From Halosegnis marinus (lineage in GTDB: Archaea > Halobacteriota > Halobacteria > Halobacteriales > Haloarculaceae): a stretch of DNA of 64,000 nucleotides. A program made the translations under genes and the position numbers. The notes below the pieces were generated by a model. That model was not told the origin of the DNA, searched no databases, and was given only the letters and a program-made list of their open reading frames with translations. Shown one piece after another: positions 1 to 64,000 of the stretch; positions within the stretch are counted from its first letter, which is position 1, and the number at the start of each line of letters is the position of its first letter. The DNA lies in NCBI RefSeq assembly GCF_029338355.1, contig NZ_CP119802.1, positions 1,488,001-1,552,000 on the forward strand, in the 5' to 3' direction.

Positions 1-932
1 GCCTTCGTCCCCGGCGCGGGTTCGAGCGAGACGGTCGCCTCCGTCACGACGGCGAGCGTGCCCTCGGACCCGGCGAGCAGGCGCGCGAGGTTCACGGTGC
101 CCGCCTCGCTGTCGGGGTCGGTGCCGGTGCCGTCCGGCAGGGGGCGCTCGCCGCGGGCGTCCTCCACGAGCGCGTCGAGGTTGTACCCCGAGACGTTCCG
201 CTTCAGGTCGGGGTAGCGCGCGTCCACCTCGTCGGTCTCCTCGTCGAGTATCCGCACGACCTCGGCGTAGATGCGGGGGAGGAGGTCGTCGGCCTCGGGG
301 TCGGCCTCGGCCCTGAGGTCCGCGACCGCGACCTCCCCGAGCCGGGTCACGGTGCCGTCGGCGAGGACCGCCTCCACCTCCTCGACGTAGTAGTCCGTCT
401 TCCCGTAGACGAGCGAGTGCGACCCGGTGGAGTTGTTGCCGATGGCCCCGCCGAGCGCGCTCTTGTCGCCCCACGCCGGGTCCGGGCCGAAGGTGAGGCC
501 GTGGTCGGCCGCGGCGTCGTTCAGGTGCGCGATGGTGACGCCCGGCCCGGCCGTCGCCGTCCGCGCGTCGGGGTCCACCTCGCGCACGCCGTCCATGTAC
601 CGCGAGCAGTCGAGGACGACGGCCTCGTTCACCGACTGGCCGGCGAGCGACGTGCCGCCGCCGCGCGGCAGGACGGGAATCCCCTCCTCGGCGCAGTACG
701 CCACGACGGCGGCCACGTCCTCGGTCGAGCGCGGGAGGACGACCCCCACCGGAAGCCGCTCGTAGGCGCTGGCGTCCGTCGCGTACAGCTGTCGGGTGTA
801 CTCGTCGAACCGCACGTCCCCCGCCACGAGCGGTTCGAGGTCGGCGACGAGGTCCGGGCGCGCCACCTCGCCGCCCGCGTAGTCGTAGTCTGCGGCCCCG
901 TCCCCGGCGGGGTCCGTCTCCTGCGTTGCCAT
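1..932 (-). CDS. FAD-binding (and probably Fe-S-binding) oxidase, GlcD/D-lactate dehydrogenase type, N-terminal part
   Basis: The gene runs off the left edge; about 310 codons from its start are visible. It begins MATQETDPAG, and the PCMH-type FAD-binding domain is clear: GGGTSLAG at about residues 91-98, then a glycine-rich stretch with AGPGVT and GGAIGNNSTGSHS. This N-terminal form is typical of the roughly 1000-residue haloarchaeal oxidases that carry a C-terminal Fe-S/GlpC-like domain, but that half is outside the window. The family oxidises 2-hydroxy acids such as lactate or glycolate; the substrate here is unknown. The ATG at 932 lies about 27 bases from a TATA-like element near 956-962, so the transcript is probably leaderless. 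Confidence 0.85.
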   Translation of the reverse strand, partial: MATQETDPAGDGAADYDYAGGEVARPDLVADLEPLVAGDVRFDEYTRQLYATDASAYERLPVGVVLPRSTEDVAAVVAYCAEEGIPVLPRGGGTSLAGQSVNEAVVLDCSRYMDGVREVDPDARTATAGPGVTIAHLNDAAADHGLTFGPDPAWGDKSALGGAIGNNSTGSHSLVYGKTDYYVEEVEAVLADGTVTRLGEVAVADLRAEADPEADDLLPRIYAEVVRILDEETDEVDARYPDLKRNVSGYNLDALVEDARGERPLPDGTGTDPDSEAGTVNLARLLAGSEGTLAVVTEATVSLEPAPGTK

Positions 933-1019
933 ACGCGACGTTCCGACCGGGAGGGGATAAACGCCCGCCCGGCGGCGAGCGCAACGCTTTCGCCGCTCCG
1001 CGCGCTTCCGTCGGTAGGC

Positions 1020-1475
1020 GTGGCCATCACGGACAAGATATACCTGAAGAACCACCGGCAGATAGCCTCGCAGCTGGAGACCTCCATCCCGAAGAGCGCC
1101 TTCTCCGGGGCGACGCTCGACCTGCTGTTCCAGGGCGAACAGCTGTCGAAGCTGGACGAGGCCACACAGGAGCGCGTGCTCGACTTCGCGACCGACTTCC
1201 TCGACTGCGACTGCGAGTCGAACCCCTACTGCGGCCACCCCGAGCGGAAGTTCGTCTCCTACCTGCTCGACCTGCGCGCGCAGGGGCTCGGCCCCGACGC
1301 CATCGTGGACGTGATGGGCGACGACTACATGCTGTACGCCTACTCCGGCGACGTGCTCTCCTTTCTCGACGACTCCGTCCGCTCGCTGGAGGCCATCGAG
1401 GAACTCGCGGACGTGGACGGCCGGAAGGAGGCCGCGGAGGCCGCACGCGAGCGCCGACGCGACCTCTCCGGCTGA
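1020..1475 (+). CDS. Conserved haloarchaeal protein of unknown function (151 aa)
   Basis: I chose the GTG at 1020 because the reading frame upstream is arginine-rich shadow sequence overlapping the divergent oxidase gene, while coding character starts at AITDKIYLKNHRQ. The protein is acidic and helical with a cluster of three cysteines and a histidine (DCDCESNPYCGHPE, about residues 70-83) that could bind metal. It resembles a small conserved haloarchaeal family, possibly the one labelled DUF5814, but I am not certain of the name. It is divergent from the oxidase gene with an 87-base gap. No function can be assigned. Confidence 0.8.
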   Translation: MAITDKIYLKNHRQIASQLETSIPKSAFSGATLDLLFQGEQLSKLDEATQERVLDFATDFLDCDCESNPYCGHPERKFVSYLLDLRAQGLGPDAIVDVMGDDYMLYAYSGDVLSFLDDSVRSLEAIEELADVDGRKEAAEAARERRRDLSG

Positions 1476-1847
1476 CTCGGTTTTCGGCCTTCCCGGCCCC
1501 CCTCCGTTTCCGGTCCGGCGCGCGCCGGCGAGCCTGTCGTGGCGAGCCAGCGCCGCGCGAGGTGCTCGTGAGCGCCGCGAACGAACGCTCGGAAGGCGAG
1601 CGGAGCGAGCCGTCCGGTGGACGAGTGAGCGGAGCGAACGAGTCGGCTGGGGAGGCGTGTGGGCGGTGCGGTCGCGGTGCTGTTCTCATGGAACCGTGCG
1701 AGCAGGGCGTTTCTGCGACTGTAGCTGAAGACGCCGAGCGAGAGCAGGGCGTTCGCCGGCCCTTACACCGACGGAACCGAACCGCCTACCCGAAGCAGGC
1801 CAGCAGGACAGCGACGCGGTCGGAAAAACCGCGAGAAGAGGGACGGG
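1476..1847. other. 372-base gene-free stretch holding a dispersed repeat
   Basis: This lies between two converging genes and I see no credible ORF or RNA gene in it. It contains the element described at 1544-1715. It also holds a 12-base direct repeat, GAGCAGGGCGTT, at about 1700-1711 and 1742-1753. The rest is GC-rich sequence with short GAGCGGAGCGAACGA-like palindromic motifs. Confidence 0.7.
1544..1715 (+). repeat. Dispersed intergenic repeat, copy A
   Basis: Bases 1643-1680 are identical over 38 bases to the reverse complement of 39704-39741. Similarity extends on both sides. On the left is a GAGCCAGCG start and a GGAGCGGAGCGA-like block; on the right is a GAACCG...AGCAGG.CGTT..CTG block ending near 1715. 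Copy A carries extra sequence in its left part compared with copy B. The type of element (mobile, RNA or regulatory) is unknown. Confidence 0.8.
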
Positions 1848-2261
1848 CTACCCCAGCCGGAAGGAGGGTTCGTCCTCCTCCTCGTTGTCGAGGTCCTCCA
1901 GCTGAATCACGTCCTCGTTGTCGTCCTCGTCGAGCTGCTGGGAGAGCTTCGTGACGTAGCGCTTGTACTCGTCCAGCTGTTCGCGGAGGTGTTCGGCCTC
2001 CAGCTCCAGCCGCTCGTGTTCGCGCACGAAGCTCTTGGGCACCTCGACCTTCGGCGGGAACGACTCGGCGTCCGAGGCCGTGGAGCCGTTGATCTCGTGT
2101 TCGGGAACGACCTGGACCTGGCCGTCGTGGGCAACGAGCGTCTCGACGTAGTCGCGGAACACCGCCGAGAGGGAGATGTCGCGCTCCTCCGCGATTTCCC
2201 GCAGGGTCTCGAACGCGTCCTCGTTGACCCGGAAGGAGATGGTCTTGTTCTTGTTGCCCAT
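1848..2261 (-). CDS. Ribbon-helix-helix DNA-binding protein with coiled-coil tail
   Basis: The 137-residue protein has an N-terminal ribbon-helix-helix: a TISFRVNEDAFETL strand and helix (about residues 7-20), then the second helix around SLSAVFRDYVETLV. A basic/acidic coiled coil follows at about residues 80-115, then a highly acidic tail ending in EEEDEPSFRLG. It is longer than minimal CopG-like regulators. It could be the long paralogue (CdrL) of the cell-division regulator CdrS, but that is a guess from architecture and nothing nearby proves it. A palindrome sits between its TATA box and start (see 2272-2281), which suits autoregulation. Confidence 0.85.
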   Translation of the reverse strand: MGNKNKTISFRVNEDAFETLREIAEERDISLSAVFRDYVETLVAHDGQVQVVPEHEINGSTASDAESFPPKVEVPKSFVREHERLELEAEHLREQLDEYKRYVTKLSQQLDEDDNEDVIQLEDLDNEEEDEPSFRLG

Positions 2262-2271
2262 ATCGTGCTAG

Positions 2272-2297
2272 GTCGTACGACGGCCCATCGGTATAAA
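2272..2297 (-). promoter_or_regulatory. Promoter and candidate operator of the ribbon-helix-helix gene
   Basis: On the minus strand a TATA-like element (2292-2297, read TTTATA) lies about 33 bases from the ATG at 2261. The perfect 10-base palindrome GTCGTACGAC (2272-2281) sits where the transcription start would be. A repressor bound there would block initiation. The operator role is inferred. Confidence 0.5.
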
Positions 2298-2418
2298 CGT
2301 TCGTCAGACGCTCGCACGCCGCTGGCGCGGGAGCGGCCCGGAAACGGCCGCGGCCGCGGCTCCGGGGCGTGAAAACGACCCGCGGGTGTGCACCGCGGGC
2401 GGGGAACTCGGGAGCGCG

Positions 2419-3018
2419 TTACGCCTGCGCCTCGGCCGTCTCGGACTCCTCCTCCTCCAGCGACTGGAGGGCCTCGACGACGGCCTCCTTGTACGTGGAG
2501 ACGGGGAACTCGTAGTGTTCCTCCGCCATCCGGGCGTACTCGTTCTCGTCGTCGTCGAACGCGGCGATGCGGTCGAGCGTGCGTTCTGCCGTCTCGACGA
2601 CCCAGCGGTCGCGCGTGTCGGCGTCGACGACGCTTATCGATTCGGGCCGCACGGAGACGTTCACGGAGCCGTCGTCCGTCTCGAACGTGCGCGGCTTGCC
2701 GACCATCGCGACGTAGGCGGGCGGTTCGAGGTCGCGGAGCGCGTTCGCCGCCTCGGGCTGGTACTGCCCGGCGTAGGTGAAGAACGTCCCCGTCGGGTCC
2801 ACGATGCGGCCGCGCCAGTACTCGGAGTCCTCGCCGATGTCCTCCGTCTCGGTGAGCGTGCCGACGATGAACACGCGGTTCGCGCGCGCCCCCGTCGGGA
2901 GGAGCGCGTAGACGGGGGCGCGCTCGTCGTCCGACTCCTTGAACGTGTAGCCGGCGTCGTTGAACTCGCGGGCGAACGCCCGGCGGGCGACCTCTCGGGT
3001 GGGTACGTTGGCGGACAT
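2419..3018 (-). CDS. rpap3: RPA-associated protein (Rpap3 type, COG3390)
   Basis: The 199-residue protein has a central OB-fold-like segment (VFIVGTLTETEDIG..., about residues 49-110) and an acidic C-terminus. It follows the RPA gene directly: the upstream stop and this ATG abut at 3019/3018, so the two are translationally coupled. In Haloferax each of two RPA genes is paired with a partner of this family, and the shorter RPA (Rpa3) is paired with Rpap3. That pairing and the length of the neighbouring RPA support the name. It should act with RPA on single-stranded DNA in replication and repair. Confidence 0.85.
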   Translation of the reverse strand: MSANVPTREVARRAFAREFNDAGYTFKESDDERAPVYALLPTGARANRVFIVGTLTETEDIGEDSEYWRGRIVDPTGTFFTYAGQYQPEAANALRDLEPPAYVAMVGKPRTFETDDGSVNVSVRPESISVVDADTRDRWVVETAERTLDRIAAFDDDENEYARMAEEHYEFPVSTYKEAVVEALQSLEEEESETAEAQA

Positions 3019-3942
3019 CTACATCGACCTCGCGCGGATGAGGGTTGCCTCGGCATCCGTCGCACCGAGCGGTTCCATGTCGTTCACCAGCACGTAGCGC
3101 CCGAGCGTGGGCCCGGCGACGCGGTAGTAGCGACCGAGGACGCCCTCGGCCATCTCGTCGGCGACGACGGTGGTGTCGAGCGCGTCCATCGCCATCTGCT
3201 TCGCCTCCTCCAGCGAGATACCCGTCAGGGTCTCGGTGGCGTCCTTGTCGAAGATGACCTCGTGGACGTCGTCGCCGTCGTCGAGCACCCCCTTGATGCG
3301 GAGGTCGAACTCGCCGTCGCCCTCGCCGTGTTCGCTACACCGGCCGTTCTGGAGGACGCGGGTACACCCCTCCTCGGGGCACCGCTTGATGAGGCCGCTG
3401 CCGGACTGGATGTCCACCAGCGCCCCCTCGACGGTCACGTCGTCGTCGCCGACCTCGATCTCCTCGTCTATCTCGGTGATGGAGGTCGTCCGGTTCAGCT
3501 TCACGGAGTAGTTCCCCTGGTACTCGTCGGTGACGACGTTGCCCAGCGCGTACGTCGCCCCCTCGTCGAGCTTCGGGAGTTCGGAGGTCTCGAAGGCGAC
3601 GAACTTGATGGTGCCCGACTCGTCGCCGAGCAGGCCGACCTGCGAGATGCTGTCGGCGCGGGGTTCCCACAGCTCGACCAGCTTCACGCGGATGTCGACC
3701 CACTGTTCGTCCTCGTCGATGTCGCCGACGAGGACCGTCTCGTTCGAGCCGCCGCTCAGCTCGTCGCGGTCCATCCCGGCCTCGTCGAGGTAGTTCGACA
3801 CCACCGACCGACGGGCCTCGTCGACGGGGATTCGGTACTCGTTGACCAGCGTGTCGAGGCGGTCCGCTATCTCCTCGACGGTCACGTCCAACTGGTCGGA
3901 GAACTGCTCGTGTATCTCTCGGGCGTGCTGTTGCACGGTCAT
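3019..3942 (-). CDS. rpa3: Replication protein A, Rpa3-type single-stranded DNA-binding protein
   Basis: The 307-residue protein has a helical N-terminus (1-60), two OB-fold regions (about 68-160 and 165-250), and a zinc-binding motif: C188, C193, C202 and H205 in CPEEGCTRVLQNGRCSEH. The length fits haloarchaeal Rpa3, since Rpa1 is over 400 residues. It coats single-stranded DNA. It is the first gene of a two-gene operon with its partner at 2419-3018. The TATA-like ATTTAAATAC at 4001-4010 is about 62 bases from the ATG, so this transcript probably has a leader of about 35 bases, unlike most genes here. Confidence 0.9.
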   Translation of the reverse strand: MTVQQHAREIHEQFSDQLDVTVEEIADRLDTLVNEYRIPVDEARRSVVSNYLDEAGMDRDELSGGSNETVLVGDIDEDEQWVDIRVKLVELWEPRADSISQVGLLGDESGTIKFVAFETSELPKLDEGATYALGNVVTDEYQGNYSVKLNRTTSITEIDEEIEVGDDDVTVEGALVDIQSGSGLIKRCPEEGCTRVLQNGRCSEHGEGDGEFDLRIKGVLDDGDDVHEVIFDKDATETLTGISLEEAKQMAMDALDTTVVADEMAEGVLGRYYRVAGPTLGRYVLVNDMEPLGATDAEATLIRARSM

Positions 3943-4000
3943 GGTTTGCTCCGTCTCCGCTTGTTTTCGATGGGAGACGTACGACGGTTGGTGCCGAATG

Positions 4001-4010
4001 GTATTTAAAT
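4001..4010 (-). promoter_or_regulatory. TATA box of the rpa3 operon
   Basis: The sequence reads ATTTAAATAC on the minus strand, 59 bases or more from the ATG at 3942. This implies a 5' leader of about 35 bases, with a purine-rich GGAGACGGAG stretch close to the start codon. Confidence 0.55.
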
Positions 4011-4035
4011 CTGTGTTAGCGGGGTGAAAGTGGAA

Positions 4036-4587
4036 TCAGCCGAGGACGGACGCGGCGCCGTCCCACTCGTCGCACAACAGACCGTACACCTCCCGGTCGA
4101 CGTAGCCGCCGTCGGCCGCCACGTGTCGCCGTCGGGTTCCCTCGTGGACGAAGCCGAGACGGTCGAGCACCGCCGCGGAGGCGTCGTTCGGGGCCATGTG
4201 TGCCGCCGACACCCGGCGGAGGCCGCGCTCCCCGAACCCGTAGTCGAGCAGGTACGCACACGCCTCCGTCGCGTACCCCTCCCCGTGGTGGTCGGGGTGG
4301 AGCCACGCGCCGAGGTTCGCCCACCCGTCGTCGTCGCGTATCGGCGCGAGCGAGACGCAGCCGAGCGGGTCGTCGCCGTCGCAGGCGAGCAGGATCGGGT
4401 AGTCGTCGGTCAACAGCTCCTCGAACAGCTCCGCGTCGAACCGCTCGCGGCTGTAGGGGCCGTCGAAGCGGGCGACGTAGCGGCGCACGTCGGGGTGGTT
4501 CGCGGCCGCACGGAGGAACTCGCGGTCCTCCGCCTCGACGGTCCGGAGGGCGATGCGGTCGCAGTCGACGAACGTCGGTCCCGGCAT
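4036..4587 (-). CDS. GNAT family N-acetyltransferase (RimJ/RimL-like)
   Basis: The start MPGPTFVDCDRIALRTVEAED at 4587 was preferred over the in-frame ATG at 4614. The later ATG leaves a TATA-like element (about 4611-4617) at the spacing expected for a leaderless transcript, and homologous proteins start near the xLRTVEAxD strand. The 183-residue protein shows the GNAT acetyl-CoA-binding pattern around HPDHHGEGYATEA (about 103-115) and the MAPNDASAAVLDRLGF motif typical of RimJ/RimL enzymes. The substrate is not predictable. The gene is divergent from the amidohydrolase at 4679. Confidence 0.88.
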   Translation of the reverse strand: MPGPTFVDCDRIALRTVEAEDREFLRAAANHPDVRRYVARFDGPYSRERFDAELFEELLTDDYPILLACDGDDPLGCVSLAPIRDDDGWANLGAWLHPDHHGEGYATEACAYLLDYGFGERGLRRVSAAHMAPNDASAAVLDRLGFVHEGTRRRHVAADGGYVDREVYGLLCDEWDGAASVLG

Positions 4588-4678
4588 CGTTCCCGCCTCG
4601 TCCGGTCGTCGCAAAAGCCCTCCCCACGCACGACACGCAGGGACACGGTTTCATGTCCGCCGCCGCCCACACGCCGGT

Positions 4679-5959
4679 ATGGACACACCCGTCGCCGACG
4701 CCGTCGACGCCGAGCGGCTGCGCGAGGACATCGAGGCGAACGGCCGGTTCGGCGCAGTCGAGGGCGAGGGCCACGGCCGTACCGTCCGCACGGGGTCGGA
4801 GGCGAACCGTCGCGCGCGCGACCGCCTCGTCGGCCGGCTCGAAGCCGCGGGCTGTACCGTCGCGGTCGATTCGGTCGGGAACGTCTCGGGCCGGTGGACG
4901 CCGGCGAGCGCCGACCCGGAGGCCGCCCCGGTCGCGTCGGGGAGCCACCTCGACTCCGTGCCCGCGGGCGGCATCTTCGACGGGCCGCTCGGGGTGTACG
5001 CCGCGCTCGAAGCCGTCCGCGCGATGCGCGAGGCCGGCGTCGAGCCCGCGCGCCCCGTCGAGGTCGTCTCCTTCACCGAGGAGGAGGGCGCGACGTTCGC
5101 GGACGGCCTGCTCGGCTCCTCGGTCGCCGTCGGCGAGCGCACGCCCGACGAGGCGCTCGCGCTCACGGACGCGGACGGCCGGACGCTCGACACGGCGCTC
5201 GATACCGTCGGCTATCGGGGCGAGGGCGTCCTCGACGCCGCGGGGTGGGACGCGTGGCTCGAACTCCACGTCGAACAGCACACGGAACTCGAAGCCGCGG
5301 GCGTCCCCGCCGGCGTCGTGGGCGACATCACCGGCATCACCCACTGCGACGTGGAGATAACGGGCGAGGCGAACCACGCCGGCTCAACGCCGATGGCGGG
5401 GCGCTCGGACGCGCTCGCGGCCGCGAGCGAACTCGTCCTCGCCGTCGAGGACGCGGCGCGCGACCTCGCGGTGGGCGACGCCGCGCCCGACCCCGCCGCG
5501 GTCGGAACGGTCGGCAGTCTGTCGGTCGCGCCGAACGCCACGAACGTCGTCCCCGGGCGCGCGGAGGTCGGTATCGACGTGCGCTCGACGACGTACGCCT
5601 CGATGGAGTCGCTCGTCGGGGTCGTCGAGGACACGCTCGCGCGCGTCGAGCGCGAGCGCGGGGTCGGAACGACCCTCCGCCGGGAGTTCGACCTCGAACC
5701 GACGCCGATGACGCCGCGGTGCCGGGACGCGCTCCGCGCGGCGGGCGAGCGCGCGGGCATCGACACCCTCGACCTCCACTCCGGGGCGGCCCACGACTCG
5801 ATGTACGTCGCCCGCGTCACGGACGCGGGGATGCTCTTCGCCCCCTCGCGCGACGGCCTCTCGCACACCCCGAAGGAGTGGACCGACTGGGAGGACTGCG
5901 CGGCCGCGACCCGCGTGCTGGCGGAGGCGCTCGCGGACCTCGCCGGCGTCGACGCGTAG
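4679..5959 (+). CDS. Zn-dependent hydrolase of the hydantoinase/carbamoylase (M20) family
   Basis: The 426-residue start MDTPVADAVD is used because upstream in-frame sequence is shadow. Family motifs are all present: GSHLDSVPAGGIFDG (H90, D101 as metal ligands), FTEEEG (E135/E136), ELHVEQH, GEANHAGSTPM in the dimerisation lid, and GAAHDS plus PSRDGLSHTPKEW near the C-terminus. Relatives hydrolyse N-carbamoyl amino acids, ureidoglycolate or allantoate. The exact substrate is not predictable, and the neighbours (peroxiredoxin, GNAT) do not suggest one. Length is normal for the family (about 410-430). Confidence 0.9.
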   Translation: MDTPVADAVDAERLREDIEANGRFGAVEGEGHGRTVRTGSEANRRARDRLVGRLEAAGCTVAVDSVGNVSGRWTPASADPEAAPVASGSHLDSVPAGGIFDGPLGVYAALEAVRAMREAGVEPARPVEVVSFTEEEGATFADGLLGSSVAVGERTPDEALALTDADGRTLDTALDTVGYRGEGVLDAAGWDAWLELHVEQHTELEAAGVPAGVVGDITGITHCDVEITGEANHAGSTPMAGRSDALAAASELVLAVEDAARDLAVGDAAPDPAAVGTVGSLSVAPNATNVVPGRAEVGIDVRSTTYASMESLVGVVEDTLARVERERGVGTTLRREFDLEPTPMTPRCRDALRAAGERAGIDTLDLHSGAAHDSMYVARVTDAGMLFAPSRDGLSHTPKEWTDWEDCAAATRVLAEALADLAGVDA

Positions 5960-6023
5960 CTCGGGTCGGGCGCCGCGGTCGGCGGGGCGAAACGATTTGC
6001 CGCCCGCCCCCGACGGCGCTCGT

Positions 6024-6509
6024 ATGGTCACGACCGGCGAGCAGGCACCGGACTTCACCGCACCGCTCGCACACGGCGACGACGAGGTCGGTGAGTTCGT
6101 CCTCTCGGACCGCCTCGACGGGGCGCCGCTCGTCCTCGCGTTCTTCCCCGGCGCGTTCACGACGACCTGCACGCACGAACTGAACGCCTTCCAGGAGCGG
6201 CTCCCCGCCTTCACGGAGGCGGGCGCGACGGTGTACGGCGTCAGCGTCGATTCGCCGTTCGCGCTGAACGCCTTCCGCGAGCGGCTGGGGCTGGACTACG
6301 GGCTCGTCAGCGACGCCAACCGCGAGATAGTCGCGACGTACGACGTCGCGATGGATTGGACGGAGTACGGCCTCCGCGACTTCGCGAAGCGGGCCGTCTT
6401 CGTCGTGGACGCCGACGGCGAGGTGACCTACGCGTGGGTCGCCGAGGGTACGAAGACCGAACCGGACTACGACGAGGTGCTCGCCGCCGTCGAGGACGCG
6501 GCCCGGTGA
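6024..6509 (+). CDS. Peroxiredoxin, 1-Cys type
   Basis: The 161-residue AhpC/TSA-family protein has the peroxidatic motif PGAFTTTC with P42, T46 and C49. There is no other cysteine in the chain, so it must be regenerated by an external thiol (1-Cys mechanism). The start MVTTGEQAPDF at 6024 matches family starts (xxGxxAPDF). It reduces hydrogen peroxide or organic peroxides in the cytoplasm. It stands as a single gene 64 bases after the amidohydrolase. Confidence 0.92.
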   Translation: MVTTGEQAPDFTAPLAHGDDEVGEFVLSDRLDGAPLVLAFFPGAFTTTCTHELNAFQERLPAFTEAGATVYGVSVDSPFALNAFRERLGLDYGLVSDANREIVATYDVAMDWTEYGLRDFAKRAVFVVDADGEVTYAWVAEGTKTEPDYDEVLAAVEDAAR

Positions 6510-6573
6510 GGCGCCGCCCCCCCCGACCGAGACCGGGCGACGGATTGTAGTGCGCGCCGCCCCGATGTCGCGT

Positions 6574-6858
6574 ATGAGCAACCGCCGTCGGCTCGCGCGC
6601 CTGCTCCGCTCGAAGCTCCGGTCGGCGGGCCGGCAGTACGAGCAGGCGCGCCGCGAGTACGAGGCGGGACGGGCGAGCACGTGGGATCTGCCCACGAACG
6701 CGGACGGCGAGGCGCGCATCGTCTGCCGTCGCTACGCCGAGAAGCGGGCGGTGTCCGTCGACCGGAAGGGGCGGCCCGCCTGCTACGACGCGGACCACCC
6801 GGACTGCGAGGGCTGTGTCGCGGACATCCGCGACGGCGCGGTGGAGACGTGGGACTGA
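6574..6858 (+). CDS. Small conserved haloarchaeal protein with cysteines
   Basis: The 94-residue protein MSNRRRLARLLRSKL... has a basic helical N-terminus, then a C-terminal part with four cysteines (VCRRYAEKRAV, PACYDADHPDCEGCVADI) that look like a zinc site. An ATG at 6565 in the same frame is possible, but the ATG at 6574 follows the CGT that often precedes starts here. It resembles a conserved haloarchaeal family, possibly DUF7091. No function is known to me. Confidence 0.75.
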   Translation: MSNRRRLARLLRSKLRSAGRQYEQARREYEAGRASTWDLPTNADGEARIVCRRYAEKRAVSVDRKGRPACYDADHPDCEGCVADIRDGAVETWD

Positions 6859-6888
6859 TTACTTGACGGGCGGGCGCGACGGGCCGGT

Positions 6889-7923
6889 ATGACAGAGACG
6901 GTCGCCGTCGTCCTCGCCGGGGGACGCGGCACGCGGCTGTACCCCGCGAGCACGGCGACGACGCCGAAGCAGTTCCGGACCTTCGGCGGTGAGCGCTCCG
7001 ACGGAGCGCGATCCTCGTCGGACGCGTCCGACGGCGGCGACGAATCGCTGCTCGCGCGCACGGTCGCCCGCGCGGACGCGGTCGCGGACGCGGTGTACGT
7101 CCTGACCCGCCCCGCCTACGCCGACCGCATCGGCGACCACGCGCCCGACGCCGAGGTGCTGGTCGAACCGGAACCGCGCGACACCGGCCCGGCGATGCTG
7201 TACGCGGCGCGCGAACTCGCCGGGCGCCACGACGACCCCGTCCTCGTGAATCTCCCGAGCGACCACCACATGGGCGACGGCTACGCCGCGGCGCTGTCGC
7301 GGGCCGCGGGCGTCGCGCGCGACACGGGCGGCCTCGTCACGCTCGGGGTGACGCCGACGCGCGCGGCGACGGGCTACGGCTACATCGAACCGGGCGAGCG
7401 GCACGGCGACTACGCCGCCGTCGCGTCGTTCACGGAGAAGCCCGACGCCGAGACGGCCGCGCGCTTCCGCGAACAGGGGTACCTGTGGAACGCGGGCGTG
7501 TTCGCGTGGACGCCGGCGGCGCTGTTCGCGGCCGCGCGCGACGCCGGCCTCGGGGAGTTCCTCGACGCGCTCGACCGCGACCCCGCGGCGGCGTTCGCCG
7601 GTGTCGGTTCCGTGAGCATCGACTACGCGGTGATGGAGTCGGCCGGGGACGCTTTCGTTCTCCCCGCGGACTTCGCGTGGGACGACCTCGGGGCGTGGGA
7701 CGCCTTCGAGCGCGTTCTCGACGGCGACGGGGCCGGGAACGTCTCGCTGGGCGAGACGCTCGCCGTGGACTGCGAGAACTGCGTGCTCGCCGCGGGGGCG
7801 GACGACCACGTCGCCGCGGTCGGCGTCTCCGACCTCGCGGTCGCGACCTACGACGGCCGCACGGTCGTCGTCCCGAAGGGGGAGGCGGAGCGCGTCCGCG
7901 ACGTCGTCGACGCGCTCGACTAG
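6889..7923 (+). CDS. Mannose-1-phosphate guanylyltransferase (sugar-phosphate nucleotidyltransferase)
   Basis: The 344-residue protein carries the nucleotidyltransferase signature VVLAGGRGTRLYP (8-19) with TTPKQF (24-29), then SDHHM, GYGYIEP, FTEKP, WNAGVFAW, SIDYAVME and WDDLGAWDA. These match ManC-type GDP-mannose pyrophosphorylases, which make GDP-mannose for glycan synthesis. The C-terminal isomerase domain of bifunctional enzymes is absent. Odd point: residues of about 36-51 (RSDGARSSSDASDGGD) interrupt the usual link between FGG(D/E) and SLL.RT and are encoded by two palindromes. The stop overlaps that of the converging SDR gene in CTAG. Confidence 0.88.
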   Translation: MTETVAVVLAGGRGTRLYPASTATTPKQFRTFGGERSDGARSSSDASDGGDESLLARTVARADAVADAVYVLTRPAYADRIGDHAPDAEVLVEPEPRDTGPAMLYAARELAGRHDDPVLVNLPSDHHMGDGYAAALSRAAGVARDTGGLVTLGVTPTRAATGYGYIEPGERHGDYAAVASFTEKPDAETAARFREQGYLWNAGVFAWTPAALFAAARDAGLGEFLDALDRDPAAAFAGVGSVSIDYAVMESAGDAFVLPADFAWDDLGAWDAFERVLDGDGAGNVSLGETLAVDCENCVLAAGADDHVAAVGVSDLAVATYDGRTVVVPKGEAERVRDVVDALD

Positions 7924-8705
7924 ACGGAGCGCGAGGAGCCGCCGTCGACGGAGATGGCGGTCCCGTTCAGGTAGCTGGCGGCGTCAGAACAGAGCCACGC
8001 GACCGTCTCGCCGAGTTCCTCGGGTTCGCCCACCCGGTCGAGCGGGATGCCCTCGCTCCAGTCGTCCATCCCCTCCTCGTAGGAGTCGTAGACGCCGCGC
8101 TCGACGTTCTGCTCCACGAGGTCCGTAATTCGGGGTGTCTCGTGGGCGCCCGGTAGCACCGCGTTGACGCGCACGTCCGGGCCCCACTCGTGGCTCTGGG
8201 TCTTCATCAGGCCGATGACGCCCCGCCGGACGGCGTTCGACAGCACCAGGCCGTCGATGACCTCCTTCACCGACCCGGAGGTGATGTTGACGACGCTCCC
8301 CTTCCCCTCCACGAGGTGGGGGTGGGCGGCCCGGGTCGTCCACACGACGCTCATCACCAGCAGGTCGTACGCGCGGTACCAGTCCTCGTCGTCGGTGTCG
8401 AGGAAGCTCCCGGAGGGCGGGCCGCCGGCGCTCGTGACGACGTGGTCCAGCCCGCCGAACGCCTCGACGGTGTCGGCGACGAACCCCTCTACCGCGTCGC
8501 GGTCCGTGATGTCCGCCTCGACGGCGAGTACGTCGCCGTCGCCGGTCGCTTCGAGCGTCTCGCGCGCCGCGTCGATGTGGTCTGGCGTCGTCCCGCACAC
8601 CGCGACGTCCGCGCCCGCGGCCGCCAGCGCTTCCGCGCTCGCGAGGCCGAGGCCGCTCGTTCCCGCCGTCACCAGTGCCGCGTCGCCGTCGAGTCCGAGG
8701 TCCAT
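7920..8705 (-). CDS. Short-chain dehydrogenase/reductase family protein, atypical active site
   Basis: The 261-residue protein has a Rossmann N-terminus with TAGTSGLG at 13-20, SAGG at 92-95 and S143 in NITSGS. The canonical YxxxK is missing: at the expected spacing from S143 there is S156 and R160 (LVLSNAVRRGV). A subgroup of bacterial and archaeal proteins annotated as FabG-like share this LSNxxR form, so this is probably not a sequencing error. The catalytic function is therefore uncertain. The C-terminus (YLNGTAISVDGG) is normal for SDRs. It converges on the guanylyltransferase gene, sharing the four bases CTAG. Confidence 0.87.
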   Translation of the reverse strand: MDLGLDGDAALVTAGTSGLGLASAEALAAAGADVAVCGTTPDHIDAARETLEATGDGDVLAVEADITDRDAVEGFVADTVEAFGGLDHVVTSAGGPPSGSFLDTDDEDWYRAYDLLVMSVVWTTRAAHPHLVEGKGSVVNITSGSVKEVIDGLVLSNAVRRGVIGLMKTQSHEWGPDVRVNAVLPGAHETPRITDLVEQNVERGVYDSYEEGMDDWSEGIPLDRVGEPEELGETVAWLCSDAASYLNGTAISVDGGSSRSV

Positions 8706-8742
8706 ACTCGGACTCGCCCGCGCGGGGAGAAATAGCCTGCCC

Positions 8743-9198
8743 CTACGTCCGCACCCGCACCTGCCCCTCGCTCGTCACGCTGACGACGATGTCGTGTTTC
8801 ACCTCGCGGCCCACCACCGCGTCGCCGGCCTCGTCGCTCACGAGCTTCATCAGTTCGGGAGCGGTCCGGGTCACCTTCACGCCCGCCTCGTCGCAGGCGG
8901 AGAAGACGCGGCTCGGCACGTCGTAGAGGTCGGTGCCGCCCTGGACGGCGATGCGGACCGGCGCGCGAAGCGCCTCCGCGAACGCCACCGTCTCGTACGC
9001 CTTCTCGATGTTCTCCCGCGCGCTCGACTCAACCGAGGAGACGTTCGCCCGCGAGGTGCCGAGCTGGTCGGCGATCTCGCGCTGGGAGACACCGCGCTCG
9101 CGGAGCACGAGGACCTGTGCCTGCCGGTGTGTCAGGACGCCGCCGTCCGCCTCGAAGCCCAGTTCCGCGAGCAGGGCGTCGGCGTCCGGGACGCTCAC
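8743..9198 (-). CDS. Tfx family DNA-binding protein
   Basis: The 151-residue protein has a helix-turn-helix of the Tfx type: LTHRQAQVLVLRERGVSQRE (about 23-42) followed by QLGTSRANVSSVESSARENIEK. A conserved C-terminal domain of about 80 residues follows (RIAVQGGTDLYDVP...). Tfx was described in methanogens as a regulator near molybdenum formylmethanofuran dehydrogenase genes, but the haloarchaeal role is unclear. Its ATG overlaps the stop of the upstream TRAM-domain gene (ATGA, 9195-9198), so they are co-transcribed. Confidence 0.88.
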   Translation of the reverse strand: MSVPDADALLAELGFEADGGVLTHRQAQVLVLRERGVSQREIADQLGTSRANVSSVESSARENIEKAYETVAFAEALRAPVRIAVQGGTDLYDVPSRVFSACDEAGVKVTRTAPELMKLVSDEAGDAVVGREVKHDIVVSVTSEGQVRVRT

Positions 9199-9665
9199 GA
9201 CCCCCAGAAGTTGTCGCGGCTGCCCAGCCGCTCGCGGCTCGCCCGACCGGACGATTCCTCCTCCTCGTCCTCCTCGTCGTCGGCCCCCGCTTCGGGGTCG
9301 TCGTCCCCCGGCTCCTCGCCCTCGTCGGGGTCGAGTTCGAGCCGTTCGAGCTCCTCGGCGCGCGCGAAGTTGTCGAGCACCTTTGTTATCTTCACCCGCG
9401 AGCGCGCCTCCGGCAGGATGCCGTCGACCATCACGATGAAGCCGTCCTCGGTGCGCCCGACGCCCGCGCCCGACTCGTGGATGTCGTCGACGGTGATGAC
9501 GACCTCCTCGCCCAGCTCGACGGGCTGCTGTTTCAGCTCCCGGATGGGCTGGCCGTAGTGGTTACACCACTCGGCGCCGCCGCGGTCGCCGTAGTGGGTA
9601 CAGCCCATCCCTTCGATCCGCTCCTGGAAGCTGGGGCACTGGTCCGCGAGTGGGCAGTCCGGCAT
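9195..9665 (-). CDS. TRAM domain protein with N-terminal cysteines
   Basis: The 156-residue protein has four cysteines in its first 34 residues (C4, C10, C22, C34) that may bind zinc or Fe-S. A TRAM domain follows at about 46-100 (GEEVVITVDDIHESGAGVG...RSRVKITKVL), then a long acidic tail. TRAM domains bind RNA; small archaeal TRAM proteins have been proposed as RNA chaperones. It is the first gene of a pair with tfx. Confidence 0.87.
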   Translation of the reverse strand: MPDCPLADQCPSFQERIEGMGCTHYGDRGGAEWCNHYGQPIRELKQQPVELGEEVVITVDDIHESGAGVGRTEDGFIVMVDGILPEARSRVKITKVLDNFARAEELERLELDPDEGEEPGDDDPEAGADDEEDEEEESSGRASRERLGSRDNFWGS

Positions 9666-9788
9666 ACGCGAAACTACGCGGGGCCCGATTAAACGTTTGT
9701 GGGTACGGCCGGGCGCCGTGCCGCCCGATTTCGGGCGTCTCGGGGCGTGGAACGAAACCCTTTCCGCCGGGCCGCCCCGCCTTGGGGT

Positions 9789-10472
9789 ATGTCACGCCGC
9801 GGCCAGCCGGTGCCCGAGGCGGCCCCCCTCATCGGCGTCGTCCTCGCGTTCGGCGTCGCGGGGTTCGGGTTCCTGTTCGCGCCGGCCGACGCCCGCCTCC
9901 CGGTCGCCGCCGTCGCTCTCCTGTTGCTGTACGGCTTCACCGCCTACGGGGTCGCGCGCTCGCCCGACCCCGCGGCGGCCATCCCGCCGGACCCGACGCT
10001 CGCCGCCGGGCTCCTGCTCGGGGCGGTCGCGGCCGGCTACGGCGTCGTCGTCGGCCAGCCGATGCCCGGCCTGCTCGTGGCCGCCGTCGCCGCCGTTCCG
10101 CCCGCGGCGTACCACGCCCGGTTCGGCGAGCGGGTCAATCCGCTCTCGCCGGACCGCACGTTCCTCGCGGCCGGCGGCCTCGCCGCGCTGGTGGTCGCGC
10201 TCGGCGTCCTCGTCGGCGACCCCGCCGTCGGCGCGCTCGACGCCGCCGTCCTCCTGCTCGCGGCGGCCGACTACCGCGACACCCGCGGCGAGCCGCTCTC
10301 CGAGGTCGCGGAGTTCACGCTCGTCGCCGCCGCGCTCGGGGGCGCGGCGCTCGCGCTGCTCTACTTCGTCCTCGTGGCGGACCGGCCGGCAATCGGCCTG
10401 CTCGCGGGCGCGGCGCTCGTCGTCGTGGGTGCCTACTTCGCGCTCGGCGAGGAGCGGGTGCGGACCTCGTAA
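9789..10472 (+). CDS. Polytopic membrane protein, unknown function (227 aa)
   Basis: The start MSRRGQPVPEAAPLIG at 9789 is chosen because upstream in-frame sequence is basic shadow. The chain alternates hydrophobic segments of 18-22 residues, about seven or eight predicted membrane helices (for example LIGVVLAFGVAGFGFLFA, VAAVALLLLYGFTAYGV and the closing LLAGAALVVVGAYFAL). I recognise no family motif. It stands alone between the TRAM gene (divergent) and the converging radical SAM gene. Confidence 0.75.
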   Translation: MSRRGQPVPEAAPLIGVVLAFGVAGFGFLFAPADARLPVAAVALLLLYGFTAYGVARSPDPAAAIPPDPTLAAGLLLGAVAAGYGVVVGQPMPGLLVAAVAAVPPAAYHARFGERVNPLSPDRTFLAAGGLAALVVALGVLVGDPAVGALDAAVLLLAAADYRDTRGEPLSEVAEFTLVAAALGGAALALLYFVLVADRPAIGLLAGAALVVVGAYFALGEERVRTS

Positions 10473-10620
10473 TCGGGCGAGCGGCGTCCGCTCCACACCC
10501 TTCCGCGTCGCGCCGCTCTCGTCGTCGGGTGCGCTCGCGTGACTCGCGCACCGCTCCTCGGAGAACCCGCATCGAACGGTCCGGCTCGACGGAACCGCTC
10601 GGCCTTCGGCCCCGCGGACG

Positions 10621-11613
10621 CTACGCCAGCGGCGTCCGCTCCACCACCGTGCCGTCGTAGGTCGGGTACTGCTCGACGATCTCGCCCTTCTCGACGTCGC
10701 CGTCGGACACCATCTCCTCTAAGAGCCACCACGCGAGTTCGACGTGGTCGGACTTGACGGTGTAGAACTCCTCGGGGACGCCGAGCGCGCGGAGGCGCTC
10801 CTCCGTCTCCCACGTCTTGCCGTACACGAGCGTGCCGTCGTCGGTCACCTCGTCGAACTCCCGGCGGAGGTTCCGGGCCATCCGCTTCAGCCGCGAGCGG
10901 TGCTGGGCGGCGTCCTTGAAGACGCTCGTACAGAAGTACACCTTCTCGTGGTCGCCCATCGTCTCCAGGATGTCGTGGCTCCCCTCGACGGCGCTCATGT
11001 GGCCCTCCTTCAGCTCGAACCCCTCCTCCTGCATCCGGCGGTAGTTCCCGTCGGACATCTCGAACTCGTTGATGTTACAGAAGTCGGCCGCGCCCTCGTC
11101 GAGGAAGTCGAGGAACTCCGTCTCGGCGCGGATACCCGGAATCTCGAACGCGGGGGTGAGTCCCTCCTCGCGGGCGATGTAGAGTATCTCCTCCCACTCC
11201 GTCCCGTGGAGGTCGCCCCACTGCTCGTAGGGCGGGTGGAAACGTATCTCGTCGAGGCCGGCCTCGGAGAGCCGGCGCATGTTCTCGCGCCCGCCGGTGA
11301 TGCCGGTGTAGAGGTGCGTGTGGTGGTCCTCGCCGAACTCCTCCTTCAGGAGGCGGAGGTACCGACACGTCTTCTCCATCGCCTCCTGGGGCTCACCGCC
11401 GGTGATGGAGGTGCCGAGCGCGTCCATCAGCTTCGCCTCCTCGATGACGTCCTCGTCCGACTCGACGGGCCGCTCGTTGGCGTACGTCTGCGTGACGTTC
11501 TTGCGGTTCTCCCCGAGGGGGCAGTAGAAACAGTCGCGCTGGTCGCAGTAGCCGTAGACGAACAGCACCATCTTCCCCCCCTTGGCGCACTGTTCACAGC
11601 CCTTCGAGATCAT
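10621..11613 (-). CDS. Radical SAM protein, COG2108 family
   Basis: The start MISKGCEQCAKGGKM at 11613 gives 330 residues. The Fe-S ligands appear to be C23, C28 and C31 (YCDQRDCFYC), a CX4CX2C spacing instead of the usual CX3CX2C. A second pair, C6 and C9, lies at the N-terminus. TGGEP follows (SITGGEPQEAMEK), the usual SAM-contacting element. The archaeal family COG2108 is described as related to pyruvate formate-lyase activating enzyme, and its reaction is unknown. It is divergent from the GtrA gene. Confidence 0.85.
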   Translation of the reverse strand: MISKGCEQCAKGGKMVLFVYGYCDQRDCFYCPLGENRKNVTQTYANERPVESDEDVIEEAKLMDALGTSITGGEPQEAMEKTCRYLRLLKEEFGEDHHTHLYTGITGGRENMRRLSEAGLDEIRFHPPYEQWGDLHGTEWEEILYIAREEGLTPAFEIPGIRAETEFLDFLDEGAADFCNINEFEMSDGNYRRMQEEGFELKEGHMSAVEGSHDILETMGDHEKVYFCTSVFKDAAQHRSRLKRMARNLRREFDEVTDDGTLVYGKTWETEERLRALGVPEEFYTVKSDHVELAWWLLEEMVSDGDVEKGEIVEQYPTYDGTVVERTPLA

Positions 11614-11776
11614 CTGTTGTCCCCGTTTGCCCGCGCGGACGCAAAAGTCGTGCGTTCGGGCCCGTAGCGTGGGGACGCGCCCCACGCGCCCCGCGTTCCC
11701 CGCCCGCCGCCGGCTTCCCGTCGTCCGACGGGCGACTGACGAGGGACTAATGCCGGTGGAGCGGCTATATACCGAT

Positions 11777-12208
11777 ATGTACGGTCTCGCCCGGCCCGAG
11801 CGCGCCACGGTCGAGCGGCTGGGGCAGTTCGTGACGGTCGGCGCGCTCGCCACGGGGCTCCAGACGGGACTGTTGTGGCTGTTCACGGACGTCGGCGGTC
11901 TCTACTACCTGCTCGCGGCGGTCATCGCCATCGAGATAACCATCCTCTCGCAGTACGTGGTCAACAACGCGTGGACGTTCGCGGAGCGGTCGAACGACGG
12001 GGCCGACTTCCTCTCGGGAATGCTCCGAACCAACCTCGTGCGCGGCTCCGCCATCCCCATCCAGACCGGCCTCCTGTGGCTGTTCGTCACCTACGGGGGG
12101 CTCGGCGTCCTCCTCGCGAACCTCTGTGCCATCCTCCCCTCCGGCGTGTATCGGTACGTGCTCGACGCGCGGTGGACGTGGCGCACGACGCCCCCCGAAG
12201 ACGGATAA
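11777..12208 (+). CDS. GtrA family membrane protein
   Basis: From MYGLARPERATVERLG the protein is 143 residues with four hydrophobic segments and the GtrA pattern FVTVGALATGLQ, IAIEITILSQYVVNNAWTF and YRYVLDARWTW. An ATG at 11750 in the same frame would add nine residues, but these use codons rare in this genome (CTA, TAT, GAT), so the later start is preferred. GtrA proteins are thought to help move polyprenyl-linked sugars across the membrane. The gene ends 24 bases before the DUF373 gene. Confidence 0.82.
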   Translation: MYGLARPERATVERLGQFVTVGALATGLQTGLLWLFTDVGGLYYLLAAVIAIEITILSQYVVNNAWTFAERSNDGADFLSGMLRTNLVRGSAIPIQTGLLWLFVTYGGLGVLLANLCAILPSGVYRYVLDARWTWRTTPPEDG

Positions 12209-12232
12209 GGACCCGCGGCGTACCCCGCCCTG

Positions 12233-13321
12233 ATGCTGCTGGTGCTGTGTGTCGACCTCGACGACGACCTCGGTCGCAAGACCGACTTCGAGACGCCGGT
12301 CATCGGCCGCGACCGCGTCGAGGAGGCGGCGGTCGCGCTCGCCACGGCCGACCCCGAGGACTCCGACGTGAACGTCGTCTTCGAGGGGGTCCACATCCAC
12401 GACGACTTCGTCGACGAGCGCGAGTCCGTCGAGGTCGCCGTCGTCACCGGCAACACGAAGGGGGACGTGGCCGCCAACCGCGAGGTCGGCGAGGAGGTCG
12501 ACCGCGTGCTCGCTTCGCTCCAGACCGGCGAGGACGTGCGCGCGGTCGTCGTCACCGACGGCGCACAGGACGAGTCGGTCGTCCCCGTCATCCGGTCGCG
12601 GGTCCCCGTCGATTCCGTCCGCCGGGTCGTCGTCCGGCAGGCCCAGGACCTCGAATCGATGTACTACACCATCAAGCAGGTGCTCGACGACCCCGAGACC
12701 CGCGGGACGATTCTCGTCCCGCTGGGCATCCTGCTGCTCATCTACCCGGTGGCGGTCGTCGCGGACTCGCTGAACCTCCCCGGTTCGACGCTCGGCCTCA
12801 TCTCCGCGCTGTTGGGGCTGTACGTGCTGTTCCGGGGCCTCGGCCTGGAGGAGTCGGTCGACGCCGCGGCCGACCGCCTCCGTACGGCGCTGTACACGGG
12901 CCGGATGACGCTCGTCACCAGCGTCGTCGCGCTGGCGCTGCTCGCCGTCGGCGTCATCAGCGGGCAGTCGTATCTCGACTCGCTCCCCGGCGACCCGGCG
13001 CCGCTTCGCACCGTCGCGGCGCTCGCGTACGGGGCCGTCGAGTGGGTCGCCGCGGCGGGCGTCGTCGCGGCGCTCGGGCGCGTCACCGACGAGTACCTCG
13101 CCGAGGGGTTCCGCTGGCGCTACCTCAACGCCCCGTTCTACGTCGTCGCCATCGCCGTCGTCGTTCACGCGCTGTCGGCGTTCCTGCTCGAACTCCCGTT
13201 CGCGACGCTGACCTACCTCGCGGCGGCGCTCACGGCCGGCACGCTGCTCGGCCTCGCGAGCACGCTCGCCTTCGCCGTCGCGGAGTCGCGGTTCCAGCGC
13301 GACCCGCCCGCCGCGACCTGA
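12233..13321 (+). CDS. DUF373 family archaeal membrane protein
   Basis: The 362-residue protein has a soluble N-terminal domain of about 150 residues (starting MLLVLCVDLDDDLGRK, with GVHIHDDF and VVVTDGAQDES) followed by about six membrane helices. This matches the archaea-wide DUF373 family, whose function is unknown. Its 24-base distance from the GtrA gene suggests one transcript. It abuts the converging prenyl synthase gene with no gap. Confidence 0.87.
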   Translation: MLLVLCVDLDDDLGRKTDFETPVIGRDRVEEAAVALATADPEDSDVNVVFEGVHIHDDFVDERESVEVAVVTGNTKGDVAANREVGEEVDRVLASLQTGEDVRAVVVTDGAQDESVVPVIRSRVPVDSVRRVVVRQAQDLESMYYTIKQVLDDPETRGTILVPLGILLLIYPVAVVADSLNLPGSTLGLISALLGLYVLFRGLGLEESVDAAADRLRTALYTGRMTLVTSVVALALLAVGVISGQSYLDSLPGDPAPLRTVAALAYGAVEWVAAAGVVAALGRVTDEYLAEGFRWRYLNAPFYVVAIAVVVHALSAFLLELPFATLTYLAAALTAGTLLGLASTLAFAVAESRFQRDPPAAT

Positions 13322-14167
13322 CTACCGCTCGCGGACGACCACGAACTCCGCGAGGTCGCGGAGGTATTCGAGCGCCTGCGACTCCTCGGCGCCGGTCGCG
13401 TCCAGCGCGTCGAGCGCCGCCTCCGAGTGTTCGCGCGCGAGGGCGTTCGCCTCCTCGGGCGTGGTATCGGTCACCCGGACCAGCGACGGCCGCTCCATCT
13501 CGGCGTCCTGGCCGGTCGGCTTGCCGAGGTCCGCGGCGTCGGCCGTCGCGTCGAGCACGTCGTCGCGTATCTGGAAGGCGACGCCGACGCGCTCGGCGTA
13601 GTCGCCGAACGACTCGACGGCCGCGGGGTCGGCGTCCGCGGCGACGGCGCCCACCTCGGCGGCCGCGCGGAACAGCGCCCCCGTCTTCCGCCGGGCGAGG
13701 TCGAGGTACTCCGCCTCCGTCGTCGGCCGGGCGACCAGTTCGGTCGCCTCCCCCTCGCCGAGTTCGACCATCGCGTCGGCGACGACCTCCATGGCGCGCT
13801 CGTCGCGCGAGAACAGCGCGAACGCCTCCCCGAGCAGGCCGTCGGAGGCGATGATGGCCGGGCCGTGGCCGTACTCGGCGTGGGCGGCCGTCGCGCCGCG
13901 GCGCAGCTCCGACTCGTCGATGATGTCGTCCACGACGAGCGAGGCGTTGTGGACGAGTTCGATGCCGACGCCGAAGTCCACGGCGTCGCCGTCCGGGTCG
14001 CCGCCCGCCGCCTCGCAGGCGAGCATGGTGACCGTCGGGCGGACGCGCTTTCCCCCCGACAGCGACACGTGCTCGACCTGTCCGCGCAGACGCTCCGGCT
14101 CCACGTCGGCGAGGACCGCCTCCAGCCGGTCCTCGATGCGCTCGCGTCGGCGCTCCAGATACTCCAT
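13322..14167 (-). CDS. Polyprenyl (isoprenyl diphosphate) synthase, IdsA family
   Basis: The 281-residue protein has both aspartate-rich motifs of trans-prenyltransferases: DDIID at 80-84 (VVDDIIDESELRRG) and DDVLD at 202-206 (FQIRDDVLD), plus GGKRVRP at 38-44. These bind Mg2+ and the allylic and homoallylic diphosphates. It is about 60 residues shorter than the main haloarchaeal geranylgeranyl diphosphate synthase, so it may be a paralogue with a different chain length or a partner subunit. Product length cannot be read with confidence. Confidence 0.88.
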   Translation of the reverse strand: MEYLERRRERIEDRLEAVLADVEPERLRGQVEHVSLSGGKRVRPTVTMLACEAAGGDPDGDAVDFGVGIELVHNASLVVDDIIDESELRRGATAAHAEYGHGPAIIASDGLLGEAFALFSRDERAMEVVADAMVELGEGEATELVARPTTEAEYLDLARRKTGALFRAAAEVGAVAADADPAAVESFGDYAERVGVAFQIRDDVLDATADAADLGKPTGQDAEMERPSLVRVTDTTPEEANALAREHSEAALDALDATGAEESQALEYLRDLAEFVVVRER

Positions 14168-14255
14168 TGCCGTAACGAAGGCGTCGGCGGCGCAAGTAGG
14201 TGACGGAACGGCGGGGAACCGCCGGATTGACGCCCCCTCCGCGCCGAGTCCGGGC

Positions 14256-14570
14256 GTGTACGCGTTCCCCTTCGCGCTCGTCCTCGGCGGCCTCGGCGTC
14301 GGCCTCTCCTACGTCCTCCTCGGCGCGACGTGTTACTTCACGGGCTACCGGACGGACCGGCCGCGGCTGAAGTCGTTCGGCGAGACGCTGCTCACCCGCT
14401 CGCCGGCCTGTATCGTCGGCGTCGCGGTCGCGTACGTCCTCCTGACGACCGGCGTCGGCGTCCTCGCGCTCCTCGCGCTCGGGGTCGCCGCGGTCGGCGC
14501 GCTCCTCCCGCCGGCGTGGGCGCTGATAGTCGCACTGGACGACGCGAAAGAAGGGGACGACGGGAACTGA
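14256..14570 (+). CDS. Small membrane protein (104 aa), GTG start
   Basis: The GTG at 14256 begins VYAFPFALVLGGLGVGLSYV; no ATG is available in the coding part. Two or three hydrophobic segments are visible (residues about 5-25, 52-75, 78-98), and the C-terminus is acidic. I do not recognise a family. The gene lies divergent from the prenyl synthase and ends six bases before the converging etfA gene. Confidence 0.68.
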   Translation: MYAFPFALVLGGLGVGLSYVLLGATCYFTGYRTDRPRLKSFGETLLTRSPACIVGVAVAYVLLTTGVGVLALLALGVAAVGALLPPAWALIVALDDAKEGDDGN

Positions 14571-14576
14571 GTCCGG

Positions 14577-15539
14577 TTACGGCGCCTCGCCGCCGAACTC
14601 CTCGATGAGTTCGGGAACCACGTCGAACAGGTCGTCGACGATGGCGTAGTCGGCGATGTCCATGATGGGGGCGTTCGGGTCCGTGTTCACCGCGATGATG
14701 GTGTCGGAGCCCTTCATGCCGGCGACGTGCTGGACCGCCCCGGAGATGCCGATGGCGATGTACACGTCCGGCGTGACGACCTTCCCGGACTGGCCGACCT
14801 GCCGGTTCTTCGGCAGCCAGCCGTTGTCGACGATGGGTCGCGACGACGACAGCGTCGCGCCGAGCGCGTCGGCGAGCGCCTCCACGAGCGGGAGGTTGTC
14901 CTCCTCCTCGATGCCGCGCCCGATGGAGACGAGCACGTCGGCCTCGGAGATGTCCACGTCGCCGGCGCCGACCTCCTCGAACCCCTTCACGTCGGAGCGG
15001 ACGGCCGACTCGTCGAGGTCGAAGTCGAACTCGGCGATCTCGGCGTCGCCCGTCCCCTCGGCGGCGGGCCACTCGGCCGGCCGGATGGTGAGCGCGAAGC
15101 GGTCGGCGTCCACCTCGACGGTGGTCTCGACCTTGCCGCCGTACTGCTCGCGGGTCACTTCGAGGGTGCCGTCGGCGTCGAACGCGACGGCGTCCGTGAC
15201 GAGCGGGCGGTCGAGCGCGCCGGCGACGGCCGGCGCGTAGTCCAGCCCGTTGACGGTGTTCGCCATCAGCACGGCGTCGGGGTCGTGCGCCTCGGCCATC
15301 GCGGTGACCGCCTGCGTGTACACGTCGTGGTTGAACTCCTCGCCCTCCGCGACGGTGTGGATGGCGTCGACGCCCTCGCGGTTCAGGCGGTCGGCGAAGC
15401 CCTCGACGTCGCCGCCGATGACGGCGAGGTGGAGGTCGGTGCCGAGCGCGTCGGCGAGTTCCCGACCCGCGGTGACGACCTCGAAGGAGGGGTCGCGAAG
15501 TTCGCCGCGGCGGTGTTCCGTCACTGCGAGGACGGTCAT
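14577..15539 (-). CDS. etfA: Electron transfer flavoprotein alpha subunit
   Basis: The 320-residue protein has an N-terminal adenine-nucleotide alpha-hydrolase-like domain and a C-terminal FAD-binding domain. The signature includes VSIGRGIEE, GATLSSSRPIVDNGWLP, QVGQSGKVVTPDVYIA, GISGAVQHVAGM and AVNTDPNAPI. It carries electrons from acyl-CoA and similar dehydrogenases to the quinone pool. The start overlaps the stop of etfB by four bases (15536-15539), so the subunits are translationally coupled. Confidence 0.94.
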   Translation of the reverse strand: MTVLAVTEHRRGELRDPSFEVVTAGRELADALGTDLHLAVIGGDVEGFADRLNREGVDAIHTVAEGEEFNHDVYTQAVTAMAEAHDPDAVLMANTVNGLDYAPAVAGALDRPLVTDAVAFDADGTLEVTREQYGGKVETTVEVDADRFALTIRPAEWPAAEGTGDAEIAEFDFDLDESAVRSDVKGFEEVGAGDVDISEADVLVSIGRGIEEEDNLPLVEALADALGATLSSSRPIVDNGWLPKNRQVGQSGKVVTPDVYIAIGISGAVQHVAGMKGSDTIIAVNTDPNAPIMDIADYAIVDDLFDVVPELIEEFGGEAP

Positions 15540-16330
15540 CCCTCGACCACCCCCTTCTCGCGGAGGAACGTCGCCAGTTCCCCGGCGGTCTCCTCGGCGG
15601 AGCCCTCCCAGACGACGGCGTCGCCCTCGGACTCGGGTTCGTACATCGAGGTGAGCGCCACCGGCGACTCGACGACCGAGTCGTCGAGGCCGAGGTCGTC
15701 CAGCCCGAGCACGTCGAGCGGCTTGCGCTGTGCCTGCCGGATACCGCGGAGCGAGGCGTAGCGCGGCTCGTTGATACCCGTCTGGATGGTGAGCACGGCG
15801 GGGCCCTCCACCTCGGTCAGCTCCTCGACGCCGCCCTCCAGTTCGCGGCGGACGTTCGAGACGTTCGCGTCGGCGTCGTGGTCGAGGTCGTTGACGACCG
15901 CGGCCCACTCGAAGCCGACGCGCTCGGCGAGCGCGACGCCCGTCGCGCCGAACGAGTCGTCGTCGGCCTGTACGCCGCTGAGAACGAGGTCCGGGTCCTC
16001 CTCCTCGACGACGGCGGCGAGCAGTTCGGCCTTCGTCGAGACGTCGAGGAACTCGGCGCCGGCGAGGGTGTCGTCCCACACGCGCAGCGCGCGGTCCGCG
16101 CCCTTCGCGAGCGCCATCCGCACGGTCTCCTCGCTGCGCTCCGGGCCGACGGTGACCGTGACGACCTCCACGTCGTCGTTCGCCTCCGACAGCTGGACGG
16201 CCTCCTCGACGGCGTAGTCGTCCCACTCGTTGAGGTCGTATTCGAGGTAGCGCTCGTCGACGTCGAGTCCGTCGATCTCGAACTCGTCGTCGACCTGTGC
16301 CACCTCCTTTACGGTGACAAGTATCTTCAT
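15536..16330 (-). CDS. etfB: Electron transfer flavoprotein beta subunit
   Basis: The 264-residue protein starts MKILVTVKEVAQVDDEFEI, typical for EtfB, with the NEWDDYAVEEAVQL motif, VTVGPERSEETVRMALAKGADRA split around the AMP-binding loop, and GVQADDDSFGATGVALAERV. It pairs with EtfA and binds AMP. It is the first gene of the operon. Its promoter region has a TATA-like CGTTTAACCC (about 16362-16371, minus strand) framed by GTTCGG/CCGAAC arms. Confidence 0.94.
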   Translation of the reverse strand: MKILVTVKEVAQVDDEFEIDGLDVDERYLEYDLNEWDDYAVEEAVQLSEANDDVEVVTVTVGPERSEETVRMALAKGADRALRVWDDTLAGAEFLDVSTKAELLAAVVEEEDPDLVLSGVQADDDSFGATGVALAERVGFEWAAVVNDLDHDADANVSNVRRELEGGVEELTEVEGPAVLTIQTGINEPRYASLRGIRQAQRKPLDVLGLDDLGLDDSVVESPVALTSMYEPESEGDAVVWEGSAEETAGELATFLREKGVVEG

Positions 16331-16354
16331 AGTTCTCGGTTCCAAATGAAGGCG

Positions 16355-16378
16355 GTTCGGGGTTAAACGTTTCCGAAC
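16355..16378 (-). promoter_or_regulatory. etfBA promoter with inverted repeat around the TATA box
   Basis: Arms GTTCGG (16355-16360) and CCGAAC (16373-16378) flank the TTAA core, 12 bases apart. The core lies about 35 bases from the etfB start. A regulator binding here would cover the TATA/BRE. This role is inferred only from position. Confidence 0.4.
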
Positions 16379-16428
16379 GCTGCGAAACCGGCCGTCCGTT
16401 CGTCGTGCGACGGCGCCGGGGCGGCGGG

Positions 16429-17583
16429 TCAGTCGCGGTCGGTCCCGAGCTCGGCGACGTCCTCGCCGGGCAGCGAGATGAGGTTCTCGCGGCCGATCCG
16501 GAGCTTGTTCACCCGGCCGGCCTCGTCCATCGCCGAGAGCAGCTGTGACACCTTCGCGTTCGACCAGCCCGTCTCCTCGACGATGGTGGCCTGCTTCATC
16601 CGGCCGCCGTTGCGTTCGAGGAGGTACTCGACGCGCTCCTCGTCGGAGAGCAGGTCGAAGTCCGGCTCGTCGTCGGCCACGGCACCCGTGGCGGCCGCGG
16701 CCGCCGTCCCGCCGTCGTCGTTCCCGCCGGTGGCCGCCGCGCCGGCGCCGCCGTCGGGGGTGTCGTCGTCGGTCGCCCCGCCGAACGGGTCGCCGTCGCG
16801 CCGGGCGAGCGCGTACCCCCCGAGCGCGAACGCCGCCAGGACGAGCAGGCCGCCGCCGACGAGTTCGAGCGGTCCCAGGCCGCCCTCGTTCGGGCCGTTC
16901 GGGGTCGGAGAGGGGGTGGCCGTCTCGGTCGGCGTCTCGCCGGTGTAGACGATGTCGCCGAGGTAGCCCGGCTCGAACGAACGGGGACCCTCCCAGCGGA
17001 GGACGCCGTCGCGCGGCGCGACCGGGGCCGTCTCGACGCTGTAGCCCGCCGGCGGCCGGACGACGAGCGTCTGTCGGCTCGTCAGGCCCGGGAGCCACGT
17101 CCCGTCGCTCGTGTTGAACGCGTCGCCGACGCGGAGTCGGGTCCCGCTCTCCTCGGTGAAGTTCGTCCACTCGAAGCTCATCGAGAGCCGCCCGACGGTG
17201 ACGTTGTCCGTCGTGTTCCGGTCGGCGGCGTAGCCGACGTCCTCTATCGACATCGCGCGGCCCGTCTCGTCGCTCGCCGCGGCGGCGGCGGACTCGAAGG
17301 CGGTCGCGTCGTACACCACGTCGGCGTTGCCCGCCTCGAAGTCGGCCGCGAGCCGGTCGAAGGCGCGCGAGTCGTTCCCGTCGCGCAGGACGAAGGCCGT
17401 GCTCACGGTCCATCGAGCGTCGCCGTCCGTCCGCAACTGGACGGTCAGCGTCGTGGACTCGGGGGCGAGCGTCCCGTTCGTCTCCTGTACCGTTCCCGCC
17501 GCTGTCGGCCCGACGGCGGCGAGCGGGGCGGCGACCGCGAGCAGGAGCAGACACAGGAGGGCGAGCCGCGGCCCATACCGCAT
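16429..17583 (-). CDS. Membrane-anchored winged-helix regulator with extracellular domain
   Basis: The 384-residue protein starts at 17583, where a clear signal sequence begins (MRYGPRLALLCLLLLAVAAP). An extracytoplasmic beta-rich domain spans about 31-215, with several N-glycosylation sequons (NTT, NFT, NTS). A Thr/Pro linker runs 215-235 and one membrane helix 239-260. A cytoplasmic acidic linker leads to a winged-helix domain at about 315-375 (SDEERVEYLLERNGGRMKQ, ETGWSNAKVSQLLSAMDEAG). This architecture matches haloarchaeal DUF7345/DUF7343-type proteins. It probably senses an external or membrane signal and binds DNA directly. It is divergent from a secreted protein gene. Confidence 0.85.
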   Translation of the reverse strand: MRYGPRLALLCLLLLAVAAPLAAVGPTAAGTVQETNGTLAPESTTLTVQLRTDGDARWTVSTAFVLRDGNDSRAFDRLAADFEAGNADVVYDATAFESAAAAASDETGRAMSIEDVGYAADRNTTDNVTVGRLSMSFEWTNFTEESGTRLRVGDAFNTSDGTWLPGLTSRQTLVVRPPAGYSVETAPVAPRDGVLRWEGPRSFEPGYLGDIVYTGETPTETATPSPTPNGPNEGGLGPLELVGGGLLVLAAFALGGYALARRDGDPFGGATDDDTPDGGAGAAATGGNDDGGTAAAAATGAVADDEPDFDLLSDEERVEYLLERNGGRMKQATIVEETGWSNAKVSQLLSAMDEAGRVNKLRIGRENLISLPGEDVAELGTDRD

Positions 17584-17747
17584 ACCCCCGGCTGGGCCTG
17601 CCTCCAGCAAAACGCTTTCCATCGGACGCGTCTCCGGGCCGCGTGAAACGTCTCGCGGCCGCTCGTGGGTTCGTTCGGTCCCGACTCCCCGCCCGAGCAC
17701 GGGGACGGAGGGGCGGATTTTTACCGGTGCCGGCCGCACGGGCCGGT

Positions 17748-19043
17748 ATGCTCGGTCCTCCCCGCCCCTCCGCGGACACCGCGGGCGAGGTCGGCGCCCT
17801 CCGGCTCGTCGCCCTCGCGCTCGCGCTGTGTGTCCTCCTGGCGTCCACGGCGGCCGCCCTCCCGCTCGCCGCCGCTCCGACGGACGCGGCCGACGCCGTC
17901 GCGCCGGTTCAGCCCGTCGAGCCGGCGGACAACACGACCGCCCGGCTCGTCCTCCCCGCGGGCGACGACCGGACGAGCGACTTCTACACCGCCCGGCTGG
18001 ACGTAGCCGGCTCCACCGCCGCCCAGACGGCGCGTATCCACGGCCGCTACGTCACCGTCGAGCTCCGCGAGGAGTTCGCCGCGGCCGAGACCGACGAGGA
18101 ACGCCGGCGCGTGGTCGAGACCACCGCGACGGAGATAGACGAGCGGCTGACGGAACTGGAGTCGCGACAGGAGACGGCGCTGTCGTCGTACGTCGCCGGC
18201 GACCTCTCGGCCGGCGGGCTGCTGCGCGAACTCGTCGCCGTTCACACGGCCGCGCGCGCGCTCGAAACGACGGTCAATCAGCTGTACACCTACGACCGGG
18301 CGGTCGGCACGCCGGTGCCGCCGACCGAGATAGCCCGGCTGAAGTCGCGTATCATCCCGCTGCAGGGGCCGGTCCGCGACCGCGTCGCCTCGGCGCTCCG
18401 CACCGAGGGCGAGTCCGCGCGGGTGTACGTCGTCGCCTCCGGGAACGGGCTGGTGCTCTCGACGGTCGCCGAGGGCGACTTCTCGACGCAGTACGTCCGC
18501 GAGGCGCTGTACCGCGACGGCTTCGACGACAGCTTCTCCGACCGGCCCATCACCCTCGATACGTTCCGCGACCGCATGGAGGAACTCTACCCGTGGGTGT
18601 TCGGCACCGACCCGCCGACCGACACCGTGCTGACGAGCGAGCCGTACTACCTCAACGCCGGGGTGTACGGAATCGCCATCAACCACCCGCAGGGGACGGT
18701 GAGCGACCGCGACCTCGTGGTGTACTACGACGCCAGCACCGACGAGGTGTTCTACGAGGTCCAGCGGCAGGACGTCTCGACGCTCCCGACGCGCGTGCTC
18801 GCTAACGCGACCGACGACGGGCTCCTGTTGACGCTCCGGGGGACCCACGCGGACGGCCCGCTCGCCGTCGAGGTGCGGAACGCGACCACCGGCGAGCGCG
18901 TGGACGCGACGGTGACGCTCAACGGCGACACGCTCGGGACGACCGGCGGCGACGGCCTCTGGACCGTCGCGCCGCGGGGAACCTTCGTCGTGACCGCGGA
19001 GACGGGCGACGGGAACGTCACCGCCAGCGTCACGAACGTTTAG
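17748..19043 (+). CDS. Secreted/membrane-associated haloarchaeal protein (431 aa), DUF7096-like
   Basis: The start MLGPPRPSADTAGEVG at 17748 is followed by a signal sequence (about 20-46). An extracytoplasmic region has NTT, NAT and NVT sequons, a helical/coiled segment (about 100-190, rich in E and R), a mixed domain with VYVVASGNGLVLSTV, and a C-terminal beta-sandwich of carboxypeptidase-regulatory type (ERVDATVTLNGDTLG...TVAPRGTFVVTAETG). I think it belongs to a haloarchaea-specific family (possibly DUF7096) of unknown role. A TATA-like ATTTTTACC at about 17716-17724 predicts a near-leaderless transcript. A pilin-like gene follows after 25 bases. Confidence 0.78.
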   Translation: MLGPPRPSADTAGEVGALRLVALALALCVLLASTAAALPLAAAPTDAADAVAPVQPVEPADNTTARLVLPAGDDRTSDFYTARLDVAGSTAAQTARIHGRYVTVELREEFAAAETDEERRRVVETTATEIDERLTELESRQETALSSYVAGDLSAGGLLRELVAVHTAARALETTVNQLYTYDRAVGTPVPPTEIARLKSRIIPLQGPVRDRVASALRTEGESARVYVVASGNGLVLSTVAEGDFSTQYVREALYRDGFDDSFSDRPITLDTFRDRMEELYPWVFGTDPPTDTVLTSEPYYLNAGVYGIAINHPQGTVSDRDLVVYYDASTDEVFYEVQRQDVSTLPTRVLANATDDGLLLTLRGTHADGPLAVEVRNATTGERVDATVTLNGDTLGTTGGDGLWTVAPRGTFVVTAETGDGNVTASVTNV

Positions 19044-19068
19044 ATACCGGCGCGCGGCCACCCCCCGC

Positions 19069-19542
19069 GTGTCCGCACGCAGAGAGCGCGCGTTCTCCCC
19101 CCTCGTCGGCCTCGTCTGTCTCGTCGCCGTCACCGTCGCCGCGAGCGCCGCGGTCGGCGCGGCCGCCCTCTCGGTCGCGCCGCCGGACCCCGCCCCGACG
19201 GCCGCGCTCTCCGTGACCGCGACAGACGACGGCCGCGTGACGCTGCTCCACCGCGGGGGCGCGCCGCTCGCGGTCGGGGACCTCCGTCTCGAACTCTCCG
19301 TGGACGGGGAGCCACTGACCTACCAGCCGCCGGTACCGTTCGTCGGCGCGGCGGGCTACCGGGGCGCGCCGGGCGGGCCGTTCAACGCCGCCGCCGAGGG
19401 GACGTGGACCGCGGGCGAGCGCGCGACCCTGCGCGTGGCGGGGACGAACGACCCGGCGCTCCGGGCTGGCGCTCGGCTCACGGTCGAGGTGTGGTCGGGA
19501 GGAATCCGCGCGGCGCGCGTCTCGACGACCGTTCAGGACTGA
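19069..19542 (+). CDS. Type IV pilin-like protein (GTG start)
   Basis: The 157-residue protein begins SARRERAFSPLVGLVCLVAV after a GTG start. A short basic leader before an A/FSPLVG hydrophobic helix is the class III prepilin signature of haloarchaeal pilins (usually RAVSPVIG). The rest is a beta-rich domain (LSVTATDDGRVTLLHRGGAPL...VGDLRLEL) like the archaeal pilin C-terminal domain DUF1628-type. It is 25 bases downstream of the secreted protein gene, so probably co-transcribed. The prepilin motif is divergent, so I call it pilin-like. Confidence 0.78.
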   Translation: MSARRERAFSPLVGLVCLVAVTVAASAAVGAAALSVAPPDPAPTAALSVTATDDGRVTLLHRGGAPLAVGDLRLELSVDGEPLTYQPPVPFVGAAGYRGAPGGPFNAAAEGTWTAGERATLRVAGTNDPALRAGARLTVEVWSGGIRAARVSTTVQD

Positions 19543-20195
19543 GCCGCGACCGGCTCGTCGTCGCTCGCCTCCTCCGTCGCGGGGACGGTCGCGACGGTCG
19601 TGATGGCGCGGGGCGTGCCGGGCTTGCGCTGCTGGATGTGGTGGTCGAACTCCTCGAAGCCGGCCTCCGTGAACATGCGGTCGCCCTCCGCCTCGTCGTA
19701 GAACAGCATGATTGCGTCCGCGAGCTTCTGGAACACGGCCGAGTCGGGGTAGTCCGGGCCGACGACGAGGACGGTGCCGCCGGGCTTCGTGACGCGGCGG
19801 AACTCCCGCAGCGCCGCGACCGGGTCGGGCCAGTACTCGATGGAGCCCGACGACCACAGCGCGTCGAACGCGTCGTCGCGGAACGGGAGCCGTTCGGCGT
19901 CGCCGCGGTAGAAGCGCACGTCGCCGTCGCGGCCGAACTTCGCGAACGCCTTCGACAGCTGGCCGTCGGACTGGTCCAGCCCGTGGACGTCGTCGGTGTG
20001 TTGGAGGATGCCCTCCGTGGCGAAGCCGGTGCCACAGCCCACGTCGAGCACGCGGTCGCCCGGCCCGACGTCGAACCACTCCAGCGCCTCGTCGCGCATC
20101 TCCTCGTTCCAGATGAACGGGTTCACCGTGTCGTAGAGGTTCGAGAAGTACTTGTAGAACAGCCGCGCGCGCGCCTTGTTCTCCAGGATGCCCAT
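19533..20195 (-). CDS. Class I SAM-dependent methyltransferase, probably quinone C-methyltransferase
   Basis: The 220-residue protein has motif I LDVGCGTG (50-57), an acidic residue after VHGLDQS, and an N-terminal KARARLFYKYFSNLYDTVNPF that resembles the MPBQ/MSBQ or demethylmenaquinone methyltransferase group. In Haloferax a gene called menG sits next to the ATP synthase operon, which fits this location, so a role in menaquinone synthesis is likely but not proven. It is divergent from atpH. Its 3' end overlaps the converging pilin-like gene by ten bases. Confidence 0.83.
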   Translation of the reverse strand: MGILENKARARLFYKYFSNLYDTVNPFIWNEEMRDEALEWFDVGPGDRVLDVGCGTGFATEGILQHTDDVHGLDQSDGQLSKAFAKFGRDGDVRFYRGDAERLPFRDDAFDALWSSGSIEYWPDPVAALREFRRVTKPGGTVLVVGPDYPDSAVFQKLADAIMLFYDEAEGDRMFTEAGFEEFDHHIQQRKPGTPRAITTVATVPATEEASDDEPVAAQS

Positions 20196-20264
20196 CGGCG
20201 CCGTCTTGGGTCCGGACGGTCATAGTTTCACGGATTCGGGGGGTGCTCCGCCGGTTCGCCGTCC

Positions 20265-20340
20265 GTGCGGCTCGCGTCGCTCGCCGCACCTCGTTCGCGG
20301 CGATGCCGCTCACGGCTCCGCGGGCCTCGCGTCGCTCGCC
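20265..20340. repeat. Hairpin and 15-base direct repeat in the atp upstream region
   Basis: GTGCGGC (20265-20271) and GCCGCAC (20283-20289) form a 7-base stem with an 11-base loop. The loop and right flank sequence CTCGCGTCGCTCGCC (20271-20285) recurs exactly at 20326-20340. Both lie between the divergent methyltransferase and atp promoters. Confidence 0.6.
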
Positions 20341-20358
20341 CCGCGCTTTTCGCAACTA

Positions 20359-20368
20359 CCATATATGC
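20359..20368 (+). promoter_or_regulatory. TATA box of the ATP synthase operon
   Basis: The CCATATATGC element is centred about 34 bases before the atpH ATG at 20397. Transcription should begin near 20389, giving a leader of under ten bases. Confidence 0.65.
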
Positions 20369-20396
20369 TGTCGTCCAATCCCCGCGTGATACGAAT

Positions 20397-20729
20397 ATGG
20401 CGAGGCCAGAGGTTCTAGACCGGATCAAGGAGGCCGAGCAGGAGGCCGACGAGATCATCGCCGAGGCGGAGGAGGAGCGCGACGACCGCATCACCGAGGC
20501 CCGCCGCGAGGCCGAGGAGATACGCGAGAACGCCCGCGAGGAGGCGAGCGAGCTGAAGGAGGACCGGCTCGCCGACGCCCGCGAGGAGATATCCGCCGAG
20601 GTCGAGGAACTGCTCGCGGAGGGCGAGGCGGAGCGCGAGAAGCTCCACAACCGCGCCGAGGACCGCGAGGAGGAGGTGGTCGAGGACGTGCTCGACCTGT
20701 TCACGGAGGCGGTGCATGCTCAGACCTGA
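20397..20729 (+). CDS. atpH: A-type ATP synthase subunit H (peripheral stalk)
   Basis: The 110-residue protein MARPEVLDRIKEAEQEADE is an almost unbroken charged coiled coil, as expected for the stalk subunit that pairs with subunit E. The upstream in-frame extension is intergenic sequence containing the TATA box, which fixes the start at 20397. It is the first gene of the atp operon. Its end overlaps the start of atpI by 14 bases. Confidence 0.93.
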   Translation: MARPEVLDRIKEAEQEADEIIAEAEEERDDRITEARREAEEIRENAREEASELKEDRLADAREEISAEVEELLAEGEAEREKLHNRAEDREEEVVEDVLDLFTEAVHAQT

Positions 20730-22998
20730 ACGGATGAGCCGGGTCTCGGTGACGGGATCCAAGGGCGTCATGGACGACGTCGTCGAGGCCGTCCACGACC
20801 TCCGTCTGTTCGACATGACCGACTACGACGGGGAATGGGAGGGCTTCGAGCCCGGCGCGCCCGAGGAGGGCGCCGACGCCGCCTCCGAGAAGCTCGTCAC
20901 CGTCCGCTCGCTGGAGAGCATCCTCGACGTCGACGCCGACGAGTACGACGGGCCGACCCGCGTGCTCGACGACGAGGAGCTGGCCGCGGAGCTGGCCGAC
21001 GTCCGCGAGCGGGTCAACGCGCTGGACGACCGGCGCGACGAGCTGAGGGACGACCTGCGCGCCGTCGAGGAGGACCTCGACGCCGTCGAGCCGTTCGTCG
21101 AGCTCGGTATCGACCTCGACCTCCTGCAGGGCTACGAGTCGCTCGCCGTCGAAGTCGGCGAGGGCGACCGCGACGCCGTCCGGCGCGCGCTCGTCGACAC
21201 CGACGGCGTCGAGCGTCACCAGATATTCGGCGAGGAGGGGACGCTCGCCGTCTTCGCCTACCCGGGCGACGCGGCGCTGGAGGACGCGCTCGTCGGCGCG
21301 GACTTCACGAGCGTCGAGATACCGGAGGCGGACGCCGACCCCGAGGGGTACGTCGAGGAGCTCCGCGCCCGCAAGCGCGACCTCGAATCCGACCTGGAGG
21401 ACGTCGAGGATGACCTCGCCGACCTGCGCGAGGAGGTCGGCGGCTTCCTGCTCGCGGCCGAAGAACAGCTCTCGGTCGAGGTGCAGAAGCGCGAGGCGCC
21501 GCTCTCCTTCGCGACGACGGAGAACGCCTTCGTCGCCGAGGGGTGGCTCCCGACCGACCGCTTCGTGGACCTCGCCGAGGGGCTCCAGGACGAGGTCGGC
21601 GACCACGTCGCGGTCGAGGAACTCGAACGCGCCGACTACGACGAACACGGCTTCGCGACCGGCCCGGCCGACGACGCCGCACACGGCGGCGCCGGTGGGG
21701 ACGCGGTCGCCGCCGACGGCGGCGACGAGGAGGTCGCGACGGACGGCGGACACGCGACCGCCGAGACGGCGATGAGCGGCGGCACGCCGCCCGTCGTCCA
21801 GAGCAACGGCGGCATCGTCGGCCCGTTCGAGGCGCTCGTGAACGTCCTGAACAAGCCGAAGTACTCGGAGCTCGACCCGACGGTGGTCCTGTTCCTCACC
21901 TTCCCGGTGTTCTTCGGCTTCATGATCGGCGACCTCGGCTACGGGCTGTTGTACATGGGGATCGGCTACGCGCTGATGCGCCGGTTCGACTCCGACATGG
22001 TCCGGTCGCTGGGCGGCGTCGCGGTGCTGGCCGGCCTGTTCACGGCGATATTCGGCGTGTTGTACGGGGAGTTCTTCGGGCTCCACCAGCTCGGCTACCT
22101 GCTCTACCCGAGCGGGAGCGCGCCGATACACAAGGGGCTCCAGCCGTACTACCTGGTGTACGCGCAGGCGTGGCTGCTCCTGTCGCTCGTGGTCGGGGTC
22201 GTCCACCTCGTGGTGGGTCGCGTCTTCGACTTCGTCAACAACCTCTCGCACGGCGTCCGCGAGGCGTTCATGGAGAGCGGCTCGTGGATCGTGTTCACGG
22301 TCAGCCTGTGGGTGTGGGTGCTCTCGGAGACCGCGCTGAGCGCCAAGCCGGCGTTCATGTACAGCGTCTTCGCGCGGGCCGGGCAGACGAACCCGGTGAC
22401 CGGCGAGACCATCACCTCGGAGGCCATCGCCATCCCGCTCGGCTTCAGCGGCTTCGAGACCATCGACCTGTTCGCCCTCCCGGTGGGCGGCATCGTCATC
22501 GACCTCGTGTTGGTCGTCGTGGCCATCGGCCTCGCGCTCGTCGTCGCCGCGGAGGGCGGCATCGGCCTGGTCGAGTCCATCACGCAGGGCTTCGGCCACG
22601 TCGTCTCCTACACCCGTATCGCCGCGGTGCTGCTGGCGAAGGCCGGCATGGCGCTCGCGGTCAACCTGCTCGTCTTCGGGGCGTACTTCCACGACGGGGA
22701 GTACCACCTGATCTTCTTCGCAAGCGGCGAGGAACTCGCCGCCGCGCGGGCCGCGGAGGAGGTCATCTTCTCCGGGCTGTTGAACGCGGAGGGCGCCGTC
22801 GGGCTGGTGCTCGGCGGGCTCGCCGGCATCCTCGTGTTGGTGCTCGGTCACCTGCTCGTGTTGGTGCTCGGCGTCACCTCGGCCGGTCTGCAGGCGGTGC
22901 GTCTGGAGTACGTGGAGTTCTTCGGGAAGTTCTACGAGGGCGGCGGCCGCGACTACGAGCCGTTCGGCTACGAGCGGCGCTTCACGGCCGACGAGTAA
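20716..22998 (+). CDS. atpI: A-type ATP synthase subunit I (membrane stator)
   Basis: The 760-residue protein has a long cytoplasmic N-terminal half (about 1-380) with alpha/beta and coiled-coil segments. The C-terminal half has about seven or eight membrane helices, including GDLGYGLLYMGIGYALM and the helix with SYTRIAAVLLAKAGMAL, which holds the conserved arginine of the half-channels. A low-complexity Gly/Asp/Ala linker sits at about 315-355, longer than in many homologues. It carries protons past the c ring. Confidence 0.95.
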   Translation: MLRPERMSRVSVTGSKGVMDDVVEAVHDLRLFDMTDYDGEWEGFEPGAPEEGADAASEKLVTVRSLESILDVDADEYDGPTRVLDDEELAAELADVRERVNALDDRRDELRDDLRAVEEDLDAVEPFVELGIDLDLLQGYESLAVEVGEGDRDAVRRALVDTDGVERHQIFGEEGTLAVFAYPGDAALEDALVGADFTSVEIPEADADPEGYVEELRARKRDLESDLEDVEDDLADLREEVGGFLLAAEEQLSVEVQKREAPLSFATTENAFVAEGWLPTDRFVDLAEGLQDEVGDHVAVEELERADYDEHGFATGPADDAAHGGAGGDAVAADGGDEEVATDGGHATAETAMSGGTPPVVQSNGGIVGPFEALVNVLNKPKYSELDPTVVLFLTFPVFFGFMIGDLGYGLLYMGIGYALMRRFDSDMVRSLGGVAVLAGLFTAIFGVLYGEFFGLHQLGYLLYPSGSAPIHKGLQPYYLVYAQAWLLLSLVVGVVHLVVGRVFDFVNNLSHGVREAFMESGSWIVFTVSLWVWVLSETALSAKPAFMYSVFARAGQTNPVTGETITSEAIAIPLGFSGFETIDLFALPVGGIVIDLVLVVVAIGLALVVAAEGGIGLVESITQGFGHVVSYTRIAAVLLAKAGMALAVNLLVFGAYFHDGEYHLIFFASGEELAAARAAEEVIFSGLLNAEGAVGLVLGGLAGILVLVLGHLLVLVLGVTSAGLQAVRLEYVEFFGKFYEGGGRDYEPFGYERRFTADE

Positions 22999-23087
22999 CC
23001 TCTCCGCCCCGAAACCTCCGGTTCTCTCGCCTTTAGTCGCGACGCTCGGTAGACGGCCGCATGAGCCTCTCGTGAACGCGTTTGGGA

Positions 23088-23097
23088 AGTTTTATGG
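23088..23097 (+). promoter_or_regulatory. Possible internal promoter before atpK
   Basis: The AGTTTTATGG sequence lies about 41 bases before the atpK ATG, in a 136-base gap that is the only large gap within the early operon. It could give extra transcript of the c-ring subunit gene. Confidence 0.4.
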
Positions 23098-23134
23098 GTT
23101 GCCTACGCCGAGTTTGGCCCGTTCGGAAACAACA

Positions 23135-23401
23135 ATGTTCGACACCGCCACTACGATGTTCAACAGTATCGCACCTGTCCTGCAGAGCTCGGGTCCCGCA
23201 ATCACCTCCACCGGGATGGCCGCGCTCGCCGTCGGTCTCGCGGCGCTCGGTTCGGGCTATGCGGAGCGCGGCATCGGTGCGGCCGCGGTCGGCGCGATGG
23301 CCGAGGACGAGAGCCTGTTCGGTCGGGGGCTCATCCTGACCGTGCTTCCGGAGACGCTCGTCATCCTCGCGCTCGTCGTCGTCTTCCTGACGCTGGGCTG
23401 A
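23135..23401 (+). CDS. atpK: A-type ATP synthase subunit K (c-ring proteolipid)
   Basis: The 88-residue protein has two membrane helices: SSGPAITSTGMAALAVGLAALG (split near residue 20-41) and LILTVLPETLVILALVVVF, with the ion-carrying glutamate E73 in PETLV. The ATG at 23135 was chosen because the in-frame ATG at 23072 lies upstream of a TATA-like element. An ATG at 23156 is an alternative. Many copies per complex are needed, which fits the separate leader region. Confidence 0.93.
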   Translation: MFDTATTMFNSIAPVLQSSGPAITSTGMAALAVGLAALGSGYAERGIGAAAVGAMAEDESLFGRGLILTVLPETLVILALVVVFLTLG

Positions 23402-23424
23402 AAGCCACCTCCCTTTTCCAACTA

Positions 23425-24009
23425 ATGAGCCTTGATACGGTCGTAGAGGACATCCGGGACGATGCCCGCGCGCGTGCGGAGGAGATGCGTGCGGACGGCG
23501 AGAGCCGCGCGGAGGAGATCGTCTCGGAGGCGGAGGCCGACGCCGAGGAGATCGTCGCCGACGCCGAGCGGGAAGTAGCACAGGAGATAGAACAGGAGCG
23601 CGAACAGCGGCTCTCCTCGGCGAAGCTGGAGGCGAAGCAGGCGCGCCTCGAAGCCCGCCGTGAGGCGCTGCAGGACGTCCACGAGCGTGTCGAGGCGGCC
23701 GTCGCCGACATCGACGGCGAGGAGCGCGAGGAGCTGACGCGGTCGCTGCTCGACGCCGCGGCCGCGGAGTTCGCCGATGCCGACAGCGTGCTCGTCTACG
23801 GGCGCGCCGCCGACGAGGAACTGCTCGGCGACGTGCTCGGCGACTACGACGGCTTCGAGTACGCCGGCGAGTACGACTGTCTCGGCGGCGTCGTCGTCGA
23901 GGCCGAGGGCTCGCGCGTTCGCGTGAACAACACCTTCGACTCCGTGCTCGAAGAGGTCTGGGAGGAGAACCTCCGGGACATCTCCGAGCGGCTCTTCGAG
24001 GAACGATGA
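23425..24009 (+). CDS. atpE: A-type ATP synthase subunit E (peripheral stalk)
   Basis: The 194-residue protein has an N-terminal coiled coil (1-110, rich in E, A and R) and a globular C-terminal domain (FEYAGEYDCLGGVVVEAEG...RVNNTFDSVLEE) that is the typical E-subunit head. It pairs with AtpH to hold the A3B3 hexamer. Its stop overlaps the atpC start by four bases. Confidence 0.94.
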   Translation: MSLDTVVEDIRDDARARAEEMRADGESRAEEIVSEAEADAEEIVADAEREVAQEIEQEREQRLSSAKLEAKQARLEARREALQDVHERVEAAVADIDGEEREELTRSLLDAAAAEFADADSVLVYGRAADEELLGDVLGDYDGFEYAGEYDCLGGVVVEAEGSRVRVNNTFDSVLEEVWEENLRDISERLFEER

Positions 24010-25064
24010 GGGTCGAACCGGACGGAGCCACGAACTACGAGTACGTCACCGCGAGGGTGCGCGCCCGTCGGGCGAAGCTGTTCGACGAGGACGACTACCG
24101 CAAGCTGGTGCGGATGGGTCCCGGCGAGATCGCGCGGTTCATGGAGGAGACGGAGTACGAGACCGAGATGAACGAGCTCGGCGCTCGCTTCTCCGGGGTC
24201 GACCTCATCGAGTACGCCCTGAACCGGAACCTCGCCAAACACTTCGACGACCTGTTGGAGTGGGCCGACGGGAAGCTGTACGACTACGTCGTCCGGTACC
24301 TGCGGAAGTTCGACGCGTGGAACGTGAAGACGACGCTCCGGGGGCTCTACTCCGGGGCCTCCACGGCGGAGATCGAGGACGACCTCATCGGCGCCGGGGA
24401 GTTCTCCGACGCGTTCCTCTCGCGGCTCGTCAACGCCTCGTCCATCGAGGCGGTCGTCGAGCAGCTCGACGGAACGATATTCGGCGACGCGGCGGCCGAC
24501 GCCTACGAGCTGTACGAGGAGATGGGCGTGCTGGTGCCGCTGGAGAACGCCGTGGACCGCGCCTACTACGCGGAGCTGATGGGGAACCTCCCGAACGAGC
24601 CGAACCACGCCGAGGAGCTGTACATCCAGTTCCTGCGCGCGGAGATCGACTTCCGGAACCTCCGGAACGCGCTGCGCATCTCGCGGTCGGGCGCGGACAT
24701 CGACCCCGCCGAGTTCTACATCGACGGCGGTCGGCTGTTCGCCGCGACGGAGCTGCGCCAGCTCGCCGCGAACCCGGACGAACTGGTCGCCCGGGTCCGC
24801 GAGTCGACGTACGGCGACGAACTGGACGCGGCGCTGGACGGACTCGCGGACGCCGAGGACCTCATCGGGTTCGAGCACGCGCTCGACGCGGCGCTGTTGG
24901 AGTACTCCGACACGCTGTCGAACCGCTACCCGCTGTCGGTGTGTCCGGTGCTCGCCTACGTGCTCGCGAAGGAGCGCGAGGTGGACAACATCCGGGCCAT
25001 CGCCCGCGGGCGCGAGGCCGGCCTCGACGCCGAGGAGATAGAGGCGGAGCTGGTGGTACAATGA
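24006..25064 (+). CDS. atpC: A-type ATP synthase subunit C (central stalk socket)
   Basis: The 352-residue helical protein begins MRVEPDGATNYEYVTARVRARRAKLF, a characteristic start for archaeal AtpC. It links the D/F shaft to the membrane c ring. It overlaps both neighbours by ATGA four-base junctions (24006-24009, 25061-25064), indicating tight coupling. Confidence 0.94.
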   Translation: MRVEPDGATNYEYVTARVRARRAKLFDEDDYRKLVRMGPGEIARFMEETEYETEMNELGARFSGVDLIEYALNRNLAKHFDDLLEWADGKLYDYVVRYLRKFDAWNVKTTLRGLYSGASTAEIEDDLIGAGEFSDAFLSRLVNASSIEAVVEQLDGTIFGDAAADAYELYEEMGVLVPLENAVDRAYYAELMGNLPNEPNHAEELYIQFLRAEIDFRNLRNALRISRSGADIDPAEFYIDGGRLFAATELRQLAANPDELVARVRESTYGDELDAALDGLADAEDLIGFEHALDAALLEYSDTLSNRYPLSVCPVLAYVLAKEREVDNIRAIARGREAGLDAEEIEAELVVQ

Positions 25065-25390
25065 GCCAGGAGATCGGAGTCGTCGGGAGCCCGGACTTCA
25101 CGACCGGCTTCCGGCTGGCCGGCGTTCGCCGCTTCGCGAACGTGGCCGAAGACGAGAAGGCCGAGCGCCTCGACGACGCCGTCGAGGAGATGCTCGCGGA
25201 CGAGGGCGTCGGCATCGTCGTGATGCACGACGACGACCTCGACCACCTCTCGCGGACCGTCCGCCGGGAGGTCGAGACGAGCGTCGAACCGGTGCTCGTG
25301 ACGCTGGGCGGCGGTGCCGCCGCGGGCGGCCTCCGCGAGCAGATCAAGCGCGCCATCGGTATCGACCTGATGGACGACGAGGACGAATAA
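25061..25390 (+). CDS. atpF: A-type ATP synthase subunit F
   Basis: The 109-residue protein [21 protein letters not shown] has the Rossmann-like F-subunit fold with the GxxxxxxGFRLAGV motif. It binds subunit D in the rotating shaft. The start at 25061 is fixed by the ATGA overlap with atpC. Confidence 0.94.
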
Positions 25391-25391
25391 C

Positions 25392-27149
25392 ATGAGCCAA
25401 GCAACACAGACGGACGCCGAGCAAGACGGCGTCATCGAGAGCGTGAGCGGTCCGGTCGTGACCGCCACGGACCTCGCAGCCAAGATGAACGACGTCGTCT
25501 ACGTGGGCGACGAGGGGCTGATGGGCGAGGTCATCGAGATAGAAGGCAACATCACCACCATCCAGGTGTACGAGGAGACCTCGGACGTCGCGCCGGGCGA
25601 ACCCGTCGAGAACACCGGGGAGCCGCTCTCCGTGGACCTCGGGCCGGGGATGCTGGACTCCATCTACGACGGCGTCCAGCGCCCGCTCGACGTGCTCGAA
25701 GAGCAGATGGGCGCGTTCCTCGACCGCGGGGTCGACGCGCCGGGTATCGACCTGGAGAAGGAGTGGGGCTTCGAGCCGACCGTCTCCGCGGGCGACGAGG
25801 TCGCCTCGGGCGACGTGGTCGGCGTCGTCGAGGAGACGGTGCAGATCGACCACAAGGTGCTCGTCCCGCCGGGCTACGAGGGCGGCACGGTCGAGGAGGC
25901 CCGCGAGGGCGCGTTCACCGTCGACGAGGCCGTCGTCACCCTCGAGAACGGCGAGGAGATCGCCATGCGTCAGGAGTGGCCGGTGCGCGAGCCGCGCCCG
26001 ACCGCCGAGAAGGAGACCCCGACGACGCCGCTCGTCTCGGGCCAGCGCATCCTCGACGGGCTGTTCCCCATCGCGAAGGGCGGGACGGCCGCGATTCCGG
26101 GGCCGTTCGGCTCCGGGAAGACGGTCACCCAGCACCAGCTCGCCAAATGGGCCGACGCGGACATCGTCGTCTACGTCGGCTGCGGCGAGCGTGGCAACGA
26201 GATGACGGAGGTCATCGAGGACTTCCCGGAGCTGGAGGACCCCATCACGGGCAACCCCCTGATGTCCCGGACCTGCCTCATCGCCAACACGTCGAACATG
26301 CCCGTCGCGGCGCGCGAGTCGTGCGTCTACACGGGTATCACCATCGCGGAGTACTACCGCGACATGGGGTACGACGTGGCGCTGATGGCCGACTCCACCT
26401 CCCGGTGGGCCGAGGCCATGCGCGAGATCTCCTCCCGGCTGGAGGAGATGCCCGGCGAGGAGGGGTACCCGGCGTACCTCGCCGCCCGCCTCTCGGAGTT
26501 CTACGAGCGGGCCGGCAAGTTCCAGAACATCAACGGGACGGAGGGCTCCATCTCCGTCATCGGCGCGGTGTCGCCGCCCGGCGGCGACTTCTCCGAGCCG
26601 GTGACGCAGAACACCCTGCGTATCGTGAAGACGTTCTGGGCGCTCGACGCCGACCTCGCCGAGCGTCGCCACTTCCCCTCCATCAACTGGAACGAGTCCT
26701 ACTCGCTGTACCAGGACCAGCTCGACCCGTGGTTCAAGGACAACGTCGCGGACGACTGGCCCGAGCGGCGCCAGTGGGCCGTCGACACGCTCGACGAGGA
26801 GAACGAGCTCCAGGAGATCGTCCAGCTCGTCGGCAAGGACGCCCTGCCGGAGGACCAGCAGCTCACGCTCGAAGTGGCCCGCTACCTCCGCGAGGCGTAC
26901 CTCCAGCAGAACGCGTTCCACGACGTGGACACGTACTGTGAACCGGAGAAGACCTACCGGATGCTCGGCGCCATCAAGACGTTCAACGACGAGGCGTTCG
27001 AGGCGCTCGAAGCGGGCGTTCCGGTCGAGGAGATACAGGACATCGACGCCGCCCCGCGCCTGAACCGCATGGGGACGGCCGAGGACTACCACGAGTTCAT
27101 CGACGAGCTCGAATCGAACATCGCGGCACAGCTGGAGGAGAAGTACTGA
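25392..27149 (+). CDS. atpA: A-type ATP synthase catalytic subunit A
   Basis: The 585-residue protein has a Walker A GPFGSGKT at 237-244, the [14 protein letters not shown] motif, and the family-specific non-homologous insert before the P-loop (about 120-190). It forms the catalytic nucleotide sites with subunit B. It follows atpF after one base and is followed by atpB after two bases. No intein interrupts the P-loop, a known insertion point in some archaea. Confidence 0.97.
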
Positions 27150-27151
27150 CG

Positions 27152-28564
27152 ATGCAGAAGGAATACAAGACCATCACGGAGATCAGCGGACCGCTGGTGT
27201 TCGCCGAGGTCGACGAGCCCGTCGGCTACGACGAGATCGTCGAGATCGAGACGCCGAACGGCGACGTCCGCCGCGGACAGGTGCTCGAATCGACGAGCAA
27301 GTACGTGGCGATCCAGGTGTTCGAGGGGACCTCGGGCATCGACAAGCAGTCGTCCGTGCGCTTCCTCGGGGAGACGCTCCAGATGCCGCTGACGGAGGAA
27401 CTGCTCGGCCGCGTCCTCTCGGGCTCGGGCGAGCCCATCGACGGCGGCCCGGACATCGAGCCGGAGGAGGAGCGCCCCATCGTCGGGGCGGCCATCAACC
27501 CGACCGCCCGCGAGTACCCGGAGGAGTTCATCCAGACGGGCGTGTCCTCGATCGACGGCATGAACACGCTCGTGCGCGGACAGAAGCTCCCCATCTTCTC
27601 GGCGTCGGGGCTGCCGCACAACGACCTCGCGCTGCAGGTCGCCCGACAGGCGACCGTGCCGGAGGAGGACGCCGGCGGCGAGGGCGACTCGGAGTTCGCC
27701 GTCATCTTCGGCGCGATGGGTATCACCCAGGAGGAGGCAAACGAGTTCATGCAGGACTTCGAGCGCACCGGCGCGCTGGAGCGCTCGGTCGTCTTCATGA
27801 ACCTCGCGGACGACCCCGCCGTCGAGCGGACGGTCACGCCGCGGCTCGCGCTCACCACGGCGGAGTACCTCGCCTTCGAGAAGGACTACCACGTCCTCGT
27901 CATCCTGACGGACATGACGAACTACTGCGAGGCGCTCCGCGAGATCGGTGCCGCCCGCGAGGAGGTGCCGGGCCGCCGTGGCTACCCCGGCTACATGTAC
28001 ACCGACCTCGCACAGCTGTACGAGCGGGCCGGCCGCATCGAGGGCCGTGACGGCTCCGTCACGCAGATTCCCATCCTCACGATGCCCGGCGACGACGACA
28101 CCCACCCGATTCCGGACCTGACCGGCTACATCACGGAGGGGCAGATATACATCGACCGCGACCTGCACAGCCAGGGCGTCCAGCCCCCGGTGAACGTGCT
28201 GCCGAGCCTGTCGCGGCTGATGGACGACGGTATCGGCGAGGGCCTCACCCGCGAGGACCACGCCGACGTGTCCGACCAGCTGTACGCCGCGTACGCGGAG
28301 GGCGAGGACCTCCGCGACCTGGTGAACATCGTCGGCCGCGAGGCGCTGTCCGAGCGCGACAACCGCTATCTGGACTTCGCCGAGCGGTTCGAGGAGGAGT
28401 TCGTCGACCAGGGCTTCGACCGGAACCGGTCCATCGACGAGACGCTCGACCTCGGCTGGGAGCTGCTGTCGATGTTCCCGAAGGCCGAGCTGAACCGTAT
28501 CGACGAGGAGCTCATCGAGGAGTACTACCTCGACGACGTCGCCGAGGAAGTCGCCGCGGACTGA
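27152..28564 (+). CDS. atpB: A-type ATP synthase subunit B
   Basis: The 470-residue protein [17 protein letters not shown] is the non-catalytic nucleotide-binding partner of AtpA. It lacks a full Walker A but keeps [27 protein letters not shown] (spans two motifs, about 250-275) and the [12 protein letters not shown] arginine-finger region. It lies two bases after atpA. Confidence 0.96.
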
Positions 28565-28610
28565 CTCCGGCACCCGCCTTCTTTACGCCGCCGCGCCGTA
28601 CATAGCGACG

Positions 28611-29237
28611 ATGACGGACGCTCCGCCACTGGTCGACGTGCTCGACAGCGCGCGGAGCGTTCTCGTTCTCGCCGGCGGGCTCTCGGACGCGAAGGACGCG
28701 GCCTGCGCGTCGCTGCTCGCTCGCGACGCGCCCGCGGAGACGACGGCGCTGGCCGTGAGCTACGACCGCTCGGGCGGGGAGTGGCTCGCCCACGCCGAGT
28801 CGGCGATGGGCGGTGAGCCGGCGGAGGCCCTCGTGGTCGACGCGTCGGGCACCGGCGAGGGCGGCGACCGCGTGACGACGACGGGGCCCGACGACCTCAC
28901 CGGGATGCAGATCGCCCTCTCGGAGGCGTTCCCGATAGCGGGGACCGGGGTGTTCTGCTTCGACTCGTTCACGACGCTCCTCCAGTACATCGACGAGGCC
29001 GACGCCTACCGCTTCTGTAACGAGCTGCTCGGGCGGCTGTGGGACGCCGGCGTCAACGTCCACGTCCACCTCGACCCGGCGGCGACCGACGCCGACACGG
29101 TCCGGTCGCTCGCCTCGCTGTTCGACGCGGTCGTCGCGGCCGACGCCGGGGCGATACCCGCACCCACCGACCCCGCGGTCGCGGACGGCCGCGAGGTGGC
29201 CGTGGCGACCCGCTCGCGGGGGGAAGGAAACGACTAA
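28611..29237 (+). CDS. Degenerate KaiC/RecA-like protein within the atp operon (DUF7504-like)
   Basis: The 208-residue protein shows a RecA/KaiC outline: beta strand, then GGLSDAKD at the P-loop position, and VFCFDSFTTLLQYID at the Walker B position. The P-loop is broken: GxxxxGK(T/S) has become G-GLSD-A-K-D, with Ala for Gly and Asp for Thr, so ATP binding is doubtful. It sits 46 bases after atpB and 27 before atpD, all on the same strand. I believe haloarchaeal genomes often keep a gene here, and the family may be DUF7504. A role in ATP synthase assembly or regulation is only a guess. Confidence 0.78.
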   Translation: MTDAPPLVDVLDSARSVLVLAGGLSDAKDAACASLLARDAPAETTALAVSYDRSGGEWLAHAESAMGGEPAEALVVDASGTGEGGDRVTTTGPDDLTGMQIALSEAFPIAGTGVFCFDSFTTLLQYIDEADAYRFCNELLGRLWDAGVNVHVHLDPAATDADTVRSLASLFDAVVAADAGAIPAPTDPAVADGREVAVATRSRGEGND

Positions 29238-29264
29238 CTCCCTCGCGGAGCAAGCCACACGCAA

Positions 29265-29957
29265 ATGGCCAACGACGTCAAACCCACCCGGAAGAACTTG
29301 ATGGCGATCGAGGATCGCATCGAGCTCTCCGAGCGGGGCCACGACACGCTCGAACAGAAGCGCGACGGCCTCATCATGGAGTTCATGGACATCCTCGACC
29401 AGGCCAAGGAGGTCCGCGAGAACGTCGACGACCAGTACAACCGCGCGCAGCGCGCCATCAACATGGCCCGCGCGATGGAGGGGGACGTGGCGGTCCGCGG
29501 CGCGGCCTCCGCGCTGAAGGAGCACCCGGAGATCACCTCCGAGCCGCGCAACATCATGGGCGTCGTCGTGCCGCAGATCGAGTCCTCGAAGGTGAGGAAG
29601 GGGCTCGACGAGCGCGGCTACGGCGTGCTCGGCACGAGCGCGCGCATCGACGAGGCCGCCGACGCCTACGAGGAGCTGCTCGAAACCATCATCCTCGCCG
29701 CCGAGGTGGAGACGGCGATGAAGGAGATGCTGGAGGAGATCGAGAAGACGAAGCGGCGCGTCAACGCGCTGGAGTTCAAGCTCCTGCCCGACCTCTACGA
29801 CGCCCAGGAGTACATCGAGCAGAAGCTGGAGGAGCAGGAGCGCGAGGAGATCTTCCGCATGAAGAAGATCAAGGCCAAGAAGGAGGAGGCGGAGGCCGAG
29901 GAGGCCGAGAAGGCGAGCGGCGAGCCGGTCGAGGAGCCGCTGACCGCCGACGACTGA
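29265..29957 (+). CDS. atpD: A-type ATP synthase subunit D (rotor shaft)
   Basis: The 230-residue protein starts [20 protein letters not shown] and is a long antiparallel coiled coil (about 10-80 and 130-215) around a short central hairpin, as in the central shaft subunit. The C-terminus is acidic ([15 protein letters not shown]). It is the last atp gene. A CNNM/CorC-type gene on the same strand follows after 46 bases. Confidence 0.95.
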
Positions 29958-30003
29958 GCGTCCCTTCCCGTACATCCTTGGTGCCCCCCGGCGAGCGGCC
30001 GGT

Positions 30004-31254
30004 ATGGTCACCGAACCGGTCGCCGCGGTCGCCGTCGTCGGCCTGCTCGCGGCGAGCGCCTTCTTCTCCGGCAGCGAGACGGCGATATTCTCGCTCGAAT
30101 CGCACCGAATCACGGCGATGGCCGAGTCCGACGCGCCCGGCGCGGCGACGCTCGCCCGCCTGCTCGACGACCCGCACCGCCTGCTCGTCACCGTCCTCGT
30201 CGGCAACAACGTCGTCAATATCGCCGTCGCGTCGTTGACGACGGCGGTGTTCGTCGCTCGGTTCGACGCCGGGGTCGGGACGCTCGCGGCCACGCTCGTG
30301 GTGAGCGTCCTCGTCCTGCTGTTCGGCGAGATCGTCCCGAAGAGCTACGCGGTCGGCAACGCCGAGGCGGTGGCGCGCCGGGTCGCTCGCCCGATATCGC
30401 TGGTCGGGACGGCGCTGTCGCCCGTCGTCACCGCGTTCGACGCCGCGAACGAGGGAATCCGGCGGCTCGTCGGCGGCGCGCGCGACATCGAGCGTCCGTA
30501 CGTCACCCGCGAGGAACTGGCCGCGCTCGTCGGGGCCGCCGCCGAGGCCGGGGTCGTGGACGCGGACGAGCGGGCGCTCATCGACCGGGTGTTCCGGTTC
30601 GACGGCGTCGAGGTGCGCGAGGTGATGGTGCCCCGGGCCGACATCGTTGCCATCGACGAGGGCGCCACGGCGGGGGAAGCCGTCGAACGCTGTGCCGCCG
30701 AGCGCGTCAACCGCCTCCCGGTGCGGCGCGACGACGAGCGGGTCGTCGGCTACGTCGACCTCCGCGACCTCGTGGACGCCGAGCCCGGGACGCCGCTCTC
30801 CGACCTCCTGCTCCCGGTCGTCCACGCCTACGAGGGGCGGGACGCCGACGACCTGCTGGAGGAGCTCCAGGAGCGCCGGCTCGAACTCGCCATCGTCTTC
30901 GACGAGTTCGGCGCGGTCGAGGGGCTCGTCACCGCCGAGGACATCGTGGAGGAACTCGTCGGGGAGGTGTTCGACGTGGGGGAGCCGCGGGCCGTCTCGC
31001 GGGTGGGGCCGACCCGCGCCAGCGCCCGCGGGGTCGCGCCCGTGTCCGCGGTGAACGACCTGCTCGGCCTCGACCTGCCGAGCGTGGAGGGTGGCTCCGT
31101 GGCCGCCCTGCTGTCCCGCGAGTTCGGGGACGTGCCCGCGGTCGGCGAGTCGGTCGCCGTGGGCGAGGCGCGGCTCACGGTTCGCGGCGTCGAGGAGAAC
31201 CGCGTAACGCGGGTGCTCGTGGAGCGGGTCGAAGAGAAGGAAGGCGAGTCGTAG
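30004..31254 (+). CDS. CNNM/CorC (HlyC) family membrane protein
   Basis: The 416-residue protein has an N-terminal DUF21 membrane domain of about 190 residues with the hallmark FFSGSETAIFSLESHR (20-35), and a loop with GEIVPKSYAVGN. A CBS pair follows (about 200-315, starting VREVMVPRADIVAID), then a CorC/HlyC C-terminal domain (about 330-416). Relatives act in Mg2+ or Co2+ export or homeostasis. The gene is 46 bases downstream of atpD and may be read from the same transcript or its own promoter. Confidence 0.9.
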   Translation: MVTEPVAAVAVVGLLAASAFFSGSETAIFSLESHRITAMAESDAPGAATLARLLDDPHRLLVTVLVGNNVVNIAVASLTTAVFVARFDAGVGTLAATLVVSVLVLLFGEIVPKSYAVGNAEAVARRVARPISLVGTALSPVVTAFDAANEGIRRLVGGARDIERPYVTREELAALVGAAAEAGVVDADERALIDRVFRFDGVEVREVMVPRADIVAIDEGATAGEAVERCAAERVNRLPVRRDDERVVGYVDLRDLVDAEPGTPLSDLLLPVVHAYEGRDADDLLEELQERRLELAIVFDEFGAVEGLVTAEDIVEELVGEVFDVGEPRAVSRVGPTRASARGVAPVSAVNDLLGLDLPSVEGGSVAALLSREFGDVPAVGESVAVGEARLTVRGVEENRVTRVLVERVEEKEGES

Positions 31255-31307
31255 GTCGTCGCTCGATACCGGGGTCGGGTGGTGTGGGTGTGGCTAGCCG
31301 GCCGACG

Positions 31308-32996
31308 TCACATCGCGCCGCCCATGCCGCCCATACCGCCCATGCCGCCCATGCCGCCGCCCATACCGCCGGGGCCGCCGGCCGGGCCGTCGTCGTCGCC
31401 GTCGTCGCCGGTCTTCCCGCCGACGAGGTCGCCCGCGGCGATGACGTCGTCGATGCGGAGGATCATGACCGCGGCCTCCGTCGCGCTCTCGACCGCCTGC
31501 GTCTTGACGCGCAGCGGCTCGACGACGCCGTCCTCCTCCATGTCGACGACCTCGCCGGTGTACGCGTCGAGGCCCGCCGTGGTGTCCCCGCCGTCGTGCT
31601 TCGAGCGGAGGTCCACCAGCGAGTCGATGGGGTCGAGGCCGGCGTTCTCCGCGAGCGTGCGCGGAATCACGTCGATGGCGTCGGCGAAGGCCTCGACGGC
31701 CAGCTGTTCGCGGCCCCCGACGGAGTCGGCGTAGTCACGCAGGCCGAGCGCCAGCTCGGTCTCGGGCGCGCCGCCGCCGGGCAGGACCTTGCCGTCCTCC
31801 AGCGTCGTGCGCACGACGCCCAGCGAGTCGTCGATGGCGCGTTCGACCTCGTCCACGACGTGCTCGGTGCCCCCGCGGAGCACGAGCGTCACGGACTTGG
31901 CCTCCTCGACGTCCTCGACGAAGATCTTCGTGTCGCCGCCGATCTCCTTCTCCGCGACGGAGCCGGCGAAGCCGAGGTCGTCCTCGGTGATGTCATCCAG
32001 GTTCGAGACGATGCGCGCGCCCGTCGAGCGGGAGAGCGCCTTGATGTCGGACTTCTTCGCGCGGCGCACGGCCAGGATGCCCTCCTGCGCGAGGTAGTGC
32101 TGGGCCATGTCGTCGATGCCCTTCTGGCAGAAGACGACGTCGGCGCCGACCGCCTTCAGCTGGTCGACCATCTCGCGGAGCTGCTTCTCCTCCTGGTCGA
32201 GGAACTGCTGGAGCTGGTCCGGGTCGGTGACGTTGACCTCGGCGTCGATCTCCGTCTCCTTCACCTCGATGGGGGAGTCGAGCAGCGCGACGTTCGCGTC
32301 CTCGACGAAGTAGGGCATGTTCTCGTGGACGCGCTCCTTGCCCACGATGACGCCCTCGACCAGTTCGGAGTCGGGGACCGAGCCGCCGACGACCTTCTGG
32401 ACGTTGATGTTGTCGGTGTCTATCTCGTCGTCGTCCGCGACCGCACGGATGGCGTCGACGACGAGCGTCGCGAGGGTTCCCTTCGCGTTCTCCGCGCCCT
32501 TGCCGGTCATCGCGGTGCCGGCGATCTGTTCGAGCACCTCGGTGTCGTCGGCGTCGACCTCGATGGCGATGTCCTCGAGGATCTCCTTGGCCTTCGAGGC
32601 GGCCTGGCGATACCCCTGCGCGAGGATGGTCGCGTGGATGTCCTGTTCGAGGAGGTCCTCGGCCTTCGCGAGGAGTTCGCCGGCGATGACGACGGAGGTG
32701 GTCGTGCCGTCGCCGACCTCGTCCTCCTGTGTCTCCGCGACCTCGACGATCATGTTGGCCGCGGGGTGCTCGATGTCCATCTCCTTGAGGATGGTGACGC
32801 CGTCGTTCGTGACGACGACGTTGCCCGAGTTGTCCACGAGCATCTTGTCCATCCCTTTCGGCCCGAGCGTCGTCCGGACCGACTCGGCGACGGCCTTGCC
32901 GGCCGTGATGTTCATCGACTGGGCGTCACGCCCGGAGGTGCGCTGGCTGTCCTCCGAAAGTACGATGAGGGGCTGGTTACCCATCTGCTGAGCCAT
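31308..32996 (-). CDS. Thermosome subunit (group II chaperonin)
   Basis: The 562-residue protein has all chaperonin signatures: [43 protein letters not shown] (ATP site), and GGAPE near the C-terminus. The last 30 residues are GGM repeats ([12 protein letters not shown]), typical of haloarchaeal Cct subunits and lining the central cavity. It folds proteins in an ATP-driven ring of eight or nine subunits. Haloarchaea usually have two or three paralogues, so I do not assign cct1, 2 or 3. A strong TATA box at 33023-33031 lies about 30 bases upstream. Confidence 0.96.
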
Positions 32997-33022
32997 AGTC
33001 AGCCGAATGATTGTCCGTGATT

Positions 33023-33031
33023 CTATATAAA
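33023..33031 (-). promoter_or_regulatory. TATA box of the thermosome gene
   Basis: The sequence reads CTTTATATAGAA on the minus strand, centred about 31 bases from the ATG at 32996. This is one of the strongest TATA matches in the window, consistent with a highly expressed heat-inducible gene. Confidence 0.7.
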
Positions 33032-33104
33032 GTCTTTGAACGCCCCCGGCGAAAACCGCACGACGGAGCGCTATCCGTTCGCATGCGAACTGCTCACAAA
33101 CAGC

Positions 33105-33120
33105 GGGGTTGAAATACCCC
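33105..33120 (-). terminator. Possible stem-loop after the KH protein gene
   Basis: GGGGT and ACCCC form a 5-base stem with a 6-base loop starting inside the stop codon of the KH gene. The stem is short and no clear T-tract follows, so the terminator role is weak. Confidence 0.25.
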
Positions 33121-33755
33121 TACGGCTCCGGCTCGTCGAACTCCACGCCGCCGTCGTCGGGGTTCGTCTCTATCTCGAAGTCGGCCTCGGGTTCCTCGCC
33201 GCCCTCGCCGCCGGGGTAGCGGTGGTAGCCCATCCCCTCCTGTTGCATCTCGTTGTGGCGGCGTTCGAGGAAGGAGTACACCGCGCCGTGGGGCGCGCCG
33301 TCGAGTATCATCTCCACGGCCGACCGCACCACCTCGACCTCCTCGGGGTCGCCGATGACGCCGACCGTCTTCCCGTAGATGACGACCGACGCGCCCGACA
33401 GCTCCTCCATCAGCTGGCGGGTGCGGCCGTTCTCGCCGATTAGCCGCCCCTTCTGCCGCTGGAGGTCGTTCGCGTTCCGGGTCGCGGCGTCGAGGTCCAC
33501 GAGGTCGAACATCCGCATCTCCTCGTCGAGCAGCGTGAGCGCCTCGTCGGGGTGGAAGCCGCGGCCGATTGCCTGCACGATGTCCGGCCCCTTCAGCCCC
33601 GTCACCGGGTCGCCGACCGTCTCTATCTCGACCGACCCCGTCTCGGAGTCGATGTTCAGCCGGACCTCGGCGCGTTCCTCTATCTCCCGCATCGTCTCGC
33701 CGCCCGCACCGATGAGGGCACCGATGCGGTCCTGCGGAATCGTCACGTGTTGCAT
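33120..33755 (-). CDS. KH domain protein, Pno1/Dim2-like (ribosomal RNA processing)
   Basis: The 211-residue protein has two KH domains. KH1 (about 3-55) holds IGALIGAGGETMREIE, and KH2 (about 85-150) holds GRLIGENGRTRQLME, both with the GxxG loop. The tail is acidic. Archaeal Dim2/Pno1 homologues act in 16S rRNA maturation together with RIO1 kinase and aIF1A-region genes. In many archaea these genes are adjacent; here they are separated by about 3.5 kb. A TATA-like CTTAAATTTC (about 33776-33785, minus strand) predicts a leaderless transcript. Confidence 0.9.
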   Translation of the reverse strand: MQHVTIPQDRIGALIGAGGETMREIEERAEVRLNIDSETGSVEIETVGDPVTGLKGPDIVQAIGRGFHPDEALTLLDEEMRMFDLVDLDAATRNANDLQRQKGRLIGENGRTRQLMEELSGASVVIYGKTVGVIGDPEEVEVVRSAVEMILDGAPHGAVYSFLERRHNEMQQEGMGYHRYPGGEGGEEPEADFEIETNPDDGGVEFDEPEP

Positions 33756-33807
33756 ACCCGTGCTACCTGTCCGAGAAATTTAAGCGTTGGTTCGCGCGGT
33801 CGCGGCG

Positions 33808-34392
33808 TTACTCGTCGTCCTCCTCGTCGTCGTCAGCGTCGTCATCTTCGTCGTCCGCTTCCTCCTCGTCGTCTTCCTCCTCTTCATCGTCGTCGTCCTC
33901 CTCTTCGTCCTCTTCATCATCACTATCCTCGGCCTCATCGTCGGCGTTCTCCTCGCCGTCCTCGGCGTTCTCCTCGCGGTCGTCCGCGTTCCCGTCGGCC
34001 GTCTCGTACTCGTACTCCTCCTCGACGAGCGTCAGGCCGCCGTCATCGACGACGTACTCCACCTCGCCGTCGAAGCCCTCGCCGTCCACCTCGACTTCGA
34101 GTTCGTCGCCGACGGAGACGTTCTCCGCGACGACGATGCCGTTCGCGTCCGTGGTGTACTCGCCGTCGGCCGTCTCGACCGTGGCGTTCTCGACGGCCTC
34201 GCCGCCGCGCGTCACGGTCACCGTCACGGTGCCGTTCTCGTACGTCGCGGCCACGTCCGCGCTGCCGGCCGCGCCCGCGTCCGCGTTCGTGGCTGTCATC
34301 GCGTTCGTCGCCCCGGTTCCGGTCACGGCGGCCGCGCCGCCGACCACCGTCAGCATGGCCGCCAGCGCCACCGCGAGTGCTTCGGCTTTCAT
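33808..34392 (-). CDS. Secreted protein with regulatory beta-sandwich and Asp/Glu tail
   Basis: Started at 34392 (MKAEALAVALAAMLTVVGG), the 194-residue protein has a signal peptide. A beta-sandwich domain of carboxypeptidase-regulatory type (about 50-125: TVTVTRGGEAVENATVETADG) follows, then a tail of about 60 residues that is nearly all Asp and Glu. An in-frame ATG at 34422 would add ten residues. The tail is encoded by simple GAC/GAG runs. The protein is probably secreted or cell-surface exposed; no lipobox or anchoring motif is visible. Function unknown. Confidence 0.75.
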   Translation of the reverse strand: MKAEALAVALAAMLTVVGGAAAVTGTGATNAMTATNADAGAAGSADVAATYENGTVTVTVTRGGEAVENATVETADGEYTTDANGIVVAENVSVGDELEVEVDGEGFDGEVEYVVDDGGLTLVEEEYEYETADGNADDREENAEDGEENADDEAEDSDDEEDEEEDDDDEEEEDDEEEADDEDDDADDDEEDDE

Positions 34393-34475
34393 CGCACTTC
34401 CCGCTCGGGACGACAGCCACATGAATGGGGAACGCCGTTCGGACGCTTCAGCCCCCGTGAAGGGCGATGAACGGT

Positions 34476-34979
34476 CTAAACGGTGTCGTCGAGCGACCGT
34501 TCGAGCACGTCCTCCGGGTGGCTCTCGCCGCCGACCTCGGTCGTCACGGTCTCGACGCGCTCGAAGCCGTGGCCCTCGAAGAAAGCGCGCCCGACCGCGT
34601 TGCCCGCGAGCACGCCCGCTCGAAGGCGCTCGGCGTCGGCCGCGCGCGCGGACTCCTCGACGGCGCCGAGCAGTTCGGTGCCGATACCGTCGCGCTGGCG
34701 GTCGGGCGCGACGAACAGGGTGAACAGCTCCACCTCGTCGGCGAACGTCTGGCGGGCGGAGACGAAGCCGACGACCTCGCCGTCGCGTTCCGCGACGAGG
34801 AAGAGCAGGTCGTCGCGGTCGTCGAGCACCTCGCGCAGGAACTCGGGGTCGTACAGCGTCTCCAGTCCCGCGCGTATCCGGTCGGTGTCGAGCACGCCGG
34901 GGTAGGTGTCCCACCACGCGTCGTCGGCCACCTCGCGTATCGCCGGCACGTCCTCGGGCGTCGCGGGTCTGACGGTCAT
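34476..34979 (-). CDS. GNAT family N-acetyltransferase
   Basis: The 167-residue protein MTVRPATPEDVPAIREVADD has the complete GNAT fold with the acetyl-CoA motif VAPDRQRDGIGTELL (about 89-103) and the C-terminal AVGRAFFEGHGFE. It resembles acetyltransferases of general RimI/PhnO type. Substrate unknown. It lies downstream of the MFS gene on the same strand, 21 bases away, so may belong to the same transcript. Confidence 0.88.
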   Translation of the reverse strand: MTVRPATPEDVPAIREVADDAWWDTYPGVLDTDRIRAGLETLYDPEFLREVLDDRDDLLFLVAERDGEVVGFVSARQTFADEVELFTLFVAPDRQRDGIGTELLGAVEESARAADAERLRAGVLAGNAVGRAFFEGHGFERVETVTTEVGGESHPEDVLERSLDDTV

Positions 34980-35000
34980 ACCCGGGCTTGCGGACGGGGA

Positions 35001-36272
35001 CTAATCAGCGTTGGTAGCCGCGGCCGGCGCGGGCCCCGTGCCGGGGTCGTCGGCGGGCGCGTCCGGGGCCTCCACCGCCGTCGCGGCCGGCATCCGCCGG
35101 AGCGCCGGCACCGCGAGGACGTACCCGACGATCCAGAGGAAGCCGACGCCGCCCGCGTACATCACGGCGACGGGGCCGAACGCCTCGCCCGCGACGCCGC
35201 CGACGAACGCGCCGAGGGGCATCGCCGCCGTCGTCCCGCTCCCGAGGACGGCCAGCACGCGCCCGAGCATCGCCTCGGGCACCAGCCGCTGGACGAGCGT
35301 CATCGACACGACGTTCGTGACGCCGACGGGGACGAACGCGAGCGCGAACAGCGCCACCGTCGCCGCCGTGCCGGGGACGAGGAGCGCGGCCAGCCACGCG
35401 ACGCCCGACAGCCCGAACCCGATGACGCTCAGGCGGCCGAAGGGGACGTCCCGGAAGCGCGTCGCGAGCAGCGACCCGACGAGCGTCCCGCCGGCGAGCC
35501 CCGACAGCAGGAGACCGTACAGCGTCGCGTCGCCGCGCTCGGCCGCGAACGCCGGGAGGACGGGCCACGCAGCCCCGAGCAGGCCGTTCGCCACGACCGC
35601 GGCGCCGAGCACCCAGACGACGGGCGACCCACGCAGGAAGCGCGCCCCGGCAACCAGTTCGGCGAGGTAGCCCGCCTCGTCGCCGGCCTCCCGCTCCGCC
35701 GGCGGCACCCGGATGCCGGCGAACAGCACGACGGCCGCGGCGAAGGTCACCGAGTCCACGAGGAACAGCGCCGTCGCGCCGACGAGCGCGACGAGCACGC
35801 CGGCCGCGGCGTTGAAGACGAGTTCCGCGCCCTGATACGTCATCGCGAACAGCGAGTTCGCGCCCGTGAGGTCCTCCGGGTCCGCGACGATGCGGGGCAG
35901 CGCCGCCGAACTCGCCGGGTAGGTGAACTGATTGAGCAGGCTCACGAGCGGCATCACGGTCAGGACGACCCACACCGACAGCACGCCGAGGTGGTCAGCG
36001 AGCGGGATCGCGAGCACGAGCACGCCCTGTGCGGCCTGGGTCGCCACGAGCGTGCGCCGCAGGGGCCACCGGTCCACGAGGGGGCCGACGAACGCCTGCA
36101 ACAGCTGCATCCCGAGCGTCAGCATGCCCGCCAGCCCCGTGTAGAACGTCGAGCCCGTGAGCGAGAAGACGAGCCACATCGCCGCCACGCCGTATATGGA
36201 GTCGCCGGCGTTCGTCACCAGCCGCCCGGCGAACAGCCGGGTGAAGTCGCCGTTCGCGAAGAGTCGTCGCAT
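35001..36272 (-). CDS. MFS transporter (EntS/MFS_3-like exporter)
   Basis: The 423-residue protein has 12 predicted membrane helices. The N-terminal MRRLFANGDFTRLFAGRLVTNAGDSIY pattern (spans helix 1) and DRWPLRRTLV after helix 2 are typical of the MFS_3 group, which exports siderophores, macrolides and other small molecules. The start at 36272 is chosen over 36278 because it gives a leaderless transcript from the TATT element at about 36296-36303. A set of ACAGAA-type half-sites lies just upstream. The next gene upstream encodes a regulator. Confidence 0.88.
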   Translation of the reverse strand: MRRLFANGDFTRLFAGRLVTNAGDSIYGVAAMWLVFSLTGSTFYTGLAGMLTLGMQLLQAFVGPLVDRWPLRRTLVATQAAQGVLVLAIPLADHLGVLSVWVVLTVMPLVSLLNQFTYPASSAALPRIVADPEDLTGANSLFAMTYQGAELVFNAAAGVLVALVGATALFLVDSVTFAAAVVLFAGIRVPPAEREAGDEAGYLAELVAGARFLRGSPVVWVLGAAVVANGLLGAAWPVLPAFAAERGDATLYGLLLSGLAGGTLVGSLLATRFRDVPFGRLSVIGFGLSGVAWLAALLVPGTAATVALFALAFVPVGVTNVVSMTLVQRLVPEAMLGRVLAVLGSGTTAAMPLGAFVGGVAGEAFGPVAVMYAGGVGFLWIVGYVLAVPALRRMPAATAVEAPDAPADDPGTGPAPAAATNAD

Positions 36273-36295
36273 ACCCACTCCTCCCCCTCTCCGGG

Positions 36296-36355
36296 AATAA
36301 ATGAACGCAGAATTACAGTTCTGTCCTCCCCCGGACAGAAGCCGAGTTCTGTCAG
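36296..36355 (-). promoter_or_regulatory. MFS gene promoter and candidate operator array
   Basis: On the minus strand a TATA-like CATTTATTCC (about 36295-36304) lies about 27 bases from the MFS start. Upstream are four alternating half-sites: CAGAA (36308-36312), TTCTGTCC (36319-36326), GGACAGAA (36333-36340), TTCTGTCA (36348-36355). The middle pair is a perfect 8-base inverted repeat with a 6-base spacer. The last half-site overlaps the stop codon of the regulator gene. Confidence 0.6.
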
Positions 36356-37224
36356 CGGTCGGACCGCTCGACGGAGACCACCTTCCCCGTCGCGTCCACG
36401 CGCCCGCGGAGCTCCTCGCCGTCCAGCCGGAGCGTCACGTCCGCGCCCGTCCCGTCGGCGTCCTGGTCGAGGTTGTCCATCGTAAGCAGCCGCCACGACG
36501 GGGTGGTGTTCGGGTCGACGCCGTGGTCGTAGAGGAAGCCCTGTCCCGCCGGGTGGAAGAGCAGCGGCGTCGCCGCCGACGAGCGGGCCACCGACCCGCA
36601 GCGGTCACAGGACCACGCGAGCGTCGGGTGGTCCCCCTCGGGCTTCAGTTCGCCCGTCAGCCGGCCGGCACAGGTCCAACAGAAGCCCGCGGTGATGCGC
36701 TGGAACAGCGCGTACATCCACCGGTCGAACGCGGCGGGCAACTCCTCGGGCTCGTACTGGTCGAGCGTCCCCGGCGGGAAGCCGAAGGAGTTGTACCACT
36801 CGTCGCACTCGTGACACGACAGCGTCGCCACGTCGTCGTCGAACGCGGCGTGGATGGCCCTCGCGCCGCAGGCGGGACACGGGTCGTCGACGGCCACGGC
36901 GTCGAGGTGTCCGTCCGCGGTGTAGGTGCCGGCGACCAGCGCCCCGACGACCTGCTGGCCGGCGAGCGTGAGTTCGTACCCCTCCGTGTCCCCGTCGTCC
37001 TCGTCGTCCGCCTCGACGTGCCGGACGAACGTGCCGACGAGCTTCCCGAGGTGGTAGTTGAACTTCCCGGAGTCGCGCTCGCCGACGGCGGCCCGCAGCG
37101 CCGAGAAGGAGAGCGGCTCCTCGCCAGCGTCCGCGAGCGCCCGGAGGACCTCCACCCGGAGTTCGTTGCCGAGCAGCGCGAACACCTCCTCCGGGGGACG
37201 CCGCTCGACCGATATCGTGCTCAT
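36352..37224 (-). CDS. Winged-helix regulator with zinc-ribbon domain
   Basis: The 290-residue protein has an ArsR-like winged helix at about 10-90 (PPEEVFALLGNELRVEVLRAL, KFNYHLGKLV). A second domain has three CxxC/CxxxC pairs (CPACGARAI, CHECDEWY, CWTCAGRL, CDRCG) that should bind zinc, and a C-terminal beta-rich part. This pairing is common in haloarchaea (DUF7351-like). It lies 79 bases upstream of the MFS gene and is a natural candidate to bind the half-sites there. The ligand is unknown. Confidence 0.85.
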   Translation of the reverse strand: MSTISVERRPPEEVFALLGNELRVEVLRALADAGEEPLSFSALRAAVGERDSGKFNYHLGKLVGTFVRHVEADDEDDGDTEGYELTLAGQQVVGALVAGTYTADGHLDAVAVDDPCPACGARAIHAAFDDDVATLSCHECDEWYNSFGFPPGTLDQYEPEELPAAFDRWMYALFQRITAGFCWTCAGRLTGELKPEGDHPTLAWSCDRCGSVARSSAATPLLFHPAGQGFLYDHGVDPNTTPSWRLLTMDNLDQDADGTGADVTLRLDGEELRGRVDATGKVVSVERSDR

Positions 37225-37263
37225 GCCCCCGTCTCGCCACGCGAGGCCAAAACGTTCGCGCCC

Positions 37264-38115
37264 CTACGGCTCTGGCTCCGGCTCGGTGACGTACTCGAAC
37301 ATCGCTTCGCCGGTCACCTCGTACCCCTGCCGGGAGAAGAACGCGGCGACGTTCCGGCAGTCGCGTTCGAGGAAGTCCCGGCTGTTCGGGTGATGGACGG
37401 TGACGGCCTGCCCGAGGTCGAGGACGTACAGCTCCCCGTCGTGGACGACGACGTTGTACTCCGAGAGGTCGCCGTGGACGAGGCCCGCACGGTACAGCCG
37501 CCGCGTGTACTCGCGGACGACCTCGTAGGCCGTCTCGGGGTTCTCCACCGCCACCTCAGAGAGGCGCTTCGCGCGCTCGCCGTCGCGTCCGAGGAACTCC
37601 ATCACGAGGACGTTCCGCTGGACGGCGATGGGCTCGGGAACGCGCACGCCGGCGTCGCGGGCGCGCATGAGGTTCGCGAACTCCTTTTTCGTCCACGCGA
37701 CGACGACCTTCCGCTTGTCAGAGCCGATGCCCTCGAAGCGCGGGTCGCCGTCGAGGTAGTCGCGCATCGCCCGGAAGTCGGAGGCGTTGATGCGGTATAT
37801 CTTCACCGCGACGTCGCGGTCGTCGCCGGCCGCGAGATAGACGTTCGCCTCCTTCCCCGTCGAGAGCGGGCCGCCGAACGCCGCGACGTGGCCGTCCTGC
37901 ACGAGCTTGTACAGCGCGGCGAGCGTCGCGTCGTCGAACACCGAGTCGGTGACCTTGAACTGGTCGGCGTCCTTGATGCGCTTGCGGAACTCCAGGAACT
38001 CGCGGTCCTGTTTGCGGCCGACCGCGTCCGCCTCGCTCTCCGAGACGTCTATCTCGTCCCACTCGTCGCCCGGTATCTCCGCCCCGTCGGTGTCGACGAG
38101 GTCGAACTCGGTCAT
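37264..38115 (-). CDS. rio1: RIO1-type serine protein kinase
   Basis: The 283-residue protein has the RIO P-loop STGKEANVY (85-93), lysine K105 in VAVKIY, the catalytic HGDLSEYN (214-221) and metal-binding LDLGQ (232-236). RIO1 acts in late 40S/30S maturation. It ends with an acidic PEPEP tail. It lies seven bases after the aIF1A gene on the same strand, so both are co-transcribed. Confidence 0.94.
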   Translation of the reverse strand: MTEFDLVDTDGAEIPGDEWDEIDVSESEADAVGRKQDREFLEFRKRIKDADQFKVTDSVFDDATLAALYKLVQDGHVAAFGGPLSTGKEANVYLAAGDDRDVAVKIYRINASDFRAMRDYLDGDPRFEGIGSDKRKVVVAWTKKEFANLMRARDAGVRVPEPIAVQRNVLVMEFLGRDGERAKRLSEVAVENPETAYEVVREYTRRLYRAGLVHGDLSEYNVVVHDGELYVLDLGQAVTVHHPNSRDFLERDCRNVAAFFSRQGYEVTGEAMFEYVTEPEPEP

Positions 38116-38122
38116 CGCGCGG

Positions 38123-38422
38123 TCACGGGGCGGTCTCCGTGATGTGGCCCTCCTCGCGGAGGCGGTCGGCCGCGCTCTTCTCGTAGCGCCACGTGATGTC
38201 GCCCTTCTCGTCCTGCCAGTCCCACGGCTCGACGAGCACCACGTCGTCGTCGCGTATCCACACCCGCTTTTGCATCCGCCCGGGGATGCGCGCCGTCCGC
38301 TCGACCCCGTCCATACACCGCACCTCCACGCGGTTCGCGCCGAGCATCTCCGTGACGACGGCGAACACCTCGTCGTCGTTCGGCATCCGGAGGTCCCCGT
38401 CGCCTCCCGTCTCGTCGCTCAT
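38123..38422 (-). CDS. Translation initiation factor aIF1A
   Basis: The 99-residue protein is an S1/OB-fold factor: [17 protein letters not shown], then [39 protein letters not shown] (about 32-75, typical IF1A core). It binds the ribosomal A site during initiation. A TATA-like GTTATAC (about 38446-38452, minus strand) lies 27 bases from the ATG. It is the first gene of the operon with rio1. Confidence 0.93.
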
Positions 38423-38522
38423 GGCCGGAGGTTGCGTGCCGGGACGTATAACTGTTCGACCTCCCGCCCGCGACGCGTGCCGCGGTGAGCGGAGTTAAGG
38501 CCCGCGCCGCACACCCTCGCGT

Positions 38523-39590
38523 ATGCGCGCAGTAGTCTTCGACGGCCCCGGCGAACCGATGGAAGTACGCGACGTCCCCCGCCCCGACTGCGACCCCGAC
38601 GGGGTCGTCGTCGAGACGGAAGCCTGCGGCGTCTGCCGCTCCGACTGGCACGCGTGGCAGGGTGACTGGTCGTGGGTCGGCGTCGAGTCGAAGCCCGGGC
38701 TCATCTTCGGGCACGAGCCGGTCGGCATCGTCCAGGAGGTCGGCGAGAACGTCACCTCCGTCGAGGTGGGCGACCGGGTCACGAACCCGTTCAACCTCGC
38801 CGACGGCTCCTGCCCGATGTGCCAGCAGGGCAAACAGAACGTCTGTGAGCGCTCCGTGCCGATGGGCTTCGTCGACTTCTCGAAGGGCGCGTTCGCCGAG
38901 GAGTACGCCGTCTCCGCCGCGGACACGAACGTCGTCACGCTCCCCGACGACGCCGACCCCGTGGCCGTCGCCGGCCTCGGCTGCCGGTTCGCCACCGCCT
39001 TCCACGGGATGACCCACCGCGTCGACCTCGGGCCGGGCGACTGGGTCGCCGTCCACGGCTGCGGCGGCGTCGGCCTCTCCGCCATCCACGTCGCGGACGC
39101 GCTCGGCGCGAACGTCGTCGCCGTCGACCTGAAGCAGGCCGCCCTCGACAAGGCCCGCGAACTCGGCGCGGCCCACACGGTGAAGGTGGACGAAGTCGAC
39201 GACGTCCCCCGCGCCGTGAAGGGCTTCACCCCACGCAACCGCGGCGCGGACGTGAGCGTCGACGCGCTCGGCATCGCCCAGACCTGTCGCAACTCCGTCC
39301 GCAGCCTCGCCACCCGCGGCCAGCACCTCCAGATCGGCCTCACCACGAGCGAGGAGGAGGGCGAGGTGTCGCTGCCCGTGGACGAGATCGTCTTCGACGA
39401 GCGGGAGTTCCTCGGCTCCTACGGGATGCCCGCCCACGAGTACGACGAGATCTTCCGGATGACCGACGCCGGCAAGCTCGACCCCGGCGCCATCGTCTCC
39501 GAGACCGTCTCGCTCGAGGAAGTCCCCGACACCATCGCGTCGATGGGGGAGTACGACACCGTCGGGATTCCGGTCTGTAACGAGTTCTGA
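38523..39590 (+). CDS. Zinc-dependent alcohol dehydrogenase family protein
   Basis: The 355-residue medium-chain protein has the catalytic zinc ligands C36 (ACGVCRSDWHAW) and the GHEPVG region, and the nucleotide-binding VHGCGGVGLSAIHVA (about 178-192). The structural-zinc lobe shows DGSCPMCQQGKQNVC, with Asp in place of the usual first cysteine; acidic replacements are known in some archaeal enzymes, so zinc may still bind. Substrate unknown. A TATA-like GAGTTAAGG at about 38492-38500 predicts a leaderless transcript. Confidence 0.88.
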   Translation: MRAVVFDGPGEPMEVRDVPRPDCDPDGVVVETEACGVCRSDWHAWQGDWSWVGVESKPGLIFGHEPVGIVQEVGENVTSVEVGDRVTNPFNLADGSCPMCQQGKQNVCERSVPMGFVDFSKGAFAEEYAVSAADTNVVTLPDDADPVAVAGLGCRFATAFHGMTHRVDLGPGDWVAVHGCGGVGLSAIHVADALGANVVAVDLKQAALDKARELGAAHTVKVDEVDDVPRAVKGFTPRNRGADVSVDALGIAQTCRNSVRSLATRGQHLQIGLTTSEEEGEVSLPVDEIVFDEREFLGSYGMPAHEYDEIFRMTDAGKLDPGAIVSETVSLEEVPDTIASMGEYDTVGIPVCNEF

Positions 39591-39961
39591 GGGTCGCTTT
39601 CCTCGTTTTGCGTGTTCGCTCGATAGCGTAGGGCATCGCTCGTGCTCGTTCTCCCCAGTTCTCGCTTCAGTAACGTCCTGCTTACGCGGTTCTAGGGACA
39701 ACCGCACCGCGACCGCACCGCCCACACGCCTCCCCAGCCGATTCCTTCGGTCGCTCCGCTCCCTCAGTCATCCCTCGCACGCCGCTGGCTCGGCATACCG
39801 CCTCGCCAGCGCGCGCCACAGCCGGTCGGGGCTTTCGAGGTGTTCACCCGGGTGCCGAGAACGTGCGGAGCGTTCCGAGCGGGACGAACCGCTCGGAAGT
39901 CGAACAGCCGACGTAGTCGCGAGACACGGAGCTTTATCGCCCCGCGGTCCGGCCAGGGCCC
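39591..39961. other. 371-base gene-free stretch holding a dispersed repeat
   Basis: This lies between the alcohol dehydrogenase and the small membrane protein gene. It contains element copy B (39668-39793, minus strand). The last 60 bases hold the promoter of the next gene (GCTTTATCGC at about 39931-39940). I see no ORF or RNA gene. Confidence 0.7.
39668..39793 (-). repeat. Dispersed intergenic repeat, copy B
   Basis: The reverse complement of 39704-39741 equals 1643-1680 over 38 bases. The flanks also match copy A in order: a GAGCCAGCGGCG block at 39784-39793 and the GAACCG...AGCAGGACGTT.CTG block at 39668-39692. Copy B is more compact than copy A. Confidence 0.8.
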
Positions 39962-40165
39962 ATGGACACCGAGGAAGTACGCGAGTGGCTGGGCGAGCGG
40001 GGCGAACAGGGCGCGGTCGCGCTGCTCGTGGGACTGCTGATAGTCGCGTCGTCGGACAAGCGCGCGGCGGCGGGCGTGGCGGTGGTCGTGGTCGGCCTCG
40101 GCCTCGTCGCCGCGGGACTGGTCGATTCGGCGCTCGAGAAGACCGGGATGAAGGGCGCGTTCTAG
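39962..40165 (+). CDS. Small two-helix membrane protein (67 aa)
   Basis: MDTEEVREWLGERGEQGAVA is followed by two short hydrophobic stretches (about 19-30 and 36-54). The GCTTTATCGC promoter about 25-30 bases upstream supports expression. It resembles a conserved haloarchaeal small protein, possibly DUF7470. The stop overlaps that of the converging small gene within CTAG (40162-40165). Confidence 0.75.
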   Translation: MDTEEVREWLGERGEQGAVALLVGLLIVASSDKRAAAGVAVVVVGLGLVAAGLVDSALEKTGMKGAF

Positions 40166-40344
40166 CGGAGGAACAGCGGCAGGGGGAACAGCCCGAGCAG
40201 GGCACAGACGACGGCGAAGCGGAGCCGCCGGCGGCGCGTCTCGGGGGCGTCGTCGCGCGAGTCGAGGTGGACCGCGTAGGTCACGGCGATGCCGCAGCCG
40301 AGCGCGAACAGGTACACCGGGACGAGGACGCCGACCTCAACCAC
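40162..40344 (-). CDS. Small membrane protein (60 aa), GTG start, overlapping DUF460 gene
   Basis: The frame is open further upstream, but that part overlaps the DUF460 gene in another frame. The GTG at 40344 gives 60 residues with two hydrophobic segments (VGVLVPVYLFALGCGIAVTYAV and FAVVCALLGLFPLPLFL, each near 17-21 residues) separated by a basic loop. It overlaps the end of the DUF460 gene by eight bases, so it is probably translationally coupled to it. Function unknown. Confidence 0.62.
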   Translation of the reverse strand: MVEVGVLVPVYLFALGCGIAVTYAVHLDSRDDAPETRRRRLRFAVVCALLGLFPLPLFLR

Positions 40345-42322
40345 TGCGGCCTTCCTTGCGCCGCTCGGCGCGGTGCTCGCTGATGAGTTCGTCCACCATC
40401 GACTCCGTCTCCGCCTGTGCGCGCTCCTCGGCGCGCTCCGCCCAGTCGGCGACGACGGCCTCAACGGCCGACTCCTTCGCGACGGCGAGTTCGTCTATCT
40501 CCTGGATGGTCACGCCCTCGGCGGGGCCGTAGGGCACGTCGCGCTCGTGGAGCACCTCGCGGGCCTGTTCGGAGAGCGTGCCGTCCTTGAGGACGACGCG
40601 GGGCTCGATGTCCGCGAGCAGTTCGGCCGTCGAGCGGCCCGCGCCGGAGGCGTCCCGGAGGTACACCACGTCGCCCTCGGCCAGCCCGAACGACTCGTCG
40701 GCGGCCTCGACGGCCGCGGTGGTGAACTGCTCGATGGGCTTGACGGGGACGAGGTCGGACTCCTCGCCGGCCACGTCCGCGAAGTTCGAGTGGTCGAGCT
40801 TCCAGAGCCGCTTCAGCTGTTCGAGCTTCGCCTCGACGCGCTCGGTGCGCTCGCGCTCCTCGTCGAGTTCGCCTTCGAGCCGCTCGTTCTCCCGGCGGAG
40901 GCGGGTGACCTCGCGGCGCTCGCGGGCCTCGCGGCGCTCCTCGCGCCGGGCCGCGGAGAGTTCGGCCTCGTACTCCTCTATCTCGGCGTCCTTCTCCGCG
41001 ACGGTCGATTTGAGGTCCGAGACGTGCGATTCGAGGCGGTCGACGCGCTCGCGGAGCCGCTTTATCTCCTTCTCCTCGGCGGTGAGTTCGCGCGCGAGGT
41101 GTCGCTCGCCGTCCTCGTCGTCGTCCTCCTCGACGACCATCCGGTCGACGACCGTCTCGACGGACTCCTCCTCGGAGAGCACCTTTGCCGTCACCTCGCC
41201 GCGGTCGAAGTTCGGCGGCACCTTCCGCGCGATGCGCTCGAACTGGTCGGCGTGCGCGTCGAAGGCGTACAGCGCCGCCGCGAGCGCGTCCCGCTCGTGG
41301 TCGTTGTCGTATGCCGCGTCGCGGGTGCGGTGTTTCTTCCCGTCCACGGGGAGGTCACGGTCGGGGTGCCACCCGGCCGCGTCGAACGAGCGGCGGAACT
41401 TCTCGACGGTCTCCGGCATCGGCTCGACGTCCGCGGCGACGAGCAGCGGCCGGCCGTGCTCGATTATCCACTCGATGACCGCGGCGGTGTCGTCCGTCCG
41501 CGTCGAGTACACGTCGAGCGGGGTGCCGTCGAGGTCGAGCAGGGCGACGGCCGTCGTCGTCCCGGGGTCGATGCCCACGATGACGTGGTCGCGCCGCTTC
41601 GCGAGCGGCGAGAACTCGATACCGTCGGTGCGCTCGCGTGTTATCTCGACGCGCACGTCGCCGCTCCGGTTCGCGGAGACCGGGATGTCCTCGGGGCGGG
41701 CCTCGACGGTGAACAGCGCCTGCGAGTAGCCGCCGTACTTCTCCGTCGCCTCCTGCTCGAAGTCGAGGCCGGCCTCCTGCAGTTGCGCCTCGACCTCGCG
41801 GGCGCGCTTGCGGACGTTGCCGTGGATGCGTCTGGTGTAGCGGTCCTGGCTCCACCCTCCTTTTCCGGTCGAGCGGCCGCGCGACACCTTCACGCGGGTC
41901 GTGTCGGAGAAGGCCGTCACCTCCTGGCCGACGTTGGCGGCGGCCAGCCGCGCGGCGGCCTCCGCCTCCTTCATCGGCTGCTTCCCGTACGGGACGCCGT
42001 GGCGCTTGGCGACGCGCGAGAGCGGTTCGGGCCGCTCCGCGCCGGTCACCTGCACCAGCTTCGTGCCGGGGGGGAGGTCGCGCAGGAAGCCGACGAGCGC
42101 GTCCTTGTCCTCGGCGAGTTCGTAGGCGTTGTCGGTCGCCACCACGTCCGGCTCCTCGCGGTCGATGAGTCGCCGGAGCTTCCGGCGGGAGACCACGTCG
42201 CGGTCGACGTGCTCGCCGTCGAACGCGACCACGGCGTAGGACGGGGCGCTCCCGCGCACGTCCCCGCTCTGGATATCGACGCCGAAGACGAGGGCGTCGA
42301 GGGCGGTCGTCCGGGTGCTCAC
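40337..42322 (-). CDS. DUF460 family protein: tandem RuvC/RNase H-like domains plus coiled coil
   Basis: The 661-residue protein starts with GTG at 42322. Two RuvC-like openings are visible: FGVDIQSGD at 13-21 and IVGIDPGTTTAVALLD at 248-263, the second with a conserved downstream DNDHERDALAAALYA (339-353) that resembles the third acidic motif of RuvC/YqgF folds. A coiled coil runs about 405-510. The C-terminal domain (about 515-660) includes VKPIEQFT and ASGAGRSTAELL. The archaeal family DUF460 is predicted to be RNase H-fold nucleases of unknown role. A TATC-containing TATA-like element lies about 28 bases upstream. Confidence 0.88.
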   Translation of the reverse strand: MSTRTTALDALVFGVDIQSGDVRGSAPSYAVVAFDGEHVDRDVVSRRKLRRLIDREEPDVVATDNAYELAEDKDALVGFLRDLPPGTKLVQVTGAERPEPLSRVAKRHGVPYGKQPMKEAEAAARLAAANVGQEVTAFSDTTRVKVSRGRSTGKGGWSQDRYTRRIHGNVRKRAREVEAQLQEAGLDFEQEATEKYGGYSQALFTVEARPEDIPVSANRSGDVRVEITRERTDGIEFSPLAKRRDHVIVGIDPGTTTAVALLDLDGTPLDVYSTRTDDTAAVIEWIIEHGRPLLVAADVEPMPETVEKFRRSFDAAGWHPDRDLPVDGKKHRTRDAAYDNDHERDALAAALYAFDAHADQFERIARKVPPNFDRGEVTAKVLSEEESVETVVDRMVVEEDDDEDGERHLARELTAEEKEIKRLRERVDRLESHVSDLKSTVAEKDAEIEEYEAELSAARREERREARERREVTRLRRENERLEGELDEERERTERVEAKLEQLKRLWKLDHSNFADVAGEESDLVPVKPIEQFTTAAVEAADESFGLAEGDVVYLRDASGAGRSTAELLADIEPRVVLKDGTLSEQAREVLHERDVPYGPAEGVTIQEIDELAVAKESAVEAVVADWAERAEERAQAETESMVDELISEHRAERRKEGRSG

Positions 42323-42364
42323 GCGCGCCGCTTGGTCGTTCGCGGGGATAAGTCTCCTGCCGGC

Positions 42365-43294
42365 TCAGGCGTCCGGGTAGGGCACGTCTATCTCGTCGCC
42401 GTCGTCGGGGAGGAAGGCGCGCTCGCCCTCGAACACCTCGCGGCCCTCGTTCTCCACGTCGTACTCGTGGCCGGCGTACCGCGAGGAGACGTGGGTGAAG
42501 GCGAGGCGTTTCGCGTTCGCGCGGTTGGCTATCTCGGCGGCCTGTATCGCCGTCGAGTGGCCGGTCATGCCGGCACGCTCGCGGCGGTCCTCGGTGAACG
42601 TCGCGTCGTGGACGAGCAGGTCCGCGTCCGCGGCGGCCTCGACCGTCTCCGTCGTCGGGCGGGTGTCGCCCGTGTAGACGAACGTCCGGCCCGGGCGCGC
42701 GTCGCCGACGACCTGCTCCGGTTCGACGACGGTGCCGTCGTCGAGTTCGACCGACTCGCCGCGGTGGAGCTTCGAGAACGCCGGGCCGACGGGGACGCCG
42801 AGCTCCTCGGCGCGCTCGCGGTCGAACCGGCCCTTCCGGTCGTCCTCGACGAGCGCGTAGCCGACGGAGGTGGCGCGGTGGTCCGTGCGGAACGCGCGCA
42901 CCTCGTACTCCTCGGCGTCGAGCGCCACGTCGCCGGGCGACACCTCGTTGACGCGGACGGGGTAGGAGGGGCGCGCGCCCGTCGCGGTGACGAGGTTCTC
43001 TATCACGCGGCGGGTCCCGTTCGGGGTGTGGATGGCGACGGGCTCCTCGCGGTCGTTGAAGTCCCACGACTGGAGCAGCCCCGGAATCCCGAGCACGTGG
43101 TCGCCGTGGGTGTGCGAGACGAACAGGTGCGAGACGGTGAAGCCGGTGCCGAACCGCATCATCTGGCGTTGGGTTCCCTCGCCGCAGTCGAACAGCAGGC
43201 GGTCACCCTCCCGCTGGACGAACACGGCGCTCGTGTTGCGCGCCGTCGTGGGCACGGCACCGCTCGTCCCGAGGAAGGTCACGCACAGCGTCAT
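42365..43294 (-). CDS. rnz: Ribonuclease Z (tRNA 3' endonuclease)
   Basis: The 309-residue metallo-beta-lactamase protein has FLGTSGAVPTTARNTSA (7-23), the zinc motif HTHGDH (61-66), YTGDTRPT, LLVHDATF and HSTAIQAAEIA with the final FTHVSSRY histidine. These are the full RNase Z signature. It cleaves tRNA precursors 3' of the discriminator base. It is upstream of the DUF460 gene on the same strand with a 42-base gap. Confidence 0.95.
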   Translation of the reverse strand: MTLCVTFLGTSGAVPTTARNTSAVFVQREGDRLLFDCGEGTQRQMMRFGTGFTVSHLFVSHTHGDHVLGIPGLLQSWDFNDREEPVAIHTPNGTRRVIENLVTATGARPSYPVRVNEVSPGDVALDAEEYEVRAFRTDHRATSVGYALVEDDRKGRFDRERAEELGVPVGPAFSKLHRGESVELDDGTVVEPEQVVGDARPGRTFVYTGDTRPTTETVEAAADADLLVHDATFTEDRRERAGMTGHSTAIQAAEIANRANAKRLAFTHVSSRYAGHEYDVENEGREVFEGERAFLPDDGDEIDVPYPDA

Positions 43295-43501
43295 ACCCGA
43301 ACGGGCGGCCGCGACCGGTAAGCACCCTTCGAAAGCCGGCGGCGAAAGCCCGCGTTACCGCCGCCGTCGCGGGGTCGCCCCGCCGCGGAGTAGCGTCCCG
43401 TTATTCGGCGAATCCTCCGCCAATGGGTAGTACGGGGCTTCTACGTACTGAAACGGTCTGCGGCGCTTAATACGCGTCTCGGCGTCGTCCCGGCCGCGAC
43501 G

Positions 43502-44860
43502 ATGACAAACCGACGAACCGTTCTGCTCGTCGCGCTCGCGGTCGCGCTCGCCTCCACGATGGCCGGGGCGGCGCTGACCGGGGCCGCGACACAGGAGAAC
43601 ACACAGCACACCGGCGACTCCTTCCGCGTGGACGCGCTCGACGCGCCGATGGTCGCCGTCCAGGGCGACACGATAACCGTCACCGCGACCGTATCGTATC
43701 CCGGCAACGCCACCGACGGCACGGCGACGCCGACGGGGACGGAAACCGAGACGAACGGGACGGACACGGCAACGGAGACGGATACGACCGAAACCGAGGC
43801 GAACGGCACGGAGACGGAAACCGAGACGAACGCGACCGAAACCGAGACGAACGCGACCGAAACCGAGACGAACGCGACCGAAACCGAGACGAACGCGACC
43901 GAAACCGAGACGAACGCGACCGCGACCGACGGTGACACCGACACCGCGGCCGAGGAATCCGACGCGGTCACCCAGTCGGTCGCGTTCCGCGTTGGGGGCG
44001 ACGTCGTCGAGCGGCAGTCCGTGACGCTCGCGCCGGGCGAGTCGGCGAACGTCTCCTTCGAGGTCGACACGGGGGCGCTGTCGCCGGGCGTCTACATCCA
44101 CGGCGTCTACACGGACGACTTCGGGGAGGTCGCCACGCTCATCGTGACGACGACGAACGGGAACGCAACCGACAACGGTACCGAGACGCCGACCGACAAC
44201 GAGACGGACAACGGAACCGCCACGCCGACGGACAACGGGACGGCGACGCCCGATACCCCCGTGACGACCGCGACCGACACGCCGGCGGAGGGGACCGAGA
44301 CGCCGACCGCGACCGCGGCCCCCGAGGAGCCGTCGCTCGACGTGCGGAACCTCACGGCGCCCGACAGCGTCACTGTCGGCGAGACGGTCGAGGTGAGCGC
44401 CGAGGTGTTCTACCCGCCCGACCCGACCGGGGAGGACGGAAACGTCACACAGCGGGTCGACTTCCGGCTGAACGGCGACGTGGTGGCCGAGCGGAACGTG
44501 ACGCTCGCGCCGGGCGAGTCCACGAACGTCACCTTCGGCGTCGACAGCAGCGGCATCGAACCGGGCGTCTACATCCACAGCGTGTTCACCCGCGACTACG
44601 GCGAGGTCGCGACGCTGACCGTCCTCCCGGCGGACAACGACACGGCGACGCCGACGGAAGGGACCGAGACACCGACGGAAGAGACCGAGACGCCGACGGA
44701 AGAGACCGAGACGCCGACCGGTAACGCGACGGACACAGCGACGGAGAACGGCACCGCGACGCCGACCGACTCGCCGACCGAGGGCACGGCGACGGAGAAC
44801 GAGACGGCGACCGACACCGCCACGCCGACCGCGGCCGAGACCGACACCGCGACCGCCTGA
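43502..44860 (+). CDS. Secreted protein: two similar beta-sandwich domains with Thr/Glu/Asn repeats
   Basis: The 452-residue protein has a signal peptide (MTNRRTVLLVALAVALASTM) and two related CARDB-like domains. Both contain the pattern (A/D)FR.(G/N)GDVV.(E/R)..VTLAPGES.NV and PGVYIH.V.T.D(F/Y)GEVATL. In domain 1 a loop is expanded by about 70 residues of Thr/Glu/Asn repeats (seven-residue unit TETETNA). Domain 2 has the loop at normal length. Each repeat makes an N-A-T glycosylation sequon. The C-terminal 70 residues are also T/E-rich, without a PGF-CTERM anchor I can see. Probably a surface glycoprotein; function unknown. Confidence 0.8.
   Translation: MTNRRTVLLVALAVALASTMAGAALTGAATQENTQHTGDSFRVDALDAPMVAVQGDTITVTATVSYPGNATDGTATPTGTETETNGTDTATETDTTETEANGTETETETNATETETNATETETNATETETNATETETNATATDGDTDTAAEESDAVTQSVAFRVGGDVVERQSVTLAPGESANVSFEVDTGALSPGVYIHGVYTDDFGEVATLIVTTTNGNATDNGTETPTDNETDNGTATPTDNGTATPDTPVTTATDTPAEGTETPTATAAPEEPSLDVRNLTAPDSVTVGETVEVSAEVFYPPDPTGEDGNVTQRVDFRLNGDVVAERNVTLAPGESTNVTFGVDSSGIEPGVYIHSVFTRDYGEVATLTVLPADNDTATPTEGTETPTEETETPTEETETPTGNATDTATENGTATPTDSPTEGTATENETATDTATPTAAETDTATA
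43817..43921 (+). repeat. Five tandem 21-base units in the secreted protein gene
   Basis: Units start at 43817, 43838, 43859, 43880 and 43901. They are essentially identical in DNA, each encoding a TETETNA-type heptad. Identity at DNA level indicates recent expansion by slippage or unequal recombination. Confidence 0.85.
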
Positions 44861-44961
44861 CCGCGACCGTTCATACCGTTTTTCGCCCGACGACGACGGG
44901 ATTGAACCGTGGAAACGGCCACCGTCGGTTTATGTGTGGCCCGAGTACGACGGGGTGAGTC

Positions 44962-46335
44962 ATGAAACGGAACACGGTCGCGGCGGTCGCGATGGCGGCA
45001 CTGCTCGCCCTCTCCGGCTGTTCGACGATGCTCTCCCCCGGCGGCGGCACTGGGACGGTCAACTTCTACGTGAGCGACCAGCCCGGCGCGATAGACGACT
45101 TCGACCACCTCAACGTCACCCTCGAGGAGGTGACGTTCGTCGCGGCGGACGGCAACGAGACCACGTTCGACGCGAACGGGAGGGTCGACCTCACCGAGCT
45201 CCGGGGCGCGAACGCCTCGCTCGTGGAGGAGTACGACGTCGAGGAGGGCAACTACACGAAGGTGTTCCTCGGCGTGGCGGCGGTGAACGGGACGCTCACG
45301 GACGGGTCGAGCGCGGACGTGAAGCTCCCCTCCGAGAAGCTCCAACTGAACAGCAACTTCACCGTCGGTAACGGCGAGGAGGTGGACTTCGTCTACGATA
45401 TCAACGTCGTGAAGCGGGGGAACTCCGGCTCCTACAACCTCCTGCCCGTCGCGAGCGAGTCGGGCACGGACGTGGAAATAAACGAGGTCGGCGAGGCCGA
45501 GGAGTCGGACGGCGACGACTCGGACGAGGAGGCCGCGACCGACACGCCCGCGACGGCGACCGAACAGGGGTCGCTCGCCTTCTACGTGAGCGACCAGGAG
45601 AACGCCATCGACGACTTCGAGAGCCTGAACGCGACGATATCCGAGGTGGAGTTCGTCGGCGCGGACGGCAACCGGACGACCTACGAGGCGAACCGCACGG
45701 TCGACCTCACGGAGCTGAAGGGCGACAACGCGACCCTGCTCTCGACGTACGACCTCGACGCGGGCAACTACACGACGGTCTTCATCCGGGTCTCCGAGGT
45801 GAACGGGACGCTCACGGACGGGTCGAGCGCGGACGTGAAGCTCCCCTCGAACAAACTCCGGCTGAACGAGAACTTCGCCGTCGAGGCGAACGAGACGGTC
45901 GACTTCGTCTACGACATCACGGTCGTGGAGCGGGGCAACTCCGGCGCGTACAACATCCGCCCGGTCGCGAGCGAGTCCGGGACGGACGTGGCCATCGACC
46001 GCGTGGACGATGACGAGGACGACGGGGCCGAGACGGCCCTGAACGCGACGTTCGTCGGCAACGTCACCGCGGGCGAGAACGCCACGGTGCGCGTCACGGC
46101 GAACGGTAGCGCCGTCGAGAACGCGACGGTCACGTACAACGGCACCGAGTACACGACCGACGCCGACGGCGAGGCGACCTTCGCGGTTCCCGAGAACGCC
46201 ACCGAGGTCGAGGTCACGGTGACGTTCGAGGACGCGGAGGCGGAACTCGAAACGGAACTGGAGAACTCGACCGACGACACGGCGGACGACGCCAACGCGG
46301 CCTACACGGACACGACCGCGGCGGTCGCGGTCTGA
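44962..46335 (+). CDS. Lipoprotein with two DUF4382 domains
   Basis: The 457-residue protein has a lipobox (ALLALSGC, C20) and two DUF4382 repeats at about 31-177 and 206-355, each starting FYVSDQ...AIDDF and containing GTLTDGSSADVKLPS. An acidic/Thr linker joins them. A third beta-sandwich of regulatory type (about 360-435: VRVTANGSAVENATVTYNG) and an acidic tail follow. It should sit on the outside of the membrane. DUF4382 has no known biochemical role. A TATA-like GGTTTATGTG (about 44926-44935) and a GGTGA motif precede the ATG. Confidence 0.87.
   Translation: MKRNTVAAVAMAALLALSGCSTMLSPGGGTGTVNFYVSDQPGAIDDFDHLNVTLEEVTFVAADGNETTFDANGRVDLTELRGANASLVEEYDVEEGNYTKVFLGVAAVNGTLTDGSSADVKLPSEKLQLNSNFTVGNGEEVDFVYDINVVKRGNSGSYNLLPVASESGTDVEINEVGEAEESDGDDSDEEAATDTPATATEQGSLAFYVSDQENAIDDFESLNATISEVEFVGADGNRTTYEANRTVDLTELKGDNATLLSTYDLDAGNYTTVFIRVSEVNGTLTDGSSADVKLPSNKLRLNENFAVEANETVDFVYDITVVERGNSGAYNIRPVASESGTDVAIDRVDDDEDDGAETALNATFVGNVTAGENATVRVTANGSAVENATVTYNGTEYTTDADGEATFAVPENATEVEVTVTFEDAEAELETELENSTDDTADDANAAYTDTTAAVAV
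45282..45332 (+). repeat. 51-base perfect direct repeat, first copy
   Basis: Bases 45282-45332 are identical to 45798-45848, in frame, encoding the GTLTDGSSADVKLPS segment of each DUF4382 domain. Surrounding sequence of the two domains is clearly diverged, which points to recent gene conversion. Confidence 0.85.
45798..45848 (+). repeat. 51-base perfect direct repeat, second copy
   Basis: This is the partner of 45282-45332 at a distance of 516 bases (172 codons). Confidence 0.85.
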
Positions 46336-46363
46336 GGCCGCCGCTCCTCCTCTTCTCGCCCGC

Positions 46364-47299
46364 TCAGACGTAGGTGAACCACTCGTCGTGGTCGTCCGTC
46401 CGGCGCTCGACGAGGTCGAAGAACGCCTGCTGGAGCTCCTCGGTGACGGGGCCGCGCGTCCCCTCGCCGATGGTGACGTTGTCGACGCGCTTGATGGGCG
46501 TCACCTCCGCGGCCGACCCGGTGAAGAACAGCTCGTCGGCCGTGTTGAGTTCGCCACGGGAGATGCTCACGTCGTCGTGGACCTCGTAGCCGCGCTGCTC
46601 GGCGAGCGTGATGAGGGTGTCGCGGGTGATGCCGTCGAGGATCGACTCCGACAGGCCGGGGGTGTATATCTCCCCGTCGCGGACCATGAAGATGTTCTCG
46701 CCCGGCCCCTCGGCGACGTTCCCCTCCTTGTTGAGGACGATGGCCTCGGCGTAGCCGTTGCGCCGCGCCTCCTCGCCCGCCAGCAGGCTGTTGACGTACA
46801 GTCCCGTGGTCTTGGCGTTCGTCGGTATCTGGCTGGAGGCGTGCTTCCGCCACGAGGAGACCATCACGTCGATGCCGTTCTCCAGCGCGTCCTCGCCGAG
46901 GTACGCGCCCCACGGCCACGCCGCGACGACCACGTCGGTCGGGCAGTCGCCGGGCGAGACGCCGAGGCTGTGGTAGCCGAAGTAGGCGATGGGCCGGACG
47001 TAGGCGGAGTCGAGGTCGTTCCGCCGGACGGTTTCGAGCGTCGCCTCCGTCAGTTCCTCCGGCGAGTACTCGATGTCGAGGTCGTACGGTTTCCCGCTCT
47101 GGTAGAACCGTTCGAGGTGTTCCTCCCAGCGGAAGATCGCGGTCCCCTGCTCGGTGTCGTACGCGCGGACGCCCTCGAAGATGCCCGTCCCGTAGTGGAG
47201 CCCGTGGGTGAGCACGTGGGTCGTCGCGTCGTCCCAGTCGACGAACTCGCCGTTCTGCCAGATGACGCCGTCTTCGGCCATCTCCTCGAACGCGGTCAT
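46364..47299 (-). CDS. ilvE: Branched-chain amino acid aminotransferase
   Basis: The 311-residue fold-type IV PLP enzyme shows WQNGEFVDWDDATTHVLTHGL at its start, GTGIFEGVRAYDT (37-49), the probable Schiff-base lysine K163 (NAKTTGLYVNS), and VAEGPGENIFMVRDG with SILDGITRDTL. It makes Val, Leu and Ile from the keto acids. It lies 49 bases downstream of ribB on the same strand. Confidence 0.93.
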   Translation of the reverse strand: MTAFEEMAEDGVIWQNGEFVDWDDATTHVLTHGLHYGTGIFEGVRAYDTEQGTAIFRWEEHLERFYQSGKPYDLDIEYSPEELTEATLETVRRNDLDSAYVRPIAYFGYHSLGVSPGDCPTDVVVAAWPWGAYLGEDALENGIDVMVSSWRKHASSQIPTNAKTTGLYVNSLLAGEEARRNGYAEAIVLNKEGNVAEGPGENIFMVRDGEIYTPGLSESILDGITRDTLITLAEQRGYEVHDDVSISRGELNTADELFFTGSAAEVTPIKRVDNVTIGEGTRGPVTEELQQAFFDLVERRTDDHDEWFTYV

Positions 47300-47348
47300 G
47301 GAAGTGGCTACGCGGCGGCGAACTTAAATCCGCAAGAAGTGCCGAGGC

Positions 47349-48014
47349 TCAGGCCAACCGGGCGAGCAGGTCCGCGCCCTCGACGTACACGAGACCCTCG
47401 CGCTCGGCGTACGCGCGGGCGTCGGCCGGGGTGCGCGCCCCGCCCGTCTCCCCGTCGAGCATCTCACAGACGACGGCCGCGGGCGGGAGGTCGGCGGCGG
47501 CCGCGAGCGCGACGGCGAGTTCGGTGTGGCCCTGCCGGTCGCCGAGCAGGTCCGGCGCGGCCCGCAGCAGGTGGACGTGGCCGGGGGCGCGGAACTCGCT
47601 CGCGAAGTCGATTCCGGCGGGGGCGCGGGCCGCCTCGCCCAGCCGCGAGACGGTGAGCGCGCGGTCGTCGTCGGTGATGCCGGTGAAGGTGTCGCGGTGG
47701 TTCACCGTCAGGGAGAACGACGAGCGCTCGTCGTAGGCGAGTTCGTGGTCCGCGGCCGCGGGGTGGTCGATGGTCTCCTGGACGAAGGGGAGGTCCCACG
47801 CGTCGGCGACCCGGTCCGAGAGCGCGACGCAGACGAGGCCTCCAGCGTCCTCGCGCATCCGGCGGACGGCGTCGGCGTCGACGGCGTGGGCGGGATACAC
47901 GATGTCCGTCTCGCCCTCGCGGTCGGCGGCGTCGTGAATCAGGACGGGTTCGCCGCGGGCGAACGCCGCGACGGCCGCCTCCACCGCGTCGAGCGCGTTA
48001 CTGCTCCGTGACAC
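47349..48014 (-). CDS. ribB: 3,4-dihydroxy-2-butanone 4-phosphate synthase
   Basis: The 221-residue protein has [12 protein letters not shown] (31-42; acidic Mg2+ site), [31 protein letters not shown] and [10 protein letters not shown]. It makes the four-carbon precursor for riboflavin from ribulose 5-phosphate. Its start overlaps the end of rbkR by 17 bases, so the two flavin genes are coupled. Confidence 0.93.
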
Positions 48015-48696
48015 GGACGGTCACCTCCTCGCCGTCCTCCAGTCCGAGCCGCTCGCGGAGCTTCTCCGGCGCGATGACCTCCAGCTGGTCGGCGTCGTGG
48101 TGGGTGCGCTCGGGGGCGATGACGTGCGCCTCGGCGTACTCGTCGCCGTCGAGGACCACGCTCGCGGGCCAGCAGAACGCCGGCCCGTAGGTGCGGTCGT
48201 CGTCCTCCCAGCCGTCGATGCGAACGGGGTCGAGCGCGTCCATCCGCGCGCGCGCCTCCACGCTCCCCTCGTCGAGTTCGACGTTGAGCGTGCCGGCGAA
48301 GGGCTCGTAGCCCAGCCGCTCCGCGAACTGCTCCATGTAGCCCGGCAGCGAGATGTAGTGGCGTCCCTCGCCCATCCCGCTCGTGACGGTGCCGTGGAGG
48401 GCGACGCCGGAGTCGCGCTCGAAGACGCGCCGGTACTGCTCGTACTCGCCGCGGAGGGCGCGCTCGCCGGCCTCGGTGACGCGGACGCGCTGGCCGTCGC
48501 CGAGCAGCTCCCGCTCGACGGTACCTGCCTCCTCCAGCCGCTGGAGCCGTCGGGAGGCGGTCTGGTTCGACGCGTCGAGCCGCTCGGCGAGCGTCGCGCA
48601 CGTCACGGTGACGGCCCCGTCCAGCCCGCCCAGCAGCGCGAGCTGTTTCAGGGTGGCGAGTTCGTCGGGACCGACCGACGCGACCTGTCCTTGCAT
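47998..48696 (-). CDS. ribK: RbkR: winged-helix regulator fused to CTP-dependent riboflavin kinase
   Basis: The 232-residue protein has an N-terminal winged helix (about 10-90: [35 protein letters not shown]) and a C-terminal archaeal riboflavin kinase (about 97-232: [48 protein letters not shown]). This fused form is known as RbkR, which makes FMN from riboflavin with CTP and represses riboflavin genes. Its own promoter carries a 7-base direct repeat (48726-48750). Confidence 0.93.
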
Positions 48697-48719
48697 ACCT
48701 CCGTCTAGCCGTCGTCGTC

Positions 48720-48750
48720 GCTTAAGCGTAACGAATGTGGCACGCGTAAC
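48720..48750 (-). promoter_or_regulatory. rbkR-ribB promoter with direct repeat
   Basis: A TATA-like CTTAAG (48721-48726) lies about 27 bases from the ATG at 48696. Two copies of GTTACGC on the minus strand (48726-48732 and 48744-48750), 18 bases apart, cover the BRE side. The spacing of nearly two helical turns suits a dimeric regulator; RbkR itself is the obvious candidate. Confidence 0.5.
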
Positions 48751-48838
48751 AGAATCGTGATGGTTGCGCGCCGCGGCGACCTGCCTCGCTCGCTTCTACC
48801 GAGGGACGGCCCACGTAAGTCGGTTTCGCGTTCCGAAC

Positions 48839-49792
48839 TCAGCGCCAGAACTCGCTGCCGCCCTTCAGTTTCGGCACCCACGTGTCCTCGTCGCGCGCGA
48901 GCAGGGCGACGCGGGACTCGGGGACTTCCCGGTAGGCGTCGTGGTCGGGGAGGAACTCGCCGACGGCCTCGGTAAAGGCGCGCACCTCGTCGTGGCTCGG
49001 CATGTTCTCGTGGTCGAGGCGGCCGCGCGAGTGGCCGACGTACATGTACGCCTTCATCTCCACGAAGTCCACGTCGGCGCGCTCGCACAGCACGGCGTAC
49101 CACTCCGGGGTGTGCATGTTCACGCCGTCCACGAGCGTGGTGCGGATGACCGTTCGCGTGTCGTCCTTGGCGGCGAGCACGTCCAGCGTGTCGAGCAGGC
49201 GCTCCCACGCGTCGTCCTCGACGGCTCCGACCGTCCGGTCGAAGGTGTGCCGGTCCGCGGCGTCCACGGAGACGTACAGCTGTGTCGGGTCGCAGTCGGC
49301 GAGCACCTCGGGGCGCGTCCCGTTCGAGACGAGGAAGGTGGTGATGTCGCGGTCGTGGAACGCCTCGATGAGTTCGGGGAGATAGGGGTACAGCGTCGGC
49401 TCGCCGTCGAGCGAGATGGCGACGTGGCGCGGCTCCATCGCCTCGTCGAACACCCGGCGGGGCACCTCGTCGTTGCCGCCGAACCCCGAGAGCAGTTTCC
49501 GCTGGAGTTCGATGGAGGCGTCCACGACGGCCTCGGGGTCGTCCCACGCCACGTCGTCGAGTTCGTAGGCGTGGCCCGCGTGGTCGCGCCAGCAGAAGAC
49601 GCACCGCTCGTTGCATTTCACGACGGGCGTCATCTGGATACAGCGGTGCGACTGGATGCCGTAGAAGGTGTTCTTGTAACAGCGCCCCTCGCCCCGCAGG
49701 GCGTTGGCGGTCCAGCCGCACGTCTGGGCGGCCGTGTGGTTCACGTGGTGGTAGTCCGGGTCGTCCACCTGTTTCGGCCCGGAGTCGCTCAT
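48839..49792 (-). CDS. taw1: tRNA 4-demethylwyosine synthase (TYW1/Taw1)
   Basis: The 317-residue radical SAM protein has CNERCVFC (C60, C64, C67) plus C25, C38 and C51, the extra set that binds a second 4Fe-4S cluster in archaeal TYW1. Also seen are HVAISLDGEPTLYP and YVSVDAADRHTFD. It builds the tricyclic wyosine base at G37 of tRNA-Phe from m1G and pyruvate. Lone gene with a TATA-like element at about 49815-49822. Confidence 0.95.
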   Translation of the reverse strand: MSDSGPKQVDDPDYHHVNHTAAQTCGWTANALRGEGRCYKNTFYGIQSHRCIQMTPVVKCNERCVFCWRDHAGHAYELDDVAWDDPEAVVDASIELQRKLLSGFGGNDEVPRRVFDEAMEPRHVAISLDGEPTLYPYLPELIEAFHDRDITTFLVSNGTRPEVLADCDPTQLYVSVDAADRHTFDRTVGAVEDDAWERLLDTLDVLAAKDDTRTVIRTTLVDGVNMHTPEWYAVLCERADVDFVEMKAYMYVGHSRGRLDHENMPSHDEVRAFTEAVGEFLPDHDAYREVPESRVALLARDEDTWVPKLKGGSEFWR

Positions 49793-49874
49793 GGCCGAGC
49801 GTCGGCGCCGCCGGGGGTAAAGCCGTCGCTGTCGGAGCGAGCGTTCGGAAAGGGGGGTGATGGGTGTGGCGGAC

Positions 49875-50987
49875 TCAGGCGCGCGAGCGCATCACGACGG
49901 TGCCGGAGGAGCCGACGGCCACGTCGGGGTAGGTGAGGCCGTCGCCGGCGGCGCCGCCGTAGCGAGCTTCGAGCAGCGCCGAGCCGATGGCGTTGTCGCC
50001 GTCCATCAGGCGGCCCCACTGCTCGCCGGAGCGCTTCTCGAAGACGCGCCCGGAGTTGCCGACGACGAGCTTGTTCGTCCCCTGGCGGGTGATGCAGGTG
50101 AGCTTCTTCGTGCCGAGTTGGAGGGGGGTCCAGTTGTTACAGGCGCACTCCAGCCGGTAGAGCTTCCCGCCGCCGGAGGCGACGTACGCGCGGTCCTCGT
50201 CCTCCGTCTCGTAGCTGATGACGTCGGAGGCCGCCACCTGCGAGTTCGGGATGCCGACGTCCTCCCACGCGTCCGTGGCGTAGCCGTCGCCCGAGGCCGC
50301 GAACGCGTTCGAGGAGGTGTCCACCGCGTGGCCGTAGCCCGGGCGCGACTCGCGGAAGTCAAGCGCCGGGATGTTCGACCCGGAGCCGGGCTTGATGAGG
50401 TTGACGCCCGGTTCGTCGAGGTCGGTGAGCAGACAGCCCTGTTCCGTGTCCATCGGGAGCCGCATCACCTCGCCCGAGCCGTTGGAGGCGTAGACGATCT
50501 CCTCGCCGACGTTCCCGACGACGCTGATTCCCTCCCACGTCGAGGTCTTGCCCGACGGGGCGGAGTAGTTGTACTTGGTCTTCGTCTCCACGTCGAACGC
50601 GCCGAACGCGCCCGAGCCGCCGACGAAGTAGACGCGCCGCCCGTCGTCGGTGACGTCGGCCGCGCGCAGAGCGTTGCCCCGCGTCGCCGGGCCGTTCGAG
50701 AACGCGAGCTGCCACTCGTGGTTGGCGAAGTCCGTCTCGTTGCCGTTAGGCATCTCGTAGGTGAGCAGGTTTCCGGCCTCGCCGACCGCGACCGGCCCGC
50801 GCGTCGTGGAGACGACGCTGTACAGCGTCTTGGTCGTCGCCACGCTGCCCGGGAAGCTCTGCCACCTGTTGTCCCCGGCCGCGAGCGCCGCGTTGGCCGA
50901 GCCGAGCGTCGCCGCGCCGCCGGCCGCGGCCGTGACCGCGCCGGCCGCTTTCAGTACCGACCGCCGTGAGAGGGGGGTATCTGCCAT
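49875..50987 (-). CDS. Tat-exported propeller-like protein 1
   Basis: Started at 50987 (MADTPLSRRSVLKAAGAVTA), the 370-residue protein has a Tat signal with twin arginine SRRSVLK. The rest has repeated short beta motifs ending in G(D/E)AGNLL, GGSGAFGA, NGSGEVMRL, GGGKLYRL, GNSGRVF and GSSGTVV. These look like about six or seven blades of a beta-propeller of YVTN/WD40-like type. A CxC pair (LECACNNW) is conserved with the paralogue at 51098. A TATA-like TTTTATCC lies far upstream (about 51023-51031). Function unknown. Confidence 0.83.
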   Translation of the reverse strand: MADTPLSRRSVLKAAGAVTAAAGGAATLGSANAALAAGDNRWQSFPGSVATTKTLYSVVSTTRGPVAVGEAGNLLTYEMPNGNETDFANHEWQLAFSNGPATRGNALRAADVTDDGRRVYFVGGSGAFGAFDVETKTKYNYSAPSGKTSTWEGISVVGNVGEEIVYASNGSGEVMRLPMDTEQGCLLTDLDEPGVNLIKPGSGSNIPALDFRESRPGYGHAVDTSSNAFAASGDGYATDAWEDVGIPNSQVAASDVISYETEDEDRAYVASGGGKLYRLECACNNWTPLQLGTKKLTCITRQGTNKLVVGNSGRVFEKRSGEQWGRLMDGDNAIGSALLEARYGGAAGDGLTYPDVAVGSSGTVVMRSRA

Positions 50988-51097
50988 TGGGGTTGCACCT
51001 GCCACCGACTACACGCCTATCGGGGATAAAAGTATAACAAAAATGATACGAACGGTGCCGTCGCTACTCGCTCCTCTCCTCGGGGACGAGCGCCGCG

Positions 51098-52204
51098 CTA
51101 CCGCTCGACGATCGTTCCGGAGTTGCCGACCGCGATATCGACCCCGCCCGCGCTCGCCGCGAGCAGGGTGTTGCCGGTCGGCGTGTCCGCCACGTCGAAC
51201 CCGGCGCCCGTGCGCTCGAAGACGCGGCCGCTCTCGCCGGCGCCGAGCACGCGGTCGCCGTCGCGCGAGACGCCCCGGACGGACTTGGTCCCGGCCTGCA
51301 GCGGCGTCCAGTTCTCACAGACGCAGTCCAGTCGCCACAGGCGTCCGTCGCCCGCACCGACGTACACGCGGTCGCGGCCGCTCGACAGGTCGTAGGTGGT
51401 CGTCCGCGAGTCCGCGATGCCGACGCGGGTCCACGTCTCCGCGCCGTCCTCGGTGCGGAACACCCCGCCGTTCGCCGAGAGCGCGTGCCCGTACTCGGCG
51501 TCGACGAAGTCCACCGCGGCGATGCCATACGAGCTTCCCGTGTCGCTCGCGCGCCACGACATCCCCGTCGAGCCGTCGTCGGTCGGAGACGCGGTGGCGG
51601 TTGGCGTCTCGGTTGCGGTTGCGGTTTCGGTGGCGGTGGCTGTCGTCGTCTCGGTTGTGGTCTCGGTGGCCGTCGCCGTCGCGGTGGCCGTCTCCGTCGG
51701 CGTCGCCGTGCTCGTCGCCTCGTCGGATACCGTCCCGACGAACACCTCGCCCGACCCCTTCGCGAGGTAGACCCGCTCGTCGCCCGACGGCCCGGCGACC
51801 GCGACGTCCCCGAACGACGGCGAGACGCCGAGCGGGTTCGAGCGGTTCGTCGCGGTTCCCGCGACGAGGTCGTAGCTCCCGACCGTTCCCGAGGAGCCGG
51901 CGACCCACAGTCGGTCGCCGTCGTCGCTGGCCGCGACCCCGTACAGCGTCTTGTTCGCGTCGCCCGGTCCGTCGCCGTCGAGGATGGACCACGACCCGCT
52001 CGCCCGGCGTATCACGGCGCCGCTCCCGCCGACGGCGTACACGTTCCCGGCCGCACGGGTCACCGCGTGCAGCGTCTTCGAGGTCGGCGACGAAACGGTG
52101 CTCCACTCCTCCGCGAACACCCCGGAGGCGCCGACGGTCGCGATGCCGGCGACGGCCGTACCCAGCCCTGCCAGTAGCCGCCGTCTCGACGTGGGGGGTG
52201 ACAT
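51098..52204 (-). CDS. Tat-exported propeller-like protein 2
   Basis: The 368-residue protein starts at 52204 ([20 protein letters not shown]) with a Tat-type signal (SRRRLLAG). It shares blade motifs with the neighbour at 49875 ([38 protein letters not shown]). It differs by a Thr/Ala/Glu-rich insert of about 50 residues (starting [13 protein letters not shown], about 170-220) between two blades. It lies upstream of its paralogue with a 110-base gap, so they may form one transcript. It is divergent from argS. Confidence 0.83.
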
Positions 52205-52317
52205 GCTGACTGAACCGACACGACCGGTACGGGAAAAACAGGGGGGTGGGTGGAGGCGGCCGTCGTCCGCTCCGCCTCGTTGCCTCCCTCCGGTCGGCAA
52301 CGCCCTTCGCAAACCCC

Positions 52318-52323
52318 TTTATC
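52318..52323 (+). promoter_or_regulatory. TATA box of argS
   Basis: The CCTTTATCC element lies about 24 bases from the argS ATG, predicting a leaderless transcript. Confidence 0.55.
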
Positions 52324-52343
52324 CATCCACGGAAACGGGGCGT

Positions 52344-54077
52344 ATGTTCATCCCCTTCCGTCGCGAGGTCGCGTCGGCCCTGTCGGACGCCATGGCGGCG
52401 TGCGGCTACCCCGACGACGACCTCGGTATCGAGGAGCCGCCCGAGGGCGTCGACGCCGTGCTCGCCTCGTCGGCCGCGTTCCGGCTGGCGGGCGAGGCCG
52501 GCGCGCCCCCGCCGGAGGTCGCCGCCGAACTCGCCGAGGCCGTCGACCTCGCGGACGCCGAGTACGTCGCCGACGCGACGCCGCAGGGCCCGTACGTGAA
52601 CTTCACGCCGAGCGAGGCGTACTTCGCGGACGCGCTCGCCGTGCGCGAGGAGGCAGGGCGGCTGGAGCCGACGGGCGACTCGGTCGTCGTCGAACACACC
52701 TCCGCGAACCCGACCGGCCCGGTCCACGTCGGCCGGGCGCGCAATCCGATTATCGGGGACGCCGTCGCCAACCTCCTCGACTACGCCGGCGACGACGTGG
52801 AGCGCCACTACTACGTCAACGACGCCGGCCGGCAGATGGCCGTCTTCACGTGGGCCTACGAGCGGTTCGACGAGTCGGATCTCCCCGAGCCCGAGCGCGA
52901 CCGCATCGAGTACGACCTCGTGCGCTACTACCGGAAGGGGAACGAGTTCCTGGAGAACGCCGATCCCGACGCCGTCGAGGCCGCCGAGGCCGAGATAGAG
53001 GCCATCCTGCAGGGGCTGGAGGCGGGCGACGAGGCGACCTACGAGCGCGTCGGCGAGGTGGTCGACGGGGTACTCTCCGGCATGAAGGCGTGCCTGGCGC
53101 GGCTCCCCGCGGAGTTCGACGAGTTCGTCAAGGAGACGCGGTTCATGCGGAACGGCGCTACCGACGACGTGGTCGCACGCCTGAAGGAACTGGACGAGGC
53201 CGTCTACGAGGAGGAGGCGTGGCAGCTCGACCTCGACGGCTTCGAGAAGCACCTCGTCTTCCTCCGCTCGGACGGCACCTCGCTGTACACGACCCGCGAC
53301 CTCGCCCACCACGAGTGGAAGTTCGACAACTACGACCGGGCCGTCACCGTGCTCGGCGAGGACCACAAACTGCAGGCCGGCCAACTGCGCGAGGCGCTCG
53401 ACCTCCTGGGCAACGACACCGACCAGCTCTCCTCGGTCATCTACTCGTACGTGAACCTCCCCGAGGGGAAGATGTCCACCCGCGCGGGGACGGGCGTGGA
53501 CCTCGACGACCTGCTTGACGAGGCCGTCGAGCGCGCCCGCGGCGAGGTGGAGTCGCGCATCGACGACCGGACGCGCAACGACCTCGACGACGACGATATC
53601 GAGCGCATCGCCCGGCAGGTCGGTATCGGGGCGGTCCGCTACGACATCGTCTCCAAACAGCCGACGAAGGCCATCACCTTCGAGTGGGACCGCGCGCTCG
53701 ACTTCGAGGCGCAGTCCGCGCCGTACGTCCAGTACGTCCACGCGCGCTGTTGTGGCATCCTCGACGACGCCGGGGCGGTTCCCGACGACGCCGACGTGTC
53801 CGTCCTGACCGAGCCGGAGGAGCGCGACCTGCTGCGCGACGTGGCGCGCTTCACCGGCGTGGTCGACGGGGCCGCCGCCGACCTCGAGCCCCACCGCGTC
53901 GCCACCTTTACGCGGGAGTTCGCCGAGACGTTCAACGCCTTCTACCGGGAGTGTCAGGTGCTCTCGGCGGAGGACCCGGACGTCAGGGAGGCGCGCGTCG
54001 CGCTCGTGGCCGCGGCTCGCCACACGATGGCGAACGCGCTCGACGTGCTCGGCGTCGAGGCCCCGGAGTCGATGTGA
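52344..54077 (+). CDS. argS: Arginyl-tRNA synthetase
   Basis: The 577-residue class I enzyme has [17 protein letters not shown] with HVGR (128-131) as the HIGH element, and KMS at 376-378 in EGKMSTRAG. The C-terminal DALR anticodon-binding domain includes [13 protein letters not shown] and [10 protein letters not shown]. The long in-frame extension upstream is shadow of the divergent Tat protein gene. It ends flush against the converging small membrane protein gene. Confidence 0.96.
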
Positions 54078-54218
54078 CTACGGGACGAGAACGGTCCCGG
54101 CGATGAGGCTCCCGCCGACGAACTGCACCGTGACGGCGCCGAGACCCAGCGCGAGCAGGAGGAAGATGATTATCCACGAGAGCGGTATCGAGGAGTCCGT
54201 GTCGTCGGGGTCGGCCAT
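54078..54218 (-). CDS. Single-pass small membrane protein (46 aa)
   Basis: The short gene reads MADPDDTDSSIPLSWIIIFL, then a hydrophobic stretch continuing to about residue 40, ending in TVLVP. One membrane helix (about 12-34) follows an acidic N-terminus, so the N-terminus is probably outside or short cytosolic. It abuts the argS stop with no gap and has coding-like codon use. No family recognised; similar tiny proteins are common beside haloarchaeal housekeeping genes. Confidence 0.6.
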   Translation of the reverse strand: MADPDDTDSSIPLSWIIIFLLLALGLGAVTVQFVGGSLIAGTVLVP

Positions 54219-54309
54219 ACCCGAGCGTTGCGGACGGGCCGCTTAAACCCTAGCGAAACGGCCACAGGCGGTCAACAGTTACTTACCCGTCTTCGGCTTA
54301 CCTCGGACA

Positions 54310-55554
54310 ATGAGTCAGCAGGAGCAGTCGGACAAACAGAAGTACGAGTTCCGACGCGTCATCGAGGAACTCCAGGAGTACGAGGGATCAGGAACACAGC
54401 TCGTCAGCATCTACGTCCCCGAGGACCGGCAGATATCCGACGTCGCGGCCCACATCACCCAGGAGCACTCCGAGGCGTCGAACATCAAGTCGAAGCAGAC
54501 CCGCACCGCCGTGCAGGACGCGCTCACCTCCCTGAAGGACCGGCTGAAGTACTACAAGACGCCCCCGGAGAACGGGATGGTGATGTTCTCTGGCGCCATC
54601 AACACCGGCGGCGGGCAGACGGACATGGTGACGAAGGTGCTGGAGTCGCCGCCCGACCCCGTCGAGTCGTTCCGCTACCACTGCGACTCGGCGTTCCTCA
54701 CGGAGCCGCTCGAACACATGCTCGCGGACAAGGGGCTGTTCGGGCTCGTCGTCCTCGACCGCCGCGAGGCGAACGTCGGCTGGCTGAAGGGCAAGCGCGT
54801 CGAGCCGGTCAAGTCGGCCTCCTCGCTCGTCCCCGGCAAGCAGCGGAAGGGTGGCCAGTCCGCACAGCGGTTCGCCCGCCTGCGGCTGGAGGCCATCGAC
54901 AACTTCTACCAGGAGGTCGCGGAGATGGCCGACGACCTGTTCGTCCCGAAGCGCCACGAGATGGACGGCGTCCTCGTGGGCGGCCCCTCGCCGACGAAGG
55001 ACGAGTTCCTCGACGGCGACTACCTCCACCACGAGCTACAGGACATCGTCCTCGGGAAGTTCGACGTCTCCTACACCGACGAGTCGGGGCTCTACGACCT
55101 CGTCGACGCCGCGGAGGACGTGCTCGCCGAGACGGAGGTGATGAAGGACAAGGCCGAGATGGAGGAGTTCTTCAAGGAGCTCCACGACGGCGAGAAGGCC
55201 ACCTACGGCTTCGAGCAGACCCGCCGCAACCTCGTCATGGGCTCGGTCGACCGCCTGCTCATCTCCGAGGACCTCCGCAACGACGTGGTCACCTACGAGT
55301 GTCCGAACGGCCACGAGGAGCGCGAGGTCATCGACCGCCGGAAGAACACCCCGAGCCACGAGTGTACGGAGTGCGGCGAGACGGTGTCGGCCGACGAGGG
55401 CGAGCGCGAGGACGTCATCGACCACCTCATCGAGATCGCCGAACAGCGCGGGACGGAGGCGAAGTTCATCTCCACGGACTTCGAGAAGGGCGAACAGCTG
55501 ATGACCGCCTTCGGCGGCGTCGCCGGTATTCTGCGGTACTCCACGGGCGTCTAA
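54310..55554 (+). CDS. prf1: Peptide chain release factor aRF1
   Basis: The 414-residue protein has the stop-codon recognition NIKS (58-61) and YHCDSAF (123-129), the catalytic GGQ (181-183), and a C-terminal zinc ribbon with four cysteines (YECPNGHEE and HECTECGE). It recognises all three stop codons and triggers peptide release. Single gene; a TATA-like GTTACTTACC lies about 27 bases upstream. Confidence 0.96.
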   Translation: MSQQEQSDKQKYEFRRVIEELQEYEGSGTQLVSIYVPEDRQISDVAAHITQEHSEASNIKSKQTRTAVQDALTSLKDRLKYYKTPPENGMVMFSGAINTGGGQTDMVTKVLESPPDPVESFRYHCDSAFLTEPLEHMLADKGLFGLVVLDRREANVGWLKGKRVEPVKSASSLVPGKQRKGGQSAQRFARLRLEAIDNFYQEVAEMADDLFVPKRHEMDGVLVGGPSPTKDEFLDGDYLHHELQDIVLGKFDVSYTDESGLYDLVDAAEDVLAETEVMKDKAEMEEFFKELHDGEKATYGFEQTRRNLVMGSVDRLLISEDLRNDVVTYECPNGHEEREVIDRRKNTPSHECTECGETVSADEGEREDVIDHLIEIAEQRGTEAKFISTDFEKGEQLMTAFGGVAGILRYSTGV

Positions 55555-55645
55555 AGGCCCGATTTCCGCTCGGAGCTACGCTCCTTCGCTCGCGGACGAG
55601 ACGGGAGATGCGAACGCACTTGTCCGGCGGTCGTCTCCCGGCGGT

Positions 55646-56023
55646 ATGGACTGCGAGGAGTGCGGCGGCCCCGTCGTCGCCTACGAGGTGCCCGAGTCGC
55701 TGCGCGAGTACGTCGACCGCGAGTACGCCGCGACCTGTACGCGGTGTCTCGCGCTCTCGGACGCGAGCTTCGGCGGCGAGCCGGACTTCTCGAACGTCTC
55801 CGACGCCTTCCCCGAGGGCGAGGCCGGCGCGGCGCTGGCGCTGGCGCTCGGGCTGTTGGACTCGCTCGCGCTGAACCGGGGCGCGATAGAGAACCTGCTC
55901 GAGGCGGTCGAGCGCGGCGGGGCCGACCCGCTGCTCGTCCTCGACCGGCTCGCCTCGCAGGGGAACGTCCGGCTCCACTTCGACGCGAGCCGGCGGCGAC
56001 ACCAGCTCGAACAGCTGCTGTGA
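55646..56023 (+). CDS. DUF6276-family zinc-ribbon protein
   Basis: The 125-residue protein has CEECGG (3-8) and CTRC (31-34) as a likely zinc site, an acidic middle and a C-terminal LLDSLALNRGAIENLLEAVERGGADPLLVLDRLA region (helical). It closely resembles the haloarchaeal family DUF6276, of unknown function. It converges on the lrp gene with abutting stops (56023/56024). Confidence 0.8.
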   Translation: MDCEECGGPVVAYEVPESLREYVDREYAATCTRCLALSDASFGGEPDFSNVSDAFPEGEAGAALALALGLLDSLALNRGAIENLLEAVERGGADPLLVLDRLASQGNVRLHFDASRRRHQLEQLL

Positions 56024-56482
56024 CTACTCCGTCACGTCGAGCTCGAACTGCTCGTTCTCCACGACGGCGTTGAGGACGACGCTCGTGTTCGACTCCTTGA
56101 TGTCGGGGTCCACGAGCAGTTCCTTGATCTGGTTGTTCATGTGGTCCGTGTCGGTGAACTTCCCGATGGCGATGATGTCGTGGTCGCCGGTCACCTCGTA
56201 CACCGACACCATCTGTTTGTGCTCGCGCAGCCGCTCCGTGATGTCCGGCAGCGCCGACCCCTCGCACTTCAGCTGGATGACGGCGGTCACGTCGTAGCCG
56301 AGCTTGTCGTAGTCGACGACCGGCGTGTAGCCGGTGATGATGCCCTCCTCCTCCAGGTCGGAGATGTGGTTCGAGACGGTGGTGACGGAGACGCCGAGCT
56401 GTTCCGCGAGCGAGCGGAGCGACGCGCGGCCGTCGCGCAGCAGCGCGTTCACCAGCTTCTGGTCCAGGTTTTCGTACGTCAT
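56024..56482 (-). CDS. lrp: Lrp/AsnC family transcriptional regulator
   Basis: The 152-residue protein has an N-terminal winged helix (3-60: [36 protein letters not shown]) and a C-terminal RAM domain (70-145: [28 protein letters not shown]). It is divergent from glnA, as in Halobacterium, where Lrp helps control amino acid genes including glnA. The promoter TATA-like CGTAAAATTATT (about 56509-56520, minus strand) lies about 32 bases upstream. Confidence 0.93.
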
Positions 56483-56510
56483 TACACCTCACGTCGCACG
56501 GGGCACACAA

Positions 56511-56591
56511 TAATTTTACGAACATCCAATTGTTGCGCGACGGTGGAATCTTTTGCGAGATTAGATAGGGCTTTATTACTTCGGATGTTCG
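56511..56591. promoter_or_regulatory. lrp/glnA divergent promoter region with mirrored elements
   Basis: The lrp TATA is at 56511-56518 and the glnA TATA (CTTTATTAC) at 56571-56579. CGAACATCC (56519-56527) is matched in inverted orientation by GGATGTTCG (56583-56591). Next to the first is AACA-N6-TGTT (56521-56534). These are candidate Lrp sites; binding is inferred. Confidence 0.5.
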
Positions 56592-56609
56592 GAACGCCTG
56601 TCTCGAACA

Positions 56610-57968
56610 ATGACAGCGGAATCCGCCCCCGACGGGGGCCTTTCGGCGGAAGCACAGCGCGTCCTCGACGAGATAGACGACAAGGACGTGGAGTTCCTTC
56701 GGCTCCAGTTCACCGACATCCTCGGGACGGTCAAGAACGTCTCCGTGCCGGCCGACCAGGCCGAGAAGGCGTTCACCGAGGGCATCTACTTCGACGGCTC
56801 CTCCATCGAGGGGTTCGTCCGCATCCAGGAGTCGGACATGCGGCTCAAGCCCGACCCCTCGACGTTCGCCGTGCTGCCGTGGCGGGACGGCCACTCCGCG
56901 CGGCTCATCTGTGACGTCATCGACACCTCGACGGGCGAGCCGTTCGAGGGCGACCCGCGCTACGTCCTGAAGGACGCCCTGGCGCGCGCCGAGGAGATGG
57001 GCTACACCGTCAACGCCGCGCCCGAGCCGGAGTTCTTCCTCTTCGAGGAGGACGAGGACGGGCGCGCGACGACGAAGACGAACGACGCCGGCGGCTACTT
57101 CGACCTCGCGCCGAAGGACCTCGCGTCCGACGTCCGCCGCGACATCATCTTCGGGCTGGAGGAGATGGGCCTCGACGTCGAGGCGAGCCACCACGAGGTC
57201 GCACAGGGCCAACACGAGATCAACTTCGAGTACGCGGACGCGCTGACGACGGCCGACAACGTCGGCACGTTCCGCACCGTCGTGCGCGCCATCGCGGCCC
57301 AGCACGACCTCCACGCGACGTTCATGCCCAAGCCGATTCCGCGCATCAACGGCTCGGGGATGCACACCCACATCTCGCTGTTCGAGGACGGCGAGAACGC
57401 GTTCCACGACGAGGACGACGAGTTCGACCTCTCGGAGACGGCCCACAGCTTCATCGCTGGCGTTCTCGAGCACGCGCCCGCGCTCGCGGCCGTGACGAAC
57501 CCGACGGTGAACAGCTACAAGCGGCTCGTCCCCGGCTACGAGGCGCCCGTCTACGTGGCGTGGTCCGACCGCAACCGCTCGGCGCTCATCCGCAAGCCGG
57601 CCGCGCGCGTCCCGGCCGCCTCCCGCATCGAGGCGCGCTTCCCGGACCCGTCGTGTAACCCGTACCTCGCGTTCGCGGTGCTCATCCACGCCGGCCTCGA
57701 CGGCATCGAGCAGGGGCTGGAGTGCCCGGACCCGGTCCGCGAGAACATCTACGAGTTCGACGAGGAGAAGCGCGAGGAGTACGGCATCGACACCCTCCCG
57801 TCGAACCTCGGCGAGGCCATCGACGCGCTGGAGGAGGACGAGCTCGTGCTGGACGCGCTGGGCGACCACGTCGGCGAGAAGTTCATCGAGGCCAAGACGG
57901 CCGAGTACGACGACTACCGCGTCGACGTCTCCCAGTGGGAGCTCGACCGGTACCTGGAGACGTTCTGA
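56610..57968 (+). CDS. glnA: Glutamine synthetase
   Basis: The 452-residue type I enzyme has [33 protein letters not shown] (45-70 region), [22 protein letters not shown], and [12 protein letters not shown] near the C-terminus. It condenses glutamate and ammonia with ATP. No adenylylation motif is visible, as expected in archaea. It is divergent from lrp and its end is 12 bases from the converging PAP2 gene. Confidence 0.97.
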
Positions 57969-57980
57969 ACGCGGCCCGAC

Positions 57981-58880
57981 TCACGCCCCTTTCTTTCGCG
58001 CCCGCCCGACCAGCCGCGCGGCCGCGAGCGGCGCGGCGAACACCGCGACGACGGCGACCCCGGCGGCGAGGAAGCCGACGACCGGCGCCTCGCCCGCGAC
58101 GCTCGCCGCCACGAGGCCGCCGGCGACGACGACCGCCAGCACGGCCGCGACGGCCCCCGTCCGGCGGGTCGGGTCGGGGGCGCGGCCGCCGAACAGCGTC
58201 CAGCCGAGCCGTCCGCCGAGCGCCCCGCCGAGCGCGGTTATCGTCTCGAACGAGAAGGAGAACGCCGCGCCGAGGACGGCCACCAGAAGCGCCAGCGAGA
58301 GCGCGCGCTTCACCCGGAGGCGCTCGCCCCCCGACAGCGTCCACACGACGGCGAGGTAGCCGCCGCCGAGCGCGACCCCGACGAGCACGTCGGTGAGGTA
58401 GTGGACGCCGATGACGACCCGCGAGAGCGCGACGGCGACGACGACGAGCGCCGCGGCGGCGTAGCGGACGCGTCGTCGCCCGACCTCGAAGGCGAGCGCG
58501 GCCGCGCCGTAGACGGCGGCGCTCCCGGTCGCGTGCCCCGACGGGAGGGTGAAGCCGTCGGCGGTCGCCGCCCGCTCCCACAGCGGGACGAGCGCGGTCG
58601 GGAGCCACGCGAGTTCGGGCGCGACCCCCGCGCCGGGCGGGCGCGGGTGGACGAGCAGTTCCTTCAGCCCCGCCGTGAGCGCCAGCGCGCCCAGCGCGAC
58701 GGCGACGACGAACGCGGCCCGTTCGCGGGTGACGCCGTCCACCAGTTCGCCGAGCGCGTAGGCGGCCGTCAGTCCGAGGAGGTAGAACGGGAGGCCGCCG
58801 AGCAGGGTGACGAGCGCGAAGAACACGACGACGGGTTCGGGTATCGAGAGCGACTCGACGACGCCGAGGCCGTGGCCCAT
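57981..58880 (-). CDS. PAP2-family membrane phosphatase
   Basis: The 299-residue protein has the three PAP2 motifs: K73-x6-RP (KELLVHPRPP), PSGH (113-116) and SRxxxxxHxxxD (S153, R154, H160, D164 in SRVVIGVHYLTD). About eight membrane helices surround them. It probably dephosphorylates phosphatidate, isoprenyl phosphate or a related lipid at the membrane. Its ATG overlaps the stop of the YihY gene upstream by one base, so they are co-translated. Confidence 0.88.
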   Translation of the reverse strand: MGHGLGVVESLSIPEPVVVFFALVTLLGGLPFYLLGLTAAYALGELVDGVTRERAAFVVAVALGALALTAGLKELLVHPRPPGAGVAPELAWLPTALVPLWERAATADGFTLPSGHATGSAAVYGAAALAFEVGRRRVRYAAAALVVVAVALSRVVIGVHYLTDVLVGVALGGGYLAVVWTLSGGERLRVKRALSLALLVAVLGAAFSFSFETITALGGALGGRLGWTLFGGRAPDPTRRTGAVAAVLAVVVAGGLVAASVAGEAPVVGFLAAGVAVVAVFAAPLAAARLVGRARKKGA

Positions 58881-60130
58881 CAGTCGCGGAGGTCGCCGGC
58901 CTTGTCCCGGAGCTTTCCGGGGAGGGAGGCCGCCGAGACGCCCGCGCCGACGAGCAGCATCAACACGTAGAGCCCGAGCGTCGAGAGCCAGATGACGAGC
59001 ATCGCGAACACGGCGGCCCAGTCCGAGAGGAGGGAGAAGGCGCCGAGCGTCATCGCCGTCCCGTACAGCAGGACGAGGTACGGTCCCCAGCCGGTCGCCT
59101 TGCCGGCGCGCATCCGGTCGCGGACGTACCGTTTCAGGTCGCGCTCCAGTTCCTCGCGGCGGACGGTTCGCTCCTCGACGTCCTCCTCGAACTCGGCGAT
59201 GCGCCGCCGGAGCTCCCGCAGTTCCGCCTCCGTGTCGTCGTCCACGTCTGTCCCGTCGATGGACCCGGCGGGTGATAAGCCCCGTTGGTCCGCGGCCGCG
59301 GCGACCGGCGACCCGGCGTCGAGATCGGCGGCCTCGACCCGGCCGGCGAGCACGGCGTTGAGGACGACGCCGACGAGCAGGACGAGTCCCCCGAAGTAGA
59401 GGAAGGTGATGAGCAGCAGGACGGCCCCGAGGACGCCGTACGCCTCGTAGCTCCCGGCGATGCCGGCGTAGACGCGGAAGCCGGTCTGGAGCGCGGTCCA
59501 GCCCACGGCGGCGAGGACGGCGCCCGGGACCGCCTCGCGGACGGTCAGCCCCCCGCGGTCGGGGAGGACGTAGTAGAGCGGGAGGAAGACGAGCGTCAGC
59601 CCCCCGAGCGAGACGACGGTGCCGACGAGCGGCGCGAGGTCGAGGCCCCCGGCGAGGAGGTCGAACCGCGCCGTGAGGACGCCGAGCGCGACGGTGACGC
59701 CGATACCGAGCCCGACGCCGACGAGGGTGACCAGCCCGTCGCGGAGCTGGTCGAACAGCGTCTGTTCGGCGGCGGTGCCGTAGACGGTCGAGAAGGCCAC
59801 GTCGAGCCCGCGGAACAGCTTCAGCCCGGACCACAGCAGCACGACGGTGCCGACGAGGGTCGCGCCGCCGCGCCCGGTCGCGTTGACGAGCGCGGCCGTC
59901 ACGACCGCCCCCGCCTCCTCGCCGAACGAGCCCGCCGCGGCCGCGCCGAGGTCGGCGGCGAGTTCCGGGCCGCCGAGGACGCTGACCGCGACGATGGCGA
60001 GCAGCAGGAGGGGCAGCAGCGAGATGAACGCGTAGTAGGCGAGGCTCGCGGCGATGAAGGTGATACGGTCCGACTGGATGCCGGCGACCACCGCGCGGAC
60101 GACCCCGACGACGCCTGATACCCGACTCAC
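58880..60130 (-). CDS. YihY/BrkB family membrane protein 1 (416 aa)
   Basis: The protein has six helices of the YihY core (about 1-270, with ITFIAASLAYYAFISLLPLLLL and the GPTLVFLPLYYVLPDRG-type segment). A charged coiled coil (about 295-340) and two further helices near the C-terminus are additions to the usual length. The family was once called ribonuclease BN in error; its true role is unknown, likely a transporter-like membrane function. It follows its paralogue at 60152 after 21 bases. Confidence 0.86.
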   Translation of the reverse strand: MSRVSGVVGVVRAVVAGIQSDRITFIAASLAYYAFISLLPLLLLAIVAVSVLGGPELAADLGAAAAGSFGEEAGAVVTAALVNATGRGGATLVGTVVLLWSGLKLFRGLDVAFSTVYGTAAEQTLFDQLRDGLVTLVGVGLGIGVTVALGVLTARFDLLAGGLDLAPLVGTVVSLGGLTLVFLPLYYVLPDRGGLTVREAVPGAVLAAVGWTALQTGFRVYAGIAGSYEAYGVLGAVLLLITFLYFGGLVLLVGVVLNAVLAGRVEAADLDAGSPVAAAADQRGLSPAGSIDGTDVDDDTEAELRELRRRIAEFEEDVEERTVRREELERDLKRYVRDRMRAGKATGWGPYLVLLYGTAMTLGAFSLLSDWAAVFAMLVIWLSTLGLYVLMLLVGAGVSAASLPGKLRDKAGDLRD

Positions 60131-60151
60131 GCCGGCGACTTCGCCGACGCG

Positions 60152-60943
60152 CTACAAATAGTCGGCGACCCACGCGTCGTCGGCGGAGACGTGGCCCCCG
60201 CGGACGGCGTTGAGCGCCGCCCCGACGAGGACACAGAGGCCGCCGACGTAGAGCCACGCCAGCGCAAGCAGGACGACCCCGAGCGCGCCGTAGCGCCACC
60301 CGCCGCCCGCGGCGGCGTACCACCGCACGGCCACCGTCGCGAGCGTCCACGCCAGCGCCGACAGCGCCGCCCCGGGGAGCGCCTCGCGGACGCCCACGTC
60401 GGGCTCCGGGAAGACGACGAACGTCGGGAGGACGGCGACGACCAGTCCGCAGAACAGCGCGAGGGTGCCGACGGGGGCGAGCCACCCCTCCGAGACGGCG
60501 AAGGGGAGCCGCGCCGCGGCGAGCGCGACGGCCGACAGCGCGGCCACGTCTGCGGCCCCGACGACGGCGGCGTCGCGGAGGGCGTCCGCGGCCGACCGCT
60601 CCCGGCGCTCGGCGTAAACCGCGGCGAACCCTCCTTCGAGCCCGTGGAACAGCCGACCGACGCCGAACACGAGCAGGGCGCCGCCGACGAGGGTGGCGCC
60701 GAAGCGGCCGCGCGCGTCCCGGACGGTCGATTCGATGAGCGTTCCCACGCCGGGTTCGAGCGCCTCCGTGGTCGCCGCGAGCGCGCGGCTCCCGGTCGGC
60801 TCGCCGGCCACCGTCGCGACGACGAGGACGACGAGCACGCCCAGCGGGACGAGCGAGACGAACGCGAAGTACGCGAGGCTCCCGGCGAGCGTCGTCACGC
60901 CGGCACGGCGGGCGACGGCGACGGTCCCGCGCAGGAGGTCCAC
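60152..60943 (-). CDS. YihY/BrkB family membrane protein 2 (263 aa)
   Basis: The 263-residue paralogue has the core only: TLAGSLAYFAFVSLVPLGVL, FGVGRLFHGLEGGFAAVYAE, LPTFVVFPEPDVGVREALPGA (each a family pattern). It lacks the coiled-coil extension of its neighbour. It lies 24 bases after trm1 and 21 bases before the longer paralogue, giving a likely trm1-yihY-yihY-pap2 operon. Confidence 0.86.
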   Translation of the reverse strand: MDLLRGTVAVARRAGVTTLAGSLAYFAFVSLVPLGVLVVLVVATVAGEPTGSRALAATTEALEPGVGTLIESTVRDARGRFGATLVGGALLVFGVGRLFHGLEGGFAAVYAERRERSAADALRDAAVVGAADVAALSAVALAAARLPFAVSEGWLAPVGTLALFCGLVVAVLPTFVVFPEPDVGVREALPGAALSALAWTLATVAVRWYAAAGGGWRYGALGVVLLALAWLYVGGLCVLVGAALNAVRGGHVSADDAWVADYL

Positions 60944-60967
60944 GGTCGCGGTTCGCCCCGTCGACGG

Positions 60968-62095
60968 TTATAACACGGCGTCGCGTATCTCGGCGACCGA
61001 CGCCGGCGTCTTGAACGTCGTTCCGCCGTAGTGGCTCCGCGAGGCCGGATGGCCCGCGTCGCGCAGCGCGGCGAGGAACTCGTCCATCCCGACGGCGGGC
61101 TCGCCCCAGTTGCCGTACAGTTCGTGCTGGTCGTAGTGGGTCGGGTCGTGGCGCTCCTCGCCCAGCCGCTCGCAGAGCCGCCGGGCCTTCTTCGCCTCGC
61201 CCATCGCGTCGGTGACCCGCTCGGCGACGGCGGCGACGAAGTCGCGGTCGTGGGTCGCGCCGAGGTAGAGGGGGCCGGCGGTCACGGTGTCGGTCCCGCA
61301 GTTCGGGCACTCGTCGGTCGGGTCCGCGATGAGGCCGCGCGCGTGGTCGCGCCAGTAGCAGTCGCGGCACCAATCGACGTGGCCGAGTTCGTCGATGCGC
61401 TCGTTCGCCCGCGTCGCGCCCGAGTCGAGCGCGAGGTAGGTGCGGACGTAGTGGCTCGTCGCGTGGGTGAACACGGGCGTCGCGGCCACGTCGTACCGGG
61501 CCGCGGTGCGGAGACACGCCGAGAGGAGGACGCGAACGCCCATCTCCGCGTGGAACTCCGTGTTCCGCGGGACGGCGCCGTACTTTCGCACGCCGCTCTC
61601 GAAGTGGGCGCCACACAGCGGCGCGGTGTCGGTGGCGGTGACACAGACGAGTTCGCGCGCGCCGTTGAACGCCGCGTCGAGGAAGGGGACGGCGGTGCCG
61701 AACGGGTCGAGGTCCACCACGTCGTAGTAGTTCGTGTGCAGGTGTGCGTTCGCGTTCGCGCGCACGCACTCGCCCGCGAGGCCGTTCCGGTCGAGGTTCT
61801 CGGCCGCGAGGTCGACCGCGTCCGAGTCGATGTCCGTACACGTGGCGTCCCAGCCGGCGTTCGCCGCCCGGACGCCCCGAACGCCGGAGGCACACATCGC
61901 GTCGAGGTAGGTGCCCGGGCCGTCGCCGCCCGAATCCCCGTACCCCGCCTCGGCCCACGCGTCGAGGACGGCGACGGTGAGGTCGCGGTTCAGTTCCTGT
62001 GCGGGGTTGAAGAAGACCCCGTCGCCCGCGCCCTCGCTGGCCCCGTGGCGGGTCTCCGGGACCGTCATCGTCACGCCGCCCTCCGTCACGTCCAT
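60968..62095 (-). CDS. trm1: tRNA (guanine26-N2)-dimethyltransferase
   Basis: The 375-residue protein has [21 protein letters not shown], the SAM motif region [15 protein letters not shown], and [15 protein letters not shown], the characteristic Trm1 catalytic motif. A zinc site is formed by cysteines in [10 protein letters not shown] and ECPNCG. It makes m2,2G26 in tRNA. The start at 62095 ([18 protein letters not shown]) follows the gene's coding character; upstream in-frame sequence is shadow. Confidence 0.94.
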
Positions 62096-62221
62096 ACCCG
62101 CGTTCCCGCCCCCGCGGCGAAAAGGGACACGGATACGCCCCGGCTTCCCGTGGAGCGCGCCCGCGGAGCCCCGAGCGTCCCCACCGAACCCCTTTTGCAC
62201 GGTCCCCGAGAACCGGGAGCC

Positions 62222-62569
62222 GTGAACGCGGTCGAGGAGTGGCAGGACGCCCTCTCCGAGTCGGGCGAACTCACCCCCGACGTAGTCGACCGCATCCTCG
62301 CGGCCCACGGCGAGCGCGGGGCGAAGGCGCTCGACGCCGTCGCCGAGGAGCGCGTCAAGCGGTACAACGACTTCACCGTCGTCGTGGGTCACGAGGACGA
62401 GTACGTCGTCGAGGACGGGGCGTGTCAGTGCCGGGACGCCCAGTACAACCTCGACGTCGAGGACCCGACGGCGCTGTGTTGGCACGCCATCGCCGTGGCC
62501 GTCGCCGAGCGGGTCGACCGGGTGGACTACCACGACATGTGGTACTCCGACGTGCGGGAGCTGCTCTAG
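62222..62569 (+). CDS. SWIM-motif zinc-finger protein (115 aa), GTG start
   Basis: GTG at 62222 begins [20 protein letters not shown]. The C-terminal half has CQCRDAQYN...[12 protein letters not shown], a CxCxnCxH SWIM zinc-finger pattern (about residues 68-90). SWIM domains mediate DNA or protein binding, and haloarchaea have several small SWIM proteins of unknown role. The stop overlaps that of the converging dodecin gene in CTAG (62566-62569). Confidence 0.8.
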
Positions 62570-62778
62570 GGGTTCCCCTCGCGGACGGGGAAGGCTACCT
62601 CGACGGTCGCCTTGTACTCGGTTACCGCTCCGTTCTCGACCTCCGCGGTCCAGTCCTCGACCTCGACGCCGCGGATGTCGTCTATCGTGTCGTTCGCGCG
62701 CGCGACCGCCTCGTTCGCCGCGTCCTCCCACGACTCCGCCGAGGTGCCGAGCACCTTGATTATCTTCACTGCCGTCAT
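62566..62778 (-). CDS. Dodecin-family protein
   Basis: The 70-residue protein [20 protein letters not shown] has the compact beta-alpha-beta-beta fold of dodecin. Compared with the Halobacterium salinarum dodecin, the flavin-stacking W36 is replaced by G37 (IRGVEV) and Q55 by K56 (EYKATV). It belongs to the GTSxESWEDA subgroup seen in bacteria and archaea, which may bind FMN, CoA or other ligands differently. A TATA-like GGTTAACTATG (about 62804-62814, minus strand) predicts a leaderless transcript. Confidence 0.9.
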
Positions 62779-62862
62779 GGCGGCTCGACGTCGTTCGACA
62801 CGGCGGTTAACTATGCGCGGGCTAGTCGGTCGCGGCGGCGCGCACGAGGAGGTAAGGCCGCG

Positions 62863-63507
62863 CTACCGCGACGCGCAGTAGTCGACGAAGTTCCGCAGGA
62901 TGCGCAGTCCCGTCTCGCCGGACTTCTCGGGGTGGAACTGCGTTCCGAAGACGTTGCCGGCCTCGTTGGCGACGACGGCCGGGAAGTCGACGCCGTAGTC
63001 GGTCGTGGCGACCACCGCGCCGTCGTCGTCGGGGTCCGCGTAGTAGGAGTGGACGAAGTAGGCGTGTTCGCCGTCGACGCCCTCGACGACGGGGTGGTCG
63101 CGCTCGACGGCGAGTTCGTTCCAGCCCATGTGGGGGACCTTCCGCCCCTCGGCGAAGCGGACGTTCCGGCCGGGAATCAGGTCGAGCCCCTCGGCGTCGC
63201 CCTGTCCCGCGCGGTCGGACTCCTCGCTGGAGGTGAGAAGCATCTGCATCCCGAGACAGATGCCGAACAGCGGGCGGCCCGACGCGGCGTACTCGACGAG
63301 CGCGTCGCGTATCGGCTCGGCGTTCTCCATCCCCTCGGCGAACGCGCCGACGCCCGGCAGGACGACGCCGTCGGCCGCGTGGAACGCGTCGGGGTCGTCG
63401 GTGACCTCGACGCTCGCGCCGGCCCGTTCGAGCCCCCGCGTCGCGGAGCGGAGGTTCCCCAGTCCGTAGTCGACGAGGACGACCTCGGCGGCTGTCTGGA
63501 CGCTCAT
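62863..63507 (-). CDS. hisH: Imidazole glycerol phosphate synthase subunit HisH
   Basis: The 214-residue class I glutamine amidotransferase has VDYGLGNLRS (12-21), the nucleophile C84 in GICLGMQ, and H192/E194 in FHPEKS. It supplies ammonia to HisF in histidine synthesis. The gene stands alone; no other his gene is in the window. Confidence 0.94.
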   Translation of the reverse strand: MSVQTAAEVVLVDYGLGNLRSATRGLERAGASVEVTDDPDAFHAADGVVLPGVGAFAEGMENAEPIRDALVEYAASGRPLFGICLGMQMLLTSSEESDRAGQGDAEGLDLIPGRNVRFAEGRKVPHMGWNELAVERDHPVVEGVDGEHAYFVHSYYADPDDDGAVVATTDYGVDFPAVVANEAGNVFGTQFHPEKSGETGLRILRNFVDYCASR

Positions 63508-63573
63508 ACCGTCGCTTGGCGGGGGCGGGTCAAGTCGGTTCCGCCGCCGGCCGTGTCTCCGGTTCGCTGGGGT

Positions 63574-63604
63574 GTTCTATATATACAGAACCGGAATTTT
63601 TATT
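63574..63604 (+). promoter_or_regulatory. Double TATA region upstream of the PhnD-like gene
   Basis: A first element TTCTATATATACAG (about 63575-63588) is framed by GTTCT (63574-63578) and AGAAC (63587-63591). A second, AATTTTTATTG (63594-63604), lies about 34 bases before the ATG. ATACAGAA occurs at 63583-63590 and again at 63611-63618. Confidence 0.5.
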
Positions 63605-63633
63605 GCTGTCATACAGAAGGTTCACCCGTCCGC

Positions 63634-64000
63634 ATGACGAAGCGACGCAATTTCCTCAAGACCGCGGGGGCCGTCGGGGCGGCCGGCCTCATCGCGGGTT
63701 GCAGCGGGAACACGAACAACGGTAGCGACGGCGACGGTGAGGGCGACGGCGAGGGCGACGCCACCGAGACGGCGACGAGCACGCCCGTCCCCTTCGGCGA
63801 CGGTCGGGCGACGTTCTACATGTCCCCCTCGGAGCCGCAGCAGCTCATGGAGGCGCAGTACGCGCCGGTCCAGGAGATGCTGGAATCCGACCTGGACGTC
63901 AACTCCGCGACGCTCCAGTACGCCGCGGGCTACAGCGCGGTGCTCCAGAGCCTCGGCGGCGGCACGGGCGACATCGCCGAGACGGGGCCGTTCGCGGCCG
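63634..64000 (+). CDS. PhnD-like substrate-binding lipoprotein of an ABC transporter, N-terminal part
   Basis: The gene runs off the right edge with 122 codons visible. It begins MTKRRNFLKTAGAVGAAG with a Tat motif (KRRNFLK) and a lipobox LIAGCSG (C23), so it is probably a Tat-exported lipoprotein. After a Gly/Asp-rich linker and a Thr-rich stretch comes FYMSPSEPQQLMEAQYAPVQ, then YSAVLQSLGGGTGDIAETGPFAA. This is the start of phosphate/phosphite/phosphonate-type PhnD proteins. The rest of the transporter is expected downstream of the window. Confidence 0.88.
   Translation, partial: MTKRRNFLKTAGAVGAAGLIAGCSGNTNNGSDGDGEGDGEGDATETATSTPVPFGDGRATFYMSPSEPQQLMEAQYAPVQEMLESDLDVNSATLQYAAGYSAVLQSLGGGTGDIAETGPFAA

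Follow-up and report, generated by a model that had tools for sequence, protein, structure and literature searches.

A dispersed non-coding repeat of haloarchaea with a strand-specific GA-ladder hairpin, probably an old non-autonomous mobile element

An intergenic repeat, present twice in a 64,000-nucleotide stretch of Halosegnis marinus DNA (the window; C1:1488001-1552000, C1 being contig 1 of the two contigs of a 2.81-Mb genome, G000), is probably a haloarchaeal dispersed element, miniature, non-autonomous and non-coding; in this reading it is ancient, was moved in trans and has a folded strand under selection (probability about 0.6). The new part of the finding is the fold, a strand-specific hairpin of a new kind. 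Among copies from many genera, a variable block of the repeat is paired end to end as GAY-GA-NN-GA-NN-(GA-NN)-loop-(NN-GA)-NN-GA-NN-GA-RTC, and in this hairpin, P2, 2-bp Watson-Crick steps alternate with tandem G.A steps around a loop that is often GNA. The pattern of sequence variation clearly points to selection for folding on one strand.

A sequence-only reading of the window had reported a 38-base perfect match between two gaps, the only gene-free stretches of more than 300 bases. Both observations were reproduced. Bases 1643-1680 and 39704-39741 are exact reverse complements of each other, with exact identity stopping at both edges, and the gaps of 372 bases (1476-1847, between convergent genes) and 371 bases (39591-39961) are the sole ones of that size, the third-longest gap in our own gene calls being 264 bases. 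The 38-base identity is the best-conserved stretch of the unit, comprising the end of P2, an invariant 18-mer and a GCGGT block. Since the repeat has 16 genomic copies, the match is not due to chance; a chance duplication was ruled out by these copies together with matches in 252 genomes. The earlier limits, 1544-1715, were replaced by a unit at 1517-1711 on the plus strand with a duplicated tail reaching to near 1757, and by a second copy at 39672-39817 on the minus strand. The view that the repeat is neither coding nor an obvious insertion sequence was borne out, as gene calling placed no gene in the element and unit length varies among the aligned copies without retention of frame. The features of the two copies are as follows.

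1517-1711, plus strand: copy 1, a unit of 195 bp (units fall into two length classes, of which this is the longer), from alignment with the 15 other genomic copies
1517-1557, plus strand: P1 of copy 1, the left hairpin GGCGCGCGCCGGC-GA-GCC...GGC-GA-GCCAGCGCC, from DNA folding of four copies; P1 also folds from many copies, a set that includes some unrelated coding matches
1558-1619, plus strand: extra module of copy 1, two further hairpins, one with a tandem G.A step, from alignment and folding
1620-1644, plus strand: P2 of copy 1, the GA-ladder hairpin GAC-GA-GT-GA-GC[GGA]GC-GA-AC-GA-GTC, from covariation and a genome-wide scan in which only GA forms such ladders
1645-1662, plus strand: invariant G-rich 18-mer of copy 1, GGCTGGGGAGGCGTGTGG, conserved across genera
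1663-1711, plus strand: GCGGT block and genus-specific right end of copy 1, ...TTCTCATGGAACCGTGCGAGCAGGGCGTT, from alignment; right ends differ in other genera
1742-1757, plus strand: outer tail GAGCAGGGCGTTCGCC, a repeat of the right-end motif
39672-39817, minus strand: copy 2 of the unit, 146 bp, from genome search and alignment
39778-39817, minus strand: P1 hairpin of copy 2, from DNA folding
39740-39772, minus strand: P2 of copy 2, the GA-ladder hairpin GAT-GA-CT-GA-GG-GA-GC[GGA]GC-GA-CC-GA-AG-GA-ATC, from end-to-end pairing and covariation
39722-39739, minus strand: invariant 18-mer of copy 2
39672-39692, minus strand: right-end motif of copy 2, GAACCGCGTAAGCAGGACGTT, from genome search
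39827-39847, minus strand: terminal motif GTGAACACCTCGAAAGCCCCG left of copy 2, which in fuller elements forms the terminal inverted repeat, from motif search

The genes flanking copy 1 (window 1-1480 and 1847-2300) are neighbours in none of five congeners, and a rearrangement breakpoint lies at the repeat.

The sequence-only reading had called for a count of the copies. A genome search identified 16 copies of a unit of about 146 bp, every one on contig 1 and none coding, and a profile built from ten copies recovered the same 16 in the 2.45 Mb of the genome searched. As compared with copy 2, the copies are 74-88% alike, and therefore no pair is a recent duplicate. In the aligned copies the left ends are sharp (GGCGCGCGCTG), as are the right ends in this genus (...GAACCGCGCGAGCAGGGCGTT), and the order of the unit is P1, GCGAGG, the variable purine-rich block, the invariant 18-mer, the GCGGT block and the right end. 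Several copies have a duplicated right tail; a right boundary at CGTT was widened once these outer tails were seen. The extra module of copy 1 (about 50 bases) is common only to copy 1 and the copy at C1:409914-410110. Units of other genera keep the left part and the 18-mer but have right ends of their own, GGTGGGACTGAAAGGGGC for example in genomes like those of Halosimplex and TCATAGGTACCGGGAGTAGCTAGC in Halorussus. Gaps between convergent genes hold 6 of the 16 H. marinus copies, and the upstream gene runs into the element in 11, sometimes with its stop codon only 5-10 bases before it. The minus strand carries 12 of the copies, and a stretch amounting to 42% of the chromosome holds 15 of them (C1:409914-1527817; p about 0.002 versus random intergenic placement). 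We also observed a second subfamily, in which GTCATGGGGGAGGGTTGG replaces the 18-mer beside the same terminal motif (C1 about 1228304, 1239663, 1394574, 1157222-1157288 and the 409914 region), and about twenty tandem repeats of a 15-bp unit of the CCGGTCCGGCTACTGTT type in the right flank of the copy at 1412615 (C1 about 1412.2-1412.6 kb).

The pairing of P2 was assessed in two sets of sequences. In the 33-base class, 91% of the Watson-Crick cells are paired, as compared with 52% after the 3' halves were swapped between copies. In a 26-sequence alignment, 97.4% of the P2 cells are paired; shuffling lowers this to 73.3 +/- 1.9% and sliding the register to 19-41%, and the doubly changed cells number 56 versus 17. 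Tandem G.A pairs, like GNA loops, are stable whether in RNA or in DNA. Because the complementary strand would require T.C mismatches, the fold is strand-specific. When the whole genome was scanned for hairpins in which a single dinucleotide supplies two mismatch steps or more, GA gave 9 (TC marking the same places on the other strand) and any other dinucleotide 0-1; all 9 are non-coding, and a simulated genome yielded 0. Four of the 9, likewise non-coding, lie outside the 16 copies, at C1:406300, 831168, 2127237, 2279397 (minus strand). For three of four copies folded singly, the sense strand did better than its shuffles, the antisense strand being weaker; the folds also located subterminal palindromes, namely P1 near the left end and a weaker hairpin near the right end. 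Longer variants appear, in a reading by eye only, to contain a second motif, in which a 5-bp stem that covaries is flanked by GA facing GCA.

A covariance model of P2 and the 18-mer gave matches (E <= 1e-4) in 252 of 391 Halobacteria genomes, representing 58 of 84 genera. Because no more than 14 matches per genome were scored, copy numbers in this survey are lower bounds, to be read as "at least", and many of the genomes carry none or one. The earlier proposal of a haloarchaeal intergenic family is thus upheld, by the 16 copies here and by the relatives that also carry the family. In the GTDB collection the exact 18-mer occurs mainly in haloarchaea, and the matches outside them are without the hairpin blocks. 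It was found on haloarchaeal plasmids; phages gave no match to it. A virus origin was rejected, since a search for the 18-mer in 2.9 million viral contigs returned one match, with the rest of the unit missing, and no phage. Across genera, convergent-gene gaps hold 21 of 51 units versus a background of about 20%, and the left gene lies on the plus strand in 29 of the 51. At locus L243, from 4263 onward, a unit is followed directly by GACATCCTCCCACCCCTGAAGGGGTGGG, which we take to resemble the palindromic end of haloarchaeal IS200/IS605-type elements.

Comparison with congeners revealed both occupied and empty sites. At the site of copy 2, the stop-to-start gap is 371 bases here versus 38 in congeners G004 and G002, where a TATA-like TTTATC near the downstream gene is kept, and the site is also without the element in G005 and G001; the 333 extra bases exceed the length of the unit. 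Conversely, three sites at which G001 and G005 both carry a unit have none in H. marinus, two of them inside the window.

967-1015, unstranded: empty site here, with a unit at the orthologous place in congeners G001 and G005, from comparison with congeners
14430-14590, unstranded: empty site here, with a unit at the orthologous place in congeners G001 and G005, from comparison with congeners

Since orthologous sites are occupied in some genomes and empty in others, the family disperses. This dispersal is apparently not recent, and in this genome it looks old. Further evidence was obtained from the ends of the elements. In Halobaculum sp. XH14, the plasmid copy consists of two units arranged head-to-head as an inverted pair, with inverted repeats (GTGACG..CTCGAAAGCCCCCG) at its limits, and the gaps in Halobaculum halophilum and Halobaculum salinum are far shorter and hold remnants. 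Inverted repeats of GAACACCTCGAAAGCCCC stand at a few element ends. Terminal inverted repeats are present in XH14 and as half-ends in a few H. marinus copies, the left one being missing in most of these. The terminal motif ACACCTCGAAAGCCCC has 27 exact places in 9 of 59 genomes, and the reversed control has 0. An antisense unit lies within 400 bp on the left, head-to-head, in 12 of 79 units versus about 0.1 expected, where one pair is countable from each side. No target-site duplication is visible at XH14 or at the H. marinus copies, whose boundaries are not fixed by any close empty site; exact insertion points could not be fixed because the congeners are too diverged. The suggestion of a non-autonomous mobile element therefore survived in part: occupied and empty orthologous sites, and terminal inverted repeats in some members, speak for it, and a target-site duplication, a mobilising enzyme (the search covering Y1 transposase) and near-identical copies were not found.

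We weighed other explanations for the fold and for the dispersal. One is that the family is a structured RNA, whose purine-rich strand is transcribed alone or within a 3' UTR and acts as folded RNA, e.g., as a 3'-end stabiliser or a protein-binding RNA, with dispersal being secondary. The strong strand-specific covariation, the better folding of the sense strand, the reading of upstream genes into 11 of the 16 H. marinus copies and the foldable variants at the orthologous sites of G001 and G005 are all consistent with this. In well-registered P2 helices, G.U pairs also outnumber A.C (11 versus 3, one-sided p 0.03), but a looser selection of helices gave 15 and 19, respectively, and we count this test as weak because the strict and loose selections lean opposite ways. 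Moreover, orientation to the neighbouring genes varies across genera, as seen from the strand of the left gene, and Rfam holds no match, which rules out a known RNA family: in Rfam 15, no family reached its gathering score, and a relaxed threshold gave only mir-639 (E 0.2), far below gathering and nothing credible. We regard a structured RNA family as rather unlikely. The GA-ladder motif is wider than this element, and we tentatively entertain, with somewhat more confidence, that a class-wide hairpin motif of 2-bp Watson-Crick and tandem G.A steps with a GNA-type loop may be a functional RNA or a shape-recognised folded ssDNA, and have been carried into most genera of haloarchaea by a mobile element. 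It is also conceivable that mutation created the covariation with no selection. Template-switch correction of quasi-palindromic arms is established, and the arms here are short inverted repeats. However, template switching would make GA/GA into TC/GA, whereas GA/GA is fixed in place while the adjacent Watson-Crick steps change, and no other dinucleotide behaves like GA; we find this explanation barely credible.

The positions of the copies could instead reflect selection that keeps, at many places, a DNA site used in recombination, replication or chromosome organisation. The clustering of 15 copies, the invariance of the 18-mer and the synteny break at copy 1 relative to all five congeners would suit such a site. 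Against this, the sites differ between congeners, many Halobacteria genomes have none or one copy, and the two strands are not equivalent, because the ladder forms on one only. The chromosome-organising role proposed earlier is without direct support, the clustering being suggestive at most, and we consider it improbable. Mobilisation as a PATE/REP-type element, with single-stranded hairpins as the substrate of a Y1 (IS200/IS605-like) transposase, would agree with the subterminal hairpins, the asymmetric ends and the absent target duplication, and haloarchaeal PATEs have already been described (PMC3119063). Nevertheless, the fuller members have terminal inverted repeats, and the Y1 transposase (PF01797) is absent from this genome with its 16 copies and from G004, G007, G025 and G026. 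It is present in G003, G006, G008 and G011, genomes without an element match. Since the transposase is absent in several copy-rich genomes and present in copy-free ones, this mechanism is disfavoured, and we judge it very improbable.

The preferred reading remains that of an old non-autonomous mobile element; in keeping with the definition of a MITE, it is short (about 146 bp), non-coding and multi-copy (16 copies). Its copies would have arisen by transposition in trans through an enzyme, and the folded single strand, either ssDNA during mobilisation or a transcript, would be recognised by that machinery or by the host; the stems may covary because the folded strand is what is recognised. Copies would survive chiefly where they are least harmful, beyond gene 3' ends. 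The evidence speaks well for past mobility, and not for present activity. Structure is kept at the G001 and G005 sites, which suggests that folding may also count once a copy has been inserted, beyond the needs of a purely selfish element.

The closest described elements are SMR-A and SMR-B of Haloquadratum walsbyi (PMC3119063), likened by description and not by sequence. Like our unit, they are short haloarchaeal repeats that encode nothing, have inverted ends in their fuller members and show no visible target duplication. The SMRs are about 80-110 bp, have prominent ITRs and often lie inside other mobile elements (PMC3119063), whereas this unit measures about 146 bp, mostly sits between genes beyond their ends and occurs class-wide, with GA-ladder hairpins and with ITRs only in fuller members. 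According to the consulted part of their account (PMC3049150), BOX, RUP and SPRITE of Streptococcus pneumoniae are likewise modular, structured, intergenic, enriched between convergent genes and apparently old and non-autonomous. They differ in domain and sequence, RUP and SPRITE being AT-rich and BOX and RUP having TIR and TSD, and that part describes no tandem G.A ladder for them. REP/BIME and haloarchaeal PATEs resemble the family in their hairpins and multiple copies, and its inverted pairs recall BIMEs; unlike them, it has several copy-rich genomes without a Y1 transposase, freely varying stems and inverted terminal repeats in fuller members. Covarying stems and an invariant unpaired stretch are shared with the structured RNA families of Rfam 15, none of which it matches.

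We found no description of this repeat family in the papers covered by our searches on its motif and topic. The family occurs in about two thirds of the sampled haloarchaeal genomes, yet it has no Rfam model, and its non-canonical fold escapes ordinary palindrome searches. The fold would account for common purine-rich intergenic runs of the GAGCGGAGCGAGC type. It also provides a system in which selection on the folding of one strand, with the stem sequence almost free, can be tested, and the element is a candidate route for the growth of haloarchaeal intergenic regions and for genome rearrangement.

Follow-up and report, generated by a model that had tools for sequence, protein, structure and literature searches.

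One-component regulators of exporters are well known, and many proteins of the MarR/MepR and ArsR types repress efflux genes. To our knowledge, operators resolved to the single base are rare among archaeal one-component regulators. The system described here, in which the gene of a putative regulator (hereafter REG) adjoins that of an MFS exporter, resembles the MarR/MepR and ArsR/SmtB efflux regulators in its winged-helix (wHTH) fold and in the placement of the regulator gene beside the exporter, but differs from them in that REG carries a 180-residue double-ribbon domain and that its putative operator consists of a twin dyad of fixed geometry beside an archaeal BRE. CopR of Pyrococcus furiosus is an octameric copper regulator of the Lrp type with the semi-palindromic motif TTNNCAWWWTGNNAA; the predicted system would share with it a semi-palindromic motif that immediately precedes the BRE of activated promoters, the control of an exporter and oligomeric binding over several sites (PMC7830388). 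Unlike CopR, with its Lrp-family protein, TTNNCAWWWTGNNAA motif and octamer, the present locus combines twin dyads 28 bp apart with a DUF7351 C-terminus, a comparison made at the level of architecture. The TrmB family, including Halobacterium VNG1451C, likewise comprises archaeal wHTH dimers that bind inverted repeats and for which site position relative to the BRE and TATA box goes with the sign of regulation; its H. salinarum motif (TACT-N7-8-GAGTA) and sugar-responsive effector C-terminus differ from the CAGAA-N6-TTCTG dyads and double Cys ribbons found here (PMC4158304). Finally, the bacterial GntR-type tetramer BusR offers a parallel for two sites at one fixed distance being read in ruler-like fashion by an oligomer, although it belongs to a different family, represses in response to c-di-AMP from a motif separated by 22 bp, and has a coiled-coil ruler of which the present comparison shows no sign (PMC8517857).

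The window, a stretch of 64,000 nucleotides from Halosegnis marinus, contains at positions 36308-36351 a 44-bp array composed of two CAGAA-N6-TTCTG dyads with centers 28 bp apart. On the plus strand, the half-sites read CAGAA (36308-36312), TTCTGTCC (36319-36326), GGACAGAA (36333-36340) and TTCTGTCA (36347-36354); they alternate with a strict 14-bp period, yielding dyad centers at 36315.5, 36329.5 and 36343.5, and every spacer measures 6 bases. The original prediction had described four alternating half-sites, and their presence and place are borne out, but the last spacer, given there as N7, is 6 bases long (36341-36346). The overlapping 8-bp middle dyad that it had also proposed does not hold up, since its TCC/GGA extension is poorly conserved among 31 aligned arrays: with the exception of the base adjoining each half-site, these positions carry 0.1-0.3 bits, and TTCTGTCC-N6-GGACAGAA was rejected as an independent conserved dyad. 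Judged by conservation, the predicted functional unit is (A)CAGAA-N6-TTCTG occurring twice, with centers 28 bp apart.

All elements of the predicted promoter read on the minus strand. In the direction of the MFS gene, the putative distal operator dyad, defined by sequence and alignment, comprises half-sites 1 and 2 (36336..36351) and is adjoined by the REG stop codon (36352-36354), which falls inside TTCTGTCA as originally drawn. The putative proximal dyad, CAGAA-CTGTAA-TTCTG (half-sites 3 and 4; 36308..36323), defined on the 31 unique arrays, adjoins the candidate BRE, assigned by position only to the 6 nt (CGTTCA, 36302..36307) that separate array and TATA box, an interval fixed in all 31 arrays. 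The TATA box itself (TTTATT, 36296..36301; aligned columns T-A-T in 27-30 of 31) lies about 26 bp before the MFS start codon (ATG 36272), in agreement with the earlier proposal of a TATA box set for a leaderless transcript, and the MFS transcript is probably leaderless. The exporter gene (35001..36272) encodes a protein that satisfies the general models PF07690 and PF05977 and scores 164.7 bits against NCBIfam TIGR00900 (H+ antiporter), below the cut-off of 319.6. The surrounding genes, all on the minus strand, encode a GNAT acetyltransferase (34476..34979), a downstream neighbor kept in some loci, and a RIO1-type kinase (37264..38115), the upstream neighbor of REG in several families.

The original prediction had named absence of the repeats from the promoters of orthologous exporters as a finding that would refute it, and this check did not do so. 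MFS relatives fetched by protein similarity alone from 146 genomes of the family (36 with a match) provided 29 non-self loci for inspection, 10 of which carry the array with 0-2 mismatches. The 19 loci with none, at which at least 9 of 20 positions are wrong, all correspond to a subfamily 38-45% identical in script alignments, and the array is kept beyond the genus and the family wherever the MFS relative is a close one. In a set of 31 unique MFS arrays, there is no change in the half-sites, in the gap of 12 bp or in the 6 nt to the TATA box, although part of this set was fetched by pattern and its half-site conservation is to that extent by construction; this selection bias is absent only from the protein-fetched MFS set and from the tests of linkage, gap and helix. 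The distance from array to start codon is 33-37 bp in 30 of the 31 arrays and 53 bp in the other, where the start is probably misplaced. The spacer of the proximal dyad is conserved (M-TGT-M-N, with TGT in 27-29 of 31 per column), and that of the distal dyad is variable. Exact duplicates were removed from this set and from a broader set of 68 arrays.

At the level of the order, 158 of 392 genomes match the pattern at three mismatches or fewer, compared to two for the reversed control. When the gap was left free between 0 and 30 bp, 23 exact twin dyads were recovered in 22 of the 392 genomes, all 23 with a gap of 12, and the reversed control returned none. Among 84,980 prokaryote genomes, the exact pattern occurs in 15 stretches. 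Ten of these are haloarchaeal, from Halobacterium salinarum, Natrialba asiatica and Halogranum rubrum among others; the five bacterial matches (L104, L105, L106, L113 and L116) were set aside, by inspection, as chance or other repeats. No exact match was found among viral contigs, and a plasmid search yielded nothing beyond partial matches to REG or MFS homologs.

The array is not a chance occurrence: at three mismatches or fewer the 44-bp pattern is found once in the window and in none of 100 dinucleotide shuffles. Over the whole 2.81-Mb genome, which is haloarchaeal in gene content and in its relatives, the same threshold returns a single other, self-overlapping site, and the reversed control none. 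This second array (G000:C1:586784-586855; L019:5785-5856) precedes the gene of a 96-aa membrane protein and contains three dyads, that is, six half-sites with a 14-bp period; the dyads follow a 28-bp period with a degraded middle member, so that the outer ones are 56 bp apart. It carries the same promoter block as the MFS array, GGACAGAACTGTA(A/G)TTCTGCGTTCA. By reading only, the gene next to that of the 96-aa protein resembles a polyphosphate kinase. Isolated single dyads at C1:921112, 1706501 and 2395487 have no partner dyad and were discarded as operators. The first of these, CAGAAGGGCCCTTCTG (G000:C1:921112-921127; L025:1501-1516), lies directly downstream of a DUF7351 paralog and is a perfect palindrome more akin to a terminator hairpin than to an operator.

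The predicted regulator, REG (36352..37224, minus strand), is composed of an N-terminal wHTH domain (PF24038, DUF7347) and a C-terminal domain with two Cys ribbons (PF24042, DUF7351), and it exceeds both curated cut-offs (98.8 bits against 27.6 for PF24038 and 138.1 against 31.2 for PF24042). In the AlphaFold model (pLDDT 81, pTM 0.57), helices span residues 40-47 and 52-62, the latter being taken as the recognition helix; the corresponding region, D51-S-G-K-F-N-Y-H-L-G-K-L62, maps to 37039..37074, and S52 is replaced by P in DPG-type relatives. Structure comparison indicates that residues ~8-104 resemble MarR/ArsR-type wHTH domains (Z ~10-12), with ArsR, CzrA, CadC and MarR-type domains matching at similar scores; the absence of a family from the VIA structure list was not counted as evidence. 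The resemblance to MarR lies in the wHTH core, with no whole-protein match and no match to a MarR Pfam model, and Foldseek searches with the REG model found no PDB match at E ≤0.001. In sequence, REG matches solved ArsR proteins weakly (best E 0.013), and the ArsR family cut-offs are not reached by either NF033788 (12.5 bits against 55) or HTH_20 (26.0 against 27).

In the C-terminal domain, the first Cys ribbon (C116, C119, C137 and C140; 36805..36879) has its first three cysteines invariant in 8 of 8 proteins, with C140 missing from L109, and profile positions 105-137 weakly match the TFIIB ribbon (E 0.037). The second ribbon (C182, C185, C206 and C209; 36598..36681) is invariant in 8 of 8. 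We infer that this double-ribbon domain senses a signal or mediates contacts, and the ribbons themselves could be structural or sensory. DUF7351 paralogs are present in several copies per genome, up to 12 in one of 20 genomes, and several of them share the FNYHL helix.

The relationship between REG and the array is revealed by their covariation. The initial observation was of TAGAA half-sites beside three REGs whose recognition helix opens with DPG rather than DSG, and beside one broken REG. DPG was then predicted in writing from nine further TAGAA arrays before the proteins were read, and all nine neighbors proved to carry it. A linked REG whose helix can be read accompanies 43 of the 68 unique arrays, and the TAGAA-type half-site accompanies 13 of 13 DPG, 0 of 27 DSG and 0 of 3 DSA proteins (Fisher 2.7e-11 for 13/13 against 0/30, ignoring relatedness). 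CTGAA half-sites accompany all three DSA proteins, none of the 13 DPG proteins and two of the 27 DSG proteins (L039 and L137, at half-site 4), and because of the latter the CTGAA/DSA link appears looser than that between TAGAA and DPG. The array strand was misassigned in L070, L076, L088 and L123, which leaves the presence of TAGAA or CTGAA unaffected. In a tree of 42 REGs, built without L090 (whose REG lies in two frames) and L126, well-supported branches force two separate changes for the DPG/TAGAA state, and DSA requires one; helix and operator have thus switched together at least twice.

Of all the evidence for REG as the reader of the array, we regard this covariation as the strongest and, since REG also stays linked to the array, it very probably binds there. 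The adjacent wHTH/zinc-ribbon protein that had been put forward as the regulator is, on linkage and helix covariation, the best candidate binder, and conservation, linkage and covariation together uphold the overall reading of regulator, operator and exporter. We therefore consider it likely, from these comparative data, that the array serves the MFS promoter as operator and is read by REG (DUF7347+DUF7351) and its close relatives in the form of two dimers set against the BRE and TATA box. The predicted regulon in this genome would consist of this MFS gene and the small membrane protein gene at C1:586.8 kb.

In the proposed mechanism, two REG dimers would occupy the two 16-bp CAGAA-N6-TTCTG dyads, with one recognition helix per half-site, right beside the BRE and TATA box that serve the leaderless transcript. 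Contact between the dimers is probable, given the constant 28-bp distance from dyad to dyad. Cooperativity and the dimer stoichiometry are likewise inferred, the former because the invariant gap suggests that relative placement matters. As 28 bp amounts to ~2.7 helical turns, the two dimers would occupy different faces of the double helix. With regard to the direction of control, activation through recruitment of TBP/TFB is somewhat favored, because the sites precede the BRE and TATA box at a fixed distance, leaving TATA box and start uncovered, and because the activator sites of the TrmB family and CopR are similarly placed.

A repressor acting at the same operator is a possibility that we consider real, if not the probable one. 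REG would then deny TFB access to the BRE, and binding of the exported compound to the C-terminal domain would lift the block, as in efflux switches of the MarR/ArsR type. The closest folds of its DNA-binding domain are indeed of the MarR/MepR and ArsR types, the array abuts the BRE in a manner that makes steric blocking possible, and a fixed TATA distance fits blocking as well as contact. The sites are, however, wholly upstream of TATA box and start, whereas TrmB-family repressor sites fall mostly downstream of the BRE and TATA box and activator sites upstream (PMC4158304), and CopR activates from a motif that immediately precedes the BRE (PMC7830388).

Gene linkage bears on the identity of the binder. 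Of 30 array loci sampled across the order, 16 have both REG and MFS, one has REG without MFS (L092, where a small membrane gene is present), one has MFS only and 12 have neither; for the 10 haloarchaeal loci with the exact pattern, the corresponding numbers are seven with both, one with MFS only and two with neither. Several families share the gene order RIO1-REG-array-MFS, partly with eIF1A, GNAT or KH genes alongside; in Halobacterium salinarum (L110) the order is array-MFS-REG. REG-adjacent arrays also precede other targets, namely small membrane proteins (L092, L132, L133 and L137) and a DUF5694 gene (L121 and L126), and arrays without REG in the stretch precede other small membrane proteins, a different MFS (L086) and a beta-propeller protein (L115). 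Array linkage follows REG, not one target gene, and we discarded the notion of the array as a mere bystander of the MFS gene, given that it also precedes small membrane proteins, the DUF5694 gene of L121 and the different MFS of L086.

These same data contain the grounds for a third reading, in which the array is bound mainly by an unlinked DUF7351 paralog or by another regulator family and REG is only a bystander, left there by an earlier arrangement of the genes. The fetched stretch contains no REG for 24 of the 68 unique arrays, genomes G003 and G005 have an array before a small membrane gene and only paralogs of the window's REG, and the FNYHL helix is common to several paralogs. We nonetheless deem this reading improbable: the concerted switch of linked REG helix and operator, twice independently, is not expected of a bystander, and REG linkage survives changes of both gene order and target. 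An explanation of the repeats by chance, or as an element of RNA or of replication, is scarcely credible, for although dyads can in principle fold as hairpins, the fixed position before the TATA box places them outside the leaderless transcript, and strict spacing, helix covariation and the empty shuffles argue against all three.

Against binding by REG, our preferred reading, stands the state of three genomes of the same genus (G001, G002 and G004; L020-L022), which retain at the same locus a REG ortholog 57-59% identical, without the MFS gene and with no array at three mismatches or fewer. The REG tree, drawn here without L090, L108, L112, L013 and L018, places this state as a loss within array-bearing relatives. 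A regulator unrelated to the array, which these genomes taken alone would suggest, was rejected in view of this tree and of the conservation and linkage seen elsewhere. Because REG persists there without MFS and array, it may have another use or be decaying, and these genomes offer a natural test of other roles of REG.

Literature searches for DUF7347, DUF7351, PF24038 and PF24042, mostly confined to papers outside subscription, found no mention of these families, and keyword searches found no paper on this twin-dyad operator; the REG family, the fixed twin-dyad operator and the apparent three-way code were thus not found described. Taken further, and only tentatively, the data would fit a haloarchaea-wide DUF7347/DUF7351 family with a readable code (DSG, DPG and DSA for CAGAA, TAGAA and CTGAA), whose dimer pairs, 28 bp apart against the BRE, recruit TFB and activate exporters together with rapidly evolving small membrane proteins in a single response to membrane or xenobiotic stress. 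If the code is true, paralogs with different letters would allow several circuits to run per cell without cross-talk, and such paralogs permit tests of insulation between circuits. Operator, spacing, regulator and likely specificity residue have here all been obtained from comparison alone, and the covariation amounts to a natural experiment on the joint change of a winged-helix protein and its operator. The system includes the genetically tractable Halobacterium salinarum, making binding, sign and ligand directly testable, and through it two domain families classed as of unknown function would gain a first role.

Several further observations concern the genes and repeats found alongside these arrays. 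In numerous loci (L077-L079, L081-L084, L087, L092-L095, L099, L100 and L130-L137), the array stands before small membrane proteins (~50-110 aa) that are mutually dissimilar, so that the promoter is conserved and the proteins themselves are not. Six of these proteins were searched for Pfam families and none was found (best E-value 0.16 for five of them, plus L137); their transmembrane segments were assigned with a hydropathy script for ten loci and otherwise by eye. At L121 (2131-2982) and L126, a DPG-type REG and array precede a gene for a soluble DUF5694 (TraB-like) protein, not an exporter, identified by Pfam match in L121 and by a similar N-terminus in L126. Lastly, Actinacidiphila rubida (L104:4674-4717) and Streptomyces acidipaludis (L105:2092-2135) carry a near-perfect 44-bp inverted repeat that fits the twin-dyad pattern, followed in L104, after ~0.6 kb, by a distant MFS homolog (27%); this actinobacterial repeat is probably an unrelated operator.
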